A stretch of 64,000 nt of DNA from Fervidobacterium nodosum Rt17-B1 (GTDB lineage Bacteria; Thermotogota; Thermotogae; Thermotogales; Fervidobacteriaceae). Location of the stretch: contig NC_009718.1 of the NCBI RefSeq assembly GCF_000017545.1, positions 620,001 to 684,000 of the forward strand, given 5' to 3'. Made by a program: the position numbers and the translations under genes. Of the stretch, positions 1 through 64,000 are shown piece after piece (positions within the stretch are counted from its first letter, which is position 1; every line of letters begins with the position of its first letter). The notes under the pieces are model-generated. The model had not been told where the DNA came from. It saw only the letters and a program-made list of their open reading frames with translations, and made no database searches.

Positions 1-609
1 ATATTACCAATCGAAAACGTTCAAAAAGGAAAACTCAGAAAAGAACTAAATATACCAGATAATATTAAAATCATAGGTAACGTGGCAAGATTAGATAAGC
101 CAAAAAATCCAATGAGATTTCTTGAAATTGCAGAAAAAGTATTAAAAGAAAGAGAGGATGTTGTTTTTGTATGGGTAGGAGGAAATATTGTCGAAGAAGA
201 TGATTATGCTAATCTAATTAAGAAATATATAGATGAAAACCCTATATTAAAGGACAAGGTTAAAATTCTAGGCTTTAGAGAAGATGCGATAGAATTAATG
301 GCAGACTTTGATGTGTTTTTGCTAACTTCGAATGAAGAAGGTTTTGGTCTCGTAATTTTAGAAGCGATGTCACTTGGAAAGATTGTAGTTTCAACAAAAT
401 GCGGAGGACCTGAAGATATCATACAAGATAAAATAAACGGGTTCCTTGTAGACTTCGACAATGATAAAATTGCGCAAACGATATTTTTTATATTAGACAA
501 TTTAGAACAAATATGCAAAAACATATTTTCGAAAGCTGTTGAAAGAGCAAAAGAATTTGAATATGAAAAGTTTCTAGTGAAACATAAAGAACTGTATTTG
601 ACAAGCTAG
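1..609 (+). CDS. Glycosyltransferase family 4, 3' part (gene begins before the window)
   Basis: The reading frame is open from base 1, so the visible 202 codons are the C-terminal, nucleotide-sugar-binding half of a GT-B glycosyltransferase. The family signature is clear: an NVARLDKPKNP-like start of the second Rossmann domain, then the EEGFGLVILEAMS motif (the E-x7-E donor-sugar site), then a TKCGGPEDI loop. It would transfer a sugar from an activated donor to the lipid-linked polysaccharide unit at the inner face of the membrane. It is followed by a cluster of similar genes, which supports a role in exopolysaccharide or capsule synthesis. Donor and acceptor cannot be read from the sequence. 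Confidence 0.9.
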   Translation: MLPIENVQKGKLRKELNIPDNIKIIGNVARLDKPKNPMRFLEIAEKVLKEREDVVFVWVGGNIVEEDDYANLIKKYIDENPILKDKVKILGFREDAIELMADFDVFLLTSNEEGFGLVILEAMSLGKIVVSTKCGGPEDIIQDKINGFLVDFDNDKIAQTIFFILDNLEQICKNIFSKAVERAKEFEYEKFLVKHKELYLTS

Positions 610-710
610 ATTAGTAATGTGTCGAAAAGTTTTATTGCTTATTTCTTATACATATTATTTGTCCAACTTTTTGGTTGATAATACGGCTTTTTTATTGGAG
701 GGTACAAGAA

Positions 711-1817
711 ATGAGAAGAGTTATAATAATCTCAGATTTTACTTATCCTAATTATGTCGGGGGATCTGCAAAGCTAGTATACGATACTTTAGTTGGTTTT
801 AGTAAGAATAACATTGATTATTTGTTAATAACAAGAACATCTTCTAATGAGTATTCAGTAAAAGAACATAACGATTTTTATCTCTCAGAAAAAAAACGTA
901 ATAAAATATTTGAGATAAATAATCTTTTAGATATAATTAGAAGTTATAAATTCATCAAAAATGATGATATACTTTACATTCATCATCCCGTACTTGGAGT
1001 ATTTTATTCTTTCCTTAAAAATAAAAAAATTTATTTTTTCCACGGCCCTTTTCCTGAAGAATATAGACTAAAACCAAATTCAAACTCTTTAGGACTATTT
1101 TTAAGATATTTAATTCAAAAAATTGTTTTGAAAAAAAACAACAAGATTTTTGTTTTAAGCAATTATATGAAAGAATGGGTAAATAAGTATGGTGGAAAAA
1201 ATATAGAAATAGTTCCTCCCATTTTTGATTATGAGAAGTTTGCAAGTTTTTCTGCTGTTGATAAATTTGAGTTAAGAAGACAACTTAATTTACCAGTTGA
1301 CAAAAAGATTCTTATCACAACTAGGCGATTAACTGATAGAACAGGCGTTTTAGAATTATTGGAAGCTTTCGAATATATAAATCTCCATTATAAAAATGAT
1401 TATTTTCTTATTATTATCGGAAAAGGCGAACTCGAAGCTAAAGTTAAGCAAAAATGTTCTAATATTAAGAACGCGAGGTTTTTAGGTTATGTTCAAGAAG
1501 ATCTTTTACCAAAATATTTAAGAGCAAGCGATGTGTATATTTTACCGTCAAAATCCCTTGAAGGATTTGGTATTGTGATTTTGGAAGCTATGGCACTAAA
1601 CATTCCAGTAATTGCCAGCAATAAATCTGGTGGAGCGACTGAATTTCTTTCAACAATTGATGCAAAACTAATTTTTGATTTTGATAATATGGCACGTTCT
1701 TTGAATGAATCAATAAAGTACCTAGAGTCTGTAAATATAGATTTCTCTTCTATTGCTAGATCGTATGATAGAAATGTTGTAGCTAAAATTATTTATGAAA
1801 AGATGAATGAATGTTAA
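711..1817 (+). CDS. Glycosyltransferase family 4
   Basis: A 368-residue GT-B glycosyltransferase, normal length for family GT4. The start is the ATG at 711, placed after GGAGGG at about 698-703; an upstream in-frame codon at 675 has no ribosome site. The N-terminal domain has a glycine-rich acceptor loop (PNYVGGSAKLVYD) and the C-terminal domain has EGFGIVILEAMA near residue 284, the donor-binding E-x7-E motif. The frame crosses an intact run of eight A at 1131-1138, unlike several neighbours that are broken at such runs. It probably adds one sugar to the repeat unit; specificity is unknown. Confidence 0.9.
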   Translation: MRRVIIISDFTYPNYVGGSAKLVYDTLVGFSKNNIDYLLITRTSSNEYSVKEHNDFYLSEKKRNKIFEINNLLDIIRSYKFIKNDDILYIHHPVLGVFYSFLKNKKIYFFHGPFPEEYRLKPNSNSLGLFLRYLIQKIVLKKNNKIFVLSNYMKEWVNKYGGKNIEIVPPIFDYEKFASFSAVDKFELRRQLNLPVDKKILITTRRLTDRTGVLELLEAFEYINLHYKNDYFLIIIGKGELEAKVKQKCSNIKNARFLGYVQEDLLPKYLRASDVYILPSKSLEGFGIVILEAMALNIPVIASNKSGGATEFLSTIDAKLIFDFDNMARSLNESIKYLESVNIDFSSIARSYDRNVVAKIIYEKMNEC

Positions 1818-1873
1818 AATAAACCGAGCAATAAGAAGAGAAATTCTTATCTATTCGAAAAGGAGGAAAAGTT

Positions 1874-3076
1874 GTGAAAATATTAATGGTCGCCCCTTTA
1901 AGTTTGACTTATCCACCTAAGGATGGATACTCAATGGTTGTTATTTATTTGGCATATTTTCTGAAGAATTTTTATAACGTAGAATCAGATATTATGGTTC
2001 CAGAAGATGAAAAATATTCGGCTAAGGATTTAATTGATTCTGGAATTTTTAACAAAGTTTATAATTACCAAATAAATAGTAAATGGAGAGCTCTACTTAA
2101 ATCTTTTTTCTCAAAAGATGTTTATACTATGGTAAGAAACGATATAAATGATAAAGACTTAAAAAAATTCATTGTAAGCATAAATAATGCTAAATACGAT
2201 GCTATCATATTCAATCATAGTTTCTCATTTCATTTATATAGAAAATTAATAAAACATATAAACGACTACAATTACAAGATTATTTATTGGAGTCATAATA
2301 TCGATTACTTGTATTTTAAAAATATGTCTAAAGAAGCAAGAAATCCAGTAGAGAAATTCTTTTATTACTTTAGCTATAAAAAATTAAAAAATATAGAAGT
2401 TGATTTTATTAAGAGCGTCGATAACATAGTTTCTGTCTCCAAACATGAGGTAGAGTATTTAAGAAAAATAAATCCTAGAGCTAACGTTTTTTGGATTCCT
2501 CCCCTGATACCTGAATTGAAATTAAACAAAGAAGAGAAACTTTGCGATTTTGATGATAAACTTAAAAATTACCAGTATAAAATTTTATTCACCGGCAGCT
2601 TAGGAATACCACAAAATGTAAAACCAACAATTTGGTTCGCTAAAGAAGTTTTTCCGATTATAAAAAATAAGTTAAATGCTTGTTTTATAATTGCAGGTAA
2701 GAATCCTTCTAAGGAAATTATTAATTTATCAAAAAGAAATAATGATATAATACTGTATCCAAATGTTCCTTCAATGACCCAGTTATATAAAATATCAGAT
2801 TTAGTTGTTGTTCCTTTGTTTAGTTCATCAGGTATAAAATTAAAGCTTATAGAAGCATTAAAGTATGAAAAAAAGGTTGTAGCAAGGCCTGAAGCTCTTT
2901 TAGGTGCTGGACTTGAGAAACTAGTACCAAACGCTAGAGAACCACAAGAATTTGCAAAAAAATGTATTGATGCTTTAGAAGAAAAAATAGATTACACGAA
3001 TATATTTAGAGAATTCCGTAATATCTATGATAATAAAATGATTATTGATGACATAATTAAAATTTTATCTTGGTAA
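1874..3076 (+). CDS. Glycosyltransferase (GT-B fold, family 4-like)
   Basis: A 400-residue protein that starts at a GTG directly after AGGAGGAAAAGTT. The N-terminus has the YPPKDGYSMVV acceptor loop. The C-terminal domain has LFTGSLGIPQNVKPTIWFAK and then SSSGIKLKLIEALKYEKKVV, the SGIKLK...EAL version of the donor site found in WbnH/RfaG-like family 4 enzymes. It lies 56 bp after the preceding glycosyltransferase and is probably co-transcribed with it. It would act in polysaccharide assembly on the cytoplasmic face of the membrane. Its sugar specificity cannot be read. Confidence 0.85.
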   Translation: MKILMVAPLSLTYPPKDGYSMVVIYLAYFLKNFYNVESDIMVPEDEKYSAKDLIDSGIFNKVYNYQINSKWRALLKSFFSKDVYTMVRNDINDKDLKKFIVSINNAKYDAIIFNHSFSFHLYRKLIKHINDYNYKIIYWSHNIDYLYFKNMSKEARNPVEKFFYYFSYKKLKNIEVDFIKSVDNIVSVSKHEVEYLRKINPRANVFWIPPLIPELKLNKEEKLCDFDDKLKNYQYKILFTGSLGIPQNVKPTIWFAKEVFPIIKNKLNACFIIAGKNPSKEIINLSKRNNDIILYPNVPSMTQLYKISDLVVVPLFSSSGIKLKLIEALKYEKKVVARPEALLGAGLEKLVPNAREPQEFAKKCIDALEEKIDYTNIFREFRNIYDNKMIIDDIIKILSW

Positions 3077-3328
3077 TTTTTATAGTAACTTTTTCTTTTT
3101 TGCGCAATTCTCTATAAACGTACTTTTTGTTGTTAAATTATATACTTTACTAGTTGTATAGTAATTGTTGTTGCCAAATTTTATGAAATTCATTTCTGCG
3201 CTTGTGAATAACTAAGAATTCAATTCATATTCGTTTTTTTTAAATTGCCCTAAAATGATGTTAGAAGAACTCCAATGATAGGATTTAGAATTCGAGTTAT
3301 TTATATAGAGACTCCTCTTTGTTGGAAA

Positions 3329-3410
3329 ATATTTTAGGGGTGTTTTCTATTTAAGAAAACAATTTAGTTTTCGAAAATTTTTAATACTTTATTTAAAAAA
3401 GTTGCAATTT
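3329..3410. repeat. Diverged extra copy of the transposon right end
   Basis: This stretch reads TATTTTAGGGGTGTTTTCTA and continues TTTAAGAAAACAATTTAG. It aligns with the element ends at about 3964-4040 (AGGAAGTGTCCTCTATTTAA) and 6863-6948 (GGGGGTGTCCCCTATTTAAG), in the same orientation. It has no adjacent transposase of its own. It is either a relic of a third insertion or one half of a direct repeat around copy A. No matching inverted left end is visible for any copy. Confidence 0.5.
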
Positions 3411-3445
3411 TGACACTGTTAACTATTAGTGATTATGGAAGCTAA

Positions 3446-3960
3446 AGCAATACTCATATCATTTTCTTCTCATATAATTTGCATAAATTCATCACTATAT
3501 AGTACTTTTATGTTGCTAAATTTCTTGAAGCTCCTTTTCGCTTTCACAAACACCTTAAATAACGAAAATTTCGATTCACATTCGTTGTTTTTACCTAGTC
3601 TTACTTCTCTGTGCTCAACATTATCAAAATTTAGTTTCACTGCTATCTCGTACGCTTTTAGTCCATCGGTTATTAACTTTATTTAGACTTCACTACCATG
3701 AACTTTAAAAACATTCTCAAACTCAAAAAGCGAAATAACAGAAGATAACTTGATAATCCATTTGTAAATAGCAAGATGAGAGACATTGATATTCAAACAA
3801 GCTTTAATAGCACGAAGAGAAAGGTTGTATTTGAGGAAAAGAGAATAGTTTGCGTTTTTTGGAGAAGGTAAGTTTAAAGTAACACTTGCAATCTTTGCAA
3901 AATAACATTTGGTTTTTGAATTTATCATGACCGCTTTTGATGAAGTTAGAAGAGCCGAGA
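3446..3960 (-). pseudogene. Transposase relic, copy A (zinc-ribbon DDE transposase)
   Basis: The minus strand encodes broken parts of the same transposase as the copy at 6159-6838. A helix-turn-helix stretch (NLSLRAIKACLNINVSH) ends at GSEV followed by TAA. The same frame then resumes with ITDGLKAYE, NNECESKF and FKKFSNIKVLYSDEF, which resemble the C-terminal catalytic core of IS6/IS240-like DDE enzymes. The segment with the first catalytic Asp is missing at exactly the same joint as in copy B. A second loss of roughly 200 bp removes most of the N-terminal zinc-ribbon region and shifts the frame. It cannot be active. Family assignment is by motif resemblance only. Confidence 0.75.
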
Positions 3961-4058
3961 GTATTTTAGGAAGTGTCCTCTATTTAAAAAGATAATATGA
4001 TTTTTGAAATTTATCAATACCTTTGATTAACAACATCGCAATTTTTCAGAGAGGTGAT

Positions 4059-5207
4059 ATGGTGAAATTAGTGCTTTTATCTTCAAATTTGTTTGATACC
4101 TTTGGAGGTTATGAGAAAATAATTTTAACATTATTTCAAAATTTAGCACAAAAAAAATTTGAATTTACAATAATTTCAGTAGCTTATACCAAGAAATTAT
4201 TATCAAATAAAATTTTAGATGAATTTAAAAATTACAATATTCATAGATTTTCCCCATACAAGAATAATTTTGTAAGAAGGTTGTCCATCATTTTAAGTAA
4301 GATTTCGTTTAGAGATTTTCTAATCGATAATGGTATGTTAAAAGAATACTTTAAGAAACTTAATTTTAACCCAGACTTAATTTTAGTTACTGATCCATTT
4401 TTGGTGTTAAGTGCACGAAATGCAGTTGAAAGTTTGAATTTAAACACAAAAATTGTTTATTGGGACCACGCACAACTAATAAATTTTTTGAAATATGGGA
4501 AAACCAGATTTTTGCTGAGAAAAGAAATAACTAAAGCACTTAATTCCGCTGATGCTTTTCTGGCAATATCTACCGGTATAAGAAATATTATTCTTTCGTA
4601 CAATCCAAATGCTAAAGTTTTTACAGTTTTTAATCCTATAAGTAAGTACGAAGGAAAACTTGTTAGACGACCAAATAATCCTATATTTCTCTATGTTGGT
4701 AGAATTGAAGATCATCAGAAAAATATTTCTTTTATGCTTAAGGGATTAAGTAAAATAAAGAATAAATGGAAACTTATAATAATTGGTGAAGGTCCGGATA
4801 AGAATAAACTAATTAATTTGGCTAAAAAATTAAAAATAGAAGACAAAATTGAATGGAAAGGTTTTAAAAAGGATCCTTATGAAAATTTAGAAGAAGTAAC
4901 TGCTTTGCTTTTAACTTCTAGATGGGAAGGGTTACCAACCGTACTTATTGAAGCTATTCAAAGGGGAATTCCTGTAATTTCGTCAAATTGTAGTACAGGT
5001 CCGGAAGATATCGTTATATCAGGTGTTAATGGATACTTGTATGAAGATGGTAACTTAAATGAATTTGTAAGCTTAATGGAAAAGATTATAAATGGAAAAC
5101 TAAAATTTGGAACACCTGAGGAAATTGCCAAAACAGCTGAAAAGTTTGATGCAGATATTGTTATTGCTAATATTAAAAATGCTATTAAAACTATTGTTTC
5201 TAACTAA
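4059..5207 (+). CDS. Glycosyltransferase family 4
   Basis: A 382-residue GT4 enzyme. The start is the ATG at 4059, with GAGAGGTGAT just upstream; a GTG at 4062 is an alternative, and the longer frame from 4023 runs into the transposon end. The acceptor loop is NLFDTFGGYEK. The donor domain contains LYVGRIEDHQKNISFML, IIGEGPDKNKL and SRWEGLPTVLIEAI near residue 288, the E-x7-E motif. An SSNCSTGPEDI loop follows, typical of enzymes using UDP-sugars. It stands between two transposon relics, so its operon link to the genes before and after has been disturbed. Confidence 0.9.
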   Translation: MVKLVLLSSNLFDTFGGYEKIILTLFQNLAQKKFEFTIISVAYTKKLLSNKILDEFKNYNIHRFSPYKNNFVRRLSIILSKISFRDFLIDNGMLKEYFKKLNFNPDLILVTDPFLVLSARNAVESLNLNTKIVYWDHAQLINFLKYGKTRFLLRKEITKALNSADAFLAISTGIRNIILSYNPNAKVFTVFNPISKYEGKLVRRPNNPIFLYVGRIEDHQKNISFMLKGLSKIKNKWKLIIIGEGPDKNKLINLAKKLKIEDKIEWKGFKKDPYENLEEVTALLLTSRWEGLPTVLIEAIQRGIPVISSNCSTGPEDIVISGVNGYLYEDGNLNEFVSLMEKIINGKLKFGTPEEIAKTAEKFDADIVIANIKNAIKTIVSN

Positions 5208-6158
5208 GAATGTTAAGAATTAAGCAGTAACTACTTGTTTTTTTACTCACAAATAACTTAAACAAAAAAACTTCAATTCAGAATATTTGTATTTATATAG
5301 CCTTAATGTGATATTAGAAGATAATACTAGAAGAAATAAAATAAAGGCATTTAAAATTTATGTTACTCATATAAAGCTAATTCCTACCTCTAAAAATAGG
5401 AAAAGAAATAAGGAAAACTCCTATTTTCGCTTACTGTAAGTTTTTCTAATTTTACTTCTAAGTCTTTTGCTTCATTATTTGATGTTGAAAAGAGATTGAA
5501 TATAATTTTTGGTGTCAAGTATTTTAATGAACTAAATTCATGCGTAACATTTGATTCTTTCATAAATGCTAAGGTTCAATTTTTTTCTTAATCTTTTAAT
5601 ATTTTTCTCATTGTTGATTTTCTTTTGTTTATTTCAATATCAAATATCAAAAAATATTATAGTATCGTAATAAGAAAAACCTTAGAACTTCAAGAAATAA
5701 TGGACTTTAGGCTTGCACTTTTTAAAGTTTAAAATATAATAATTATAGTCAAAATCAACGTAAAACTTAACCTATAATGTTATTGGAAAAAGGAATATCA
5801 AAATTACTTAATTACTTATAATATAAATTAAAGACAAACCAGAGTTAAGATATTCTTTATATTTTGAAGTTTAAAATCAGGCGAACATTTTTTATTTTTA
5901 CGTGAATCACACTTTTTGATTAATTTAATAATTCATCTTCTTTTTTCACAAAATTTTCTAGGGGGTGGATTACAATGGGAGCATGTTTGAAGAAAATTTC
6001 AGATACGTTATCAACTTTCATTTAAAACTTCAAATATTGTACCTAATGTTAAATTCCAAGATAATTATATTATCAATTTGTGAGTGCATAATATCTATTA
6101 GGATTAAAACTTCAAATTTGAAGATGCTGTTAACTAGTAATAATGATGGAAGCTAAAT
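5208..6158. other. AT-rich interval without a recognisable intact gene
   Basis: No supported gene. A minus-strand frame of about 58 codons (roughly 5575 to 5395) is open but has no ribosome site and no known match. Bases about 5871-5975 resemble a stretch at about 11,331-11,460 that leads into another glycosyltransferase (shared AATC(A/G)GG(C/A)GAA, GAATCAC, ATTAATTTAAT and GTGATTAC-like blocks), so it may be an old promoter/leader. A ribosome-site-like GGGGGTGG at 5961-5968 precedes ATG 5975, which opens only a 16-codon frame and then runs into transposon sequence. This may be the stub of a lost gene. Confidence 0.5.
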
Positions 6159-6838
6159 ATGTTGCCAAATTTCTTGAAGCTCCTTTTCGCTCTAACAAAC
6201 ATCTTAAATAACGAAAATTTCAATTTACGTTCGTTGTTTTTATCTAATCTTACTTCTCTGTGCTCAACATTATTAAAATTTTGTCTTAATGCTAACTTGT
6301 ACGCTTTTAGTCCATCGGTTATTAACTCTATTTAGACTTCACTACCATGAACTTTAAATACATTCTCAAACTCAAAAAGCGAAATAACAGAAGATAACTT
6401 GATAATCCATTTGTAAATAGCGACATGAGAGACATTGATATTCAAGCAAGCTTTAATAGCACGAAGAGAAAGGTTGTATTTGAAGTACAAGATGAAAGCT
6501 TTGAGAATGATATAGATAGGGAAACGGAAGAATTTGAAAGGATGAAAGTTGAAAGGCACAGGCTGAGGAAGAGAAAGTGGAACAGAAGTTTTGAAGTTGC
6601 ACTTTCTGCATCTGAAACGAACGAAATAACGGCGGATTTTGTAAATTTCCATGACATGGTTACAATGAACACAACGAGGGTAAGGGAAAGAGAAGAGTTT
6701 GTGTTTTTTAGTGAAGGAAAGTTTAAAGTAACGCTTGCAGTCTTTGCAAAAGAAGATTTGGTTTTTGAACTTATCATGACCGTTTTTGATGAAGTTAGAA
6801 GAGCCACAATGAGGGCATTTGAGTTGGATATTAGTCAT
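6159..6838 (-). pseudogene. Transposase relic, copy B (zinc-ribbon DDE transposase with internal deletion)
   Basis: The minus strand starts at ATG 6838 after a good ribosome site (AAGGAGGTATCCCGAC). The first 168 codons give an N-terminal zinc ribbon (CPHCGSSNF...CKDCKRYF), a second Cys pair (CVHC...CRKC) and a helix-turn-helix (NLSLRAIKACLNINVSH). The frame ends at GSEV-TAA (6332). Without a frame change, coding-like sequence continues ITDGLKAYK, NNERKLKF, FKKFGNI. The block with the first catalytic acidic residue is therefore deleted, and the joint carries the stop. The same joint occurs in copy A. The protein would keep DNA-binding parts but no complete catalytic triad. Confidence 0.8.
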
Positions 6839-6862
6839 GTCGGGATACCTCCTTATTGAGAG

Positions 6863-6948
6863 TATATTGGGGGGTGTCCCCTATTTAAGAAGATAATATG
6901 ATTTTTGAAATTTATCAATACCTTTGGTTAACAAAATCATCGATTTTT
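6863..6948. repeat. Right end of transposon copy B
   Basis: GGGGGTGTCCCCTATTTAAG followed by an AT-rich block ending in TTTATCAATACCTTTGGTTA. The same block occurs at about 3964-4040 beside copy A, with few differences. It lies upstream of the transposase start, so it is the 5' (upstream) end of the element. It runs into the ribosome site of the next glycosyltransferase at about 6948. Confidence 0.6.
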
Positions 6949-6963
6949 AAGGAGGTATTCGAT

Positions 6964-8261
6964 TTGAAAACATTAATATTTTAATTATCTCTCCTTTTTC
7001 TCCTAAATGGTCTAATATATCTTCATTAAGATGGGAAAGATTAGCTAAATATCTGTCCAAAAACAATAGAGTAACTTTAATTACAAGTTCTTTTCCTGAA
7101 TCAGGTTTCGAAAAGTCTTTTGACATCGGAAATTCATATCTGATAGAAATTCCTTTAAAATTTTATGCGAAAAATCCATATTTGAATGAATCAAATAGAA
7201 TTTTAAATAATTTTCCAAATAAAAAAACTTTACTTAATCAAGGATTGAAATCAAAATTAAACCCTATTTTAGAAAAATTATTCCCGGTTTCATCTGGTGG
7301 AATGCTTTATCACGATATTTTTAAGTACAAAAATTTTATTGACGAAATTATTAGAAATAGTAAAAAAACAATACTTATAACAACGTACGGTCCATGGTTT
7401 ACACTTAAGATAGGCAATTATTTCAAAAAAAGATACAAAAATCTAATTTGGTTAGCAGACTTTAGAGACCCTTCATTTGATATTTCTTCTTATAAAAATA
7501 CATTTTTTAAAAGTCAAACGAAAAAAATACTTAAAAAAGCTGATGCAATTATAGTCGTGACAAAACAAATGCAGAAAGAATATGAAAAACTAGTCAAAAA
7601 GAAAGTTATTTTCCTTCCAAATGGATACGATGGAGATTGTATGTTTAATTTAAATCAACATAAAACGAAAAGAAAAGAATATCTAAATATTTCGTATACT
7701 GGCTCCATTTACAATGAAAAAAGAGAAATTTCATATTTTGTTGAAGCATTAAAATTATCTAAAGAAAAAGCACCGAATATTAATTTTACTTTCAGCTATG
7801 CCGGAAAAGATTACAGAATTGTATCTGAAGAGTTTTCGAAAAGGAATTTAGGTAGCTTACTTAACAATCATGGAATGTTAACCCGAGACGAAGCTCTTAA
7901 TTTGCAATCCGTTTCTGATGTATTACTTTTAGTAGTTTACACTGGTGAAAACCCAGAAGAAGGCAAATCAATCAGAACAGGAAAAGTCTATGAATATCTT
8001 GCCACTGACAAACCTATATTAGTTATAGGTCCTAAAAATTGGGAAATGCGAGATGAAATAGAATGTGATGGTGTTTCAAAAGTTTTTGAAAAAAATCAAA
8101 CTAACGAGATGGCTGATTACATCATAGAATTGGCAAATAAAGAGAAAATTGAAATAAACATTCAAAAGCGTAAAGAAGTTTTAGAAAGATATCTTTACAG
8201 AAATCTCGCAACAGAGTTAGAAAAAGAGATAGAAAACTTATTAAAGCAAAAGGAGTGGTAA
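6964..8261 (+). pseudogene. Glycosyltransferase with a one-base frameshift just after its start codon
   Basis: A strong ribosome site (AAGGAGGT, 6949-6956) leads to TTG 6964, but that frame stops after six codons. The long frame that follows (from 6966 to 8261) reads NINILIISPFSPKWSN, the usual start of a GT-B enzyme. If the A4 run at 6967-6970 had one more A, the TTG would join it exactly (M-K-N-I-N-I-L). Downstream the protein looks whole: GPWFTLKIG acceptor side, ADAIIVVTK, FLPNGYD, SYTGSIYNEKR, then GKVYEYLATDKPILVIGP near the donor site. So the gene is broken, phase-switched or miscalled by one base. A shorter product from TTG 7182 is possible but would lack the N-terminal strands. Confidence 0.8.
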
Positions 8262-8267
8262 CTAAAA

Positions 8268-9335
8268 ATGAAAATCCTATCACTAGTCGGAGCACGCCCA
8301 CAGATAATCAAAGAAGCAATGCTAAATAAAGAATTTCAAGAAGCCGGAATTACCGAAATACTCGTCCATTCTGGTCAACATTACGATTACAATATGTCTG
8401 ATGTATTTTTCAGCGTGTTGAATATAAAGCAACCTGATTACAACTTAAACGTAGGCTCCGGTACTCATGCGGAAATGACTGGTAAAATAATGATTGAATT
8501 TGAAAAAGTTGTAATTAAAGAAAAACCTGATATGATATTGGTTTACGGTGATACAAACACCACATTAGCAGGTGCGCTGGTGGGCTCAAAATTAAAAATA
8601 CCAGTTGCACATGTCGAAGCAGGAATAAGGCAGAAACCAAAAGACATGCCAGAAGAGATAAACAGAGTTCTCACCGACCATGTGTCAAGTTTATTATTCT
8701 GCCCAAGCGAACTTGCGGTAAAAAATTTGAAAAAAGAAGGTATTGAAGAAGGAGTGTATTTTGTAGGTGATGTGATGTACGATTTATTCTTAAAGATGAA
8801 GCCACAGTTTAAGTACGAAAAATTAGAAGAATTAAGACTAAAAGAGGATGAATATATAGTATGTACGATACATAGGGACTTCAACACAGACGTAAGGGAA
8901 AAACTTGAGACAATTCTTCAACAATTAGCGAAGATAGGGAAAGAGAAGAAGATAATATTCCCGATACACCCGAGGACGAAAAAGAAGATAAAAGAGTATG
9001 GGTTAGAAGGATACACGAAAGATTTAATAATAACTGAACCGCTGGACTATTTGAATATGATGGGTGTTATAGAAAAAAGTGGGATGGTAATAACAGATTC
9101 GGGAGGATTACAAAAAGAGGCATATTGGTGTGGAAGAAGGGCGTTAGTGGTAATGGAAGACACGGGGTGGAGAGAGTTAATAGAGAACGGGTGGAATAAG
9201 TTGGCAAAACAAGAAGAGATATATGAAAAAGCGGAAGAAATTTTGAGTGAGAGGAACAAGAAATATCCGAGTAATGTTTACGGAAATGGTGATTCGAGTA
9301 AGAAAATTTTGGTTGTATTGAGAGGTATATCCTAA
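8268..9335 (+). CDS. wecB: UDP-N-acetylglucosamine 2-epimerase (non-hydrolysing)
   Basis: A 355-residue enzyme that interconverts UDP-GlcNAc and UDP-ManNAc, supplying ManNAc for the polysaccharide. Family motifs are present in order: GARPQIIKEAM at the N-terminus, VYGDTNTTLAGAL near residue 90, HVEAGIR, MPEEINRVLTDHVS, and TDSGGLQKEAYWCGRR in the C-terminal domain. Length is slightly below the usual 370 or so residues, but both Rossmann domains are complete. It begins 6 bp after the preceding glycosyltransferase and is probably translated from the same message. The ATG at 8268 is the only good start. Confidence 0.93.
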   Translation: MKILSLVGARPQIIKEAMLNKEFQEAGITEILVHSGQHYDYNMSDVFFSVLNIKQPDYNLNVGSGTHAEMTGKIMIEFEKVVIKEKPDMILVYGDTNTTLAGALVGSKLKIPVAHVEAGIRQKPKDMPEEINRVLTDHVSSLLFCPSELAVKNLKKEGIEEGVYFVGDVMYDLFLKMKPQFKYEKLEELRLKEDEYIVCTIHRDFNTDVREKLETILQQLAKIGKEKKIIFPIHPRTKKKIKEYGLEGYTKDLIITEPLDYLNMMGVIEKSGMVITDSGGLQKEAYWCGRRALVVMEDTGWRELIENGWNKLAKQEEIYEKAEEILSERNKKYPSNVYGNGDSSKKILVVLRGIS

Positions 9336-9367
9336 CTTTTTTATTTTGAAATGAGGGAATAAATCAG

Positions 9368-9612
9368 ATGTGTGGTATAGCTGGAATAATTAGTAATAAG
9401 CGCATAAGTTCAAATCTAATTAAGAATATGGAAAGTAAAATAAAGCATTTGGAACCAGATAACGAAGAGTATCTTTTTATAAACGAAAATGGTGTCATCA
9501 CTTCCGGTGGCAATGATATTTCAGATGATATTCGGAATTCGAATTTACTTTATTCATAAAAACTCATATTAATTCCCTTGAAAATATGAAATTCAATATT
9601 GTGTTAGGACAA
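9368..9612 (+). pseudogene. asnB: Asparagine synthetase (glutamine-hydrolysing) N-terminal relic
   Basis: The frame begins MCGIAGIIS; Cys2 is the glutaminase nucleophile of class II amidotransferases such as AsnB. It continues to INENGVITSGGND and SNLLYS and stops at TAA after 63 codons. In the next frame the homology goes on with KTHINSLENMKFNIVLG, which in AsnB precedes the HRRLSIIDLS motif, and then ends abruptly at about 9612. The usual KHRGPDDEGY motif is here KHLEPDNEEY, so point decay has also occurred. This is a frameshifted stub lacking more than 85% of the protein, including the synthetase domain. Confidence 0.8.
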
Positions 9613-9628
9613 TGGAGGTATAAAGTAA

Positions 9629-10813
9629 ATGAAAGCTCTTGTCATAACAAATCTTGCACCAATTTCTTCTAATTTAAATTCTGGAATTTTTATTGTTCGA
9701 AGATTGCAGAAATATGAAAAGTTTAATGTTGAATTCGATGTAGTCTCTTTATCTTTTGAAGATAATCAATTAGTTTTACTGATTAAAAAACTATTAAAAA
9801 AAGCCACAATAGACCCAAAACCTGTCGAAGAATATGAAAATATCCAATTTAAAATTGCTTCAATTTATAGGAATATGAACTCTTTACTAAAAGAAAAATT
9901 TTTCAACGGTTATCGTATAACTGCTAAAAAATACGCTGTTGAAATTGAAAAAATACTTAAAATAGAAGATTACGATTTGATACACGCTCATGGAATGTTT
10001 AGCATTCCTGCTGGATTAATTGCAAAGATTTTAGCAGATAAATACGATAAACCATTTGTTGTAAGCCTACATGGTGATGACATAAACTTACTTATGCCAG
10101 AAAGAAGAGATATTTACGTTGAAGTACTTGAAAAAGCTTGGACTAATATCTTTGTTAGCAATGCCCTTTTAGAAAAAGCAAAGTCACTGGGTTATTCTGG
10201 CAAAAATGGTGTAGTAATACCAAATGGATATAATAATGAAATATTTAAACCTTTGGTTAAGAAAGAAATAAGGAATGAACTTAAAATATACAAAGACGAT
10301 TACAAGTATGTTGGCTTTGTTGGATATCTCGTGTTAGTGAAGAGAGCTGATAAGCTCGGTGAAATATTTAATCTCATCGCTAAAGAATGTCCAAAGACAT
10401 ATTTCATAGTAGTTGGAGATGGTCCGTTGAGAGAGGAAATTAAAAAGGAAACAGAAGGTTTAAATATCATCTTTACCGGTAGGATATCTCAGCAAGAAGT
10501 AGCAAAATGGATGAACGCAATGGATGTTATGGTTTTACCAAGTAGGCAGGAAGGATTTGGTGCCGTGGTAATCGAAGCGCAAGCGTGTGGGACTTGTGTA
10601 ATTGGAAGTAGTAATGGAGGGATACCTGAAGCGATAGGTTTTCCAGAGTATGTAGTTCAAGAAGGGGAAAATTTTGAAGAAAGGTTTGCTAAGAAAGTGG
10701 TTGAAGTATTAGTACATGGATATGATGCAAGTAAATTAATAGAAAGAAGTAAAGAGTTTACTTGGAGAAACATTGTGGAAAGAGAGATAGAAGTTTATAG
10801 AAAAATAGTTTAA
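9629..10813 (+). CDS. Glycosyltransferase family 4 (paralogue of the gene at 21,941)
   Basis: A 394-residue GT4 enzyme, ATG 9629 with GGAGG about 10 bases upstream. Motifs: SNLNSGIFIVRRL acceptor loop, DLIHAHGMFSIPAGLIA, SLHGDDINLL, VIPNGYNNEIFKP, FIVVGDGPLREEIKKE, and SRQEGFGAVVIEAQACG near residue 308 (E-x7-E). Its last 140 residues are almost identical to those of the gene at 21,941-23,137, whereas the first 230 residues are clearly more different. That pattern suggests gene conversion or recombination between the two. It follows the asnB stub directly and probably shares its old promoter. Confidence 0.92.
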   Translation: MKALVITNLAPISSNLNSGIFIVRRLQKYEKFNVEFDVVSLSFEDNQLVLLIKKLLKKATIDPKPVEEYENIQFKIASIYRNMNSLLKEKFFNGYRITAKKYAVEIEKILKIEDYDLIHAHGMFSIPAGLIAKILADKYDKPFVVSLHGDDINLLMPERRDIYVEVLEKAWTNIFVSNALLEKAKSLGYSGKNGVVIPNGYNNEIFKPLVKKEIRNELKIYKDDYKYVGFVGYLVLVKRADKLGEIFNLIAKECPKTYFIVVGDGPLREEIKKETEGLNIIFTGRISQQEVAKWMNAMDVMVLPSRQEGFGAVVIEAQACGTCVIGSSNGGIPEAIGFPEYVVQEGENFEERFAKKVVEVLVHGYDASKLIERSKEFTWRNIVEREIEVYRKIV

Positions 10814-11477
10814 AGGACCTTGACAAATGTAAAAAATGGATTAAGTTAGTATGGTGCTTCTCTAAATGATTGGATAGAAGCAGAAGAGAGATTGTAATTT
10901 TTTATGAATGGGATCAAAAAAGTAAGATACAATAACTTGAACAAATTATTGGTAAACAAGTTATTGTTATTTAGTCTAAAAAACAGTTATTCATCCTAGA
11001 TTGATTGGAAGTAAATACATAGCAATAATAGACTGGTATACAAGAGAAGTTCTCGGCTCACAAATAAGTCTTAAAGGAAAGGCAGGAAAATTGTTAAAAA
11101 AGTTGAATAAAACATTAAATGAATAGAGTAAGGGCGGAGTAAGAAAAAAGAGGTAATACTTATAAATGATGATTGAACTTAATAGAGAATATCCACACAG
11201 TACCTTGAAATACTGATATTTAAGAGATGAATTCAAAGAATATCTAAGTTATACAAAAGTTTCTTGATTTTTGTCCAATTTTTCGGAGTGCGTTAAAATT
11301 AAAATAATCTTTAATAAGATTTAACCTTGGAATCGGGAGAATACTTGTTCTTTTTTTTCATGAGAATCACTGCATTTGAATTAATTTAATTATACCCATA
11401 TTTTTATTTTTTCTCAAATCTTCTGTGGTAGTGATTACGTCCAGCTAAAAAATCTATAATATATGGAGGGAATACTT
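10814..11477. other. Interval with an IS3-type relic and a possible leader
   Basis: No intact gene. Bases about 10,900-11,265 hold a decayed transposase piece (described separately). Bases about 11,331-11,460 resemble the stretch at 5871-5975 and lead to the ribosome site (GGAGGG, 11,465-11,470) of the next glycosyltransferase. Confidence 0.6.
11004..11126 (+). pseudogene. IS3-family OrfB (rve) transposase fragment
   Basis: A 40-codon frame reads KYIAIIDWYTREVLGSQIS, the characteristic segment around the first Asp of the rve integrase core in IS3-family OrfB (usually YLTAIIDWYSRYVLGW). About 60 bases on, another frame gives REYPHSTLKY and LRDEFKEYL, which resemble the C-terminal RPHSSLGYLTPNEF region. 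Stops and losses separate these pieces, so the element is long dead. It is not related to the two zinc-ribbon transposase relics in the same locus. Confidence 0.7.
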
Positions 11478-12747
11478 ATGTCTGAAAAAAAGTAGGGTAC
11501 ATTATACATTCAGGTATAATTAATAAAAATGCCGGAGGACCAGCGGGGTATCTTTACCAGCTAAAAACAGGTCTTGAGAAATCATCAATTACAGATGTTA
11601 AAATAATTTCATATATTAGCAAGTCTGTAAAAATGGAAAAACAATTATTGCTGCTAGTTAGAAAATTCCGAAAATTTGCCTTAATGAACTTCTTCCCAAA
11701 GAAATATTTTGATGAATCAATACTAAACTTAGAAATCAAAAATAAGGAAGCTATCAAAAATCTTATGGAAATTGCTTTTCAGAATGAATTAAATTCTGAA
11801 ATAGCATTTGTGCATTTCCATCATGTTTGGGATGTGATCTCGAACAACAGCCTAAGAAACAATGGTAACATGATTCCAACTATTTTAACATCACATTCTC
11901 CAGAAGCTTTTCATATTGAAATTACTTATGACTTGAAAAATTTATTTCAAAAAAGAGTTTTATTTAGGAAATCGAAGAACTTTTTAATATCAAAGTATGC
12001 TGAATACTATAAACTGATCGATGAGAAAGCATTTATAACAGTTGATTATTTGATGTTTCCATGTGAAGAGGCTATGGAACCATACTTTGAAACATGGCCA
12101 GATTTCAATCAAATAGTGAAAAACAAAGATATTTTTTTGTTCCATCTGGTGTTGTGGCTTTAGAACACAACTTGTCAAGGGAACAAATTAGGGAGAAATA
12201 TAATATTCCAAATGATGCGTTTGTTGTTAGTTATGTTGGGCGACACAATCATGTTAAGGGGTACGATTTGTTGCAAAAAGCTGCAGAAGAAGTGTGGAGA
12301 AAAGAACCAAATGTGTATTTTCTTATCGCAGGAAAGGAATTTCCAATTCGTGGGTTAAGAGACAAGAAATGGATAGAAGTAGGTTGGACAAATATACCGG
12401 GAAATATTGTAAATGCTTCGGATGTTTTCGTTTTGCCTAATAGGAGAACATTTTTCGATCTTATTTTGTTGGAGGTAATGTCCATCGGAAAACCAATAAT
12501 AGCTTCTTTCACAGGTGGGAATAAATTCGTTAGTAGACAAACGAATGGAATAATAACTTTTGAAAAAGAAAATATTGCAGATTTAGTCAAGAAGATCCTT
12601 GATCTATCATTATTATCAAGAGATGAACTTGAAAGGCTTGGATTAGAGAACAAAATTTTATACAATAACTATTACACACCAGAGAAATTTGCTTTGAGAT
12701 ATAGAAAAGAAGTTGGAAGGTTATTTTTTGGAGAAATTCAAAAATAA
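11478..12747 (+). pseudogene. Glycosyltransferase family 4 with two one-base homopolymer frameshifts
   Basis: GGAGGG and ATG 11,478 give MSEKK and then TAG. Adding one A to the A7 run at 11,485-11,491 joins this to KVGYIIHSGIINKNAGGPAG, a proper GT4 N-terminus. That frame runs to TAG near 12,163. At 12,132-12,138 is a T7 run; one more T joins KNKDI to FFVPSGVVALEHNL and then to the donor domain (VSYVGRHNHVKGYDLL, FLIAGKEFP, NASDVFVLPNRRTFFDLILLEVM). With both repairs it is one uninterrupted enzyme of about 423 residues. As written it yields only fragments. The FDLILLEVM motif has Asp where the first Glu of E-x7-E usually stands. Confidence 0.82.
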
Positions 12748-12890
12748 AATGATTTTTTGTTATTTTATAGTTATTTAATAGAATTTGTTGAATTCTCTTG
12801 TAATTTTATGTAATCTTTTAAACTCGAGAGAAGAAAAATTCCTATTTAAGTCTAAATTTAAACATATTATATTATCAGGAGGAAAGTATT

Positions 12891-13994
12891 ATGTTCGACA
12901 TATTAGTAATAGGAGCGGGATTAGCAGGTTCAACATCTGCAAGAATATTGGCTGAAAAAGGATATAAAGTTCTTGTTATCGAGAAACACAAGCATATCGC
13001 TGGCCATTGCCATGATTACAAAGATGAAAATGGCATTACTGTCCATACCTATGGACCACATATATTCCACACCAACAATAAACAAGTCTGGGATTTCGTA
13101 AATCGATTCGGCGAATTCCATTATTACCAACATAAAGTACTAAGTTACGCAGAAGGTAAGCTTATACCATTCCCAATTAATAGAGATACCATTGCTCAAG
13201 TTTTCGGAATTGAACTTGCCACATACGAAGTTGAGGAGTTTTTGGAAAAGGAAGTCAAGAAATCAAAATTCAACAATCCACCAAAAAATTTCAGAGATGT
13301 TGTTGTATCACAAATCGGAGAAAGATTATATGATATGTTTTTCAAAAATTACACAATAAAACAATGGGAAAGAGATCCGGAAGAATTAGCACCAGATGTG
13401 GCAAAGAGGATACCAATAAGGACAAACAGAGACGATAGATATTTCTCAGATAAATATCAAGGCATACCAAAGAACGGATATACGAAAATGGTAGAAAACA
13501 TGCTAAACCATCCCAATATATCATTAATGTTGGGAGTAGATTACTTTGAAGTAAGGGATTTATTTAAACCAAAACTTACTGTATATACAGGAGAATTGGA
13601 TAGATTTTTTGACTACATGTACGGCAAATTAGAATATCGTTCGTTAAGACTTGAGTTAAAAACGATTGATAAAGAATATTATCAACCAGTGGCGGTAGTT
13701 AATTATCCAAACGACTATGATTGGACAAGGATAACTGAATACAAGCACTTTTTAGATGAGAAGAGTGAGAAAACGACAGTATGTTTTGAATATCCATTAG
13801 CAGAAGGAGAACCATATTATATAGTTATGACCTAAGAAAACATGGAAAAGAGAGAGAAATATATGAAAGAAGTAATTAAATTAGAATCAACAGGTGAATA
13901 CATATTCATTGGAAGGTTAGCTGAATACAAGTATTACAATATGGACCAAGTAATAGAGGCTGCTATGAAGAAAATTGAGGAGAGAAAAGTTTAA
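12891..13994 (+). pseudogene. glf: UDP-galactopyranose mutase with an in-frame stop before the last 53 residues
   Basis: GGAGG precedes ATG 12,891. The protein has the FAD-binding start ILVIGAGLAGSTSARILAEKG, IEKHKHIAGHCHD, GPHIFHTNNKQVWDF and KNYTIKQWERDPEELAPDVAKR, all typical of Glf, which makes UDP-galactofuranose from UDP-galactopyranose. At codon 315 (13,833-13,835) is TAA. The same frame continues for 52 more codons with GRLAEYKYYNMDQVIEAA, the conserved C-terminal motif whose Arg and Tyr contact FAD and substrate. The full 367 residues would match the family length. As read, the product lacks that motif and is probably inactive unless the stop is read through or is a base error. Confidence 0.85.
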
Positions 13995-13995
13995 G

Positions 13996-15429
13996 ATGAG
14001 CATTGCCAAAAATTATGTTTACAACTTAATACTAACAATTAGCAATATTATTATCCCTTTTATAACTATTCCATACATCACGAGAGTACTTAATCCAGAA
14101 GGAATAGGCGCTGTTGCATTCACCGGTTCAATAGTTGAATGTTTTGTTATGTTTTCGGCACTTGGAATTACTTTATACGGGCCAAGAGAAATAGCATCCG
14201 TCAGAGATAATCCAGAAAAATTAAGAGATACTTTTTGGAATATACAATATACGAAAATACTTACAGTACTTGCATCTTATTTGGCTTTTATCATATTCAC
14301 ACTCTTTAGTCAAGAAAAATACAGAGCTTTATATATAATGCAATCACTTACCATAATAAACACACTTTTAGATATCACATTTTTGTTTTCAGGGCTCGAG
14401 GAATTTTCAAAAATAACAACAAGAGGTCTATTAGTAAGAATAGTAAGCACGATCTTGATTTTTATTGTTATTCAGAAACCAGAAGACTATTATCTTTATC
14501 CATTAATAAATGTTTTATCAAACGTTTTCGGAAGTATTATAATGTGGTTTTATTTGCCAAAAAATTTAAGCATTACAAAGCCTTCGTTTGAAAAAATCAA
14601 ACAAACTTTAATTGGTTCATTCAAATTGTTTGTACCTCTTGCTGCTATAGAAGTTTATGTGGTTCTTGATAAAACAATGGTTGGAATATTATCAACAGAA
14701 GCAGAAGTTAGCTATTATACGATGTCTCAAAGATTAGTAAAAATGATTTTATCTTTAATTACATCACTAGGGCCCGTTATGATGTCAAGAGTATCTAATC
14801 TTGTTTCAAATAATCAACACGAGCAGGTGCAAAAATATACACGAATAATTTTTGATTTTGTTACTTATGCCTCTATATTAGCAATTATTCTAACCATATT
14901 TACAATGAACGACTTTGTACCTATCTTCTTCGGAAGCAAGTTTTTAAAAGTTAAGGATTTGATAGTATATATAACTCCAATAATATTGTTTATTTCTTGG
15001 AGCAATTTATTTGGAATACAAATAATGGTACCAATGAAAAAGGAAAATTATTTAACAATATCAGTGATAGCTGGAGCAATAACAAACTTCACGATGAATT
15101 TAATACTTATCCCAAAATATCAATCACTTGGGGCTGTCATTGGAACGGTTATAGCGGAATTCACAGTTACATTGGTTCAAATTATTTTGGTAAGGAAGCT
15201 AATCAATTTAAAACCCCTTTTTAACGAAATATGGAAACATATGTTATCTGGTTTAGTAACATCACTTGTGTTGATTTTAATAACTAAGATTAATATTTCA
15301 CCAATTACGAATATTTTTTTAATAATTTTAGCTGGAGGAATTGTTTATATTTTAGTCGAATCAATTTTGAAATCATCTACTAACAGTTTTTTACTAAAGA
15401 AAATAATGTCAGCTTTAAAAATAGGATAA
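13996..15429 (+). CDS. Polysaccharide flippase (Wzx-like, MATE/MOP superfamily)
   Basis: A 477-residue integral membrane protein with about 12-14 hydrophobic segments. It has the hallmark N-terminus of Wzx/RfbX proteins (NYVYNLILTISNIIIPFITI, then PYITRVLNPEGIGAV). It would flip the undecaprenyl-linked repeat unit to the outer face of the membrane. The ATG at 13,996 lies one base after the stop of the full-length glf frame, with GAGGAGAGAAAAG upstream, so it belongs to the glf transcript. A perfect palindromic terminator follows 39 bp after its stop. Confidence 0.9.
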   Translation: MSIAKNYVYNLILTISNIIIPFITIPYITRVLNPEGIGAVAFTGSIVECFVMFSALGITLYGPREIASVRDNPEKLRDTFWNIQYTKILTVLASYLAFIIFTLFSQEKYRALYIMQSLTIINTLLDITFLFSGLEEFSKITTRGLLVRIVSTILIFIVIQKPEDYYLYPLINVLSNVFGSIIMWFYLPKNLSITKPSFEKIKQTLIGSFKLFVPLAAIEVYVVLDKTMVGILSTEAEVSYYTMSQRLVKMILSLITSLGPVMMSRVSNLVSNNQHEQVQKYTRIIFDFVTYASILAIILTIFTMNDFVPIFFGSKFLKVKDLIVYITPIILFISWSNLFGIQIMVPMKKENYLTISVIAGAITNFTMNLILIPKYQSLGAVIGTVIAEFTVTLVQIILVRKLINLKPLFNEIWKHMLSGLVTSLVLILITKINISPITNIFLIILAGGIVYILVESILKSSTNSFLLKKIMSALKIG

Positions 15430-15467
15430 ATGTTTTTTATTGTTTACAAAATTACTTTTAAACACAC

Positions 15468-15491
15468 AAAAGTGGGCTATAGCCCACTTTT
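15468..15491. terminator. Perfect 24-bp palindromic bidirectional terminator
   Basis: AAAAGTGGGCTATAGCCCACTTTT is a perfect palindrome with T-rich sequence on both sides. It lies between the convergent flippase (+) and the small sigma-like gene (-), and can end both transcripts. Confidence 0.9.
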
Positions 15492-15507
15492 GATTTTTAT
15501 TGTATTC

Positions 15508-15912
15508 TCAATCCTTCCCATCCGAATAGAATAGTTCACTTACTTCTGTCAAGTCTTCATCGGATACATAGTCAAATCTCATCGGTGTGAATGGCGCATC
15601 TGTACAATTTGGTGGCTTTTTACCGTACATTATCACCGATATCACTTTGTTCCTCACATACCAATTCAGAAAGTCTTCTTCGTTTCCTCTTCCATCATAA
15701 CTTTTCAATCCAACCATGATTATATACCAGATTGTTTGCCTAAGGTCTTCGAAAGAATACAAGTATGATTTGTTGATATTCCAAAAATACTTAGTCCACC
15801 TATCGACAAGTTTTTGGTAACTAAGTACTTTCTTACGCCAAGCGATATCTGGATTGTTTAAGTTATCCACAAAGCTAATTTGACCGTTTTCTAAGTCATT
15901 AAAATCATCCAT
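15508..15912 (-). CDS. Small sigma-70-region-2-like protein
   Basis: A 134-residue protein of uncertain function. Residues about 50-100 (SFEDLRQTIWYIIMVGLKSY, then DGRGN, then EEDFLNWYVRNKVISVIMYG) follow the pattern of sigma-70 region 2: D-L-x-Q, a long helix, a KYD-like turn, then F..Y....RN.VI... No region 3 or 4 follows. The C-terminus is acidic (SDEDLTEVSELF). It has its own terminator and lies alone on the minus strand within the polysaccharide locus. ATG 15,912 has only a GGGGGTG-type site nearby. It could be a stripped-down sigma-like regulator or a relic of a larger factor. The resemblance is by eye and needs a profile search. Confidence 0.5.
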   Translation of the reverse strand: MDDFNDLENGQISFVDNLNNPDIAWRKKVLSYQKLVDRWTKYFWNINKSYLYSFEDLRQTIWYIIMVGLKSYDGRGNEEDFLNWYVRNKVISVIMYGKKPPNCTDAPFTPMRFDYVSDEDLTEVSELFYSDGKD

Positions 15913-16693
15913 AAGAAAACACCCCCACGGCTTTTTGAGAATGATTGGTTGTATTTGAATTCAAATATTCAAATAACGAGCAGGTAAAGTTTTGCGTAAG
16001 TTATAGGCTCAAGGGTATAATTATAAGTATACATATATATACTATATCATACACCAACCGAACTTGTAAATGGCAAAGTAATATTTTACGAGAAATTAAC
16101 TTGGAAGGATAATTGATTTAGAGAATTGTAAAATTCAGTCTAATGGGGTAAGTTAATTTTTTGATTTTTCATTTTTATTGAGTGTTATACATGCCACAGT
16201 ATGATGTATCTACTGAAAAGTTATGTATTTTTAGGTTAAGATTCATATAACGATGGTTATTATCAGAAATTACGAGATTCAACAACGTTTGACAACTTAG
16301 TATGTTAATTTAAAGATAAAAGTATTAAGAAATAATTACTAAATAATTTCTTAAAAATAAGAAGAAAACTAAAATTAACTTTTTATAGTATTATGCTCAA
16401 ATAAATATGTATCTTGGTAATTTTGCACATTCTTTTCGCTTTAATATATTTAATATATGTTTTTTTCAATGAAACTTGTCAAGGGTAGTTAGGTTTCCGA
16501 AGTTATAATATTCTTAATTACAAAGTTACTCTATTGAAATATTTAATTTCTCTGCAAGTTGTATAATTTTGAGTGTGGGTTTTCACTAGTTCATTTCCCA
16601 AATTTAATTTAAAATTTTTATGGACAAAAATTCATTATCAGTTATCTAACAATATTTGCTTTATATCAAACAATTGAAAGTGAGGGAGATTTA
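15913..16693. other. 780-bp AT-rich intergenic region
   Basis: No gene supported on either strand. It must hold the promoter of the minus-strand sigma-like gene and that of the phosphoglycosyltransferase. TATAAT-like boxes occur near 16,504 and 16,562, but neither has a -35 box at the normal distance. No clear repeat or insertion sequence was seen. Confidence 0.5.
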
Positions 16694-17944
16694 ATGTATT
16701 TGAGCCTCGCTATTGTTTTTACCAATATTGGAATAACAGTGCTTTTGTCAAATGCTTTTTTAGGAAATATTGCTTTAGCTATTCTAAATGATTTTTTCTT
16801 TTTACTTTTTGCGTTTGCATTGAGAGCATACGATGATGATAATTTGGAAAGCTTCAATGAATCTGTCGTACGATTCTATGTTTCAGCTTTTCTGTCATTC
16901 CTTTTTGTTATTTCTGTTGTTTCAATTTTTGATTTTAACGTTTCAAAGTACAATATACTCTATTTAAACTTACTCCTTCCAATTGCTCTGTCTGTTGTTA
17001 ATAACATTTTATTTAAAATTTCGTTGAAAACGACAAAGCCAAAGAAATATCTTGTTATAGGTAGGCAAGAAGAGTTAAAACCTATTCTGGATGAGATAAC
17101 CCAAAAATCAAAAGGAAGATATGTCTTTGCTGATTTTATTAATCCATCGCCAGTTACATTTAGACAAAAAGTTATACATTACGATAATGTTCTTATTGGT
17201 GATTACGAATTGTACGAAAGAATAAAGGACGAGATACAAGATGATATAAAATTAAAGAATGTTGAGTACCTTTCTGAGCTTTCAGAAAAGCTGTTGAAAA
17301 GAATACCGATAGCAGTCATTCAGAAATTTAAAGAGTATTACGAATTGGAATTCAGCAAAGCGAAAGAGTCTCCAGCAAAAAGACTTCTGGATATAATTGG
17401 TGGAACATTTGGTCTAATATTATTCTCACCATTTATGCTAATAACTGCGATAGCGATACTTATCGAAGATGGAAGGCCTGTGGTATTTAAGCAACTGAGA
17501 GTAGGAAAAGATGGGAAATATTTCGAATTTATCAAACTCCGGTCTCTTAAAAACGATGGGTTCGATTCAAATAATCCAAACGGAACAATAGAGAAAAGAC
17601 TGCTAAAGATAGGAAAAGTTATTAGATCTACGAGAATAGACGAATCGCTTCAATTCTGGCTAATACTGAAAGGAAAAATGAGTTTAGTAGGACCTAGACC
17701 AGAGATGATAGAATACCACAGATTATACAGTCAGCAAATACCATTTTACGAATATCGCCTGAAACTAAAACCAGGGCTTACAGGATGGGCACAAATAAAC
17801 TTTAAACACACAACAACTTTGGAAGAGTATATGAAAAAGACAGAATATGATTTATATTACGTTAAGAACAGAAGCACACTTATGGATTTAAGAATTATTT
17901 TGCAAACGATAGAAGTTATATTCTGGAGAAAAGGAGCGAAATAA
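16694..17944 (+). CDS. Polyprenyl phosphoglycosyltransferase (WbaP/WcaJ-type initiating enzyme)
   Basis: A 416-residue enzyme that moves a sugar-1-phosphate from a UDP-sugar to undecaprenyl phosphate, the first step of repeat-unit synthesis. About four N-terminal membrane segments (residues 1-115) precede a soluble linker domain. The catalytic domain begins SPAKRLLDIIGGTFGLILFS near 223, followed by VVFKQLRVGKDGK, FEFIKLRSL, RIDESLQFWLILKGKMSLVG, PRPEM, KPGLTGWAQI and DLYYVKNRS; the Asp-Glu pair in RIDES is the catalytic dyad. It is somewhat shorter at the N-terminus than most WbaP proteins. ATG 16,694 follows GAGGGAG. It has its own terminator, so it is a single-gene unit. Confidence 0.93.
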   Translation: MYLSLAIVFTNIGITVLLSNAFLGNIALAILNDFFFLLFAFALRAYDDDNLESFNESVVRFYVSAFLSFLFVISVVSIFDFNVSKYNILYLNLLLPIALSVVNNILFKISLKTTKPKKYLVIGRQEELKPILDEITQKSKGRYVFADFINPSPVTFRQKVIHYDNVLIGDYELYERIKDEIQDDIKLKNVEYLSELSEKLLKRIPIAVIQKFKEYYELEFSKAKESPAKRLLDIIGGTFGLILFSPFMLITAIAILIEDGRPVVFKQLRVGKDGKYFEFIKLRSLKNDGFDSNNPNGTIEKRLLKIGKVIRSTRIDESLQFWLILKGKMSLVGPRPEMIEYHRLYSQQIPFYEYRLKLKPGLTGWAQINFKHTTTLEEYMKKTEYDLYYVKNRSTLMDLRIILQTIEVIFWRKGAK

Positions 17945-17953
17945 ATAATAATC

Positions 17954-18007
17954 AAAAACACTCCTTTAAATGGTTTTAAAAAACTATTTAGAGGAGTGTT
18001 TTTTGTT
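17954..18007 (+). terminator. Rho-independent terminator after the phosphoglycosyltransferase
   Basis: The stem AAACACTCCT pairs with AGGAGTGTTT across an inner arm (TAAAT/ATTTA) and ends in a run of T (17,998-18,004). Confidence 0.88.
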
Positions 18008-18170
18008 ACCCTGAATGGATTGTGTGGGGATATTTTTCATAGTTTATTACTTATTTAGTTTTTAGCAGTATTTTTTAGGAGGTGAGAATATACTTATCAA
18101 AGTAATCAAGTTAGAAAAATTTTAATTATCTTAATAAGTGAATGGAATTGTTTGAAGAAAGGGGGATATT

Positions 18171-19460
18171 ATGGGGCAAGAAACAACTTTGATAATAGGT
18201 GCTGGTGTTGACAAGACAAATGGAATAGGTTTGCCACTTGCGAATGAGTTAATTCCTGGAATTGCTATTTTTGCCAAAAAAGAAGGAAAAAAGTATGAAG
18301 AAGCAATAACATCATTTCTACCTAATCTGAGATTTTCTTTTAACAAAATTATACAAGATTCAATTGAGTTGTTTGCCAGTTATGATGAAAGCAAAATAGG
18401 TAAAATAATAAAAGATTTAGAAAATGAATCAGAAAATGGGAAAGACAAACTTATATTTGATGTTTTAAAAAAGTTATTTAGTAAAGTTAAAAATATTAAA
18501 GAAGAAGGAAAACTAGATGATGAAACAATCAAAGATATAGAAAAGTTACTTGATGAAGAAAGCAAAAAGGAATTAAGCGATGAATATATAATTGAACTTT
18601 CTAAGGCATCGTTTACTGATTCTTTTAGATTAATACTTAAAGCAATTCTAAAAAGAAGTATAGAAAATCCAAATAATCCAATTAGTAAAGTTTTGTCACA
18701 ACATTTTCTAGATTTAGAATCATTATTAGCTAAGACTTTTTTGGGGTTTTACACTGAATCGTTGGCTGAGATAAAAAAATACCTTTATATCTCATGGATG
18801 TTGTGGGCATATCTAAAAACTCGAGAAAAAGAAGTACTTGAAAAAGAAAGTATTCCATTTTATCCGAATATACCTGAGGATTTTAAAGTAATTTCGTTTA
18901 ACTATACATCTTTCCTTTCCAAGCGTACTAATCTTAAAAAGGAGAACTATTTATATTTCCACGGAGTATTAGATAAATATCTTAAATTTGATACAAGAAC
19001 TTGGATCGAACTAGAATGCGAAGATATCCATGAATTCTTAGAAAACACTGTAAGGCAAAATACAGACTTAAAAAATGGAAAGTACCTTTTGCCTGGAATT
19101 ATTCCTCCATTGAAGTTAAAACCTGTTTTGTCAAGCAATTTTATTGAGGATTGGTATAAAGCAAATGAGTGGATTCAGAATTCAAAAAGAATTATTGTCA
19201 TTGGTTATTCATTCAATTATGCTGATGAGCATTTTAATGATATAATAAGGAAGAAACTAAACAATAGTAATCAAGTTCTTTATATTATAAATCCGGATGC
19301 AGAGAATTTGAAAGAGAGAATAAAAAAGATTTTTTCTTTAAGCGACAATTATTTTACCGGAATCGAAAAAAAAGAACATTTGGTTTTTTCTTCTGAAAAG
19401 ATAAAAATTATAGGAGCTAAAGCTGATGAAATCGCGTTAGATAGCATCGATGAATTTTAA
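18171..19460 (+). CDS. SIR2-like domain protein, candidate defence NADase
   Basis: A 429-residue protein. The N-terminus has the Rossmann motif TLIIGAGVDKTNGIGLPLA, like the GAGAS...GLP start of SIR2-like proteins. A long charged helical insert follows (about 60-215). The second half carries ISFNYTSFL, matching the conserved T-x-NYD strand, then LYFHGVLD with the catalytic-type His, and RIIVIGYSFNYADEHF, the IGYSL-D motif. SIR2-like proteins of this kind deplete NAD in phage-infected cells in several defence systems; that role is inferred here. ATG 18,171 follows GGGGG, and a terminator follows the gene. No partner is clearly co-transcribed. Confidence 0.7.
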   Translation: MGQETTLIIGAGVDKTNGIGLPLANELIPGIAIFAKKEGKKYEEAITSFLPNLRFSFNKIIQDSIELFASYDESKIGKIIKDLENESENGKDKLIFDVLKKLFSKVKNIKEEGKLDDETIKDIEKLLDEESKKELSDEYIIELSKASFTDSFRLILKAILKRSIENPNNPISKVLSQHFLDLESLLAKTFLGFYTESLAEIKKYLYISWMLWAYLKTREKEVLEKESIPFYPNIPEDFKVISFNYTSFLSKRTNLKKENYLYFHGVLDKYLKFDTRTWIELECEDIHEFLENTVRQNTDLKNGKYLLPGIIPPLKLKPVLSSNFIEDWYKANEWIQNSKRIIVIGYSFNYADEHFNDIIRKKLNNSNQVLYIINPDAENLKERIKKIFSLSDNYFTGIEKKEHLVFSSEKIKIIGAKADEIALDSIDEF

Positions 19461-19525
19461 TAATGTTATTATGTTTATAACTTTGAAACCAACTAAAAGC
19501 GATAGAAGTAAAAGTCAATCTCTTC

Positions 19526-19559
19526 AGCTTCGGTGAATACCGAAGCTTTTTTATTTTTT
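19526..19559 (+). terminator. Terminator after the SIR2-like gene
   Basis: AGCTTCGG and CCGAAGCT form an 8-bp stem around a 6-base loop, followed by TTTTTATTTTTT. Confidence 0.88.
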
Positions 19560-19605
19560 GTCACAGCAGTAGACAAAAAATAGACTTTTGTCACATAGTA
19601 ACAAT
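19558..19605. repeat. TTGTCACA two-box repeat, copy 1
   Basis: TTGTCACAGC at 19,558 and TTGTCACATAGT at 19,588 are 30 bp apart, with GTAGACA between them. The same arrangement, with identical spacing, stands at 26,981-27,028; 39 of 48 positions agree by hand alignment. Here the second box is also the -35 element of the ATPase promoter, so a protein bound to the boxes would compete with or help RNA polymerase. Confidence 0.75.
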
Positions 19606-19616
19606 TATGGTATAAT
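19588..19616 (+). promoter_or_regulatory. Sigma-70-like promoter of the AAA ATPase gene
   Basis: TTGTCA, a 17-bp spacer, and TATAAT preceded by TATGG. The likely transcript start is only about 5-10 bases before the ribosome site, so the leader is very short. Confidence 0.85.
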
Positions 19617-19634
19617 CGTCCTGAGGTGATGGGG

Positions 19635-20798
19635 ATGGATGAAAAAAAGTTGAAGTATATAATAGAGGCTTTGTTTGATAAGCCGATTGATAATGGTGAT
19701 TTGCTTGTGGATCGTGAGAAGGAGATAGAGCATTTGAATAAAATTGCTTATTTCCAACCGATGGGTATTTTTGGTGTATGTGGTGAAACTGGTGTTGGAA
19801 AGACGACAACTCTGAATTTTATCAATTCCGAAAACGCAAAAAGGTTCTATGTTTTAATAACTGAGAAAGATTCAAAAGAGGTAATAATTGGTGATTTTTT
19901 GTATAAGCTTTCTAATTTGGCGTTGGGGTTGAAAAAGAAGGAAATCAATAAGGTGGCTAATGAGGCAAAGGAGTTTATATTAACCGAGATGAGCCAAAGT
20001 ACTTCGTATGGAGCAGGTTTAAGTGTTTCTGCCAGTTTTTCATATGGGAAATCAACTGTGAGCAAGAAGAGGTTCAATATATACACGGTGAAGGATTATC
20101 TTGATGAGCTGTTATCTTTGCTTGTTAAAGTGTACGGAAAGATTTTGGTTATAATCGATGAATTGGATAAAGAAAAGAAGGAAGAGGTTTTAAATATTTT
20201 GGACTCACTAAAGAGTGTGTTGTTTAAGGAGAATATAGTCACTTTCGTTTCTTTGCCATTTTCTATATACAGAGAGTATTCGAATGATAGGATGAGGTGG
20301 AACGAGAGCGGGAATTTGGAAAATATATTCAGGGACATGATATTCCTTGATCCATTAACGGTGGATGATATAAAGAAGATGATTTTGAAAAGGATAAAGG
20401 AATATCCAGATTATTTTGAGATGGATGCCTTAGATGAAATAGCCGCTTTTAGCGATGGAAATCCGAGAGATGCCTTATGGATAGCTCAGCAGATAGCTAT
20501 AATTAATTCAGATAAAGATAAAATCAGCAAGGAAGTGGTGAAGGAAAGTATAAGGGAGATTATGGCAAAAGGGCTTGAGAAAACGTGGTCGTTTACAGAG
20601 ATACAAAAGACGATATTGCAAGAGTTGATAAACAATCCTTTGGATAAGTCTGAGCTCGTCAAAAGGTTGGAAAAAAAGATTAAACGCCAAACGGTGTACA
20701 CTTACGTTAAGAGAATGATAGATGATGGAGTATTAACAGAAAATAACGGTGTGTTGAGGGTTTCAACGAAGATTAAGTACTATATAGAGAGTCTTTGA
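19635..20798 (+). CDS. AAA ATPase with C-terminal winged-helix-like domain
   Basis: A 387-residue protein. Residues 50-57 are GETGVGKT (Walker A), and VIIDELDKE near 175 is Walker B. A sensor region follows, with LDPLTVDDIKKMI and SDGNPRDALWIAQQI, an arrangement seen in Orc1/Cdc6- and TniB-like archaeal-type ATPases. A glycine/serine-rich stretch (YGAGLSVSASFSYGK) lies between the Walker motifs. The last 80 residues (TILQELINNPLDKSELVKRL, then RQTVYTYVKRMIDDGVL) look like a winged helix that binds DNA. I chose ATG 19,635, since GAGGTGATGGGG precedes it; GTG 19,626 and ATG 19,629 are in frame. Its target is unknown; the TTGTCACA boxes in its own promoter are a candidate. Confidence 0.75.
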   Translation: MDEKKLKYIIEALFDKPIDNGDLLVDREKEIEHLNKIAYFQPMGIFGVCGETGVGKTTTLNFINSENAKRFYVLITEKDSKEVIIGDFLYKLSNLALGLKKKEINKVANEAKEFILTEMSQSTSYGAGLSVSASFSYGKSTVSKKRFNIYTVKDYLDELLSLLVKVYGKILVIIDELDKEKKEEVLNILDSLKSVLFKENIVTFVSLPFSIYREYSNDRMRWNESGNLENIFRDMIFLDPLTVDDIKKMILKRIKEYPDYFEMDALDEIAAFSDGNPRDALWIAQQIAIINSDKDKISKEVVKESIREIMAKGLEKTWSFTEIQKTILQELINNPLDKSELVKRLEKKIKRQTVYTYVKRMIDDGVLTENNGVLRVSTKIKYYIESL

Positions 20799-20827
20799 GT
20801 TTTTATAATTTTTTACAATGAGGTGGT

Positions 20828-21927
20828 ATGTTGAAAAAGGTTCTTATCGTAGGTTATTATCATCCAAAAAATGATAAAAGGGTTTTTAGAACGGTTGAGA
20901 CTTTAAGTAAAGTATGTGATGTTTCTTATCAGTACATTTCAAATAATGAAAATGAAGGTATTTATGTTGAAAACAATATCAAGTTCATTCCTATTTTCTT
21001 TAAAATAAATGCTCAGGAGAATGTTTTGAAAAAGGCTTTGAAAAGGATAAAATTCGATTTGAAAGTGTTAGAAGTTATAGAAAGCGAAGACTACGATATA
21101 CTTTATATGCATCACTTTTTACCGATATTTCCTCTCAAACCTTTCAAGTTTGCCAAATCGAAAAAAAGATGGTTGTGTACGATATTCACGAATACCATCC
21201 TGAAAATTTTTTAAACTCGCTTGGCGGATTAGCAAAAATTTTAAAAGAAAAAATAATGTGGAAAATTTTTGAAATGCAGTTAAAATTAGCAGATAAGCTC
21301 ATTTTTGTATCAAAAGAGATGCAGGAAGATGTTTACAAAAAATTAGGCTTGAAAAAGCCATATTTAGTTGTTCCAAATTATGCAAACATCTTAGTTGAAC
21401 CCAAGGAAAAAAGAAAAGAAATATCATTTGTTGGAAAAGTGACGAGAAATATTGAAAAAGAGAAGGAGATATTGAAAAAGTTAATAGAGAAAGGATTTAC
21501 GTTCAAAATTATCGGGATGGATTCGGATGTGTTTAAAGATGTTCCGCATGAGTATACTTCTTTCCTGCCATATGAAGATATGATGATAGAGCTTTCGAAA
21601 TCCGCTTTTTCGTTGATTTCTTACAATACTGTGAGAAATGAAAGTTACAAGAATGATTTATTCGCACTTCCAAATAAGTATTACGATTCCATATGCGCTG
21701 GTACACCGGTAATAGTTAAGAACTCTTTTGTATCGATGGCCAAAGAGGTGGAAAAGTACGGTATAGGTGTGGTGATAGATCCTAACGACGTTGAAGAGTC
21801 AGTGGAGAGAATTCTTAATGCGTACGAACACTACGATGAACTTATGGAAAATGTGCGAAAATACAAAAGAAATTTTGTATGGGATGATATGAAAAAACAA
21901 GAATTCATCAACTTTGTATTGCATTGA
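20828..21927 (+). pseudogene. Glycosyltransferase with a one-base frameshift at an A7 run
   Basis: ATG 20,828 after GAGGTGG gives LKKVLIVGYYHPKNDKRVFR, a GT4-type N-terminus, and EDYDILYMHHFLPIFP. At 21,161-21,167 is AAAAAAA; the frame then ends after about 16 more codons. One more A would join AKSKKK to MVVYDIHEYHPENFLNSLGG, and the frame continues to 21,927 with KLIFVSKEMQEDVY, FVGKVTRN, a donor region with NDLFALPNKYYDSICAGTPV, and VIDPNDVEESVERI. The repaired product is about 366 residues, normal for the family. As written, the second half may be made alone from ATG 21,169 but would not be functional by itself. Confidence 0.82.
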
Positions 21928-21940
21928 AGGTGATTAAGAA

Positions 21941-23137
21941 GTGAAAGTTCTGGTGATAACAAGCCTTGGTCCGAAGGTTTCAAATCCACAAGCTGGGATA
22001 TTCATTATCAACAGGTTGAAACATTATGAAATGCACGGAATAGATTTTGACGTTGCCGTGTTGGGGTACAACGATAATAAGATGGTGACTTTTGCTAAAA
22101 AGTTTTTGAAGATTTATAACAAAAACCAGCCTCTTAGTACGTGTTGCGGAATAAAGCTAACACCTGTTTTAATAGATAGAAGTTTGATTGACTTAGCATT
22201 GTTCAAGACTTTACCGAATTATTTCTTAAAAACCGCAGGAAGGTTTGCCCAAAGAATTGAAAATATGTTTAGAGTAGAAGATTACGACTTAATTCATGGG
22301 CATGGTATGTACAGTATACCAGCTGGATTAATCGCAAATATTTTATCTGAGAAATACAACAAGCCGTTCGCCGTAAGTTGGCATGGTGGGGATGTAAATG
22401 TAGTTATGCCGAAAAGAGGCAAAATATATGTTAAAGTCCTCGAGAAGGCTTCGGCTAATATTTTTGTTAGCAACGCTATTTTGGAAAAAGCAAAATCGTA
22501 TGGATATTCGGGGAAAAATGCGGTTGTAATTCCTAATGGATACGATCAAGAAGTATTTAAGCCTTTTGATAAAGAAAGTGTAAGAAAAGAGCTCGGAATT
22601 TACAAAAAAGGCTATAAATACATTGGATTTGTTGGCAATCTTTTACCGATAAAGAGGGCTGATAAACTAGGTGAAATATTTAATCTAATTTCGAAAGTAT
22701 ATCCAAACACGTATTTCATAGTAGTTGGAGATGGACCGTTGAGAGAGGAAATTAAGAAGGAAACAGAAGGTTTAAATATTATCTTTACCGGGGGATTACC
22801 TCAACAAGAAGTAGCAAAATGGATGAATGCAATGGATGTGATGATATTACCAAGTAGGCAGGAAGGATTTGGGGCCGTGGCAATCGAAGCGCAAGCGTGT
22901 GGTACTTGCGTAGTTGGAAGTAGCAATGGAGGGATACCAGAAGCGATAGGCTTTCCAGAGTATGTAGTTCAAGAAGGAGAAAATTTTGAAGAAAGGTTTG
23001 CTAAGAAAGTGGTTGAAGTATTAGAACATGGATATGATGCCAACAAGCTAATAGAAAGAAGCAAAGGGTTTACTTGGAGAAATATTGTGGCAAAAGAGAT
23101 AGATGTGTATAAAAATGTTTTAAATTTGATAAAGTAA
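21941..23137 (+). CDS. Glycosyltransferase family 4 (paralogue of the gene at 9,629)
   Basis: A 398-residue GT4 enzyme beginning at GTG 21,941, 13 bp after the previous gene. Motifs: SNPQAGIFIINRL, DLIHGHGMYSIPAGLIA, SWHGGDVNVV, VIPNGYDQEVFKP, FIVVGDGPLREEIKKE, SRQEGFGAVAIEAQACG. The C-terminal 140 residues are almost the same as in the protein at 9,629-10,813, while the N-terminal acceptor half differs more. The two enzymes may share a donor sugar and differ in acceptor, or the shared half may come from recent gene conversion. Confidence 0.92.
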   Translation: MKVLVITSLGPKVSNPQAGIFIINRLKHYEMHGIDFDVAVLGYNDNKMVTFAKKFLKIYNKNQPLSTCCGIKLTPVLIDRSLIDLALFKTLPNYFLKTAGRFAQRIENMFRVEDYDLIHGHGMYSIPAGLIANILSEKYNKPFAVSWHGGDVNVVMPKRGKIYVKVLEKASANIFVSNAILEKAKSYGYSGKNAVVIPNGYDQEVFKPFDKESVRKELGIYKKGYKYIGFVGNLLPIKRADKLGEIFNLISKVYPNTYFIVVGDGPLREEIKKETEGLNIIFTGGLPQQEVAKWMNAMDVMILPSRQEGFGAVAIEAQACGTCVVGSSNGGIPEAIGFPEYVVQEGENFEERFAKKVVEVLEHGYDANKLIERSKGFTWRNIVAKEIDVYKNVLNLIK

Positions 23138-23199
23138 AAAGTTCAAACACGTTAAATTAAAATATTTTAGATTTTTACAATTGATTGGAGGTCTTATGC

Positions 23200-24375
23200 G
23201 TGAAAATAGCTATATTATCGTTTGATAATTCAAAGGTTATAAATTACGGTGGAAAACACATACATCAAAATTTATTAGAACGTGCTCTTAAAATACTTGG
23301 GCATGATGTGACAACGTTTTATCCTCCGATTGAAAGTAAAAAATTTTTTCAAATATTGAAGATTATACTCTCAAATCCAGCCTCTTTATTTTCTTATTAT
23401 GTACGATACAAGAAAAAATTCCAGGATCGCTTTCATTTATTTTCCTCGCTAAAATTAGATAATTTTGACATAGTTCACTGTCATGATGTTGGAAGTCTTT
23501 ACAATATTGACCATCCGTCGACAGTTTTAACATTGCATGGATATCTGGCAAGGGAAGCGGTTAATTACTCACCTACCATTTCCGAAAAAGACAAACGTAA
23601 AATTTTCGATTTTTGCATGCAAATAGAAAAAAGTGCGGTGAAAAAGGCTAAGCATATTATAACTGTCGATAGCAGGTTGAAAAACTATGTTATTCAAGAA
23701 TTTGGCTATCCAGAAGATAAGGTTACTGTTATATACAACGCTGTTGATACAGATCTCTTCAAACCTGTTACAGATGAAGAAAAAATTTTACTTCGAGGCG
23801 AACTCGGATTTCCAAAAGATACCTTTATTGTTTTTGTTCCAAGAAGGTATGTAAAAAAGAATGGAGTAGATTACGCTGCACGTGCTTTTTCTAAAATTAA
23901 GTCAAATGATTATCTCTTTGTTTTTGCTGGTCGAGGTCTGTTAAAATCAGAAATTCAGGAGATACTCAAAGATAACTCCAACGCGCTCATACTTGATGCT
24001 ATACCGAATGCCGAAATTCACAAATATTACAAAGCAGCTGATTTGATATTAATACCAAGTGTTTCCTCTGATGATGTTGAAGAGGCAACTTCACTGAGTA
24101 TGTTGGAAGGTATGGCGTGTGGGAAAGTGGTTGTGTGCACAAACGTAGGTGGTATGAAGGAAGTTGTAAAACATATGGAGAATGGAATACTTATAGAACA
24201 AAAGAATGTTGATGCGATAGTTGAAACTTTACATTATGTTAAGAACAACTATGACAATTTTTCTGAGCTTAGGCAAAGAGCAAGGGAATACGTTGTGAAG
24301 AACCATTCTTACATTGAACATGCGAAAAAAATTGTTGAAATATACGAAAAAGTTATTTCGGAAACAAGGCGGTGA
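23200..24375 (+). CDS. Glycosyltransferase family 4
   Basis: A 391-residue GT4 enzyme. GTG 23,200 (MKIAILSFDNSKV) is chosen because GGAGG lies at 23,187-23,191; the nearby ATG 23,196 is out of frame and soon stops. Features: GGKHIHQNLLERAL loop, FDIVHCHDVGSLY, TLHGYLAREAV, HIITVDSRLKNYV, VIYNAVDTDLFKP, FVPRRYVKKNGVDYAARAF, and DDVEEATSLSMLEGMACGKV with Glu residues at the donor site. It is the second gene of a run that ends in a family 2 transferase and a flippase. Confidence 0.9.
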   Translation: MKIAILSFDNSKVINYGGKHIHQNLLERALKILGHDVTTFYPPIESKKFFQILKIILSNPASLFSYYVRYKKKFQDRFHLFSSLKLDNFDIVHCHDVGSLYNIDHPSTVLTLHGYLAREAVNYSPTISEKDKRKIFDFCMQIEKSAVKKAKHIITVDSRLKNYVIQEFGYPEDKVTVIYNAVDTDLFKPVTDEEKILLRGELGFPKDTFIVFVPRRYVKKNGVDYAARAFSKIKSNDYLFVFAGRGLLKSEIQEILKDNSNALILDAIPNAEIHKYYKAADLILIPSVSSDDVEEATSLSMLEGMACGKVVVCTNVGGMKEVVKHMENGILIEQKNVDAIVETLHYVKNNYDNFSELRQRAREYVVKNHSYIEHAKKIVEIYEKVISETRR

Positions 24376-24379
24376 AGTT

Positions 24380-25522
24380 ATGAAAATATCTGTTCTAATG
24401 CCAACTTACAACGATGCTAAGCATATAGGTAAATCTATAGAAAGTGTCTTAAGTCAACGTAAAGTAGATGTTGAACTCATAATCGTAAATGATGGCTCAA
24501 CCGATGAGACAGAAAAAATTGTGCTTTCTTATAACGATAGAAGGATAAAGTACATAAAACAAGAGAATAAAGGGCAACTTGACGCATTGCTGAATGGTAG
24601 TAAATTTATAACTGGAGATCTTGTTTGTTTATTTCATTCTGATGATTTGTTGACTGATGAGTTTGCTTTCAAAAGGAATGCAATAACAATCATTGAGAAA
24701 AATTTGGATGGTGTGTACAGTGACTATGTAAAAATAAATGAAAAAGACGAAGAGACTGGAATTTTGAGAGTATACAAAAACTTTGGTGAAAACACTTAAA
24801 AAAAATTAATCCATTTGAATGGAGCTAATGTAATAGGTGACCACTTTTTTGTAAAGAAAGAAGTGTTTTTTAGGTATATTGTAAAAAATTATATAATATG
24901 GAACCAGCCTTACTGGTTCAAAATAAAAGACGGAAAAATACACTCGTTGAGATTGAGTTATATAAGTCAGCCATGGTACAAATACCGAGTTTACAGTGAA
25001 AATTACGCAAGAAGTGAAGTTGGGAAATTTGTAGCATCAAACGGGGTTATAAGAACAATAGTAGAGTTATCTAAATTTTACAAGATACATTTCGCGGGTT
25101 TTAGATACATTCACAGGTTACCAACTAACTTAGTTGTTCACCGTTCAGAAATTGGTTACGAGCAATACCACAGACAAGTGTACAATTTAATCAAGAAAGT
25201 TTTTAAAAATTACGGTGTGTCTCCCGAAAGTAATATTTATTACGAAGCTCTTCTTAACTTTTATGGGAAAAAATCGAATGTAAAACTTGAGATTGAGGAT
25301 AAATTAATCAAAGAAGCTCCTCTATTGTTTGGAAAGGATGTCAATATTTTTTACAATATGCTTTTAAGTAATAATCTTCCAAGAATCTATAAGCTTTTAT
25401 TAGAGACAGCATTTAAAGGTGGATTTGAAATTGTAGTAAACAAAGAGTATGAGAAAAAAATCAATTTAATTCTTAAATTTCTAAATCTTTCCGTTCCGGT
25501 ATCCACAAAAGGAGGATATTAA
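24380..25522 (+). pseudogene. Glycosyltransferase family 2 with an in-frame TAA at codon 140
   Basis: ATG 24,380 begins MKISVLMPTYNDAKHIGKSI, then IIVNDGSTDETEKI (nucleotide-binding DGS) and LFHSDDLLTDE, where S-D-D takes the place of the metal-binding DxD. At 24,797-24,799 ACT is followed by TAA AAA AAA. The same frame continues KKLIHLNGANVIGDHFFVKK and PYWFKIKDG for 240 codons to a normal stop. A change of TTA (Leu) to TAA would explain it. The repaired GT-A enzyme is 380 residues. A restart at about 24,815 would give a C-terminal piece without the donor site. The stop overlaps the ATG of the next flippase by one base (TAATG). Confidence 0.8.
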
Positions 25523-26961
25523 TGAATATAAATGAACGTAATCTTTTGAAGAAATATATTTCATTCTCGCTCGGTACTTGGTTCAAAGCGCTTATATCTT
25601 TCTTTATCACACCAATCACTACTTGGCTAATCAATCCAGAAGAGTTTGGAAAAGCCGCGATGTTTTCTACTGCTTACTCGATAATTCTACTTGTAAGTAT
25701 TCTTGGTACTCCTTCGGCTTTACTTAGATTTTTCCCACAAAAATCAGAAGAGGAAAAAACCATCCTTTTGTGGAGTAGTCTTATAACACCAATTATTTTG
25801 AGTGCATTGATAAGTATCGTTGTTTTTATTTTTAAATCCTCCATAAACGCCTTTCTCGTGGGAACTAGTGTATCAAATGCTCATGTTATTTTAATTGCAA
25901 CGCTAATAACTGGAATTTTCCAAACATTCAATATGAACCTAGTTAGAACTAAAGGAAGAGGAATTCTTTTCTCAGCAATTGACATAACTCAGTCAATCAG
26001 TCAAATAGGTTTCATTTTGCTTTATGCTCTGCTTGTAAAACGCGATTTTTACGCTTTGCTTTACGCACAGCTTTTTTCGAATATTTTAGCGCTCGGTATT
26101 GGAATGTATTTTGAGAGAGATTATTGGTTCCCAATAAAGATAGATAAAAAATTAGTTTTTGAAGTAGTACAATACGGATATCCGCTTGTTTTCTCCGGCC
26201 TTTTTTGGTGGATCCTTAATTGGATAGATAGGGTCGTGTTACGTTTGTACGTAGACTTTTCTGAGATTGGACTTTACAGTGCCGCCTTCAAAATAATCTC
26301 GGCGATGAATTTACTTACAAGTGGTTTTTCAACACTTTGGTATCCCTTTGCATACGAACAATATGAGAAAAACCCTGAAAACAAAATTATATTTAAAAGA
26401 ACTTTGGACTACGTGGCTTTTTTAACATTCTCTGCAGGGTTTGTTCTGCTTTCGTTTAAAGATGTTATCTTCCTTTTGCTTGCAAAAACGTACAGGCCAG
26501 CTGCAGCAATTTCTCCATTTTTAATCTTGAATCCTGTAATGATAACTATGGCTATTGTTGTTGCAAGAGGGATAGATTTTTCGAAGAAAACATACTGGTT
26601 TATTGTTAGCAACAGCACAGCGGCTATATTCAATTTAATAGGGAATTTCCTGTTGATTCCAATCTTTGGAGCAAAAGGGGCGGCAGTTTCAACAGGATTA
26701 TCTTTTATAATTGTTTTTGCCATCGAATCAAGTGTCTCCAAAAAGTTGTATCCTGTTCCATACAATTTGAGAAAGGTTTACTATCTTGTGATTATTTTTA
26801 TTTTCTCGGCATCGTTTCATACATTTTCGCAAAATCTATTCCTATCAATTCTTTCATCATTAGTTGGACTTCTTGCCACAGTTTTTCTATACAAATCGGA
26901 ATTCTCAAAAGTGTTTTCAGTTAGCGTTGATTTAATCAAGGGAATAATTCATAAAATATGA
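25522..26961 (+). CDS. Polysaccharide flippase (Wzx-like), second copy
   Basis: A 479-residue membrane protein with 12-14 hydrophobic segments, of the MOP superfamily. Typical motifs are FSLGTWFKALISFFITPITT, LINPEEFGKAAMF near residue 40 and RFFPQKSEEEK. It differs strongly from the flippase at 13,996-15,429, so the locus carries two distinct exporters, perhaps from two gene clusters that were joined. The ATG overlaps the preceding stop (GGAGGATATTAATG), so translation is coupled. It is the last gene of the polysaccharide locus. Confidence 0.9.
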   Translation: MNINERNLLKKYISFSLGTWFKALISFFITPITTWLINPEEFGKAAMFSTAYSIILLVSILGTPSALLRFFPQKSEEEKTILLWSSLITPIILSALISIVVFIFKSSINAFLVGTSVSNAHVILIATLITGIFQTFNMNLVRTKGRGILFSAIDITQSISQIGFILLYALLVKRDFYALLYAQLFSNILALGIGMYFERDYWFPIKIDKKLVFEVVQYGYPLVFSGLFWWILNWIDRVVLRLYVDFSEIGLYSAAFKIISAMNLLTSGFSTLWYPFAYEQYEKNPENKIIFKRTLDYVAFLTFSAGFVLLSFKDVIFLLLAKTYRPAAAISPFLILNPVMITMAIVVARGIDFSKKTYWFIVSNSTAAIFNLIGNFLLIPIFGAKGAAVSTGLSFIIVFAIESSVSKKLYPVPYNLRKVYYLVIIFIFSASFHTFSQNLFLSILSSLVGLLATVFLYKSEFSKVFSVSVDLIKGIIHKI

Positions 26962-26980
26962 TATTTTAATTTATTTTCAC

Positions 26981-27028
26981 TTGTCACAGCTGTAGACAGA
27001 AATTCTACAGTTGTCACATAGTCACAAA
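26981..27028. repeat. TTGTCACA two-box repeat, copy 2
   Basis: TTGTCACAGC at 26,981 and TTGTCACATAGT at 27,011, again 30 bp apart, begin 19 bp after the flippase stop. Between the boxes, CTGTAGA and TCTACAG form an inverted repeat. No -10 box stands at a normal distance from the second box, so unlike copy 1 this is not an obvious promoter. It marks the far edge of the ATPase-to-flippase segment. Confidence 0.7.
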
Positions 27029-27072
27029 ATAATTTTCAAGGCTTTATAATCCTAAAAGCATGAATTTATGCG

Positions 27073-27111
27073 AAAAATCCTATCCCGCTGGGAAATTGGG
27101 ATAGGATTTTT
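27073..27111. terminator. Bidirectional terminator between the flippase and etfA
   Basis: AAAAATCCTATCCC pairs perfectly with GGGATAGGATTTTT around an 11-base loop. It can end the + strand polysaccharide transcript and the - strand bcd-etfBA transcript. Confidence 0.9.
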
Positions 27112-27122
27112 CATAAGACTAT

Positions 27123-28148
27123 TTAAGATATCTGTGATATCTGTGATATCTGTGATATCTGTTCTTCTTTTTCTTCTTGCCTTAATTTTTGTATTAATCT
27201 ACCTATGATTTGTTTCCAATCACCGACGATGGCAAGGTCGGCTATTTTCATTATTGGGGCTTCCGGGTCTTTGTTTATGGCTATTATGTATTCGCTTTCT
27301 TGCATTCCAGCAAGGTGCTGGATTGCTCCAGAGATACCAACCGCGATGTACAGTTTTGGTCTTACCACTTTCCCTGTCTGACCCACTTGTCTGTCTTTTT
27401 CTATCCAGCCGTTGTCCACAGCTGCTCTTGAGCCTGCCACTTCTCCACCGAGTAAATCTGCCAGTTCTTTCAACTGTTCAAATCCTTCTTTGGAACCTAT
27501 CCCTCGGCCGCCCGCGACGATTATCTTCGTCTCGGTTATGTCCGTTCCTTTTCTAACTTTCTTAACAATTTCCTCGATTGTTATTTTGAATTCTTTACCT
27601 TCTAAATTTGGGATAAATTCTATAATTTCCCCTTTTCTGTTTACATCTGCGTTTTTGAGTGGAAATACACCCGGTCGCACTGTCGCCATTTGCGGTCTGT
27701 TGTTTGGGCAGATTATTGTTGCCATTAAATTGCCACCGAATGCGGGTCTTGTCATGAGGAGTAATTTCGTTTCTTTATCTATTTCAAGTTGTGTACAATC
27801 TGCCGTTAAGCCTGTTTTTAACCTTGCCGCAAGGCTTGGTCCGATTTCTCTGCCAAGTTGCGTTGCGCCAAGTAAGAGTATTTCTGGTTTTTCTTTTTCG
27901 ATGATTTGGCAAAATGCTTCCGTGTATTTTTCGACTGTGTAATTTTTGAGTTCTTTGTGTCTTACAAGGATAACTCTATCAGCTCCGTGTTGGATAAGTA
28001 TCGGGGCTAAGTGGGATATGTCAACTCCAGGGATAACCGCTGTAACTTGCGTTTCTAAATCTTGTGCAAGTTCACGCGCCTTACCAAGTAACTCAAGACC
28101 GACTTTGTGAAGTTCGCCATCTTCCTGCTGGCAAAGAACCATTATCAT
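27123..28148 (-). CDS. etfA: Electron transfer flavoprotein, alpha subunit
   Basis: A 341-residue EtfA, which with EtfB carries electrons to or from the butyryl-CoA-type dehydrogenase encoded upstream. The C-terminal FAD domain is clear: VAGGRGIGSKEGFEQLKELA, GSRAAVDNGW, GQTGKVVRPKLYIAVGISGA, AINKDPEAPI and ADLAIVGD. I take ATG 28,148 as the start because GAGAGGTGAG lies just before it; the in-frame GTG at 28,157 lies inside that site. The 3' end carries four copies of a 9-bp unit, adding four Gln-Ile-Ser triplets to the tail. It is the last gene of the bcd-etfB-etfA unit. Confidence 0.93.
   Translation of the reverse strand: MIMVLCQQEDGELHKVGLELLGKARELAQDLETQVTAVIPGVDISHLAPILIQHGADRVILVRHKELKNYTVEKYTEAFCQIIEKEKPEILLLGATQLGREIGPSLAARLKTGLTADCTQLEIDKETKLLLMTRPAFGGNLMATIICPNNRPQMATVRPGVFPLKNADVNRKGEIIEFIPNLEGKEFKITIEEIVKKVRKGTDITETKIIVAGGRGIGSKEGFEQLKELADLLGGEVAGSRAAVDNGWIEKDRQVGQTGKVVRPKLYIAVGISGAIQHLAGMQESEYIIAINKDPEAPIMKIADLAIVGDWKQIIGRLIQKLRQEEKEEQISQISQISQIS
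27127..27162. repeat. Four tandem 9-bp repeats in the etfA 3' end
   Basis: GATATCTGT occurs four times without interruption. On the coding strand this is CAG-ATA-TC(A/T), giving a QIS-QIS-QIS-QIS tail just before the stop. Because the unit is a multiple of three, copy-number changes would keep the frame. Confidence 0.95.
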
Positions 28149-28188
28149 TATACTCACCTCTCAAACGTTTCGTATTTTACTAATTTTT

Positions 28189-28971
28189 TTATTTTCCAAG
28201 CACGGGTATAGCTTCGATGATTTTTTGAACGGCTTCGTCTATGTCTCCTTGGAAGAGTACGCCTTCGCCTTTTGGTCCTTTTGTGAAAGTTTTTCTTACT
28301 TTTGTAGGTGAACCTACAAGCCCAACTTCGTTTTTGTCGAATTTTAAAACGCTGTTATTTAGTATTTTTATCTCTTTAGAATACGCTTCAAAGATGTAAG
28401 GTACTCTCATGTACCTTGGTTTGTTGATGTCTTTTGAACAGGTTATAACACATGGGAGAGGAGTTGATAGGATTTCTATTCTGTCATCGAGTTCCCTTTT
28501 AACTATTACTCTATCTTCTTTTATCTCAACACCAATTGCGTAAGCTATTACGGGAATGCCCAAATGCTGAGCGATTTCTATTCCCACTTGCGCTGTGTCA
28601 CCGTCTATGGCTTGTCTGCCTGTGAGTATTAGGTCAAAACCGATAAGCTGAGCAGCTCTTGCAAGTATCATACTTGTAACCCATGTATCCGCTCCAGCGT
28701 ACAGTGGGTCGGTTATGAGTATCGCTTCATCGGCGCCCATTGCATAACTTTCCCTGAGTATGGCTTCAGCCATAGGTGGCCCCATGGTTATGACCGTTAC
28801 TTTCGCACCAAATTTGTCCTTTAATCTCAACGCTTCTTCTAACGCGTTTTTGTCCTCTGGGTTCATAATCGACCTGACACCGTCTCTGATGAGTGTACCC
28901 TTAACTGGATCAACTTTAACTTCCGTTGTATCGGGTACTTGCTTTGCGAATACGATTATTCTCATGCTCAT
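28189..28971 (-). CDS. etfB: Electron transfer flavoprotein, beta subunit
   Basis: A 260-residue EtfB. Family motifs: IIVFAKQVPDTTEVKVDP, RSIMNPEDKNALEEALRLKD, VTVITMGPP, DLILTGRQAIDGDTAQVG (nucleotide-binding loop) and RELDDRIEILSTPLPCVIT. GGGAGG precedes ATG 28,971, with a second ATG at 28,965. It lies 36 bp after the dehydrogenase gene and 40 bp before etfA, so all three are one transcript. Partner subunit of EtfA in the cytoplasm. Confidence 0.93.
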   Translation of the reverse strand: MSMRIIVFAKQVPDTTEVKVDPVKGTLIRDGVRSIMNPEDKNALEEALRLKDKFGAKVTVITMGPPMAEAILRESYAMGADEAILITDPLYAGADTWVTSMILARAAQLIGFDLILTGRQAIDGDTAQVGIEIAQHLGIPVIAYAIGVEIKEDRVIVKRELDDRIEILSTPLPCVITCSKDINKPRYMRVPYIFEAYSKEIKILNNSVLKFDKNEVGLVGSPTKVRKTFTKGPKGEGVLFQGDIDEAVQKIIEAIPVLGK

Positions 28972-29007
28972 ATTTTAGCCTCCCTGTACGATTAGCTTAC
29001 AATTAAC

Positions 29008-30147
29008 TTATTTGATGTACTGTGCGGCAATGACCATTTTCTGCACTTCGTTTGTTCCTTCGTATATCTGTGTTATCTTCGCGTCTCTCATCATTCGTTC
29101 GACTGGATAATCTCTTGTATAACCGTAACCGCCGAATATCTGGACAGCTTGGGTTGTTACTTCCATCGCAACATCTGAGGCGTATTTCTTTGCCATAGCC
29201 GCGTCCGCACTTGTGAGTATCCCTTTGTCTTTTTTTATCGCCGCGTCATAAACTAATAATTTTGCTGCGCGTGTTTTTGTTATCATATCGGCTATATACC
29301 ATTGGATTCCTTGGAATGAACCAATGGATTTTCCAAATTGTTTTCTTTCTTTAACGTATCTAAGCACTTCATCTATTGCGCCTTCGGCAATGCCAAGTGC
29401 TTGCGCGCCAACGCCTATTCTTCCACCATCTAACGTTTGAAGAGCGATCTTAAATCCCATACCTTCGCTACCAAGCAAGTTTTCCTTGGGGACTTTGCAA
29501 TCTTCGAATATTAACTCTGTTGTCGATGAACCTCTTATTCCCATCTTCTTTTCAGGCTTGCCTATCTTGAAACCTTCAAAGGATTTCTCAACGATAAACG
29601 CACTGATGCCTTTTGTGCCCTTCGATTTATCTGTCATAGCAAAGACGATGAAGACATCTGCAACACCGCCGTTGGTTATAAATATCTTGGAGCCGTTGAG
29701 GATGTAGTAATCGCCAACAAGTTTCGCGGTTGTCTGTTGATTACCCGCATCACTGCCTGCATTTGGTTCTGTAAGCGCGAACGCACCAATCATCTCACCT
29801 TTCAACAGTGGTCTCAAGTATTTTTCTTTTTGCTGTTGCGTGCCGAAATTAAAGATAGGCCAGCAGCAAAGGGAAGTGTGAGCCGAGAGGATTATCGATG
29901 TAGTCGCACAAACTTTTGCTAACTCTTCAACGGCCATAATGTACGTTAAATAATCGCCACCCGCTCCTCCAATTTCTTTGGGGAAAGGTATGCCCATCAT
30001 ACCTATTTCCGCCATTTTTTTGACTGTTTCTATTGGGAAGTATTCTTCTTCATCCACTTTCTGAGCTAACGGTTTAACCTCTTTTTCCGCGAATTCTCTG
30101 AATAATTCTCTCGCAAGTAGTTGCTCTTTCGTGAGTAAGTAATCCAT
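29008..30147 (-). CDS. bcd: Acyl-CoA dehydrogenase (butyryl-CoA dehydrogenase type)
   Basis: A 379-residue flavoprotein (start ATG 30,147, with GGAGGGATTAT upstream; the longer frame to 30,213 has no such site). It reduces or oxidises a short-chain acyl-CoA at the alpha-beta bond, exchanging electrons with EtfAB. Motifs: [80 protein letters not shown] and [12 protein letters not shown], in which the Glu is the catalytic base of the butyryl-CoA subfamily. No thiolase, crotonase or hydroxybutyryl-CoA dehydrogenase lies nearby, so the physiological substrate stays open. Confidence 0.92.
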
Positions 30148-30235
30148 ATAATCCCTCCTGTCGGGTGTGTATTTTGATTTCATATAATCTGAATAATTAT
30201 TCATTACAAACATTTGGGAATATTCTTTTATATTC

Positions 30236-30251
30236 TGTGAATATTTTCACA
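30236..30251. promoter_or_regulatory. Operator-like palindrome TGTGA-N6-TCACA
   Basis: TGTGAATATTTTCACA is a perfect 5+5 palindrome, matching both the Rex consensus (TTGTGAAATATTTCACAA) and the CRP/FNR type. It lies 89 bp before the bcd start and about 190 bp before the divergent glucanase gene. Rex commonly controls bcd-etf genes in anaerobes, so Rex is the likelier reader; the regulator itself is not in the window. Confidence 0.55.
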
Positions 30252-30296
30252 TTTTCAATTATATTTTATACCTTTTTCCGATTGTCTATGTTATAT

Positions 30297-30312
30297 CGTG
30301 AATAATATCACG
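30297..30312. promoter_or_regulatory. Second operator-like palindrome CGTGA-N6-TCACG
   Basis: CGTGAATAATATCACG has the same architecture as the palindrome 61 bp to its left (centre-to-centre). Two such sites in one 290-bp divergent region suggest cooperative or shared regulation of bcd-etfBA and the glucanase. Confidence 0.5.
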
Positions 30313-30392
30313 TTAAATTTTCGTAAAATAAATGATTTTAGTTTCGGAATTTTGTAAGACTCTGTAAGGCTGTAAAATTTCGCGTTTTAGGG

Positions 30393-30398
30393 TATAAT
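30393..30398 (+). promoter_or_regulatory. -10 box of the GH13 gene
   Basis: TATAAT preceded by GGG, with a weak -35 (CTGTAA) 17 bp upstream. The ribosome site AAAGGAGTGA follows at 30,426-30,435. Confidence 0.55.
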
Positions 30399-30440
30399 TT
30401 ATTTGATTGACAAATTTATGAATGCAAAGGAGTGATTTTG

Positions 30441-31877
30441 TTGAGTTATCCAATTTATCCAACTTATCCAACGCCTTACTGGGCCTTCGAGAGTGTTGTG
30501 TACGAAATTTTTCCAGATAGATTCGCTATTGGTAAAGGAAAGAGCATTAAAGATAAAGCTCATTTATACAAAGATGGCATTTTAAAAGATTGGGATGAAC
30601 CACCTGTAAGTACTGGTGATGGGAAGCAAAATAAGTGGTTTTACGGTGGAGATTTGTGGGGAATTGCGGAGAAAGTTGGTTATTTAAAAGAGTTGGCTAT
30701 TAATGCAGTTTATTTAACTCCCATATTTAAATCTCCATCTAATCACAAGTACGATGCTGTTGATTATTTTAAAGTCGATAGTCAATTCGGCGGGATGAAC
30801 GCGTTTAAAAGTTTGTTGAAGAGTTTGAAAAGTAATAATATAAGGCTAATTTTGGATGGTGTTTTCAATCATGTGAGTTCTCAGCACCCGTGGTTTTTGA
30901 AAGCGAAAAGGTGGATGAGAGATTACGTAAGTAGGTTTTCTATATACGAAGATGGACATAGGGGATGGTGGGGAATCAGGTCTTTACCGGAATTTCACCT
31001 TGAGGAAAATGTGGTACGTGAATATATCGCAAGTGTTGTGGAGCATTATTTAAAGCTTGGGATAGATGGTTGGAGGCTTGATTGCGGTCAAGACCTTGGA
31101 CCTGTCAATAACGCTTTTATAACCTCAATTGTGAAATCTGTTTCCGTTGATAAGTACGTTGTTAGTGAGCTTTGGACTTATCCAGATAGGTGGGACATGG
31201 TCGATGGGATTATGAATTACAATCTCAGAGAGGTTGTGTTTAGTTATTTAAATGGTGAATTAAAAGAACCGGGGAATGCGCTGGAAGGGGTTTTCAAAAG
31301 CACAAGAAATATATACGGATGTTGGAATATGCTAGATAGCCACGATACTGAAAGACTTGCAAATTCGATACCAGATAAAGCTTTAAGAAAATTGGCTATC
31401 GTCTTGCAATTTACGTTCCCAGGTGTGCCAGTTGTTTATTATGGCACGGAGATAGGTTTAGATGGGGGCAAGGATCCGGAGTGTCGAAAAACGATGGTAT
31501 GGGATAGGAGTAAATGGGATTTAGATATGTTTGAGTTTTACAAAAAGTTAATAGCGCTCAGAAAGAGTGAAATCGCGTTTAAAGTTGGAAGTTTCGAAGT
31601 GCTTAACAATGAGCCTTTGGTGTTTTTAAGGAAGGCACCATACGTGCTGGATGATGTAATCGTTGCGGTCAATCCAGGTGAAGAAAGAAAGGTCGCAGTT
31701 TCGGTAAAGGATGGTAGGTTGCTTGACAGGACGGTCTTTGTTGATTTATTCACCCAAGAGCAATTTAAACTCACAAGCGGTGTTCTGAGATTTGAGATAG
31801 CCGAAAAGTCTTTTAGGATTTTGAAGCCTTTGAATGAAATCGTTAAAGGGTACAATCAGTACAAAAGAATATATTAA
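30441..31877 (+). CDS. Alpha-glucan hydrolase, GH13 family (cyclomaltodextrinase/neopullulanase-like)
   Basis: A 478-residue GH13 enzyme with no signal peptide, so it acts in the cytoplasm on imported maltodextrins. It has VYEIFPDRFA at the start and all four GH13 blocks: LDGVFNH (I), GWRLDCGQD (II, nucleophile Asp), VVSELW (III, acid/base Glu) and LDSHD (IV). The short N-terminus without a CBM34-type domain and the FPDRFA motif fit an oligosaccharide-degrading subfamily. AAAGGAGTGA precedes TTG 30,441, preferred over TTG 30,438 and GTG 30,432 by spacing. It is a single-gene unit with its own promoter and terminator. Exact product specificity cannot be read. Confidence 0.88.
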   Translation: MSYPIYPTYPTPYWAFESVVYEIFPDRFAIGKGKSIKDKAHLYKDGILKDWDEPPVSTGDGKQNKWFYGGDLWGIAEKVGYLKELAINAVYLTPIFKSPSNHKYDAVDYFKVDSQFGGMNAFKSLLKSLKSNNIRLILDGVFNHVSSQHPWFLKAKRWMRDYVSRFSIYEDGHRGWWGIRSLPEFHLEENVVREYIASVVEHYLKLGIDGWRLDCGQDLGPVNNAFITSIVKSVSVDKYVVSELWTYPDRWDMVDGIMNYNLREVVFSYLNGELKEPGNALEGVFKSTRNIYGCWNMLDSHDTERLANSIPDKALRKLAIVLQFTFPGVPVVYYGTEIGLDGGKDPECRKTMVWDRSKWDLDMFEFYKKLIALRKSEIAFKVGSFEVLNNEPLVFLRKAPYVLDDVIVAVNPGEERKVAVSVKDGRLLDRTVFVDLFTQEQFKLTSGVLRFEIAEKSFRILKPLNEIVKGYNQYKRIY

Positions 31878-31900
31878 TATATTAAATCAAATAATTAAAC

Positions 31901-31946
31901 AATCAAAGCACGCCAGTAGACTTGTGGCGTGCTTTGATTTTTTTAG
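31901..31946. terminator. Bidirectional terminator between the GH13 and NADH oxidase genes
   Basis: AATCAAAGCACGCCA pairs with TGGCGTGCTTTGATT (15 bp), followed by T7 on the + strand and AT-rich sequence on the other. The convergent genes end on either side. Confidence 0.92.
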
Positions 31947-31958
31947 TTTTTTGTTATC

Positions 31959-33323
31959 TCAAATTTTTAAACTTTCCAAAGCTTTCAATGCGGCGGTGTT
32001 CAAGAAATTCCATGGTTTGTTGAAGTATGGTTGGAAGAAGAAATCGGAGAACGCAAGGTCTGTTATGGTCATTTTGTTTTGTATCGCCAAAGAAAGTGTG
32101 TTTGCACTCTCGGTGACATCCGCTCTCGACATGATTTGTCCACCAACGATTTGGCCATTGTCGGTTCGATAGACGATTTTTATGTAGACTGGCTCGTACT
32201 CTGGCATGAATTCGGGTCTGTTATTTTCGATAGTGAAGATACTTTTAACAGCGATGCCTTTTTCTTTTGCCCAATTTTCGGTGAGTCCTGTTGCTGCGAC
32301 GTTGTAGGAATAGACTTTTACACCGGATGTACCTTGCGTTCCTTTGTATTCTATCTTGTTTTCAAATAGATTGTATGATATTATCGTTCCCATTCTCACA
32401 GCGTTTGTCGCAAGTGGGATGTATTCGTATGTGCCCGATGGGTTAAACCATACAGCTGTGCTATCGCCCGCTGCGAAGACGTCTGGATTGGAAGTGTGCA
32501 AATATCTATCAACTATTATCGCGCCGTTTGGTAGCATATCGATTTTTCCTTTTAGTAAATCCGTGTTAGGTCTGAAGCCAACGGCTAGGATTACCATATC
32601 CGTTTCGTAGGTACCTTTGTCTGTGATTACTCTTTTGACCTTTCCGTTTTCGCCTTCGAATGCGGTAACTTTCTCACCAGTGACAACGTTTATTCCGTGT
32701 TCTTTCATTTCTTTCTCAAGTATTTGTGTAAATTCGCTATCGAGGTACTTTGCAAGTATTCTATCGGCTATATCGATTATCGTTACTTCTTTTCCATTTT
32801 CTTTAAATGCTTCGGCGAGTTCAACACCGATGTATCCCGCACCTACTATAGTTATCTTCTTTGCGTTTTTTGAATAGTTCACGATATCTTTCGCGTGATA
32901 AAAGTTCTTTGAGAGTTTTATTCCCTCAAGCTCAACACCTGGAATGTTTGGAATAATGGGCCAAGAACCGGATGTGACAACAAGTTTGTCGAAGGATTCT
33001 TTGAAGGTCTCCCCAGTCTCAAGATTTTTCACCAAAAGATATTTTTCACTTAAATCGACATCCACGACTTCATGTCTCATTTTCATATCTGCACCAAGTT
33101 CGGCTAACGTTTTGGGCGAGGAATAGAAAAGTTTCATTGGGTCTTTGACAACACCACCAACATGGAGGGCTATACCACACGACAGGAATGATACTGTGTC
33201 ATTTCTCTCAAAGACAGATATATCAACATTCTCTCCGTAAAGTTTCTTCGCCGTGGTGATAAACGCAGTCCCTGCGTGTGTACAACCTATAACTGCCACT
33301 TTGACTTTATTTGTGTTTTGCAT
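31959..33323 (-). CDS. nox: NADH oxidase / CoA-disulfide reductase family flavoprotein
   Basis: A 454-residue enzyme of the single-cysteine disulfide oxidoreductase family. VAVIGCTHAGTAFI is the FAD site, SFLSCGIALHVGG carries the redox Cys near residue 50, ITIVGAGYIGVELAEAF binds NAD(P)H, and NPDVFAAGDSTAV is the second FAD motif. The C-terminal dimer domain ends in FSDFFFQPYFNKPWNFLN, as in H2O-forming NADH oxidases. In an anaerobe it would remove oxygen while regenerating NAD, or reduce CoA or polysulfide; these cannot be separated by sequence alone. It has its own strong promoter and terminator. Confidence 0.88.
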   Translation of the reverse strand: MQNTNKVKVAVIGCTHAGTAFITTAKKLYGENVDISVFERNDTVSFLSCGIALHVGGVVKDPMKLFYSSPKTLAELGADMKMRHEVVDVDLSEKYLLVKNLETGETFKESFDKLVVTSGSWPIIPNIPGVELEGIKLSKNFYHAKDIVNYSKNAKKITIVGAGYIGVELAEAFKENGKEVTIIDIADRILAKYLDSEFTQILEKEMKEHGINVVTGEKVTAFEGENGKVKRVITDKGTYETDMVILAVGFRPNTDLLKGKIDMLPNGAIIVDRYLHTSNPDVFAAGDSTAVWFNPSGTYEYIPLATNAVRMGTIISYNLFENKIEYKGTQGTSGVKVYSYNVAATGLTENWAKEKGIAVKSIFTIENNRPEFMPEYEPVYIKIVYRTDNGQIVGGQIMSRADVTESANTLSLAIQNKMTITDLAFSDFFFQPYFNKPWNFLNTAALKALESLKI

Positions 33324-33403
33324 ATATACTTACCTCCATTCTCAAGTTTTTTAACTTTTTAGCTCTCCTGAAAGTTATTTTTTTCACTTTTACTTACACT
33401 ATT

Positions 33404-33432
33404 ATTATACTAAGTATAAACTAATTTGTCAA
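33404..33432 (-). promoter_or_regulatory. Strong sigma-70-like promoter of the NADH oxidase gene
   Basis: On the minus strand TTGACA (33,432-33,427), a 17-bp spacer and TATAAT (33,409-33,404): a perfect consensus. It lies about 80 bp before the start codon. Confidence 0.92.
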
Positions 33433-33458
33433 GAGAGAAATTTAAAATTAAAAAATTA

Positions 33459-33490
33459 AAGTGCCCTTTCTGTTTTAAGAAAGGGCACTT
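33459..33490 (-). terminator. Terminator after the M32 carboxypeptidase gene
   Basis: AAGTGCCCTTTC and GAAAGGGCACTT form a perfect 12-bp stem with an 8-base loop; on the minus strand it runs into TTAATTTTTTAATTTT. Confidence 0.9.
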
Positions 33491-33522
33491 GTTTTGCGAG
33501 ATTGATTTTTTGTTTTTGAAAT

Positions 33523-34995
33523 TTATAATGATATTTCGTATACTTTTGAGTACTTTTCTTTGATGTAGTTCATGAATGGTTCGACGCTTGGAGGATTGCC
33601 AGTTACCAATGTCATTAGTTCTTCTGGTTCGTAAATTCTTCCTTTTGAGTATATTTTTTCGCTTAGCCATTGTTTTATTGGCTCGAAGTTGCCTTCTTCT
33701 AAGAGTTTTTCAAATTCTATTTCTTCTCTCAATTTTTGGTATATCTGTGCGGCGTATATGTTGCCGAGTGAGTATGTTGGGAAGTAACCAAATGAACCAC
33801 CGTACCAATGTGGATCTTGCATGCAACCTATTGTGTTTGATTGCACTTTTAAGCCTATGTATTTTTCAAATAGTTCATTCCAGATGTCTGGTAGATCTTT
33901 TACTTGGAGTTGACCGTTTATTAGTGCGCGTTCTATTTCGAATCTCAAGATTATGTGCAAGTTGTAAGTGATTTCATCAGCTTCCGTTCTGATGTATGAC
34001 CTTTTAACTTCGTTAACCCAGCGCCAGATGTCTTCAACGGTGTGTTCTTTGAGTTCTGGAAGAACATCGATTATTCCATTTTTGTATATGCCTTTCCAAA
34101 ATGCAAGGCTACGTCCAAGGACGTTTTCCCAAAATCTCGATTGGCTTTCGTCGAAACCGTACGAGGCACTTGAACCTATCGGTAAACTGTAAAATTCTTC
34201 TGGAATAGAGAGTGCGTAAAGCGCATGACCAAATTCGTGGATTGTTGAGTAAATTGAATTTTTCACATCGTCTTCTATATACCTTGTCGTAATTCTCACA
34301 TCGTTTAAACCTATCGGATTGGTAAATGGGTGAGCGGATACATCAAGTCGTCCTTTGTTTAAATCGTATTTTAAATATTTTATAAGTTCCTCGCTGAATT
34401 TTTTCTGTTTTTCTACGGCAATTTTTGGGTTCACCAACGGTGGATTTTTCCCTTCTTTTTCTATCTTCTCCAGTGTTTGTATAGTGAATTCTCTCAATGG
34501 TGTGAATATCTTCTCTATTTTCTTTGCTTTCATACCGGGTTCGAATTGGTCTAGAAGTGCGTCGTATGGTTCGTCCTCATAGCCGAGTATGTCTGCGATT
34601 TTTCTGTTCAATTCAACTAATTTTTCAAGGTTAGCTTTGACTTTTGAAAAATCACCCGTTGGTTTTGCGTATTGCCACTCTTGTTCGGATATCGTCGCTG
34701 TTCTCATTGTTTCCTCGAATAACTCCGGTGGGATTTTTTTGTATTTTTCGTAATCTTTTTTACCAACTTTTATTATAGCTCTGTCTATGTCATTTTCAGG
34801 GTTTGCCTCGTTTAGCATTTTTCCAAGAACATCGTCGATGGACATTTTGAAAGCATATGAGCTAATCTCGGATATGACCTGCGCTCTGTAAGGTCCTGCG
34901 TGTGGTGGCATGTACGTTTGCATGTCCCAGTACAATAAAGCAGAGGCACTTGAGTATTTCGCGATTTTTCGATAGTAATCTTTAAGTTCTTCCAT
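33523..34995 (-). CDS. Thermostable carboxypeptidase, M32 family
   Basis: A 490-residue metallocarboxypeptidase like Thermus carboxypeptidase Taq. IHEFGHALYAL holds the HExxH zinc motif at about residues 253-257, and ESQSRFWENVLGRS about 30 residues later supplies the third ligand Glu. The DPHWYGGSFGYFPTYSLGN and VHPFTNPIG-like (SAHPFTNPIG) motifs are typical. It trims C-terminal residues from peptides in the cytoplasm, fitting a peptide fermenter. ATG 34,995 follows AAAGGGGGATATAGTT. It may share a transcript with comM, 24 bp upstream. Confidence 0.92.
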   Translation of the reverse strand: MEELKDYYRKIAKYSSASALLYWDMQTYMPPHAGPYRAQVISEISSYAFKMSIDDVLGKMLNEANPENDIDRAIIKVGKKDYEKYKKIPPELFEETMRTATISEQEWQYAKPTGDFSKVKANLEKLVELNRKIADILGYEDEPYDALLDQFEPGMKAKKIEKIFTPLREFTIQTLEKIEKEGKNPPLVNPKIAVEKQKKFSEELIKYLKYDLNKGRLDVSAHPFTNPIGLNDVRITTRYIEDDVKNSIYSTIHEFGHALYALSIPEEFYSLPIGSSASYGFDESQSRFWENVLGRSLAFWKGIYKNGIIDVLPELKEHTVEDIWRWVNEVKRSYIRTEADEITYNLHIILRFEIERALINGQLQVKDLPDIWNELFEKYIGLKVQSNTIGCMQDPHWYGGSFGYFPTYSLGNIYAAQIYQKLREEIEFEKLLEEGNFEPIKQWLSEKIYSKGRIYEPEELMTLVTGNPPSVEPFMNYIKEKYSKVYEISL

Positions 34996-35019
34996 AACTA
35001 TATCCCCCTTTTTTGTTCT

Positions 35020-36540
35020 TCAAATGATGAATTCCGTTATATTATCGTTTAACCTGTATTGTAAAGCCTCGCTGATGCATTGTATATCTATTAGTTCTTT
35101 ACCGTTTAGATCTGCGATTGTTTGGCTAACTTTTAGGATTTTGTCTATAGCTCTGCCGGAGAGTTTGTATTTTTGCGCGTACGCTTTGAGTAAGCTTTCG
35201 GCATCATCTGAAAGTCTGACGTATTTTTCTATCATTTTGTGTGTCATCTTTGCGTTTAATTTTATTCTCTCATCTTTGTACCTTCGTTTTTGTATTTCCC
35301 TTGCTTTTATTACCCGTTCCCTGATGTCTTTACTTTTTTCTCCTTCGTCTTTGCTTCTCATTTCGTCAAAGCTGACCCTTGGAACTTGGATTTGTATGTC
35401 TATTCTGTCTAAGATGGGCCCTGATATGTTTTTCCAATATCGTTTTATCTCATGCGGTGAACATTTGCAAGCGATTTCTTTGTCACCGTAATATCCACAA
35501 GGGCACGGGTTCATCGCAGCGATAAGTTGAAAACTCGCAGGAAATTCGTGGTTGCCCTTTACACGCGATACTGTGACTATCCCGTCTTCAAGTGGTTCCC
35601 TGAGCGCTTCAAGGACATCTCTTCTGAATTCGGGAAGTTCATCTAAGAATAGTACCCCGTTGTGTGCCAACGTTATTTCACCAGGCTTTACATTTGTCCC
35701 ACCACCGATAATAGCCGCTGTGCTCGATGTGTGGTGTGGGCTTCTAAAAGGTCTTTTGGTGATTAAAGATGAATTGAGTAAGCCTACCGCGCTGTATATT
35801 TTGGAAGTTTCTATTATTTCTTTTTCATCCATCGGCGGGAGTATCGTTGGAAATCTTCGAGCGAACATCGTTTTGCCTGTTCCAGGAGGTCCAACCATGA
35901 GTAAATTGTGGCCTCCCGCCGCGGCAACTTCAAATGCCCTTTTCGCTAAAATATGACCTTTTATATCCGAAAAGTCTTCTTCAATTTGATGTTCTATATG
36001 TGTTATTATTTCATTTTTAGTTTGGTAAGGTTCGTATTTACCATCTTTTAAGTTAGTAACAATTTGAGAAAGTGAAGAGGCTAATATGAAGTTTGATTTT
36101 GTAGCTGAAGCTTCATGGAGGTTTTCTTGGGGGATGATAAAGATTGTGTTTTTGTCTTGAAATTCAAGGAGTATCGGTAGTACGCCACGTACCTTCCTAA
36201 CTGCGCCATCTAAACCGAGTTCGCCTATTATTATTCCATCGAATTTAGGAATTGTTCCGGATGCACCTAATATGCCTAGTGCTATCGCTAAATCTAAGAA
36301 TGTGCCTTCTTTTTTCACATCGCCTGGTGCGAGGTTTATCGTTATCATTCCATTAGGAAGGGATATATTTGAATTTTTCAGTGCGCTTATTATCCTTTGC
36401 TTACTTTCTTTCACCGCTACATCCGGCAATCCAACAATGTTTATATCCCTTTTCACTGCCCTCGTGTTTATGTCAACTTCAACCGTAACTAATAGTGGTG
36501 TTATCCCCACTATAACCGCGGATTTAGTGCTATAGAACAA
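35020..36540 (-). CDS. comM: Mg-chelatase-related AAA protein ComM/YifB
   Basis: A 506-residue member of the ComM family. An N-terminal Lon-like S5 domain (VEVDINTRAVKRDINIVGLP, DVAVKESKQRI) is followed by the AAA core with Walker A VGPPGTGKTMFARR, Walker B NGVLFLDELPEF, FRSPHHTSS and a C-terminal four-Cys zinc insert around NPCPCGYYGD and CKCSP. The family supports branch migration and recombination of incoming DNA in transformation. The start is TTG 36,540 (GGGGGGATAGGGT upstream); no in-frame ATG lies nearby. Confidence 0.92.
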   Translation of the reverse strand: MFYSTKSAVIVGITPLLVTVEVDINTRAVKRDINIVGLPDVAVKESKQRIISALKNSNISLPNGMITINLAPGDVKKEGTFLDLAIALGILGASGTIPKFDGIIIGELGLDGAVRKVRGVLPILLEFQDKNTIFIIPQENLHEASATKSNFILASSLSQIVTNLKDGKYEPYQTKNEIITHIEHQIEEDFSDIKGHILAKRAFEVAAAGGHNLLMVGPPGTGKTMFARRFPTILPPMDEKEIIETSKIYSAVGLLNSSLITKRPFRSPHHTSSTAAIIGGGTNVKPGEITLAHNGVLFLDELPEFRRDVLEALREPLEDGIVTVSRVKGNHEFPASFQLIAAMNPCPCGYYGDKEIACKCSPHEIKRYWKNISGPILDRIDIQIQVPRVSFDEMRSKDEGEKSKDIRERVIKAREIQKRRYKDERIKLNAKMTHKMIEKYVRLSDDAESLLKAYAQKYKLSGRAIDKILKVSQTIADLNGKELIDIQCISEALQYRLNDNITEFII

Positions 36541-36566
36541 ACCCTATCCCCCCTGGATACATTTAT

Positions 36567-37112
36567 TTATAATTTATTTGATACAATCTCCCATGTGCGA
36601 TGAGCTATTCGCGCTGTTATCCCCCAGATTATGTAATCTTCCCATTTGTAAAACATAACTTCGTAAGTTCCGCGTTTCCACGGATAGTTTCGACCACCTG
36701 GTATAAGTTCGTACGGGAAATCTTCATTTGGAGATAGTATAACGTCTACATTTGCTGTTTTGTAAGGCTTTGAAAAGTGTTCGATAGGCACCAAAAATGT
36801 CTCTAAAACTTCAAAGTTATTTATTTTTAGCTTGGAAATATCCACCTCGACAGCATAGGGAAAGATGACGCTGTTAAATGGTGTGACTATTGGTTCTATG
36901 TCGAATAATTTTCTTACAACATCAACGCCTATTTCTTCACGCAGTTCCCTAACAGCCGCTTCGTACGGCGTTTCCCCTTCTTCAATTCTCCCACCGGGAA
37001 ATGATATTTCAAGTGGTTGAGCTATGTACTGCGACCTAACTTCAAATACGAGTTGATTTTTGTAGATGGGAACGCATACAGCATAGTAATTGAATTGACC
37101 TAAGAGTTTCAT
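36567..37112 (-). CDS. Nudix hydrolase (CoA pyrophosphatase-like)
   Basis: A 181-residue protein with a full Nudix box, GGRIEEGETPYEAAVRELRE followed by EIGV, preceded by PLEISFPGG. The placement and the PFNSVIFPYAVEV region resemble CoA/acyl-CoA pyrophosphatases (NudL type), but substrate choice is uncertain. ATG 37,112 follows AGGTGAT; the longer frame to 37,136 lacks a site. It sits between comM and the beta-propeller gene with short gaps, probably in one transcript. Confidence 0.85.
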   Translation of the reverse strand: MKLLGQFNYYAVCVPIYKNQLVFEVRSQYIAQPLEISFPGGRIEEGETPYEAAVRELREEIGVDVVRKLFDIEPIVTPFNSVIFPYAVEVDISKLKINNFEVLETFLVPIEHFSKPYKTANVDVILSPNEDFPYELIPGGRNYPWKRGTYEVMFYKWEDYIIWGITARIAHRTWEIVSNKL

Positions 37113-37151
37113 TAAGATATCACCTAAATTCACCAAATTAACTATTACTTA

Positions 37152-38993
37152 TTACTTAACAGCCGAGTTCCAATTGAGCGGATTCGCGTACAAGCTGTTC
37201 CATAAACCTGATGGGTTATCTTTGACGTAGTAACATCTAACTTCATTGCCAAAGACGTACAAATAGTTGTTACTTAACGAAACGTACTTTCCTCCCGGTA
37301 TTGTGTCTGTAAAGACGATTTTTTTCGTATCCCTGCCGATAACGTACAATTTTTTACTGGAACTTATCGCATATATGTATTCTTTACCAAGGACAGCATC
37401 AACGATAACATCATTCACTGTTATGAATATGGATTTGCCTTTAATTATCTGTGTAGAATTTTCAAGTGGTACAAAACTGAAGGTAATACCTAATTCATCG
37501 ATAAGTGTAAATCCAAGCTCTTGAGAAGTGTAGTAATTTTCATATGCTATAGGAAGGTTCTTTACTTTCCCGATAAATCCTAAAGTTGATTTGTCTCGCC
37601 AGAGATTTCCAAGGGCGTCCACAACAAATATTTTCCCTGCCAAAGATATGGATGGTGGAATAATCGGATAAGAGGATGTTTTATAATTACTTGTTATCTT
37701 CGCACTTTTTACGTCATCTTTGATGATGTAAACAGTACCGTTGTCAGTAACAACGTATAGATTGTAACCATCCCAAGCGGGACCTTGTGAGATATCGCTA
37801 TCTAATTTCAATTTCCAATTTAATGTGCCCCTATCGTTAAGTGCATAAACTGTATCGTCCCATGAAACAGCGTAAATATTGTTGCCAATGGTGACATGAC
37901 CCAGAATGACAAATCCTGTTCTGTAAGTCCATTCTATCTTACCGTTGGATATTTTAATAATCGAGCCTTTTAATGTTGGAATGTACAGTTCGTCAACTTT
38001 AACAGCGGGTTTCCCAGAAATTTTGTCGTTTAACATTACCTCCCAAATCAGATCAAATAGCTTTGGAGTTTTAGGGGTTTCTTTTGCTTCAGTCGGTTTG
38101 ACAACGTTTTCTTCTTCCTGTTGTGGTTTTGCTTGAGCTTCAGAAGTAGTTTGCGACGTTTTTTGTTCCTCTTGCTCTTTAGTTTGAGCATTTGAAATTG
38201 TTGGAGTTGTTTCTTTCGTTTCACTTTGCGCAGTTGTTGGGAAAGATACCAAAGATTTAACTGATATTTTTAAATCTTTTTGGAACATATCAGATGTTAT
38301 CATGAGATTTCCAGAGTAGAGATTCTCACCATCTGAAAATAGTGGACCTCTGTATGGGAATGTTGTACTTAATCTTGAAGCTCCTTTGTATATGTAAATT
38401 TTTGTTCCATCACTAAACGCGTGGTACTCAAAAAAGTACGCGTAATCTCTGTAAGCAGGGTAAATACGCTCAAATTTTAGGTACTGAGGATTGCTTATGT
38501 TAAACAACATTGTCTGACTTCCAAACGCGGCAAGGTAATTTCCGCTAACTTTAAAGTCGTTGAAAGATCCACTCATCGACCAAACGACTTTGCCTTGGTA
38601 ATAACAAACAATCTGTCCCTTATCAAGACCGACGATGTATCCATCTTTAACGTATATGTTTTTTAAATTGGAGGGAACTGTATCGATAGCTAAAGCGTTA
38701 CCATTTTCGATTTTGTACAATTTCGATGATGATACGACGTAATTCGTGCCTACTTTCTGCGCACCTTTAATATCTATTTTTGTGCGTCCGTCGAGTGTGT
38801 AAATGCCATCTTGAAGAATGTAATACACACTCTTCCCATCGAAAAGAATGTCAGCATAGTTACCACTTTTGAGCTGATTGCCCGCTTCGTCAAATATTCC
38901 ATTCAAAGTAAGAATCAACGCTCCTGAGAATAATAAACTGTAAAGACTTAGAAAAATGGAAGTGAGAAAAAGCCAGATTTTTATTTTCTTCAT
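37152..38993 (-). CDS. Secreted or envelope beta-propeller (PQQ/WD-like repeat) protein with Q/T/E-rich linker
   Basis: A 613-residue protein of unknown function. Residues 1-25 (MKKIKIWLFLTSIFLSLYSL) form a signal peptide or N-terminal anchor. Two propeller-like halves follow. The first spans about 40-245, the second about 315-600, with repeats such as IWEVMLNDKISGKPAV, GKIEWTYRTGFVILG, NNIYAVSWDDTVYALNDRG and NLYVVTDNGTVYIIKDD, as in PQQ-type blades. They are joined by about 55 residues rich in Gln, Thr, Glu and Lys (EEQKTSQTTSEAQAKPQQEE). It probably faces the periplasm and may be a scaffold or binding protein; no catalytic motif is visible. Confidence 0.7.
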   Translation of the reverse strand: MKKIKIWLFLTSIFLSLYSLLFSGALILTLNGIFDEAGNQLKSGNYADILFDGKSVYYILQDGIYTLDGRTKIDIKGAQKVGTNYVVSSSKLYKIENGNALAIDTVPSNLKNIYVKDGYIVGLDKGQIVCYYQGKVVWSMSGSFNDFKVSGNYLAAFGSQTMLFNISNPQYLKFERIYPAYRDYAYFFEYHAFSDGTKIYIYKGASRLSTTFPYRGPLFSDGENLYSGNLMITSDMFQKDLKISVKSLVSFPTTAQSETKETTPTISNAQTKEQEEQKTSQTTSEAQAKPQQEEENVVKPTEAKETPKTPKLFDLIWEVMLNDKISGKPAVKVDELYIPTLKGSIIKISNGKIEWTYRTGFVILGHVTIGNNIYAVSWDDTVYALNDRGTLNWKLKLDSDISQGPAWDGYNLYVVTDNGTVYIIKDDVKSAKITSNYKTSSYPIIPPSISLAGKIFVVDALGNLWRDKSTLGFIGKVKNLPIAYENYYTSQELGFTLIDELGITFSFVPLENSTQIIKGKSIFITVNDVIVDAVLGKEYIYAISSSKKLYVIGRDTKKIVFTDTIPGGKYVSLSNNYLYVFGNEVRCYYVKDNPSGLWNSLYANPLNWNSAVK

Positions 38994-39030
38994 TATTCTC
39001 TTCCCCCTATGTGATTTATTTAATCAAAAT

Positions 39031-40215
39031 TTATTGGGATTTAATGTTTGAAACTTGTAAAATCAGAAATTTCAGGTACATCGTTTCAAGGATGTTGTAA
39101 ACCTGAGGATGGTCTATTGGTTGACCACCTCGGTAGAGCATTCTGAGTATTACCTTCGCGTCTATACCCGCGTCAACGATAATATCCTCAAATTCTTTTT
39201 GAGAAACTACTTGCGTACATGAAGCAGTTGCGAGTATGCCATTGTTTTTGAGAATTTTCATGCTTCGGTAATTTATCTCTTTGTACCCTTTGAACGCAGC
39301 ATCTCTGCTCGAAGCACTCTTGGCAAACGATGGTGGGTCAAGTACAACTATATCATATAAATGCGAATTTTCGAATTCTTCTTTTAGAAAATCAAAGGCG
39401 TTTGCAACTATAAATTTGCAATTTTGGAAGTTATTCAATTTCGCAATTTCTTTTGCTACGTCTATGGCCCTTTCTGAATAATCAACGAATGTGACATGTT
39501 TTGCCCCACCCTTTAGCAAGTGCATTCCGAAATTACCGGTGTATGAGAAACAGTCTAAACATTCTTTGCCTTCGGCAAATTCCATGAGTTTTTTAGCATT
39601 TTCTCTCTGGTCCAAAAACGCACCTGTTTTTTGACCTTTTGTGTCTGCTAAGAATTTTAAACCGTTGATTTCAAATGGTATCAACTCTGGTCCGTTGCCG
39701 TATATCCATTCCGTTTTCTCTTCCAATCCCTCTTTTTTTACGGCACTTCCTTCCGTTCTTTCAAATATGCCTTTCGGATTGAAATTTTCTAAAAGCACAT
39801 CGATTATATGATTTTTGAGTTTGTTTATACCAAGTGTATTGAATTGTACCGAAAGATAATCTCCGAATTTATCGACGATTAATCCAGGTAATCCATCCGC
39901 TTCACCAAACACAACCCTGTATGCATCTTCTTTGACAATATTGTATCTATTTTTAAGTGCATCATTAATCCGTGATTTGATGAATTCTTTGTTTATTTCT
40001 ATCGGCTTTCTTGATAGTATTCGCACGGTGATTTTGGAGTTTGTGTTTATATATCCAACACCGAGAAATTGATTTGCAAAAGTAAAGATGTGCACAATAT
40101 CACCATTTTCAAAATCGCCTTCTATTTTTTCTATCTCGTTGTCGTATATCCATGGATGACCTGCCAAGACTCTTCTTTTTATATCTTTTTTTAATATTAC
40201 CTTCGCATGTTGCAT
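39031..40215 (-). CDS. rlmI: Class I SAM-dependent rRNA methyltransferase, RlmI-like
   Basis: A 394-residue protein with an N-terminal PUA domain (VILKKDIKRRVLAGHPWIYD, then FLGVGYINTNSKITVRIL) and a Rossmann methyltransferase domain. The latter has CLDCFSYTGNFGMHLLKGGA (SAM site) and VVLDPPSFAKS (motif IV) and is of the YccW/RlmI type that makes m5C in 23S rRNA; the exact target base is inferred. GGGAGTGATTAG precedes ATG 40,215. TATAAT stands about 40 bp upstream on the minus strand. Confidence 0.88.
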   Translation of the reverse strand: MQHAKVILKKDIKRRVLAGHPWIYDNEIEKIEGDFENGDIVHIFTFANQFLGVGYINTNSKITVRILSRKPIEINKEFIKSRINDALKNRYNIVKEDAYRVVFGEADGLPGLIVDKFGDYLSVQFNTLGINKLKNHIIDVLLENFNPKGIFERTEGSAVKKEGLEEKTEWIYGNGPELIPFEINGLKFLADTKGQKTGAFLDQRENAKKLMEFAEGKECLDCFSYTGNFGMHLLKGGAKHVTFVDYSERAIDVAKEIAKLNNFQNCKFIVANAFDFLKEEFENSHLYDIVVLDPPSFAKSASSRDAAFKGYKEINYRSMKILKNNGILATASCTQVVSQKEFEDIIVDAGIDAKVILRMLYRGGQPIDHPQVYNILETMYLKFLILQVSNIKSQ

Positions 40216-40327
40216 CTAATCACTCCCTATTTGTATTATCAGTTACCATTATAACACAAAACAATGGATTTTTTAAGTTTTTGACGATGATTATTGTTCT
40301 TTTATCATAACAAATAAATTTGAAATT

Positions 40328-40356
40328 TTGCCGCAAGGAAGGTGAAGAAGTATAAT
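40328..40356 (+). promoter_or_regulatory. Promoter of the flavin/iron-sulfur dehydrogenase operon
   Basis: TTGCCG, a 17-bp spacer and TATAAT, about 60 bp before the first start codon. Confidence 0.65.
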
Positions 40357-40414
40357 TTAATTGTTAGACATTCGTACAAATATTTTTTCAATTTATTTTT
40401 GGGGAGGGGGATTA

Positions 40415-40738
40415 ATGCAAAGTGGTCGCATCACTCAGCATCCTATTATAAGTATCACAGAACCTGAAAGTCAAAAGCACATCACATTCTACTTCGAGGG
40501 TCAACCTATCTGCGCACTTCCAGACGATACCATCGCAAGCGCGCTCATTGCTAATGGTATTGATATATTTGGCTTCACAGAACACAAAAATCCCCGTGGT
40601 TTTTTCTGCGCAATTGGTAAGTGCTCTGCCTGCCTTGTTGAGGTGAACGGTATCCCAAATGTAAGAGCGTGTATAACCCCCGTAAGTGAAGGAATACATG
40701 TAAGAAGGCAAGTTGGAAGGGGGAAACCGGTATGGTAA
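40415..40738 (+). CDS. 2Fe-2S small subunit of an amino-acid dehydrogenase (HcnA / SoxA-N-like)
   Basis: A 107-residue ferredoxin-like protein. The Cys pattern FFCAIGKCSACLVEVNG then RACIT (C-x4-C-x2-C-x11-C) is that of the small subunits of HcnABC, octopine oxidase and dye-linked proline dehydrogenase complexes. It binds one 2Fe-2S cluster and would pass electrons from the flavin subunits. GGGGAGGGGGATTA precedes ATG 40,415. It overlaps the next gene by 7 bp, so the three subunits are translated together. Confidence 0.88.
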   Translation: MQSGRITQHPIISITEPESQKHITFYFEGQPICALPDDTIASALIANGIDIFGFTEHKNPRGFFCAIGKCSACLVEVNGIPNVRACITPVSEGIHVRRQVGRGKPVW

Positions 40739-42582
40739 AATCGTCACCAAAAAAGTTGAAAACGTTAATAGTTGGCGCAGGACCTGCAGGTCTAACTGGA
40801 GCAATAGCTATTGCAGAGAGTATTGGTAGTGGTGAAGGAATATTAATCGTCGATGAAGGTATTGAGGCAGGTGGTCAACTTCCAAAACAGACGCACAAAT
40901 TCTTCGGACACGAAGGATTTTTCGCTTCAGTAAGGGGATTTGAAATTGGAAAAAGGCTTGTAAATAAAGTAAATCAATTAGGCGTGCAAATCAAACTCCA
41001 GACGACGGTAACGGGTATATACGAAGATGGAATTGTCTTATACGATAGAGTGAACAACATCGTTGAACATTACCAAGCCGATTATATACTTCTTGCCACA
41101 GGCGCAACGGAGAAATTTTTAGCCTTTAAAAACAACACATTACCCGGTGTTTACGGTGCGGGCGCTGTTCAAACGTTGATGAATCAGTACAAAGTCCTTC
41201 CTGGAAGTTCATTCCTTATCGTTGGCGCGGGTAACATAGGGCTTATAGTCGCATATCAGTTAATCCAAGCTGGAGCAAAGGTAAAGGCTATCGTTGAGGC
41301 CTCGTCAAAAGTTGGCGGATATATGGTTCATGCAAATAAAGTAAAGAGGCTCGGTGTACCGATTTATCTCAATCATACAATCTTAGAAGCCATTGGACAT
41401 GATAGAGTTGAAGGAGCTGTTATCGCACAAGTAAATGAAAAATTCCAACCGATACCTGGTACCGAAAAGGAATTTGTCGTCGATGCTATATGTTTGGCTG
41501 TTGGGTTACAGCCAAATATTGAACTTGCGGCGCAAACAGGCGCAAAAATTGTCTATATGCCAGAATTAGGTGGGTATGTTCCTTTGAGAGATGAAAATAT
41601 GAAAACAACAGTCGATAATGTGTACATCGCCGGTGATTTGTCGAGTATAGAGGAAGCAACTACAGCGATGATAGAAGGATACATCGCTGGTTACAATATC
41701 GCGCAAAAACTCTCAGGAAAAGACTTATCAGAGAAAATTAATCAAATGAAATCTGAATTAGCTGAATTCAGAAAAGGACCTTTCTCGACAAAAGTCAGAA
41801 ATGGGCTTGAGAAGTTCAATATCCACTTCCCAGCGGGAGGTTACAGGGAAAAAACACAGGAAAGTTTTGGGCCTAAGGGCAAATTGAGAGCAATTATAGA
41901 ATGCCCACAAGCAATACCTTGTAATCCTTGTGAGACTTCGTGTCCAAGTGGCGCCATAAACGTTGGAGGGAATATAAATGGTATACCTGAGATAGATTAC
42001 GAAAAATGTACTGGGTGTGGCGTTTGTGTTATGAAATGCCCAGGTTTGGCAATCTTTTTGGTCCAGGAAAAAGAAGGTTATTCGATAGTTGGTATACCTT
42101 ACGAATTACTACCAATCCCTGAAAAAGGTCAAGAAGTTGAATTGTTGGATAAAGATGGCAAAGTTGTTGGAAGAGGACAAATCGAGAATGTGATTTTAAA
42201 TAAACGAGATAAAACACACGTTGTGTTTTTAAAAGTACCAACAGGTATGGAAAATGTTGTTAGGAGTTTTACGTTACCAAAAGAAGATAAAGAAGATAAA
42301 GAGTACGTATGCAGATGCGAGGAAATAACAAAGGAAGATATAGAAAGAGTAATTGACTTAGGAATTACAGATTACGAAGAGTTAAGAAGGGTTCTGAGGA
42401 TAGGTATGGGACCTTGCGGTGGTAAAACGTGCCGCGCGCTTACACTCCAAATACTCTCGCAAAAAACAGGACGCGCCATTTCTGATATAGAATTGGGGAT
42501 GTTTAGACCTCCGGTAATACCTACACCTTTTGAGGCTATTGTTAAATACCACGAAAAAAAGGGAGTGGAATGCGATGAGTAA
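40732..42582 (+). CDS. FAD/iron-sulfur subunit of an amino-acid dehydrogenase (HcnB / OoxA / PDH-alpha-like)
   Basis: A 616-residue flavoprotein. LIVGAGPAGLTGAIAIAES is the FAD site, DEGIEAGGQLPKQTHKFFG follows, and SFLIVGAGNIGLIVAYQL is the NAD(P)-type Rossmann site. NVYIAGDLSSIEEATTAMIE closes the FAD domain. An inserted ferredoxin module has two four-Cys runs (CNPCETSCPSG and CTGCGVCVMKCPG), for two 4Fe-4S clusters. The C-terminus has CRCEEITKEDIERVI and GMGPCGGKTC, the BFD-like 2Fe-2S site. The module order matches archaeal-type dye-linked L-proline dehydrogenase subunits as well as HcnB. The substrate is not readable. Confidence 0.88.
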   Translation: MVKSSPKKLKTLIVGAGPAGLTGAIAIAESIGSGEGILIVDEGIEAGGQLPKQTHKFFGHEGFFASVRGFEIGKRLVNKVNQLGVQIKLQTTVTGIYEDGIVLYDRVNNIVEHYQADYILLATGATEKFLAFKNNTLPGVYGAGAVQTLMNQYKVLPGSSFLIVGAGNIGLIVAYQLIQAGAKVKAIVEASSKVGGYMVHANKVKRLGVPIYLNHTILEAIGHDRVEGAVIAQVNEKFQPIPGTEKEFVVDAICLAVGLQPNIELAAQTGAKIVYMPELGGYVPLRDENMKTTVDNVYIAGDLSSIEEATTAMIEGYIAGYNIAQKLSGKDLSEKINQMKSELAEFRKGPFSTKVRNGLEKFNIHFPAGGYREKTQESFGPKGKLRAIIECPQAIPCNPCETSCPSGAINVGGNINGIPEIDYEKCTGCGVCVMKCPGLAIFLVQEKEGYSIVGIPYELLPIPEKGQEVELLDKDGKVVGRGQIENVILNKRDKTHVVFLKVPTGMENVVRSFTLPKEDKEDKEYVCRCEEITKEDIERVIDLGITDYEELRRVLRIGMGPCGGKTCRALTLQILSQKTGRAISDIELGMFRPPVIPTPFEAIVKYHEKKGVECDE

Positions 42583-43747
42583 TATAATAAACGTCAATAG
42601 TAATAGTAATCAATACAACGTTTGTATAATCGGTGGAGGAATAACGGGCACAGCGTTAGCGTATTTCTTGTGTAAGTTGGGTGAAAGGTCTGTTGCTGTC
42701 TTTGAAAAATCGTACCTATCATCTGGCTCAACGGGAAGATGCGCTGGTGGAATTAGACAGCAGTGGTCTACAAGATCAAATGTTAGACTCGCGATGAGGA
42801 GTGTTAAACTATTTGAAAGATTCAAAGAAGATGTTGGGATGGATATCGAATATTTCCAAGGTGGATACCTTGTGCTATCCTACGATGAAGAAGAAGCTGC
42901 CCAATTTGAGAAAAATGTCCAGATGCAAAAAGAAGAAGGATTAAACGTAGAAATCCTATCTCCAAGGCAAGTTAAGGAAAAATATCCTTACATTAACACA
43001 GACGGTCTTTTGATGGCAACGTTCTGCCAAACGGATGGGCATGCCAATCCACATAAAGCCGTTATCGGATACGCGCAAGCGATAAGACGTATGGGTGGGC
43101 ATATATACACTCACACGGAAGTCAAGGGAATCGATGTTCAGGCAGGTAAAGTAATAGGTGTAGACACCTCAAATGGATACTTTAAATGTAATGTTGTTGT
43201 CAATGCCGCTGGTCCGTGGTCAAGGGAGACTTCCGAAATGGTAGGTGTTGATCTTCCAACTGAGAGTTACAGACACCAAATAATTGTAACGGAAGCTCTT
43301 GAAAATTTCTTCCCAATGATGGCAATAAGCTTCTCTGGTAATTTCTACATGAGACAAACCCAACACGGTCAATTCGTCCTTGGTCAAGGTGATAAAGACG
43401 AAAAACCGGGAATAAATTACAACGTAACGTTCAGATTTGAAGAGGAGCTCATCTCAAAAATGGTTAGGACATTCCCGTTTTTGAAAAATGTCAGGATGAT
43501 GAGACATTGGAGTGGTATGTACAACATGTCACCTGATGCTCAACCTATCATTGGACAGAGCGATAAAGTTAAGGGATATTACTACGCTGTCGGATACTCA
43601 GGACATGGTTTCATGGTCGCACCAGCTGTTGGAGAAGCCCTAGCGGAATTGATTCTCTTTGGAAAGTCACTACATACTGACATAAGCTACTTGGATGTGA
43701 AAAGATTTGAAAATATGACGATAGAAAAAGAAAAAAATGTGGTATAA
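42575..43747 (+). CDS. FAD-dependent amino-acid oxidoreductase, DAO family (catalytic beta subunit)
   Basis: A 390-residue DAO-type flavoprotein. VCIIGGGITGTALAYFLCKL binds FAD, SSGSTGRCAGGIRQQW and TDGHANPHKAVIGYA follow, and VVNAAGPWSRE and GYSGHGFMVAPAVGEALAEL are typical of sarcosine oxidase beta and proline dehydrogenase beta subunits. It would oxidise a secondary amino acid such as proline or sarcosine and hand electrons to the two iron-sulfur subunits. ATG 42,575 overlaps the preceding stop by 8 bp. The stop overlaps a TATAAT that may serve the next gene. Confidence 0.9.
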   Translation: MSNIINVNSNSNQYNVCIIGGGITGTALAYFLCKLGERSVAVFEKSYLSSGSTGRCAGGIRQQWSTRSNVRLAMRSVKLFERFKEDVGMDIEYFQGGYLVLSYDEEEAAQFEKNVQMQKEEGLNVEILSPRQVKEKYPYINTDGLLMATFCQTDGHANPHKAVIGYAQAIRRMGGHIYTHTEVKGIDVQAGKVIGVDTSNGYFKCNVVVNAAGPWSRETSEMVGVDLPTESYRHQIIVTEALENFFPMMAISFSGNFYMRQTQHGQFVLGQGDKDEKPGINYNVTFRFEEELISKMVRTFPFLKNVRMMRHWSGMYNMSPDAQPIIGQSDKVKGYYYAVGYSGHGFMVAPAVGEALAELILFGKSLHTDISYLDVKRFENMTIEKEKNVV

Positions 43748-43806
43748 TTTTTGTGACTTGTATTTACAGATAGTTAATTCAATGGGATAATTCAGGGGGA
43801 GTATTC

Positions 43807-45231
43807 TTGAAAAAGATATTGATAGTTGACGATAGTAAGTTTTGGAGGCTTGTGTTGGAGAATATTTTCAAAAGTCGTGGCTATGAAGTTATCGTAACGG
43901 AAGACGCGACAAAGGCTATAGAAATTGCTTTGAAAGAATATCCTGATGTTATCATAAGCGATTACAATATGCCTGGTATTTCTGGTTTGCAGCTTTGCCT
44001 TTACTTAAGGTCAATCCCTGCATTTTCAAATGCAGGGATTGCTGTCTTAACAGGTTCAGATGATGTTATAAACCAATTTTGGGCGGAGCATAGTGGGGCA
44101 AATAAATTTATATCAAAATTACTCACGAAAGACGAACTCGAAAGAGTTTTGTTAGAATTTGTCAATGGTGATTTTCGAGCAAATAAAAATGAGAAGAGTA
44201 TGGTTGTAAATAATATATACGATGTGCTCGAGCAAAAGATGAGAAAAGAGATACTAAACAGGGAAGTTTTGTCGTTAATTCAATTTGCACGCGATGAATA
44301 CTTTGTAATAAAAGAATTAAAAGAGTTTTTGAAAAATTTTTCTTCTTTTGACTCTATCGCTTTTTTACTTATCTCACCAGTTGCCGGTCGTGTATATAAC
44401 TTCGGTTTTAATCTGCAAAGGGAATTTTTGAAAAATTACCTTGTTAGGATTTTGGAAAAACCGACAGAACCAGCTAATTGGAATTATGTTGGTGAATTCG
44501 GCGCCGAAATCTTCGTAAAGGAAGAAATTACGCACTTCATTCTGAAATACGGCGAAAATGAGGTGGGAATAATCGCCGCATCGAATGTTTCTGACAGAAG
44601 AAATTTGTCAAAGGTGATTTACGATGCAAACGAAAGCGTCTCACTTTTGTTTAATACTCTTAATACGTTCACAGAATTTAAGGTCGCCTCAACCGTTGAT
44701 GGTTTGACAGGTCTTTTCAACAAGAAAGAGTTATTGAGATTTTTGGAAGAGACACACAATTTGTCCAAGTATAATAAAAAGCCTTATTACGTTGCGATGT
44801 TTGATTTAGATAATTTCAAGAAAATAAACGACACATACGGACATTTAGTTGGGGATGAGGTACTTAAAATTTTAGGAAAAATATTGAAAGAGGCTGTTGG
44901 AGATAAAGGTATAGCTGGAAGATACGGCGGAGAAGAGTTCACGTTGATTTTAACTAAAATAGAAAAAGATGAGGTTGTGGATTTTATTGAGGAAATCTTA
45001 CAAAAAGTAAGGACCGCCGAGTTTCCACACGGAAAATGCACGGTCTCATGTGGTGTTGTAAGTTCTGAAAACTATCAATCACCTACTGAGGTACTGAAAG
45101 CAGCAGATGAGCTTTTGTACATCGCTAAGAAATCTGGGAAGGATAGAGCGACGTATATGTTTTTACCAACGGATAAAGAGATTAAAAAAATAATGGACGT
45201 TATCCCAACAGAACATCAAGCGCAGACATAA
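43807..45231 (+). CDS. Response regulator with GGDEF domain (diguanylate cyclase)
   Basis: A 474-residue PleD-like protein. Residues 1-120 are a receiver: ILIVDDSKFWRLV with the acidic pair, VIISDYNMPGISGLQL with the phosphorylated Asp, LTGSDD, and FISKLLTKDE with the Lys. A roughly 170-residue middle region has no recognised fold. The GGDEF domain begins DGLTGLFNKKELLRFL and includes FDLDNFKKINDTYGHLVGDE and GRYGGEEF, an active signature. The RxxD inhibitory site upstream of GGEEF is absent. Start TTG 43,807 follows GGGGGAG. It would make cyclic di-GMP in answer to an unknown sensor kinase. Its last 32 bp overlap the convergent ZIP gene. Confidence 0.92.
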   Translation: MKKILIVDDSKFWRLVLENIFKSRGYEVIVTEDATKAIEIALKEYPDVIISDYNMPGISGLQLCLYLRSIPAFSNAGIAVLTGSDDVINQFWAEHSGANKFISKLLTKDELERVLLEFVNGDFRANKNEKSMVVNNIYDVLEQKMRKEILNREVLSLIQFARDEYFVIKELKEFLKNFSSFDSIAFLLISPVAGRVYNFGFNLQREFLKNYLVRILEKPTEPANWNYVGEFGAEIFVKEEITHFILKYGENEVGIIAASNVSDRRNLSKVIYDANESVSLLFNTLNTFTEFKVASTVDGLTGLFNKKELLRFLEETHNLSKYNKKPYYVAMFDLDNFKKINDTYGHLVGDEVLKILGKILKEAVGDKGIAGRYGGEEFTLILTKIEKDEVVDFIEEILQKVRTAEFPHGKCTVSCGVVSSENYQSPTEVLKAADELLYIAKKSGKDRATYMFLPTDKEIKKIMDVIPTEHQAQT

Positions 45232-45955
45232 TAAAAAATCCGAGGATTAAAAAGTACGTTGCCAACCGTTCATTGCCTCTAACGTGTGTTTCAGGTATAA
45301 CTTCATCACTTACAACGAATATCATTGCTCCTGCGGCAAACGCAAGCATGTAAGGTAATAATCCCTTACTGACTAATATCAATCCAGCTCCAAATACGCC
45401 GCCTATTATTTCAACAACACCTGTTAGAAACGTTACCCAAAGAGATGTTTTTACAGAGTATCCCGCGTTCATAAGCGAAATCATTGTCGCAGTTCCTTCA
45501 GGGATATTCTGAGCGCCTATCGCCACTGCTACTCCCAAAGCCTGCGGTGTAAATCCACTTATTCCAACCGCCATTCCTTCAGGAAAATTATGTATAGTTA
45601 TCGCTATCACAAATAGCCATATCTTCGCGAGCCTCTTCGCGCTGATTCCTTCATGCCCTTTCAAAAAGTGTTCGTGCGGTGAGAATTTATCCATCAAATC
45701 TATGGTAACCGCACCGAGTATAAAACCTATCATAAACCTTAATATTCCACCGGATTCGAGAGACGGCATAACAAGACTAAAAGCACTAGCTGCGAGCATA
45801 ATTCCCGCAGCCATGCCAAGCATCGCATCTATGAGCTTTTCACCTAAGTGTTTGTGTATTAACAACATCGGAATTGCACCGAAAACCGTCGCAAGACCTG
45901 CTAAAGTACTGTACAAAATCCCTTTCTCAAAACCGTTCAATATCTTCCCCCCCAA
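45200..45955 (-). CDS. ZIP-family divalent metal transporter
   Basis: A 251-residue membrane protein with about eight hydrophobic segments. TM4 contains AITIHNFPEGMAVGIS and TM5 contains AIGAQNIPEGTATMIS, the His/Glu metal-binding motifs of the ZupT/GufA group. A His/Glu-containing loop (HEHFLKGHEG) lies before TM4. It imports Zn or a related metal. GGGGGGAAGAT precedes ATG 45,955. The 3' end overlaps the diguanylate cyclase gene on the opposite strand. Confidence 0.9.
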   Translation of the reverse strand: MGGKILNGFEKGILYSTLAGLATVFGAIPMLLIHKHLGEKLIDAMLGMAAGIMLAASAFSLVMPSLESGGILRFMIGFILGAVTIDLMDKFSPHEHFLKGHEGISAKRLAKIWLFVIAITIHNFPEGMAVGISGFTPQALGVAVAIGAQNIPEGTATMISLMNAGYSVKTSLWVTFLTGVVEIIGGVFGAGLILVSKGLLPYMLAFAAGAMIFVVSDEVIPETHVRGNERLATYFLILGFFIMSALDVLLG

Positions 45956-45998
45956 ATTCTAAACTTAACCATTTAATCCACAAGAAATTATACCATAA

Positions 45999-47282
45999 TT
46001 ATACATTCGATGAAACTGTTGAAGTATTTGGCAAATTTGATGGCACGTATGCCTCTTCGGGAGCTTTTAAAAGGAATATCAACACAACAATCATAGATAT
46101 TACATTAATCGCCAAGAAAAACCAAAATGGATCTATCTTATCTATTAGAAATCCATAGAGTGCGGAAGAGATAGGCACTGTTCCCATCGCAATCGTGTTA
46201 AGCACGGAAAAGACTCTCGACCTTAGTTCAGACGGTGTAAGAATTTGCAAATTAGCGTTAATAGGTACATTTATTATGATGTTGAACAATCCAACAAGGA
46301 AAAAGCCAACTCCGAATAACATGTACAATATTGACTTCGAAAATCCAAAATATGGCATGATTAATATGGAAAGAGCGATTAAAACCATACCCTGGGCGAT
46401 AAGCCCTAACCAAATCATCTGCTTTGAACTCGATTTTCTAAAAATTGATACTAATAGGATATTTCCCAACAGTGCACCAACTGTAGCGAAAACTTCTAAT
46501 GTACCAAATTGCGTCGATGAAAATCCGATTTTTACCCTCATTATGTACGGCAATACAACGCTCAGCAAAGGACTGGTTAAAAAATTTATAACTATCGCAA
46601 ATGTAAACAAAAACTTCAATCCCTTGTTCTGCACAACAAATCTTACGCCTTCGCCAAGTTCTTTAAAAAATTCTAATTTTTCACTCTTCGATAGTTGGAA
46701 TTTATAAATTATAAAAAGTTCGCTGATACCTGAAAGTATGTACAATACAGCTGTCATGAATATAACGTTTTTGAATCCATACACACCGTAAAGTACACCA
46801 CCTAATATCGGGCCTATAATATTAGAAACCGCTCCAGCCATAGAGTTGAGTGAAGTGGCTGTTTTCATGTTCTCTTTTCTTACAACATCACCAAACATAG
46901 CCGCGGTTGGTCCATCAAACAAACCATCCATAACCGACAAGAGAGCTCTAAAAAGAAGTAAATTTACTATACTTAATTTATTCATCAACGCAAGCCAACC
47001 CATGAAAATAAGTAATAATCCGCGGAGCTCATCAAGACCAACCATTATCCATTTTCGATTTATTCTGTCGCCTAAGACCCCGCCTATTGGGTTTGTAATG
47101 AGCCTTGGTAATATTCCAAGCATACTGAAAATACCCATTATCGTTCCAGAACCTGTCAAATCCAGAACATATAACGGCATAGCAATCATCAACGCAGAAG
47201 CACCTATAAGCGATTCAAACCTTCCGCTGATTATTAACGCCAAGTTCCGCTTCTCGTGTTTGTAAATGCTCTCTGAAACCAT
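45999..47282 (-). CDS. Major facilitator superfamily transporter
   Basis: A 427-residue MFS protein of the MFS_3 (TetV/macrolide-type) group with about 12 membrane segments. It has NPIGGVLGDRINRKWIMVGLD (loop 2-3 motif A type), LLFRALLSVMDGLFDGPTAAMFG and LNSMAGAVSNIIGPILGGVL. ATG 47,282 is chosen because GGGAAGGAGGGATAGG stands before it. Substrate unknown; drug or lipid export is typical of the group. It has its own promoter and lies 43 bp before the ZIP gene, which may be co-transcribed. Confidence 0.85.
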   Translation of the reverse strand: MVSESIYKHEKRNLALIISGRFESLIGASALMIAMPLYVLDLTGSGTIMGIFSMLGILPRLITNPIGGVLGDRINRKWIMVGLDELRGLLLIFMGWLALMNKLSIVNLLLFRALLSVMDGLFDGPTAAMFGDVVRKENMKTATSLNSMAGAVSNIIGPILGGVLYGVYGFKNVIFMTAVLYILSGISELFIIYKFQLSKSEKLEFFKELGEGVRFVVQNKGLKFLFTFAIVINFLTSPLLSVVLPYIMRVKIGFSSTQFGTLEVFATVGALLGNILLVSIFRKSSSKQMIWLGLIAQGMVLIALSILIMPYFGFSKSILYMLFGVGFFLVGLFNIIINVPINANLQILTPSELRSRVFSVLNTIAMGTVPISSALYGFLIDKIDPFWFFLAINVISMIVVLIFLLKAPEEAYVPSNLPNTSTVSSNV

Positions 47283-47323
47283 TCCTATCCCTCCTTCCCA
47301 TATTTTGTTTATCAACCAAAAAT

Positions 47324-47352
47324 ATTTTATCAAATTCAAAATTTTTTGTCAA
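47324..47352 (-). promoter_or_regulatory. Promoter of the MFS transporter gene
   Basis: Minus strand TTGACA (47,352-47,347), 17 bp, TAAAAT (47,329-47,324), 40 bp before the start codon. Confidence 0.85.
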
Positions 47353-47407
47353 TACATAAAAATTTTTTGGTGATAAAATATACTTCGATATACGAATTAA
47401 TTTATGG

Positions 47408-47413
47408 TATAAT
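47408..47413 (+). promoter_or_regulatory. Extended -10 box of the M42 aminopeptidase gene
   Basis: TATGGTATAAT; the -35 region is poor (TTCGAT). The same TATGGTATAAT string occurs in the AAA ATPase promoter. Confidence 0.6.
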
Positions 47414-47465
47414 TCTTTATACGATAATTTTTTAAAATGGAGGGGTTATCATAGATACTAACGTT

Positions 47466-48494
47466 ATGAATGAACTGATTGAGCTTTGCTCAGTGCCAGG
47501 TGTGTCAGGAAGAGAAGAGAAGGTTAGGGAAAAAATTATTTATATGCTTGAGAAGAATAATTTTGGAGAGAAACAAAAGAATTTACCGGCTCTGTCGGTA
47601 GACAAAATAGGGAACTTGATTGGCAAAGTTCCAAGTAGAAATAATCCGGAAAGTTCAAAGAATGTGATTGTAATGGCGCATATGGATGAGATTGGTTTTT
47701 ACATAACAAGTTTGAGAGATGATGGAAAGCTTGAAGTGAGAAATGTCGGAGGAATCATCGAAGATGCTATTCAAGGATCGTTTGTTGAAGTTGTTACTGG
47801 TAATGGTATTGTAGATGGTGTTATAGGCACGGTACCACCACACTTGAAATCTGATGGTGTCGTTTTTGAAAAGGTTGTCGATGTCGGCGCTCGTTCTAAA
47901 CAAGAATTGATAGATGTGGGTGTATCGGTTATGGATTACGTGGTTTTTAAAAAGCATTTCTCCATACTTAATAAAGAATTTTTGGCTTTGAGAAGTTTGG
48001 ATGATAGGTTTGGCTGTTACACTTTAATTGAAAGTTGTAAAGATATATCTCCGAATTCAAATCTCGTTTTTTCATGGACTGTGCAAGAAGAGGTCGGGCT
48101 TAGAGGTGCAAAAGCTTTGCTTAACCATTTTGCGACTTTTGAACGTGTTGATTTTGATTTAGCAATAGCTGTTGATTCTTTCGCGTGCTGTAGTAAGCAG
48201 AATAAACATATTGAGTTAGGAAAAGGACCTGTAATTAGGGCATACGACAACAGTTCAATTTCCGCTCCAGACGTAGTGAAGTTCATATTAAAACTAGCTG
48301 AGAGAGAAGGGATTCCGGTTCAATTGGGTACAACTGGCGGAGGAAATGACGCAAGTGTCTTTGTTGAATACGGTGTGCCTATGGTTGCACTAAGTGTGCC
48401 AATTCGATATCTGCACTCACAAGTTGAGATGCTTAATATCAAAGATTTGCTTAATTTAATTAAGTTATTAAGATTGTTCTTAGAGAGCTTTTGA
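47466..48494 (+). CDS. M42-family glutamyl/leucyl aminopeptidase
   Basis: A 342-residue cobalt/zinc aminopeptidase that forms large tetrahedral complexes and trims peptides. Motifs: SVPGVSGREEKVREKI, VMAHMDEIGFYI (metal His and Asp), RSLDDRFGCYTLIE (bridging Asp), WTVQEEVGLRGAKA (catalytic Glu pair), AIAVDSFA and RYLHSQVEMLNIKDL (last metal His). ATG 47,466 lies 18 bases after GGAGGGG (47,440-47,446), unusually far. An in-frame ATC or ATA at 47,448-47,453 has normal spacing and would add five or six residues. Confidence 0.9.
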   Translation: MNELIELCSVPGVSGREEKVREKIIYMLEKNNFGEKQKNLPALSVDKIGNLIGKVPSRNNPESSKNVIVMAHMDEIGFYITSLRDDGKLEVRNVGGIIEDAIQGSFVEVVTGNGIVDGVIGTVPPHLKSDGVVFEKVVDVGARSKQELIDVGVSVMDYVVFKKHFSILNKEFLALRSLDDRFGCYTLIESCKDISPNSNLVFSWTVQEEVGLRGAKALLNHFATFERVDFDLAIAVDSFACCSKQNKHIELGKGPVIRAYDNSSISAPDVVKFILKLAEREGIPVQLGTTGGGNDASVFVEYGVPMVALSVPIRYLHSQVEMLNIKDLLNLIKLLRLFLESF

Positions 48495-48531
48495 TTTCTT
48501 ATTTTAATGTACTGGTGGAGGTGTTTATCAG

Positions 48532-49269
48532 ATGTGGATGTTAGTTCTTCTATTTTTTGGAGGATTAGTCGCGGGGATTATCAATGTGCTCGCAGGTGGT
48601 GGTTCTTTTCTCACGTTGCCGTTGTTGAGTCTCTATGGTCTTGCGCCAAGTGTCGCAAATGCAACAAACAGGATAGGAATACTTCTTCAAAATATTTCCG
48701 CCACTGGGAGTTTTGTAAAAAATAAGGTTCTTGAGCCCAAAAGGGCTGGATTTTTAGCTATTCCAACGATTCTAGGCGGAATTGTTGGGACTTCTATTGT
48801 GTTGAAATTGCCGGAGAATATAATAAAGATAAGTGTAGGTATTATATTTTTGGTGATGTCGTATTTTGTTTTGTTCTCACCAAAAGTTTGGGAAGAAGGT
48901 AAGAAAGATGTAAAGGAAAATAAGTTCTTAAGTTTTATCGTATTTTTCTTGATAGGTTTGTACGGCGGATATATCCAAGCAGGAGTAGGTTTTTTTCTTA
49001 TATACGCGCTTACGATGGTTGAAGGATACAATATTAAGTCCGCTAACGCTATGAAGATATTTCTGACTTTGCTCTTCACAATTTTTTCTTTGTTACTCTT
49101 TTCAGCAGGTAAAAAGGTGGAGTTTGTTCCAGGTATAGTTATGGGTTTGGGCTCATTCGTGGGAGGTTACGTTGGTTCTTATCTCAATATGAAGGTTAAT
49201 AAAAAGATTATTAGAATAATCGTCGCCGTTATGATGATAATTTCTGCGATAAGTTACTTAGTGAAATAA
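48532..49269 (+). CDS. TauE/SafE-family permease
   Basis: A 245-residue membrane protein with about eight segments. AGIINVLAGGGSFLTLPLLS then PSVANATNRIGILLQN is the first TauE/SafE repeat, and LYGGYIQAGVGFFLIYAL with IKSANAMKIFLTLLF is the second. The family exports sulfite, sulfoacetate or other small anions; the substrate here is unknown. GGAGGTGTTTATCAG precedes ATG 48,532. It lies 37 bp after the aminopeptidase gene, so probably in one operon. Confidence 0.88.
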   Translation: MWMLVLLFFGGLVAGIINVLAGGGSFLTLPLLSLYGLAPSVANATNRIGILLQNISATGSFVKNKVLEPKRAGFLAIPTILGGIVGTSIVLKLPENIIKISVGIIFLVMSYFVLFSPKVWEEGKKDVKENKFLSFIVFFLIGLYGGYIQAGVGFFLIYALTMVEGYNIKSANAMKIFLTLLFTIFSLLLFSAGKKVEFVPGIVMGLGSFVGGYVGSYLNMKVNKKIIRIIVAVMMIISAISYLVK

Positions 49270-49290
49270 TTTTCTATAATATTGTAAGAT

Positions 49291-49327
49291 AAAAAACAGC
49301 CCTGGGTTATCAAATTACCAGGGCTGT
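49291..49327. terminator. Bidirectional terminator, overlapping the 3' end of the UVR-domain gene
   Basis: ACAGCCCTGG and CCAGGGCTGT form a 10-bp stem with a 12-base loop, with A6 on the left (T6 for the minus strand). The right arm includes the stop region of the minus-strand gene. Confidence 0.88.
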
Positions 49328-49788
49328 TGTTCTAATGTTTTTCTTATTTCTTCCATTTTTTTCTTTATTTTTTCAGCTTGTTTGTAATTTTCTCTCTTTA
49401 GCGCTTTCTTAAGTCTGTGGTTTAATAATGCAAGTTTTCTGTTTTTTATATCAACCGCTATGTTTTTGTAAGAAGATGGTTCTTGTTTAAAAAGGTTTAG
49501 CTGTATTGTGCTTGGTAAAACGGAATATATATCTTCTATAGATTTTTCAAAGTTGAAATTTTTAACAGGGCTTTCTTGGACTAATTTAATATGATTTGTA
49601 AGCACTCTCACACCTGTTTTTACGTATTTCTCACTTTCGTATTTCATTATTTCCACAAAGCAACTTTCACAGTAGCTGACTTTTTTTACTGTACCGTCTA
49701 TGTACACACTTTGTATTATTTTCGCTGGTTTTCCACATCTAATACAATTTTCATAATTTTCGTAGTTTTCGTCTTTAAATTTTTTCAA
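49315..49788 (-). CDS. Zinc-finger/UVR-motif protein (McsA-like)
   Basis: A 157-residue protein. Two CxxC pairs (ENCIRCGKP and SYCESCFVE) form a zinc site near the N-terminus. The C-terminal 40 residues (LALLNHRLKKALKRENYKQA) are a UvrB/UvrC-type UVR helical hairpin. The layout resembles McsA, the adaptor of ClpC proteolysis, but is shorter and lacks a visible mcsB neighbour. I take TTG 49,788, which follows GGGAAGGTGAAAAA; the frame to 49,845 would run into pth. It is the last gene of the glmU-prs-rplY-pth group. Confidence 0.75.
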   Translation of the reverse strand: MKKFKDENYENYENCIRCGKPAKIIQSVYIDGTVKKVSYCESCFVEIMKYESEKYVKTGVRVLTNHIKLVQESPVKNFNFEKSIEDIYSVLPSTIQLNLFKQEPSSYKNIAVDIKNRKLALLNHRLKKALKRENYKQAEKIKKKMEEIRKTLEQQPW

Positions 49789-49822
49789 TTTTTCACCTTC
49801 CCTGTGCGTTTTGTATGTTTTT

Positions 49823-50365
49823 TTATTTGCCAGTGCTAATCTCAATAGAGTTATATCTATTCATTGCTTTATCTATGCCATTTTCAACTATGTACTCTAT
49901 CGCTTCTGTGCATAAGTTTATTATTTTATCGAGCACTTCAAATTCTTCTTTAGTAAAATTTGAAAGTACGTAATCTGCGGCGTCGATATTCTCAGGTTTT
50001 GGACCTATGCCCACTCTTATTCTTGGGAAATCTTGACCTATAAATGAGATTATCGATTTTATCCCGTTGTGTCCACCTGCACTACCATTTTTTCTTATCC
50101 TTATCTTTCCAAGCGGTAGATCTAAGTCATCGTACACTACTATTATATCATCATGTGGAAGATATTTAAATACCTCTCCACTTAAGTTCATGTACGTCAT
50201 GGGTTTGATTAATTTTATCTTTTCACCGGATATGTTTATATCGCTGTAAAGGTAATTTGGTCCCTTTTTCCAAGAATTGCTTAGTCTATCAAGTACCATG
50301 AAGCCTACGTTGTGACGTGTATTCGAGTATTTTTCGCCAGGATTTCCCAATCCTATTACAATCAA
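49823..50365 (-). CDS. pth: Peptidyl-tRNA hydrolase
   Basis: A 180-residue enzyme that frees tRNA from stalled peptidyl-tRNA. VIGLGNPGEKYSNTRHNVGF holds the catalytic His region. KPMTYMNLSGE, VYDDLDLPLGKIRIRKNGSA, GGHNGIKSI and PRIRVGIGP are all conserved. The order rplY-pth is common in many bacteria. AGGAAGGTGATATA precedes ATG 50,365. Confidence 0.96.
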   Translation of the reverse strand: MIVIGLGNPGEKYSNTRHNVGFMVLDRLSNSWKKGPNYLYSDINISGEKIKLIKPMTYMNLSGEVFKYLPHDDIIVVYDDLDLPLGKIRIRKNGSAGGHNGIKSIISFIGQDFPRIRVGIGPKPENIDAADYVLSNFTKEEFEVLDKIINLCTEAIEYIVENGIDKAMNRYNSIEISTGK

Positions 50366-50401
50366 TTATATCACCTTCCTAAAAATTTGGAATATGAGTA
50401 A

Positions 50402-50428
50402 GAAAAATCCCCCACGCAGGGGGATTTT
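50402..50428 (-). terminator. Hairpin between rplY and pth
   Basis: AAAATCCCCC and GGGGGATTTT form a 10-bp stem with a 5-base loop, followed by T on the minus strand. It probably ends or attenuates the glmU-prs-rplY transcript before pth. Confidence 0.85.
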
Positions 50429-50457
50429 GTGAATTTAACTCTTTGTAAATTTGAAGA

Positions 50458-51117
50458 TTATTTTTCTTCCTCTTCTTTCTTACCTTTCTTTATAACTTCT
50501 GGTTCGTTACTCGTTTCTGTTGTTGTAGTTTCTTCTACTTCAAGGCCTCTTGGAACTACAACTGTGATGAGAACATCTTCATCATCCATATCTATTTCTA
50601 CACCTTCTGGAAGAACAACGTCTTTAACTCTAAGTGTCTCACCAAGCTCAAGATTTGTTACATCGATTTTAATCACTTCAGGGACTCTGTCAGGTAATGC
50701 TTTGACTGGTACTTCGTGGTGGATAATTTCCATTATACCGCCTTTTTCAACACCTATTGCCTTTCCAACGATTTCTATAGGTACATTGATTCTCATCTTG
50801 TGGTGAGCTTCTGGTACGTAAAAATCAACGTGTTTTACTTCATCTGTTACTTTGTCGTACTGTACCATTTTAATGAATGCAAGGTGTTTAAGAACTTCTT
50901 TGTCGTTTTCATCTTTTACGACGAGAGTGAGAGGTGTTGATTCTGTAATGTGTTTAAAAATCTTCAAAAAGTCTGTTTTGTTTAAAACAAGGCTGAGTGG
51001 TTTTTCTAAACCAGGACCGTAAGCTACCGCAGGAATAGCTCCAGTCGCTCTGAGTCTTCTTACCGCTCTTTTGTTACCTACAATAGACCTAAGTTGAGCA
51101 CTTACTACGTGTTCCAT
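50458..51117 (-). CDS. rplY: Ribosomal protein bL25 (Ctc/TL5 form)
   Basis: A 219-residue long-form bL25 that binds 5S rRNA. The N-terminal L25 domain (RSIVGNKRAVRRLRATGAIP, AVAYGPG) is followed by the TL5 beta domain (HVDFYVPEAHHKMRINVPIE, VLPEGVEIDMDDEDVLITVV). The tail is charged and low in complexity (EEKEE-type), common in this form. It follows prs with a 57-bp gap. Confidence 0.95.
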   Translation of the reverse strand: MEHVVSAQLRSIVGNKRAVRRLRATGAIPAVAYGPGLEKPLSLVLNKTDFLKIFKHITESTPLTLVVKDENDKEVLKHLAFIKMVQYDKVTDEVKHVDFYVPEAHHKMRINVPIEIVGKAIGVEKGGIMEIIHHEVPVKALPDRVPEVIKIDVTNLELGETLRVKDVVLPEGVEIDMDDEDVLITVVVPRGLEVEETTTTETSNEPEVIKKGKKEEEEK

Positions 51118-51174
51118 ATCGCTTCCTCCTTTTTATCTATTTTTGAGATTTTTATTTTATCTTTTTTATTATTT

Positions 51175-52122
51175 TTATTTAAATAATATACTTACCGAAA
51201 GGTTCTTTCTAACTCTTATTATAGCCTCACCAAGTAGTGGTGCAACTGAAACTACCTTGAATTTTTGCGGTAGGCTCTGATGATATATTGTATCACTAAT
51301 ATAAATCTTTTCAATACTTGAATTCTCAATTCTTTCAGGAGCACCAGAAGATAGTACAGGATGCGTTATACAAGCAACGACCCTCTTAGCTCCCGCATTT
51401 TTAACAGCGTTTGCTCCTTCCACTAAAGAACGAGCAGTATCAACTATGTCGTCAACTATTATCGCTGTTTTATCCCTTACGTCACCGATTATATTCAATA
51501 TCTCTGCAACGTTGTCCTTCGGTCTTCTTTTATCTAATATGGCTAGCGGTAAGCCTACTTTTTCCGCTATCTGTCTTGCTCTCTTAACTCCTCCAACGTC
51601 CGGTGAAACTATGACGGCATCGTCGTTTAAAAGGCTATCTTTTTTCAATTCTTCAAGGAATACTGGAAAACTCCAAAGATTGTCAACTGGTATATCAAAA
51701 AAGCCTTGTACTTGTTCTGCGTGTAAATCAACTGTCATAACCCTTGTGGCACCGGCAACGGTGAGAAGGTTCGCAACAAGCTTAGCTGTAATCGGGTCTC
51801 TTCCTTTTGCTTTTCTGTCTTGTCTTGCGTATCCATAATAAGGGATAACAACTGCAACGCTGTTAGCTGAAGCACGTTTTAAGGCATCTATCATAATTAA
51901 TAGTTCCATTAAATTTTCGTTTACAGGTGGGCATGTGGGTTGAATTAAAAACACGTCGTGACCTCTAACAGTCTCTTCTATCCTGACGTTTATCTCACCG
52001 TCCGCAAACCTTCCAACGGTAATATCACCGAGTCTCATTCCGATATAGCTTGCAACTTTCTCTGCAAGAACTCTATTTGCATTACCTGTGAATATTTTCA
52101 TTTCATTCCTTGTGATCTGCAT
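51175..52122 (-). CDS. prs: Ribose-phosphate pyrophosphokinase
   Basis: A 315-residue PRPP synthetase making the precursor of nucleotides, His and Trp. Motifs: [40 protein letters not shown] (ATP site), [31 protein letters not shown] and [16 protein letters not shown] (PRPP loop). ATG 52,122, with GGGAGGAATTGAAAA upstream, overlaps the glmU 3' end by 20 bp. An in-frame ATG at 52,101 is less well placed. Confidence 0.96.
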
Positions 52123-53461
52123 TTTTCAATTCCTCCCTTTTTTTCTTTGCCCAACCTTCTTTTATTATTTGCCTTGCCCTGCCAAGCGCTAGCGCATCGT
52201 TTGGAACATCTTCTGTAATCACTGAACCGGCTCCAGTAATTGCTCCTTTACCTATATTAACTGGGGCAACAAGTGATGAATTACTTCCAATGAATGCACC
52301 ATCACCTATATATGTTGGATACTTTTTGTATCCATCGTAATTGCATGTGATTGTTCCGGCACCTACGTTAACATCTTCTCCAATTGTCGCGTCACCAAGA
52401 TATGTTAAATGCTGAGCTTTGGAGTTTTTACCAACTGTCGTTTTTTTCGTCTCAACGAAGTTCCCTATCTTCACTTTCTCTTTCAATACTGTACCTTCCC
52501 TCAGTCTTGAGAATGGGCCAACCGATACTTTGTTTTCGATAACTGATTTTTCAACCTCAGAGCGAATCACTTTCACTTCGTTACCTATGTTAGAATCAAC
52601 TATGTGCGAGTAAGGACCTACCTCACAATCCTCACCTATTTTAGTATAACCTTCTATTATTGTAAATGGATAAATTATTGTGTCCATACCAATTTCTACG
52701 TCTGGACCTATGAATGTAGAATTTGGGTCGACTATAGTTACACCTGAAAGCATGAGTTTCTCAAGTATACGTTGCTTCGCTATCGTTTCAAGCTGAGCTA
52801 ATTGTATTCTATCGTTTACACCGGAAACTTCAACGATATCTTCAAGGATAACCGTTGAGGAGCGTTCCGCCATTCCAACAAGGTCTGTTAAGTAGTATTC
52901 ACCTTGCGCGTTGTTATTGCTTAATTTATCAAGATTCTCAAGAACAAACTTACCAGAAAAGATATAAATGCCACTATTCACTTCTTTGATTTTCTTTTCT
53001 TCTTCTGTCGCGTCTTTATCCTCAACGATTCGTACTTTACCGTTCTCTCTTATGATTCTTCCATAACCTGCAGGATTATCCGTCACAAATGTCAATACTG
53101 TTACTTGGTTTTTCTGCTCTTCGTGTTCTTTTTTTAGTTTATTTATAGTCTCTTTACTGAGCAGAGGAACATCTCCGTACAGAACGAGCAAATCTTCATT
53201 TTCCGAGATAAAATCCCTTGCGCACATAACCGCATGTCCAGTGCCAAGTTGTGGTTCTTGGAGGTATGTTTTTACATCCTCTGGCAAATAGCTTTTTACT
53301 ATATCTGCCTTATGTCCCACAACCACACCAACTTCACCGAACGCCTTTCCAAGGTCAACAACCCAATTTATCATAGGTTTTCCAAGGATTTTGTGGACAA
53401 CTTTGGGATACTTCGATTTCATGCGTTTCCCAAGTCCTGCAGCAAGAATTAGAACTTTCAT
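52103..53461 (-). CDS. glmU: Bifunctional GlcNAc-1-phosphate uridyltransferase / glucosamine-1-phosphate acetyltransferase
   Basis: A 452-residue enzyme that makes UDP-GlcNAc for peptidoglycan and for the surface polysaccharide (it feeds the 2-epimerase at 8,268). The N-terminal nucleotidyltransferase has [20 protein letters not shown] and [10 protein letters not shown]. The C-terminal left-handed beta-helix has [20 protein letters not shown] and [20 protein letters not shown] with the acetyltransfer His. ATG 53,461, after GGAGGCGGGGCAC, is preferred over the longer frame to 53,476. Confidence 0.96.
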
Positions 53462-53489
53462 GTGCCCCGCCTCCACTCAAATTTTATTT

Positions 53490-53903
53490 TTATTTTTCTA
53501 TTTTCTTTTGTATTGTGTATTCTCTAATTAGAACTGGAATAAGAATAAGTCCGATTAGCATTCCTATTTTACCGTATTTGACAGAGGCAATCAAACTTAT
53601 TCCTATTCCAGTTAATATGAACATTGGTATTAGTGAATACCATTCTTTTATGATATCGTACAATATTACAAAAAACGAACCGATGATGAGAAAATTTAAT
53701 CCTTCTAAACTGTAAGGCCTAAATTTTCCTAAGAGAGATATCGCACTTATAAGCACTAAGTTTAAGCCTGCGAAGGTTTCTGCCTTTAAGTTTTTTCTGA
53801 TAAGGAAATAAATTCCTAACGCTATCAAAGAAAAGTAAATGTAATTACTGGTGAGGTAAAAAGATAGTATGGAAGCTACAATGGACATTATCAATGTGAA
53901 CAT
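53490..53903 (-). CDS. Small hydrophobic membrane protein of unknown function
   Basis: A 137-residue protein with about five membrane segments (for example SIVASILSFYLTSNYIYFSL, FLIIGSFFVILYDIIK, MLIGLILIPVLI) and a short basic C-terminus (QKKIEK). No family recognised. GGAGGTTGTGAA precedes ATG 53,903. It lies 28 bp before glmU, so is probably the first gene of that operon, downstream of the ppdK terminator. Confidence 0.6.
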   Translation of the reverse strand: MFTLIMSIVASILSFYLTSNYIYFSLIALGIYFLIRKNLKAETFAGLNLVLISAISLLGKFRPYSLEGLNFLIIGSFFVILYDIIKEWYSLIPMFILTGIGISLIASVKYGKIGMLIGLILIPVLIREYTIQKKIEK

Positions 53904-53960
53904 TTCACAACCTCCTAACGATTAAGATAGTGAAAGTAAAAAATGGAGAGAAAGAAGAAT

Positions 53961-53982
53961 ACGGGGCGCAAAAGCGCCCCGT
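53961..53982 (-). terminator. Terminator after ppdK
   Basis: ACGGGGCGC and GCGCCCCGT form a 9-bp GC-rich stem with a 4-base loop, then ATTCTTCTTTC on the minus strand. Confidence 0.8.
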
Positions 53983-53996
53983 GGTAAATTTTAAAA

Positions 53997-56642
53997 TTAG
54001 CTTCTGTATTTAATGCTTGCTTGAGCTGCTGCAAGTCTTGCAACAGGAATTCTGTATGGTGATGCGCTGACGTAGTCAAGTTTTGTTTGGGCAAAGAACA
54101 TTATGGATTTTGGATCTCCACCGTGTTCACCACAAACTCCACATTTGAGATTTGCTTTGACTGATTTACCTTTTTCTGTTGCTGATTTAACGAGTTGGCC
54201 TACACCTTCTGTATCAACGTGTTTGAATGGATCATCTTCAAGTATACCTTTTGCAAGGTATTCTGGTAAGAACTTACCAACGTCATCACGGCTGAATCCA
54301 AATGTCATCTGTGTAAGGTCGTTTGTACCGAAGCTGAAGAAGTCTGCTTCTTGAGCGATTTGGTCAGCTGTAACTGCCGCTCTTGGAACTTCTATCATTG
54401 TACCGACAAGATATTTGAGATCTACTCCGTGCTCTTTGATGAGTTTGTCTGCTGTTTCAATAACAACTTTCTTTATATATTTCAACTCGTTAACGTGACC
54501 TACGAGAGGTATCATTATTTCAGGAACAACTTCAATGCCTTCTTCTTTCTTAAGCTCAATTGCTGCGAGTATTATAGCTTTTGTTTGCATGACAGCGATT
54601 TCTGGGTATGTGATAACAAGTCTTACACCCCTGTGGCCAAGCATTGGGTTAAGTTCATGGAGTTGTTCAACAACTTTTTTGAGTTCTTCTACCGTTATTC
54701 CTATTTGTTGTGCAACTTCCGCCATTTGTTCTTCTTCATGTGGCAAGAATTCGTGGAGTGGTGGGTCAATAAGCCTTATTGTGACTGGGTAACCTTTCAT
54801 TTCTCTGAATAGACCTTTGAAGTCTTCTTTTTGGAGTGGGAGAAGTTCAGCAAGTGCTGCTTCCCTTTCTTCAACTGTTCTTGCAACAATCATTCTTCTA
54901 ACTTTTGGTATTCTGTCTTTTTCGAAGAACATGTGTTCGGTTCTACACAGACCGATACCTTCCGCTCCGAATTCTCTTGCAACTTTTGCGTCTCTTGGAA
55001 CGTCTGCGTTTGCTCTGACACCGAGTTTTCTGAATTCGTCTGCCCAGGCAAGGAGTTCAGCAACTGGTCCTTCGAGTCCTCTTGGTTTAACTGTTGTAAC
55101 TTTTCCGAGGAATACTTCACCTGTTGTACCATCTATAGATATCCATTCTCCTTCTTTTACAACAACATCTCCAACTTTGAGGTATCCTGCTTCTTCGTCA
55201 ACAAATATACTCTCTGCACCAACTACGGCTGGTTTACCAAGACCTCTCGCAACAACTGCTGCGTGTGATGTCATACCACCGCGTGCTGTGAGTATACCTT
55301 CCGCTGCGTTCATACCACCAACGTCTTCTGGGCTTGTCTCTGGTCTGACAAGTAATACCTTTTCGCCGGTTTCAGCAACCGCTTCCGCTTTGTGAGCATC
55401 AAAGTAAACTTTACCTGTTGCGGCACCTGGTGATGCTGGAAGACCTTTTGCAATAACTTTTGCGTTCTTTCTTTCATTTTCATCAAATTTCGGGTGGAGA
55501 ACTCTTTCAATATCAGCGGGTTGTACTCTTAAAACAGCCGTCTTCTTGTCAATAAGTCCTTCGTGAACCATGTCAACAGCGATTCTTATAGCTGCTTGAC
55601 TTGTTCTCTTTGCGTTTCTTGTTTGGAGTATGTAGAGTTTTCCTTTTTCTACTGTGAATTCGATATCTTGCATATCTTTGAAGTATGCTTCAAGTCTATC
55701 CATTATCTGAATCAATTCTTCGTAAGCGCCTGGGAGCATTTCTTTCATCTTTTCAAGTGGATATGGTGTTCTTATACCAGCAACGACGTCTTCACCTTGT
55801 GCGTTTGGTAAGAATTCACCGTAGTGTACTTTTTCACCTGTGTTTGGATCTCTTGTAAAGCAGACACCTGTACCGCTGTCGTCACCCATGTTACCAAAGA
55901 CCATCGCAACGATGTTGACTGCTGTACCGAGTAATTCTCCTTCTTTGATTCCATGAATTTCTCTGTACTTAATTGCCCTATCGCTCATCCATGACCAAAT
56001 AACAGCTTCGATAGCTGCCCAGAGTTGTTTGTAAACATCTTGTGGAAATTCTTTTCCATGTTTTTTGTAAATTTCTTTGTATATTTCTACAAGTTTCTTA
56101 AGGTCTTCAGCGTCAAGTTCTGTGTCAAGTTTTACGCCTTTTTTGGCTTTCATTTCAGAAAGAGCGTTTTCGAAATCTGCGTGTGGAATGCCGAGAGCTG
56201 TGTCACCAAACATTTGCAAGAATCTTCTGTATGAATCGTACGCAAATCTTTCGTTGTTTGTCATTTCAACAAGACCTTTAACTGTTTCATCGTTCAAACC
56301 AAGGTTGAGGATTGTATCCATCATACCAGGCATGGAAATCGCAGCGCCCGATCTGACGGAAACAAGCAATGGTTTCTTAGGATCGCCAAATCCCTTTCCT
56401 GTTACTTCTTCGAGTTTTTTCATAGCTGTTTCAACTTCTTGTTTAAGTGTTTCTGGGTATGTTCTGTTGTTGTCGTAATAGTATTTACAAACTTCTGTAG
56501 AAATAGTAAAGCCTGGCGGGACTGGTACTCCTGCATTTGTCATTTCGGCAAGGTTTGCACCCTTACCACCGAGAATATCTTTCATCTGGGCGGTACCTTC
56601 CGCTTTTCCGTTAGCAAAGAAATAAACCCACTTCTTACTCAT
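53997..56642 (-). CDS. ppdK: Pyruvate, phosphate dikinase
   Basis: An 881-residue enzyme interconverting pyruvate + ATP + Pi and PEP + AMP + PPi; in Thermotogota-like fermenters it works in glycolysis or gluconeogenesis. The N-terminal ATP-grasp domain begins FANGKAEGTAQMKDILGGKG, ANLAEM and includes MPGMMDTILNLGLND. The swivelling domain has ARGGMTSHAAVVARGLGKPA with the phosphorylated His. The C-terminal PEP domain has GIGLCRTEHMFF, LIDPPLHEFLPHEEEQM, FSFGTNDLTQMTFGFSRDD and CGVCGEHGGDPKSI with the catalytic Cys. Length is normal. It is a single-gene unit. Confidence 0.97.
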   Translation of the reverse strand: MSKKWVYFFANGKAEGTAQMKDILGGKGANLAEMTNAGVPVPPGFTISTEVCKYYYDNNRTYPETLKQEVETAMKKLEEVTGKGFGDPKKPLLVSVRSGAAISMPGMMDTILNLGLNDETVKGLVEMTNNERFAYDSYRRFLQMFGDTALGIPHADFENALSEMKAKKGVKLDTELDAEDLKKLVEIYKEIYKKHGKEFPQDVYKQLWAAIEAVIWSWMSDRAIKYREIHGIKEGELLGTAVNIVAMVFGNMGDDSGTGVCFTRDPNTGEKVHYGEFLPNAQGEDVVAGIRTPYPLEKMKEMLPGAYEELIQIMDRLEAYFKDMQDIEFTVEKGKLYILQTRNAKRTSQAAIRIAVDMVHEGLIDKKTAVLRVQPADIERVLHPKFDENERKNAKVIAKGLPASPGAATGKVYFDAHKAEAVAETGEKVLLVRPETSPEDVGGMNAAEGILTARGGMTSHAAVVARGLGKPAVVGAESIFVDEEAGYLKVGDVVVKEGEWISIDGTTGEVFLGKVTTVKPRGLEGPVAELLAWADEFRKLGVRANADVPRDAKVAREFGAEGIGLCRTEHMFFEKDRIPKVRRMIVARTVEEREAALAELLPLQKEDFKGLFREMKGYPVTIRLIDPPLHEFLPHEEEQMAEVAQQIGITVEELKKVVEQLHELNPMLGHRGVRLVITYPEIAVMQTKAIILAAIELKKEEGIEVVPEIMIPLVGHVNELKYIKKVVIETADKLIKEHGVDLKYLVGTMIEVPRAAVTADQIAQEADFFSFGTNDLTQMTFGFSRDDVGKFLPEYLAKGILEDDPFKHVDTEGVGQLVKSATEKGKSVKANLKCGVCGEHGGDPKSIMFFAQTKLDYVSASPYRIPVARLAAAQASIKYRS

Positions 56643-56738
56643 CTTAGCACCTCCATCCTATCAAAAATATAGGAATTTTCGCAATTAAAACCAAATTTCA
56701 AGTCAAATAAAACAACTAATGACTAATTACCCTTATTA

Positions 56739-56744
56739 ATTGTA
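56739..56744 (-). promoter_or_regulatory. Probable -10 box of ppdK
   Basis: On the minus strand TATGGTACAAT with a weak TTAGAG 17 bp upstream, about 100 bp before the ppdK start. TATGG before the -10 recurs at other promoters in this window. Confidence 0.45.
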
Positions 56745-56864
56745 CCATACTTTTTTATACTCTCTAATACTTTTAGTGATACATATTTTTTTCTTTTTTG
56801 TTAATTAATGTGAAGACACATAGGTGGTAAAATATACCTAAGGTGTGAAAAGGTGGTGGAAAGT

Positions 56865-57800
56865 ATGCAGATATTTTTGAAAAGTTTATTGTTAAGTTTG
56901 ACTTTTTACGTCGCATCTTTATTTATTACAACAGAGTTGACATTGGAAAATATCAAAAGTGATGTTGCTTATGTCGAAAGCAATGACATAAAAGTTGCTT
57001 ACAGGGAAGTAGGAAAGGAAAATATTCAAAATGGCACGATCGTTTTCTTACACGGTTTTTCTGGTTCTTCTGTTGATTGGTTTGAGATTGTTAAGGTGTG
57101 TTCAAAAAAATACCATTGCGTGAGTATCGATATCCCACCGTTTGGATTATCGGAGAAATCGTATAATTTTGATTATTCAGACATTAACATTCTAAAAACA
57201 CTTTTAGATATTTTAAATAAATTAAATTTAGAGAAATTCACGCTGGTTGGTCATTCTATGGGAGGATATTTATCAATACTAATAGCAAACGAAATTCCAG
57301 AGAGGATAAATAAATTGGTGCTTTTTGACGCCGCGTATAATGTACTAAATTTAACAGACTTGGAAAGAATTAACCCACTGAATGATGGACAATTATTCGA
57401 TACCAAACTATTATCAACACTTTTGAACATCGGTTTAAAGATATACCCCCTTGTAAAATTGGTTTATTACAACGCACTTGGGGAAAACGCGATGATTTCA
57501 ACGGAACATTTTGATAAATTATTTTCACAAAATTTCTTTTTACCTGGCGATGTTCTTGTTAAGTTTTCTATAGATAAAGTAATCAAACCAGTAAATTTAA
57601 ATATTGACTTTCGAAGATTTAATTTTCCTGTGTTGATAATATACGGTGAGAACGATACGGTTACGCCACCTGCGATAGGAAGGTTTTTAAATGAACGAAT
57701 CGAAAATTCAAAGTTTGTTTTAATTCCAAACGAAGGACATATGCCTCTTGCGAACAAAATAGCCATAGAGGTGTTTATGAATTTTATCGAAAAAAATTAA
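56865..57800 (+). CDS. Alpha/beta hydrolase with N-terminal membrane anchor
   Basis: A 311-residue protein. Residues 1-22 (MQIFLKSLLLSLTFYVASLF) are a signal or anchor sequence. The hydrolase core has TIVFLHGFSGSSVDWFEIV (oxyanion loop), LVGHSMGGYLSILIA with nucleophile Ser, VLIIYGENDTVTPP (acid Asp) and LIPNEGHMPLA (His). It could be an esterase or lipase acting outside the cytoplasm; substrate unknown. ATG 56,865 follows AAAGGTGGTGGAAAGT; two GTG codons upstream lie inside that site. Confidence 0.82.
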   Translation: MQIFLKSLLLSLTFYVASLFITTELTLENIKSDVAYVESNDIKVAYREVGKENIQNGTIVFLHGFSGSSVDWFEIVKVCSKKYHCVSIDIPPFGLSEKSYNFDYSDINILKTLLDILNKLNLEKFTLVGHSMGGYLSILIANEIPERINKLVLFDAAYNVLNLTDLERINPLNDGQLFDTKLLSTLLNIGLKIYPLVKLVYYNALGENAMISTEHFDKLFSQNFFLPGDVLVKFSIDKVIKPVNLNIDFRRFNFPVLIIYGENDTVTPPAIGRFLNERIENSKFVLIPNEGHMPLANKIAIEVFMNFIEKN

Positions 57801-57814
57801 AAAAACAAAAAATT

Positions 57815-57836
57815 TGTCGGAGGATTTCCCCCGACA
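57815..57836. terminator. Short hairpin between the convergent hydrolase and fabG genes
   Basis: TGTCGG-AGG and CC-CCGACA form an imperfect stem around a short loop. Weak, but the only candidate between the two convergent genes. Confidence 0.5.
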
Positions 57837-57880
57837 TTGATATTAATGAGTTCCCCATTAGATTCAGAGAGGATTTCGTA

Positions 57881-58579
57881 TCACATTTCCATTCCGCCAT
57901 CTATCACTATAACTTGACCGTTTATGTACGTTCCATCAGTTACAAGGAATCTAACAAGTTTTGCCACTTCTTCAGGTTTACCAAATCGGCGCATAGATAT
58001 TTTTTCAAGCGCTGCTTTTTTAATTTCTTCCGGAAGTTTTTCGGTCATAGGTGTTTCGATAAACCCAGGGGCTATCGCGTTGACTCTGACATTCTTCCTT
58101 CCAAATTCTTTCGCCAAAGATTTCGTAAGTCCAACAAGCCCTGCTTTTGAAGCGGAGTAATTCACTTGCCCGATGTTTCCTTCGAGCCCAACAACAGATG
58201 AAACATTTATTATCACACCTTCGTTCTTGACGATCTCTCTAATGCACGCTTTAACCATGTTGAATGCACCTGTAAGGTTTGTGTTTATAACTGCATCCCA
58301 ATCTTCATAGCTCATTCGATAAACCAGGTTATCCTTTGTGATACCTGCGTTGTTTATAAGTATATCTATTCTTCCATACTTTCCAATTACATCTTTAACA
58401 GCTTCTTCAACAGCTTGACGATTTGTGATATCCAAAACGTACTCTATCCCTTCGTTAGAAGGTACATAGTTAAACCCAATAACTGTGCAGCCTTCCTCCG
58501 TTAATTCCTTTGTTATAGCTCTTCCTATCCCACCAGAAGCCCCCGTTACAATCGCAACTTTCCCTTCAAGCTTCTTCAT
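57881..58579 (-). CDS. fabG: 3-oxoacyl-ACP reductase
   Basis: A 232-residue short-chain dehydrogenase that reduces 3-oxoacyl-ACP with NADPH. VAIVTGASGGIGRAITKEL is the cofactor site, ILINNAGITKDNLVYRMSYE the FabG signature, and NYSASKAGLVGLTKSLAKEF holds the Tyr-x3-Lys pair. It ends VIDGGMEM as usual. It is the last gene of the fatty-acid operon and its start overlaps bioY by 14 bp. Confidence 0.94.
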   Translation of the reverse strand: MKKLEGKVAIVTGASGGIGRAITKELTEEGCTVIGFNYVPSNEGIEYVLDITNRQAVEEAVKDVIGKYGRIDILINNAGITKDNLVYRMSYEDWDAVINTNLTGAFNMVKACIREIVKNEGVIINVSSVVGLEGNIGQVNYSASKAGLVGLTKSLAKEFGRKNVRVNAIAPGFIETPMTEKLPEEIKKAALEKISMRRFGKPEEVAKLVRFLVTDGTYINGQVIVIDGGMEM

Positions 58580-59090
58580 TTAATTTTCCCTCCATTATTT
58601 TTTCTAATTTCTTAGAAGCGTACAATGCAAGTATCATCTTTACAAAATCGATACCTATAAATGGTAATACGCCAACTAAAAACGCTTTTGAAAAGTTTTT
58701 TATAAACAAACCAAGTACAGACCAACCAAGTAAGTAAACAACTGTCAAACCTGTTATACCAGCTAAGAAATAATTTATCTTTCTCAAATAGCTAATTAAA
58801 AATGCCGCTATGGGGAAAGCCCATAGGTAACCTGCCGTTGGTCCAACGAGGTGTTGAAAACCAGCGGAAAAATTCGCGAAAACAGGTATGCCTATAACCC
58901 CAAGGGCAAGGTACAATACCATCGCCGTCAACGCATCCATTGGATTAAGGAAAAAGCCTGCAAGAAATACAAATAGCATCTGCAAAGTAACTGGTACTGT
59001 TCCCAAAGGAATAGAAATCTGTGCCCCAACTGCCGTTAATACTGCGAAGACTGGTATCAAGACAATTCTTAAGACTCGGTCTTTTTTCAT
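58566..59090 (-). CDS. bioY: Biotin transporter substrate-binding protein BioY
   Basis: A 174-residue membrane protein with about six segments. AQISIPLGTVPVTLQMLFVF, LAGFFLNPMDAL, YLALGVIGIPVFANF and HLVGPTAGYLWAFPIAAF are the BioY signature. It is the S component of an ECF transporter for biotin, the cofactor of acetyl-CoA carboxylase, which explains its place inside the lipid operon. The start overlaps fabD by 4 bp (ATGA). No ecfA or ecfT gene is in the window. Confidence 0.95.
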   Translation of the reverse strand: MKKDRVLRIVLIPVFAVLTAVGAQISIPLGTVPVTLQMLFVFLAGFFLNPMDALTAMVLYLALGVIGIPVFANFSAGFQHLVGPTAGYLWAFPIAAFLISYLRKINYFLAGITGLTVVYLLGWSVLGLFIKNFSKAFLVGVLPFIGIDFVKMILALYASKKLEKIMEGKLNEEA

Positions 59091-59986
59091 TTTTCGTAAA
59101 CCTCCTCTGTAGTTATTAAAGATGAGAAGTGTTTTGTATTAATTTTAGCTTTTTTTAGCATAGAACTCAAGACGTTTTTTGGACCGACTTCTATGAATTC
59201 ATCGACACCAAGTTCAAGCATTCTGTCGATAGATTGTTTCCAATAAACTGGGCCACTTATCTGTTCAAGCAAATAATGCTTTATCTTGTCTGGGTCTGTT
59301 AGTTCTTTTGCTATGCTGTTCATGATTATAGGATATTTCGGTGTTTTGAATTTGATATTTTCAACTTCTTTTGCCATTTTCTCTCTTGCTTCATCTAAAA
59401 ATGGTGTATGGAACGGACCGGAGACTTTTAATTCAATTGCCCTGTAACCTTTTTCGGTGAGGTTAGCGACAAATGATTTTATACTATCAGCTTTTCCACT
59501 TACAACATTCTGTTCTGCTGAATTGTAATTTGCTATGTAAAGTCCATCGTATTGTTTTACGAATTCTTCGAGCAATTCGATAGGCACCCCCATAACCGCT
59601 GCCATGCTACCTTCGCCGGGTTTCATCGTTTGAGAGATGTATTCTCCTCTTTTTCTAACTAGATATATGCCTGTCTCAAAGTCGTACACTCCAGCAGCCG
59701 CAAGAGCGGTGTACTCACCTAGACTGTGCCCTGCAACGTAATCTGGTTCCAAACCTTTTTTTGTTGTTTCAACATATGCTACGTAACTTGCCAAGAATAT
59801 CGCAGGTTGAGCATTCTCAGTAATCTTTAGTATCTCTTCGTCTCCATCCATTATCTCCGTTATGTCAAAACCTAAAACTTCTATCGCTTTTTGAGCGTAA
59901 TATTCCCAAGACGCGTATTTCGAAAATTCACTTGCCATTCCACTGTATTGAGACCCTTGACCAGGAAATAAGAATGCTTTTAACAT
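59087..59986 (-). CDS. fabD: Malonyl-CoA:ACP transacylase
   Basis: A 299-residue enzyme that loads malonyl groups on ACP. AFLFPGQGSQYSGMASEF opens the protein, VAGHSLGEYTALAAAGVYD carries the nucleophile Ser, and VSGPFHTPFLDEAREKM holds the catalytic His. FIEVGPKNVLSSMLKK is near the end. GAGGGAGATAAAT precedes ATG 59,986. It follows fabK with a 23-bp gap. Confidence 0.95.
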   Translation of the reverse strand: MLKAFLFPGQGSQYSGMASEFSKYASWEYYAQKAIEVLGFDITEIMDGDEEILKITENAQPAIFLASYVAYVETTKKGLEPDYVAGHSLGEYTALAAAGVYDFETGIYLVRKRGEYISQTMKPGEGSMAAVMGVPIELLEEFVKQYDGLYIANYNSAEQNVVSGKADSIKSFVANLTEKGYRAIELKVSGPFHTPFLDEAREKMAKEVENIKFKTPKYPIIMNSIAKELTDPDKIKHYLLEQISGPVYWKQSIDRMLELGVDEFIEVGPKNVLSSMLKKAKINTKHFSSLITTEEVYEK

Positions 59987-60009
59987 ATTTATCTCCCTCC
60001 TATTTACAC

Positions 60010-60981
60010 TTACTTACTGTAAGTCAATTCCAAATCGTTGTAAATCTCCATTCTTACGTTATTCAACTTTTCCAGAGTTTGTGTGAATTCTCTCATTATG
60101 TCTTGTATAACCTCGTCAACGTGTTTAATTTCGTTAATTAATCCAACGCACTGACCAGCCATGAATGAACCTTCGTCTATATTACCATCAACAACCGCTT
60201 TACGTAAACTACCGACAAGAACTTCCTCTGCTTCCTGGAGATTTTCAACCTCCAATTCTCTTACTTTCTTTGCAAATCTCGTTTCGATTACTCTTGCAGG
60301 ATGACCTAAAGTTGCACCAGTTACAACGGTATCTCTGATACCGGATTTTACAATTAATTTTTTGAAGTTTTCGTGTGTATCAGCTTCGTAAGTAGCTATA
60401 AATCTTGTACCCATTTGGATACCTTCCGCACCTAAAGCGAACATGGCTGCCATAGCCTTCCCGTCCGCTATTCCACCTGCTGCGATAACAGGGATACTTA
60501 CGCTTCTGCATACTGCGTTAACAAGGACAAGTGTTGTTACCTCACCTATGTGCCCTCCAGATTCCATACCTTCGGCTATGACCGCATCTGCTCCTATTCG
60601 CTCCATCATCTTCGCCATATTGTCTGAAGCAACTACCGGTATCACTTTCGTACCGATTTCTTTTAACTTAGCAATGTATTTTGAAGGATTACCCGCACCG
60701 AACGTTACAACTGGTACGCGTTCTTGAATTACTAAATCCACAAGCTCATCCGCATAAGGGGACACTAGTATTATATTTACACCGAACGGCTTATCTGTGA
60801 GTTGTCGAATTTCATCAATCGCCTTTTTCAAATGCTCGCCCTTCATCGCACCAGAACCGATGATGCCAAGTCCACCCGCGTTTGAGACGGCTGCGGCAAG
60901 TTTGGGTGTGCCTGCCCAAGACATTCCTCCCATTATTATCGGGTACTTTATACCTAAAAGCTCACAAACTCTGTTTTTCAT
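60010..60981 (-). CDS. fabK: Enoyl-ACP reductase II (FabK)
   Basis: A 323-residue FMN enzyme related to 2-nitropropane dioxygenase, catalysing the last step of each elongation cycle. IMGGMSWAGTPKLAAAVSNA and GGLGIIG open it. GVNIILVSPYADELV, AEGMESGGHIGEVTTLVLV (the flexible active-site loop with His) and VIAAGGIADGKAMAAMFALG follow. FabI is absent here, so this should be the operon's enoyl reductase. ATG 60,981 overlaps the fabZ stop by 4 bp. Confidence 0.93.
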   Translation of the reverse strand: MKNRVCELLGIKYPIIMGGMSWAGTPKLAAAVSNAGGLGIIGSGAMKGEHLKKAIDEIRQLTDKPFGVNIILVSPYADELVDLVIQERVPVVTFGAGNPSKYIAKLKEIGTKVIPVVASDNMAKMMERIGADAVIAEGMESGGHIGEVTTLVLVNAVCRSVSIPVIAAGGIADGKAMAAMFALGAEGIQMGTRFIATYEADTHENFKKLIVKSGIRDTVVTGATLGHPARVIETRFAKKVRELEVENLQEAEEVLVGSLRKAVVDGNIDEGSFMAGQCVGLINEIKHVDEVIQDIMREFTQTLEKLNNVRMEIYNDLELTYSK

Positions 60982-61406
60982 TTTTCTTCACCCTCTTTTG
61001 AACCAACCATCAATTTAGCTTTTGCAACTAATTGATTATCAACGTACGCTTTAGCGTCGATTATCGCTATTGGGCCTTTCTTTTCGATAAGTTTTATGTT
61101 ATAAATAAGTTCGCATTCCGGTCTTACCTCTTTCTTAAACCTTGCTTCATCGATACCTAAAAACAATGGAACAACTTTTCCTGTGTTGGTTCTTAATAAC
61201 ATTATTCCAGAAGCTTGAGCTAAACCTTCGATTATGTAAACGCCAGGGTATATAGGGTAATCTGGAAAATGACCTTTTAAAACCGGCTCGTCTTTTTTTA
61301 CGTATTTTTTAGCTACAACATAATCTTCACCTATTTCCAAAACTTCATCGACAAGAAGAATAGGTTCTCTGTGTGGTAAGATTTTCATTATCTCTTCTTT
61401 ATTCAT
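60978..61406 (-). CDS. fabZ: 3-hydroxyacyl-ACP dehydratase
   Basis: A 142-residue hot-dog-fold dehydratase. ILPHREPILLVDEVLEI, then GHFPDYPIYPGVYIIEGLAQ, contain the catalytic His and Glu. ATG 61,406 (MNKEEIMK), with GGTGGGAAAAT upstream, lies inside the 3' end of fabF (8-bp overlap); the longer frame to 61,448 is an artefact of that overlap. Confidence 0.95.
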   Translation of the reverse strand: MNKEEIMKILPHREPILLVDEVLEIGEDYVVAKKYVKKDEPVLKGHFPDYPIYPGVYIIEGLAQASGIMLLRTNTGKVVPLFLGIDEARFKKEVRPECELIYNIKLIEKKGPIAIIDAKAYVDNQLVAKAKLMVGSKEGEEK

Positions 61407-62637
61407 ATTTTCCCACCACCAAGGAAGCGTTGTGCCCGCCAAATCCAAATGAGTTCTTTACAAAATTCCTTATATTCGCTTGGACTGTCTGCCTTGGAAT
61501 GTTGAAATAATCTGGTCCATCTAACTCTTCAAGATTTGGCATGCCATGTACAAAACCACCGTTCATTTGAATTATAGCACCGATTAATTCAGTCGCACCT
61601 GCCGCACCTAATAAATGCCCCATAAGAGTTTTTGTGGAGTTAACGTAAATTCTCTTCACATGTTCACCAAATACATTTTCTATAGCCTTTAATTCAACTT
61701 CATCACCTGCTGGCGTACTTGTGGCATGACAGTTCACGAAGTCTATATCTTTCGGCTCTAATCCCGCATCTTCCAGCGCCATTTTCATAGCTTTACTTGA
61801 ACCACGCGCTTCTGGATCTGGCGCGCTGAAATGGTGAGCATCATCGTTCATGGCGTAACCTTTAATTTCCGCAATTATCTTCGCTCCACGTGCCTTTGCA
61901 AAATCCTCCGATTCCAAGATAACCACACCAGCTCCTTCACCCATTACGAAACCATCTCGAGCTTTGTCAAATGGTCTTGATGCTTTTTTAGGCTCATCGT
62001 TTCGTGTTGAAAGCGCTCTCATCGATGCGAAACCTGCAATTGGAAGTTCCGCAATTGTAGCTTCTGAACCACCAGCTATGATAACGTCTGCGTAGCCATG
62101 TCTGATCAACATAGCACCTAACGCAATCGAATGAATAGAAGTTGCGCAAGCACTTACCGGCGCGAAATTGGGACCTTTCAATCCAAATTCCATGGCTATA
62201 ACTCCACTCGCCATGTTGATAAGTATCATTGGTATAAGGAATGGGCTTACTCTATCAGGGCCTTTTTCTCTAAGCACTTCATTTTGTTCAGCTAGTGTTA
62301 TAAATCCACCCATTCCAGAAGATACAAGAACACCTACTCTCTCTTCAATATCTTCAAAATTCAAACCGCTCATCTCTACAGCTTGCTTTGCTGCGGCAAG
62401 TGCGAATTGAGAATATCTGTCAAGTCTTTTAACCAATTTCTTTTCTATGTACTCTTCTGGTTTGAAATCTCTAACCTCTGCGGCGATTTGGACCGGCAGT
62501 TTTGATGCATCAAAAGACGAAATCTTATCAATACCTATGACCATGTCTCTTAAACTTTTTTCAAATTCATCGACGCTCTTCCCGATAGGAGAGATAACCC
62601 CCATTCCAGTTATAACTACTCTTCTTTTCCTTTCCAT
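61399..62637 (-). CDS. fabF: 3-oxoacyl-ACP synthase II
   Basis: A 412-residue condensing enzyme. RRVVITGMGVISPIGKSVDE opens it; APVSACATSIHSIALGAMLI holds the nucleophile Cys, FVNCHATSTPAGDEVELKAI and MGHLLGAAGATELIGAII hold the two His, and NSFGFGGHNASLVVGKYE ends it. ATG 62,637 overlaps the degV stop (TGATG), with GGGGGTG upstream. No fabH lies nearby. Confidence 0.96.
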   Translation of the reverse strand: MERKRRVVITGMGVISPIGKSVDEFEKSLRDMVIGIDKISSFDASKLPVQIAAEVRDFKPEEYIEKKLVKRLDRYSQFALAAAKQAVEMSGLNFEDIEERVGVLVSSGMGGFITLAEQNEVLREKGPDRVSPFLIPMILINMASGVIAMEFGLKGPNFAPVSACATSIHSIALGAMLIRHGYADVIIAGGSEATIAELPIAGFASMRALSTRNDEPKKASRPFDKARDGFVMGEGAGVVILESEDFAKARGAKIIAEIKGYAMNDDAHHFSAPDPEARGSSKAMKMALEDAGLEPKDIDFVNCHATSTPAGDEVELKAIENVFGEHVKRIYVNSTKTLMGHLLGAAGATELIGAIIQMNGGFVHGMPNLEELDGPDYFNIPRQTVQANIRNFVKNSFGFGGHNASLVVGKYE

Positions 62638-63485
62638 CACTCTAAGTGCACCCCCTTACCTACGACAATCCCAAAAGCTTCAGGTCCTATATGAGCCGCT
62701 ATAGCCGAACCGATGTCGGTAACACCAATAAGTCCTTTTTTATATGGTTGTATAAGCTTTTCAAAATGTGTTTTCATGCTACCTATTGTGTAAGCACCAA
62801 TGACTGTGTAATCATCGGTTATTTTCTGTGACTCTATGAATTTATTAACGATATTTTGAATAGTTAATATGGCACTGTCCATAGACCTCACAGTACCCAA
62901 AGTACTAACTTCACCATCGCTATCGGTTGTCAAAATAGGCTTCAAATTTAAAACTTTACCAATCAAAGCTTTCGCCTTGCCTATGCGTCCACCCTTGTAA
63001 AGATACTCAAGAGTGGGAACGAAAAACGCCAACAGTGATTCTTTCTCAAATTTATCGATATCTGCTTGAGTTAATTTTCCAGTATTTTTGACCTGTTCCA
63101 TCGCTCTGAGAATAACATAACCTTGTTTTATGCAAGCAGTTTTAGAGTCAAGAACATGAACATTTTTTAAATTCATCGATATTGCTATGTTTTTGACCAA
63201 ATCGTATGTGTTACTCAATTTGGATGAGATTGTTATTATAAATACCTCTTCACTTTCTTCTGCAGATTCTCTAATTGTTTTTTCTATAATTTCTGGCTTT
63301 GGTAATGAAGTAGTTGGTATATACCCTTGAAGTTCTAAGTTGTAAAGCTCTTGGGAACTGATACTAACCTTATCTTCGTATTCCTTTTCGTTTACAAAAA
63401 CCCTTAGTGGAAGTATCTTAATATCATACGGTAATTTTAGATTCCTTGGCAAATCAAAGCCTGAATCGGTTATAAACGTGTACAT
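62637..63485 (-). CDS. DegV-family fatty-acid-binding protein (FakB-like)
   Basis: A 282-residue DegV protein. TFITDSGFDLPRNLKLPYDI, VSISSQELYNL and YIPTTSLPKPE hold the conserved Thr-Ser pair. TISSKLSNTYDLVKNIA, VHVLDSKTACIKQGYVILRA, FFVPTLEYLYKGGRIGKAKA and AYTIGSMKTHF follow, and IGPEAFGIVVGKG ends it. DegV/FakB proteins hold a fatty acid for phosphorylation by FakA. As first gene of the fab operon it may link uptake of external fatty acids with synthesis; fakA is not in the window. GGGAGGTGAAATGT precedes ATG 63,485. Confidence 0.9.
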   Translation of the reverse strand: MYTFITDSGFDLPRNLKLPYDIKILPLRVFVNEKEYEDKVSISSQELYNLELQGYIPTTSLPKPEIIEKTIRESAEESEEVFIITISSKLSNTYDLVKNIAISMNLKNVHVLDSKTACIKQGYVILRAMEQVKNTGKLTQADIDKFEKESLLAFFVPTLEYLYKGGRIGKAKALIGKVLNLKPILTTDSDGEVSTLGTVRSMDSAILTIQNIVNKFIESQKITDDYTVIGAYTIGSMKTHFEKLIQPYKKGLIGVTDIGSAIAAHIGPEAFGIVVGKGVHLE

Positions 63486-63512
63486 ACATTTCACCTCCCA
63501 ATTTTCAAAAAA

Positions 63513-63541
63513 ATTATACCCCACTCAACAATTTTAGTCAA
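63513..63541 (-). promoter_or_regulatory. Promoter of the degV-fab-bioY operon
   Basis: Minus strand TTGACT (63,541-63,536), 17 bp, TATAAT (63,518-63,513), 28 bp before the degV start. It diverges from the acpP promoter 35 bp away, so one regulator could cover both. Confidence 0.88.
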
Positions 63542-63575
63542 TGCTAATTTTTATAAAATAATATAAACTTAGTTG

Positions 63576-63604
63576 TTGACAATAAAATATTTTTATGATA
63601 AATT
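63576..63604 (+). promoter_or_regulatory. Probable promoter of acpP
   Basis: TTGACA, 17 bp, TAAATT, about 90 bp before the start codon. A second TTGACA at about 63,620 has no matching -10 at normal spacing. Confidence 0.6.
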
Positions 63605-63694
63605 AACTATTAGAAGTTTTTTTGACATTTTACCGATATTTAAAAACATATTAAAAGAAAAGAGTGATTTGGTGTGAAAGGGGAGGCTGAAATT

Positions 63695-63919
63695 ATGGAA
63701 CAAAGAGTATGTGAAATCATTGCAGAGCAACTTGGCATCGATGTTAACGATGTAAAGCCTGAAAAAAGCCTTATGGAAGATCTTGGAGCCGATTCCTTAG
63801 ACATCGTTGATCTTGTTATGGCATTCGAAGATGAGTTTGGTGTAAAGATAAGTGACCAAGACCTTTCAAAAATTAAAACTGTACAAGATGTTATCGAAGC
63901 TATAAAGTTAAGGGCATAA
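63695..63919 (+). CDS. acpP: Acyl carrier protein
   Basis: A 74-residue acidic ACP. EDLGADSLDIVDLVMAFEDE contains Ser34, the site of the phosphopantetheine arm. It carries the growing acyl chain for all the Fab enzymes encoded divergently. ATG 63,695 follows GGGGAGG; the upstream frame to 63,674 lacks a site. It is a separate transcript with its own strong terminator, which suits the high amount of ACP a cell needs. Confidence 0.95.
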   Translation: MEQRVCEIIAEQLGIDVNDVKPEKSLMEDLGADSLDIVDLVMAFEDEFGVKISDQDLSKIKTVQDVIEAIKLRA

Positions 63920-63931
63920 TTGCACATAGTA

Positions 63932-63971
63932 AAACTAACCCCCAACAGAATGTTCTGTTGGGGGTTAGTTT
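63932..63971 (+). terminator. Strong terminator after acpP
   Basis: AAACTAACCCCCAACAGA and its exact reverse complement form an 18-bp stem with a 4-base loop, followed by TTTT. Confidence 0.95.
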
Positions 63972-64000
63972 TTATATTGTTTTCTGTCAAATTATGGTAT

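Follow-up and report, generated by a model that had tools for sequence, protein, structure and literature searches.

The window, a 64,000-nucleotide stretch of the genome of Fervidobacterium nodosum Rt17-B1, contains a gene for an AAA+ ATPase followed by a set of sugar-polymer genes, the whole being bracketed by two copies of a direct repeat that we designate R. The features of this locus are as follows.

19558-19604, + strand: R_up, the upstream copy of R, a five-box array of the TGTCACA type overlapping the -35 element of the ATPase promoter (profile E-value 2.5e-9 in its own genome)
19611-19616, + strand: TATAAT, the -10 element of the ATPase promoter, 17 bp 3' of the TTGTCA in R_up
19626-20798, + strand: AAA+ ATPase (Pfam ATPase_2/AAA_22) with a C-terminal winged helix, its predicted recognition helix at about residues 354-366 (RQTVYTYVKR region)
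20828-21927, + strand: cargo, group 1 glycosyltransferase, in two overlapping frames (20828-21214 and 21169-21927)
21941-24375, + strand: cargo, two family-4 glycosyltransferases (21941-23137 and 23185-24375)
24314-25522, + strand: cargo, family-2 glycosyltransferase, in two same-frame ORFs (24314-24799 and 24815-25522)
25522-26961, + strand: cargo, polysaccharide flippase (Polysacc_synt)
26981-27028, + strand: R_down, the downstream copy of R, 20 bp past the flippase stop codon (profile E-value 5.1e-12)

The first-pass annotation had described a two-box repeat with copies at 19,558 and 26,981, 30 bp between box starts and 39 of 48 positions in agreement. Both positions are borne out, the box starts are spaced as claimed (19588 minus 19558, 27011 minus 26981) and a recount by hand again gave 39 identical positions in 48. 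The ungapped match between R_up and R_down extends over 58 nt at 78% identity. With up to three mismatches allowed, the two-box pattern occurs twice in the window, against 0.00 occurrences expected from 100 dinucleotide shuffles, and exactly twice in the whole genome of 1,948,941 bp; a profile of the R site recovers the same two copies, and no others, in this genome. The placement of R_up in the ATPase promoter also proved correct, the array overlapping a good promoter (TTGTCA-17 bp-TATAAT), as did the lack of a usable -10 element at R_down. The idea that R_down is a duplicated promoter was discarded, since there is no -10 here and no exact TATAAT in 28 of the 30 units described below.

R_down coincides with a step in GC content at 27.0 kb, from 0.345 to 0.402, and separates an AT-rich stretch on its left (0.26-0.37) from core-like DNA on its right (0.40-0.43). 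No R was found beside etfA in relatives, among which the 3' neighbours of etfA differ. The 3' end of etfA in the window (27123-27160) carries tandem 9-bp repeats (ATATCTGTG) that encode a C-terminal ISQISQISQIS. The gene directly left of R_up (18171-19460) resembles AbiH, with a Pfam score below the cut-off, and SIR2-type defence proteins (PADLOC).

The group 1 glycosyltransferase is read as ORFs of 128 and 252 aa in different frames, whereas a single ORF of about 363 aa is present in relatives (for example the 363-aa product of L152 3296-4387); 20828-21927 is probably one frameshifted gene, the shift being either real or a sequencing error. The family-2 glycosyltransferase is apparently split by a stop codon at 24797-24799.

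The repeat and its ATPase across the Thermotogota

Aligned with its relatives, R is a site of 46 bp with about five direct boxes placed 9-11 bp apart; the two boxes of the earlier description are present within a longer and more regular array. This spacing corresponds to one helical turn, so that all of the boxes lie on one face of the helix. The boxes exist in three dialects: TGTCACA, as in the window, TGTCGA and, in one genus with genomes of about 3 Mb, TGTCGGA. There are two copies of R in the window's genome and from one to six elsewhere, the sites being clustered, and these counts refute the suggestion that R marks many unrelated promoters for a general regulator. Predicted hairpins are moderate in some TGTCACA-type Rs (z from -2.6 to -3.3) and absent from one TGTCGA-type R (z 0.1). 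In the genus with genomes of about 3 Mb, a conserved stretch of tens of bp, TTTCGCGTCTCTTCCAAGGACAGCTCTTCTCGCTTT, precedes most Rs (L068, L069, L154 and L155) and could belong to a longer terminal sequence in that genus. In a genome of the genus Marinitoga, a TGTCGA-type array abuts a TGTCACA-type R (L055 7407-7515, also L012), with tRNA and phage terminase-like genes adjoining.

The ATPase is patchily distributed, occurring in 37 of 103 Thermotogota genomes. A profile scan placed it between two Rs of the same orientation in 34 of 44 loci, fragments counted, and all 74 ATPase-adjacent Rs share the orientation of the gene. The usual unit spans about 1.3 kb, with R_up 50-115 bp 5' of the start codon and R_down no more than about 15 bp from the stop codon. 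Of 30 units, 26 have an exact TATAAT within 55 bp after R_up, and two have one after R_down. The ATPase is the sole gene, recombinase and transposase genes being absent from the units examined. A contig search with one ATPase protein as query returned only Marinitoga lauensis, and no homologues were found among the plasmids, phages and viral contigs searched; a phage or plasmid origin of the unit was rejected for this reason. Some units occupy broadly conserved loci, which is consistent with long vertical inheritance in those cases.

The window departs from this arrangement in that R_down lies 6.2 kb past the ATPase stop codon, with the sugar set in between. The pair of Rs does bracket the cassette that had been described here, while in relatives it normally encloses the ATPase gene alone. 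The sugar genes, which had been taken as the defining content, were met between the Rs in this genome alone; what is conserved is the 1.3-kb R-ATPase-R unit. The sugar cargo nonetheless fits a wider habit, because solitary Rs occur in polysaccharide loci of three other genomes (G018, G022 and G032), the one in G022 next to a gene related to the first glycosyltransferase of the window.

The ATPase scores above the gathering cut-off of Pfam ATPase_2 (37.2 bits against 33.2). Its closest fold is that of DNA-bound Cdc6/Orc1 (2qby, Z 18.7, 320 residues aligned, rmsd 7.7), followed by archaeal ATPase_2 and STAND proteins and by TnsC (Z about 13.5). In sequence it falls far below the cut-off of the NCBIfam orc1/cdc6 family TIGR02928 (19.8 bits against 181.3), and a sequence search of the PDB gave only weak matches to RuvB. 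The recognition helix, predicted from a structure model (pLDDT 84.6), reads KRQT[AV]YTY in TGTCACA-type ATPases and KRTTAYS or PRSTAYS in TGTCGA-type ATPases. Mean identity between R_up and R_down is 0.91 within a locus against 0.63 between loci, and R similarity tracks ATPase similarity (Mantel r = 0.81, exceeded in 0 of 2000 permutations), although common descent alone gives some correlation. In several genomes that carry both types (G019, G022, G024, G043, G076, G081 and G096), each ATPase is accompanied by its own R dialect. Because the recognition helix varies with box type and each ATPase keeps its own dialect, it is likely that the ATPase binds R. The proposal that the Rs are operators read by the winged-helix tail of the ATPase thus stands as regards the position of R_up at the promoter and the way R follows ATPase clade and recognition helix, with binding itself predicted from these sequence patterns.

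Borders and states of R-flanked blocks

Comparisons between relatives reveal sharp borders at R. Two Marinitoga genomes (G050 and G072) have 97% identity across the unit, but on either side of it they agree at about 48%, as unrelated AT-rich sequences would. Between two genomes of different families, one of them a Thermotoga (G029 and G024), identity is 92% inside the unit and 40-50% outside it. G029 and G031 have R_up, the ATPase, R_down and the right flank in common, and their left flanks diverge from the edge of R_up.

The same loci are met in different states. Where G004 has R-ATPase-R, G007 has a solo R, with a downstream flank that is 96% identical. The solo R of G007 equals R_down of G004 at 46 of 46 positions, while R_up of G004 departs from position 7 on. 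The extra block in G004 is therefore R_up plus the ATPase, placed at the left edge of a resident R. G088 and G086 differ from G081 by the same kind of solo and occupied states. At the bioY-pabA locus of Marinitoga, R is absent in G072, present once beside a nuclease-like gene in G088 and present as R-ATPase-R in G081, so that absent, solo and occupied states of one locus are all observed. An R-less empty site was sought in two Thermotoga genomes (G035 and G021), where the flank was not conserved. No target-site duplication was seen at the G004/G007 locus, and clean empty sites are few.

R also borders genes other than the ATPase. Among 113 confident R sites, 39 have no adjoining ATPase, and where such a site has another R next in line at a distance of up to 15 kb, the two share one orientation in 15 of 15 cases. 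Genes for ATPase_2-DUF234 and AAA_14-DUF4143 proteins lie between Rs in G006, the corresponding locus being occupied by R-ATPase-R in G004 and G008 and by a solo R in G007. MFS, radical SAM and ParE genes are found between Rs in G086 and G088, AAA_21-DUF4276 and ImmA/IrrE-like genes in G082, and AAA_15-DUF3226 and HTH genes in G010. Such R-bracketed accessory genes, which include toxin-antitoxin, defence-like AAA and MFS genes, occur even in genomes that lack the ATPase. The earlier suggestion that the Rs are ends of a block moved as a unit agrees with homology that does not extend past the outer ends of the two Rs and with the solo and R-less states; the recombination mechanism that it implies is the conjectural part.

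Mechanism and alternative readings

In our preferred reading, to which we assign a probability of roughly 0.6, R has two functions, as the operator of the ATPase and as the junction of a cassette that is mobilized by trans-acting or host recombination, with the ATPase presumed to bind R and strands to be exchanged there. The ATPase would be expressed from the promoter that overlaps R_up and would most likely load on R as an oligomer. Bound to R, it would control its own gene and mark or pair the Rs, and DNA between Rs as well as new R-led blocks would be gained or lost at R. We infer this role of the ATPase in movement. Strand exchange would fall to an activity not encoded in the cassette, either a recombinase supplied in trans or the host's own recombination acting on pairs of Rs. 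Most R-bearing genomes tested, that of the window included, have exactly one tyrosine recombinase, which is of Xer size and encoded far from R (a single PF00589 protein in, for example, G000, G004, G007, G081, G088 and G029). Accessory genes would become cargo in this process, the cargo in the window being the sugar-polymer set between the ATPase and R_down. More tentatively, and against somewhat unfavourable odds, the cassette could be a minimal recombinase-free mobile element, in which an initiator-like AAA+ winged-helix ATPase on end arrays directs the gain and loss of its own gene and of cargo through a host enzyme.

The main rival holds that R does no more than serve as an autoregulatory operator array, with R_down as a second operator acting by looping or as a roadblock, and that the blocks arise by homologous recombination or slippage together with DNA uptake, with no dedicated element. 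The overlap of R_up with the promoter, the TATAAT that follows 26 of 30 R_up copies against two of 30 R_down copies and the lack of a recombinase in the unit all agree with this. A solo R is also what recombination between direct repeats is expected to leave, and the solo-R states could be plain deletions of this kind; in Thermotoga maritima, DNA flanked by long direct repeats is lost by deletion (PMC4447916). We nevertheless consider the operator-only explanation unlikely, in view of the Rs that bracket ATPase-unrelated genes in genomes without the ATPase and of the abrupt loss of similarity at either edge of units that share 92-97% identity but lie in unrelated flanking DNA. Furthermore, the junction falls at or before the first box in three comparisons, a bias not expected of crossovers distributed along the 46 bp, and repeats of 46 bp offer homologous recombination little length to act on.

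It is improbable that the R-ATPase-R unit is a decayed or non-autonomous transposon, served in trans by a DDE transposase and with the ATPase acting like TnsC, IstB or MuB. Block-wise movement, several binding boxes in R, as in Tn7- and Mu-like ends, and an AAA+ fold near TnsC (Z about 13.5) would suit such an element, but its ends are direct rather than inverted, no unit holds a transposase gene and no target-site duplication was seen at G004/G007. IS21-type terminal repeats were rejected, the ends being direct and the transposase absent. That the ATPase is a bacterial Cdc6/Orc1-like initiator, R its iterons and the units integrated mini-replicons is very improbable, for although the closest fold is Cdc6/Orc1 on origin DNA, the boxes beside the initiator-like gene resemble iterons and the NCBIfam orc1/cdc6 model matches weakly, that match scores 19.8 against a cut-off of 181.3, the ATPase was on no plasmid or phage searched and it occurs in only 37 of 103 genomes.

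The cassette of our preferred reading shares traits with several known systems. Like integron cassettes (attC, IntI), R blocks present accessory genes, including toxin-antitoxin pairs, between same-orientation sites, as variable arrays at fixed loci with occupied and empty states; unlike them, they have no IntI-like integrase and apparently no conserved attC-type hairpin, are few per genome and feature a five-box direct array beside a dedicated ATPase gene. Xer-mobilised pdif modules resemble R blocks in having short direct sites at their borders and no recombinase inside, and a host Xer-type enzyme is the sole tyrosine recombinase in many R-bearing genomes, whereas R, with its boxes read by eye, is not an 11-6-11 Xer site with inverted arms. 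To our knowledge, the pairing of R with an ATPase has no counterpart in pdif modules.

Elements of the Tn7, Mu and IS21 types (with TnsC, MuB and IstB) have multi-box ends, an AAA+ protein and block movement in common with the R unit, which differs in its direct ends (74 of 74), its lack of a DDE transposase and its initiator-type C-terminal winged helix; despite the TnsC-like fold, no TnsB partner or transposase is present in the units examined. Archaeal Cdc6/Orc1 proteins, the best structural match, share the AAA+ and winged-helix domains and the box arrays beside the gene, whereas the R-associated ATPase is bacterial, dispensable and in sequence far below the family cut-off, and its unit appears to be mobile. 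The ATPase_2 proteins PAB2304 and SSO1545 are similar in Pfam family, fold and patchy distribution, but the R-flanked ATPase has no DUF234 or nuclease domain. Integron, pdif, DDE, Tn7-type and Orc1/Cdc6-origin systems each part from the cassette in at least one defining feature tested, and searches of the open-access literature turned up no account of it. There is a reasonable chance that the R-ATPase cassette represents a separate category of element.

The genomes of Thermotogota are known to be mosaic and contain few integrases, which do not explain the entry and exit of small accessory blocks. A phylum-wide cassette with an end site, a predicted site-specific ATPase of its own and defence or sugar-polymer cargo would offer a concrete and testable route. 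A mobile unit whose single gene encodes an initiator-type ATPase would be unusual, and two box types with matching recognition helices would provide a ready system for the study of DNA specificity.

Altered units were also encountered. In G096, a TGTCACA-type ATPase gene is broken by several stops between two intact Rs (L061 7471-8643), while in G010 two Rs 488 bp apart enclose only a C-terminal remnant of the ATPase (L150 3176-3709). In G022, a unit is flanked by the start regions of PF09820-like genes and has an R_up without the first box (L058 7800-7920 and 9160-9345).
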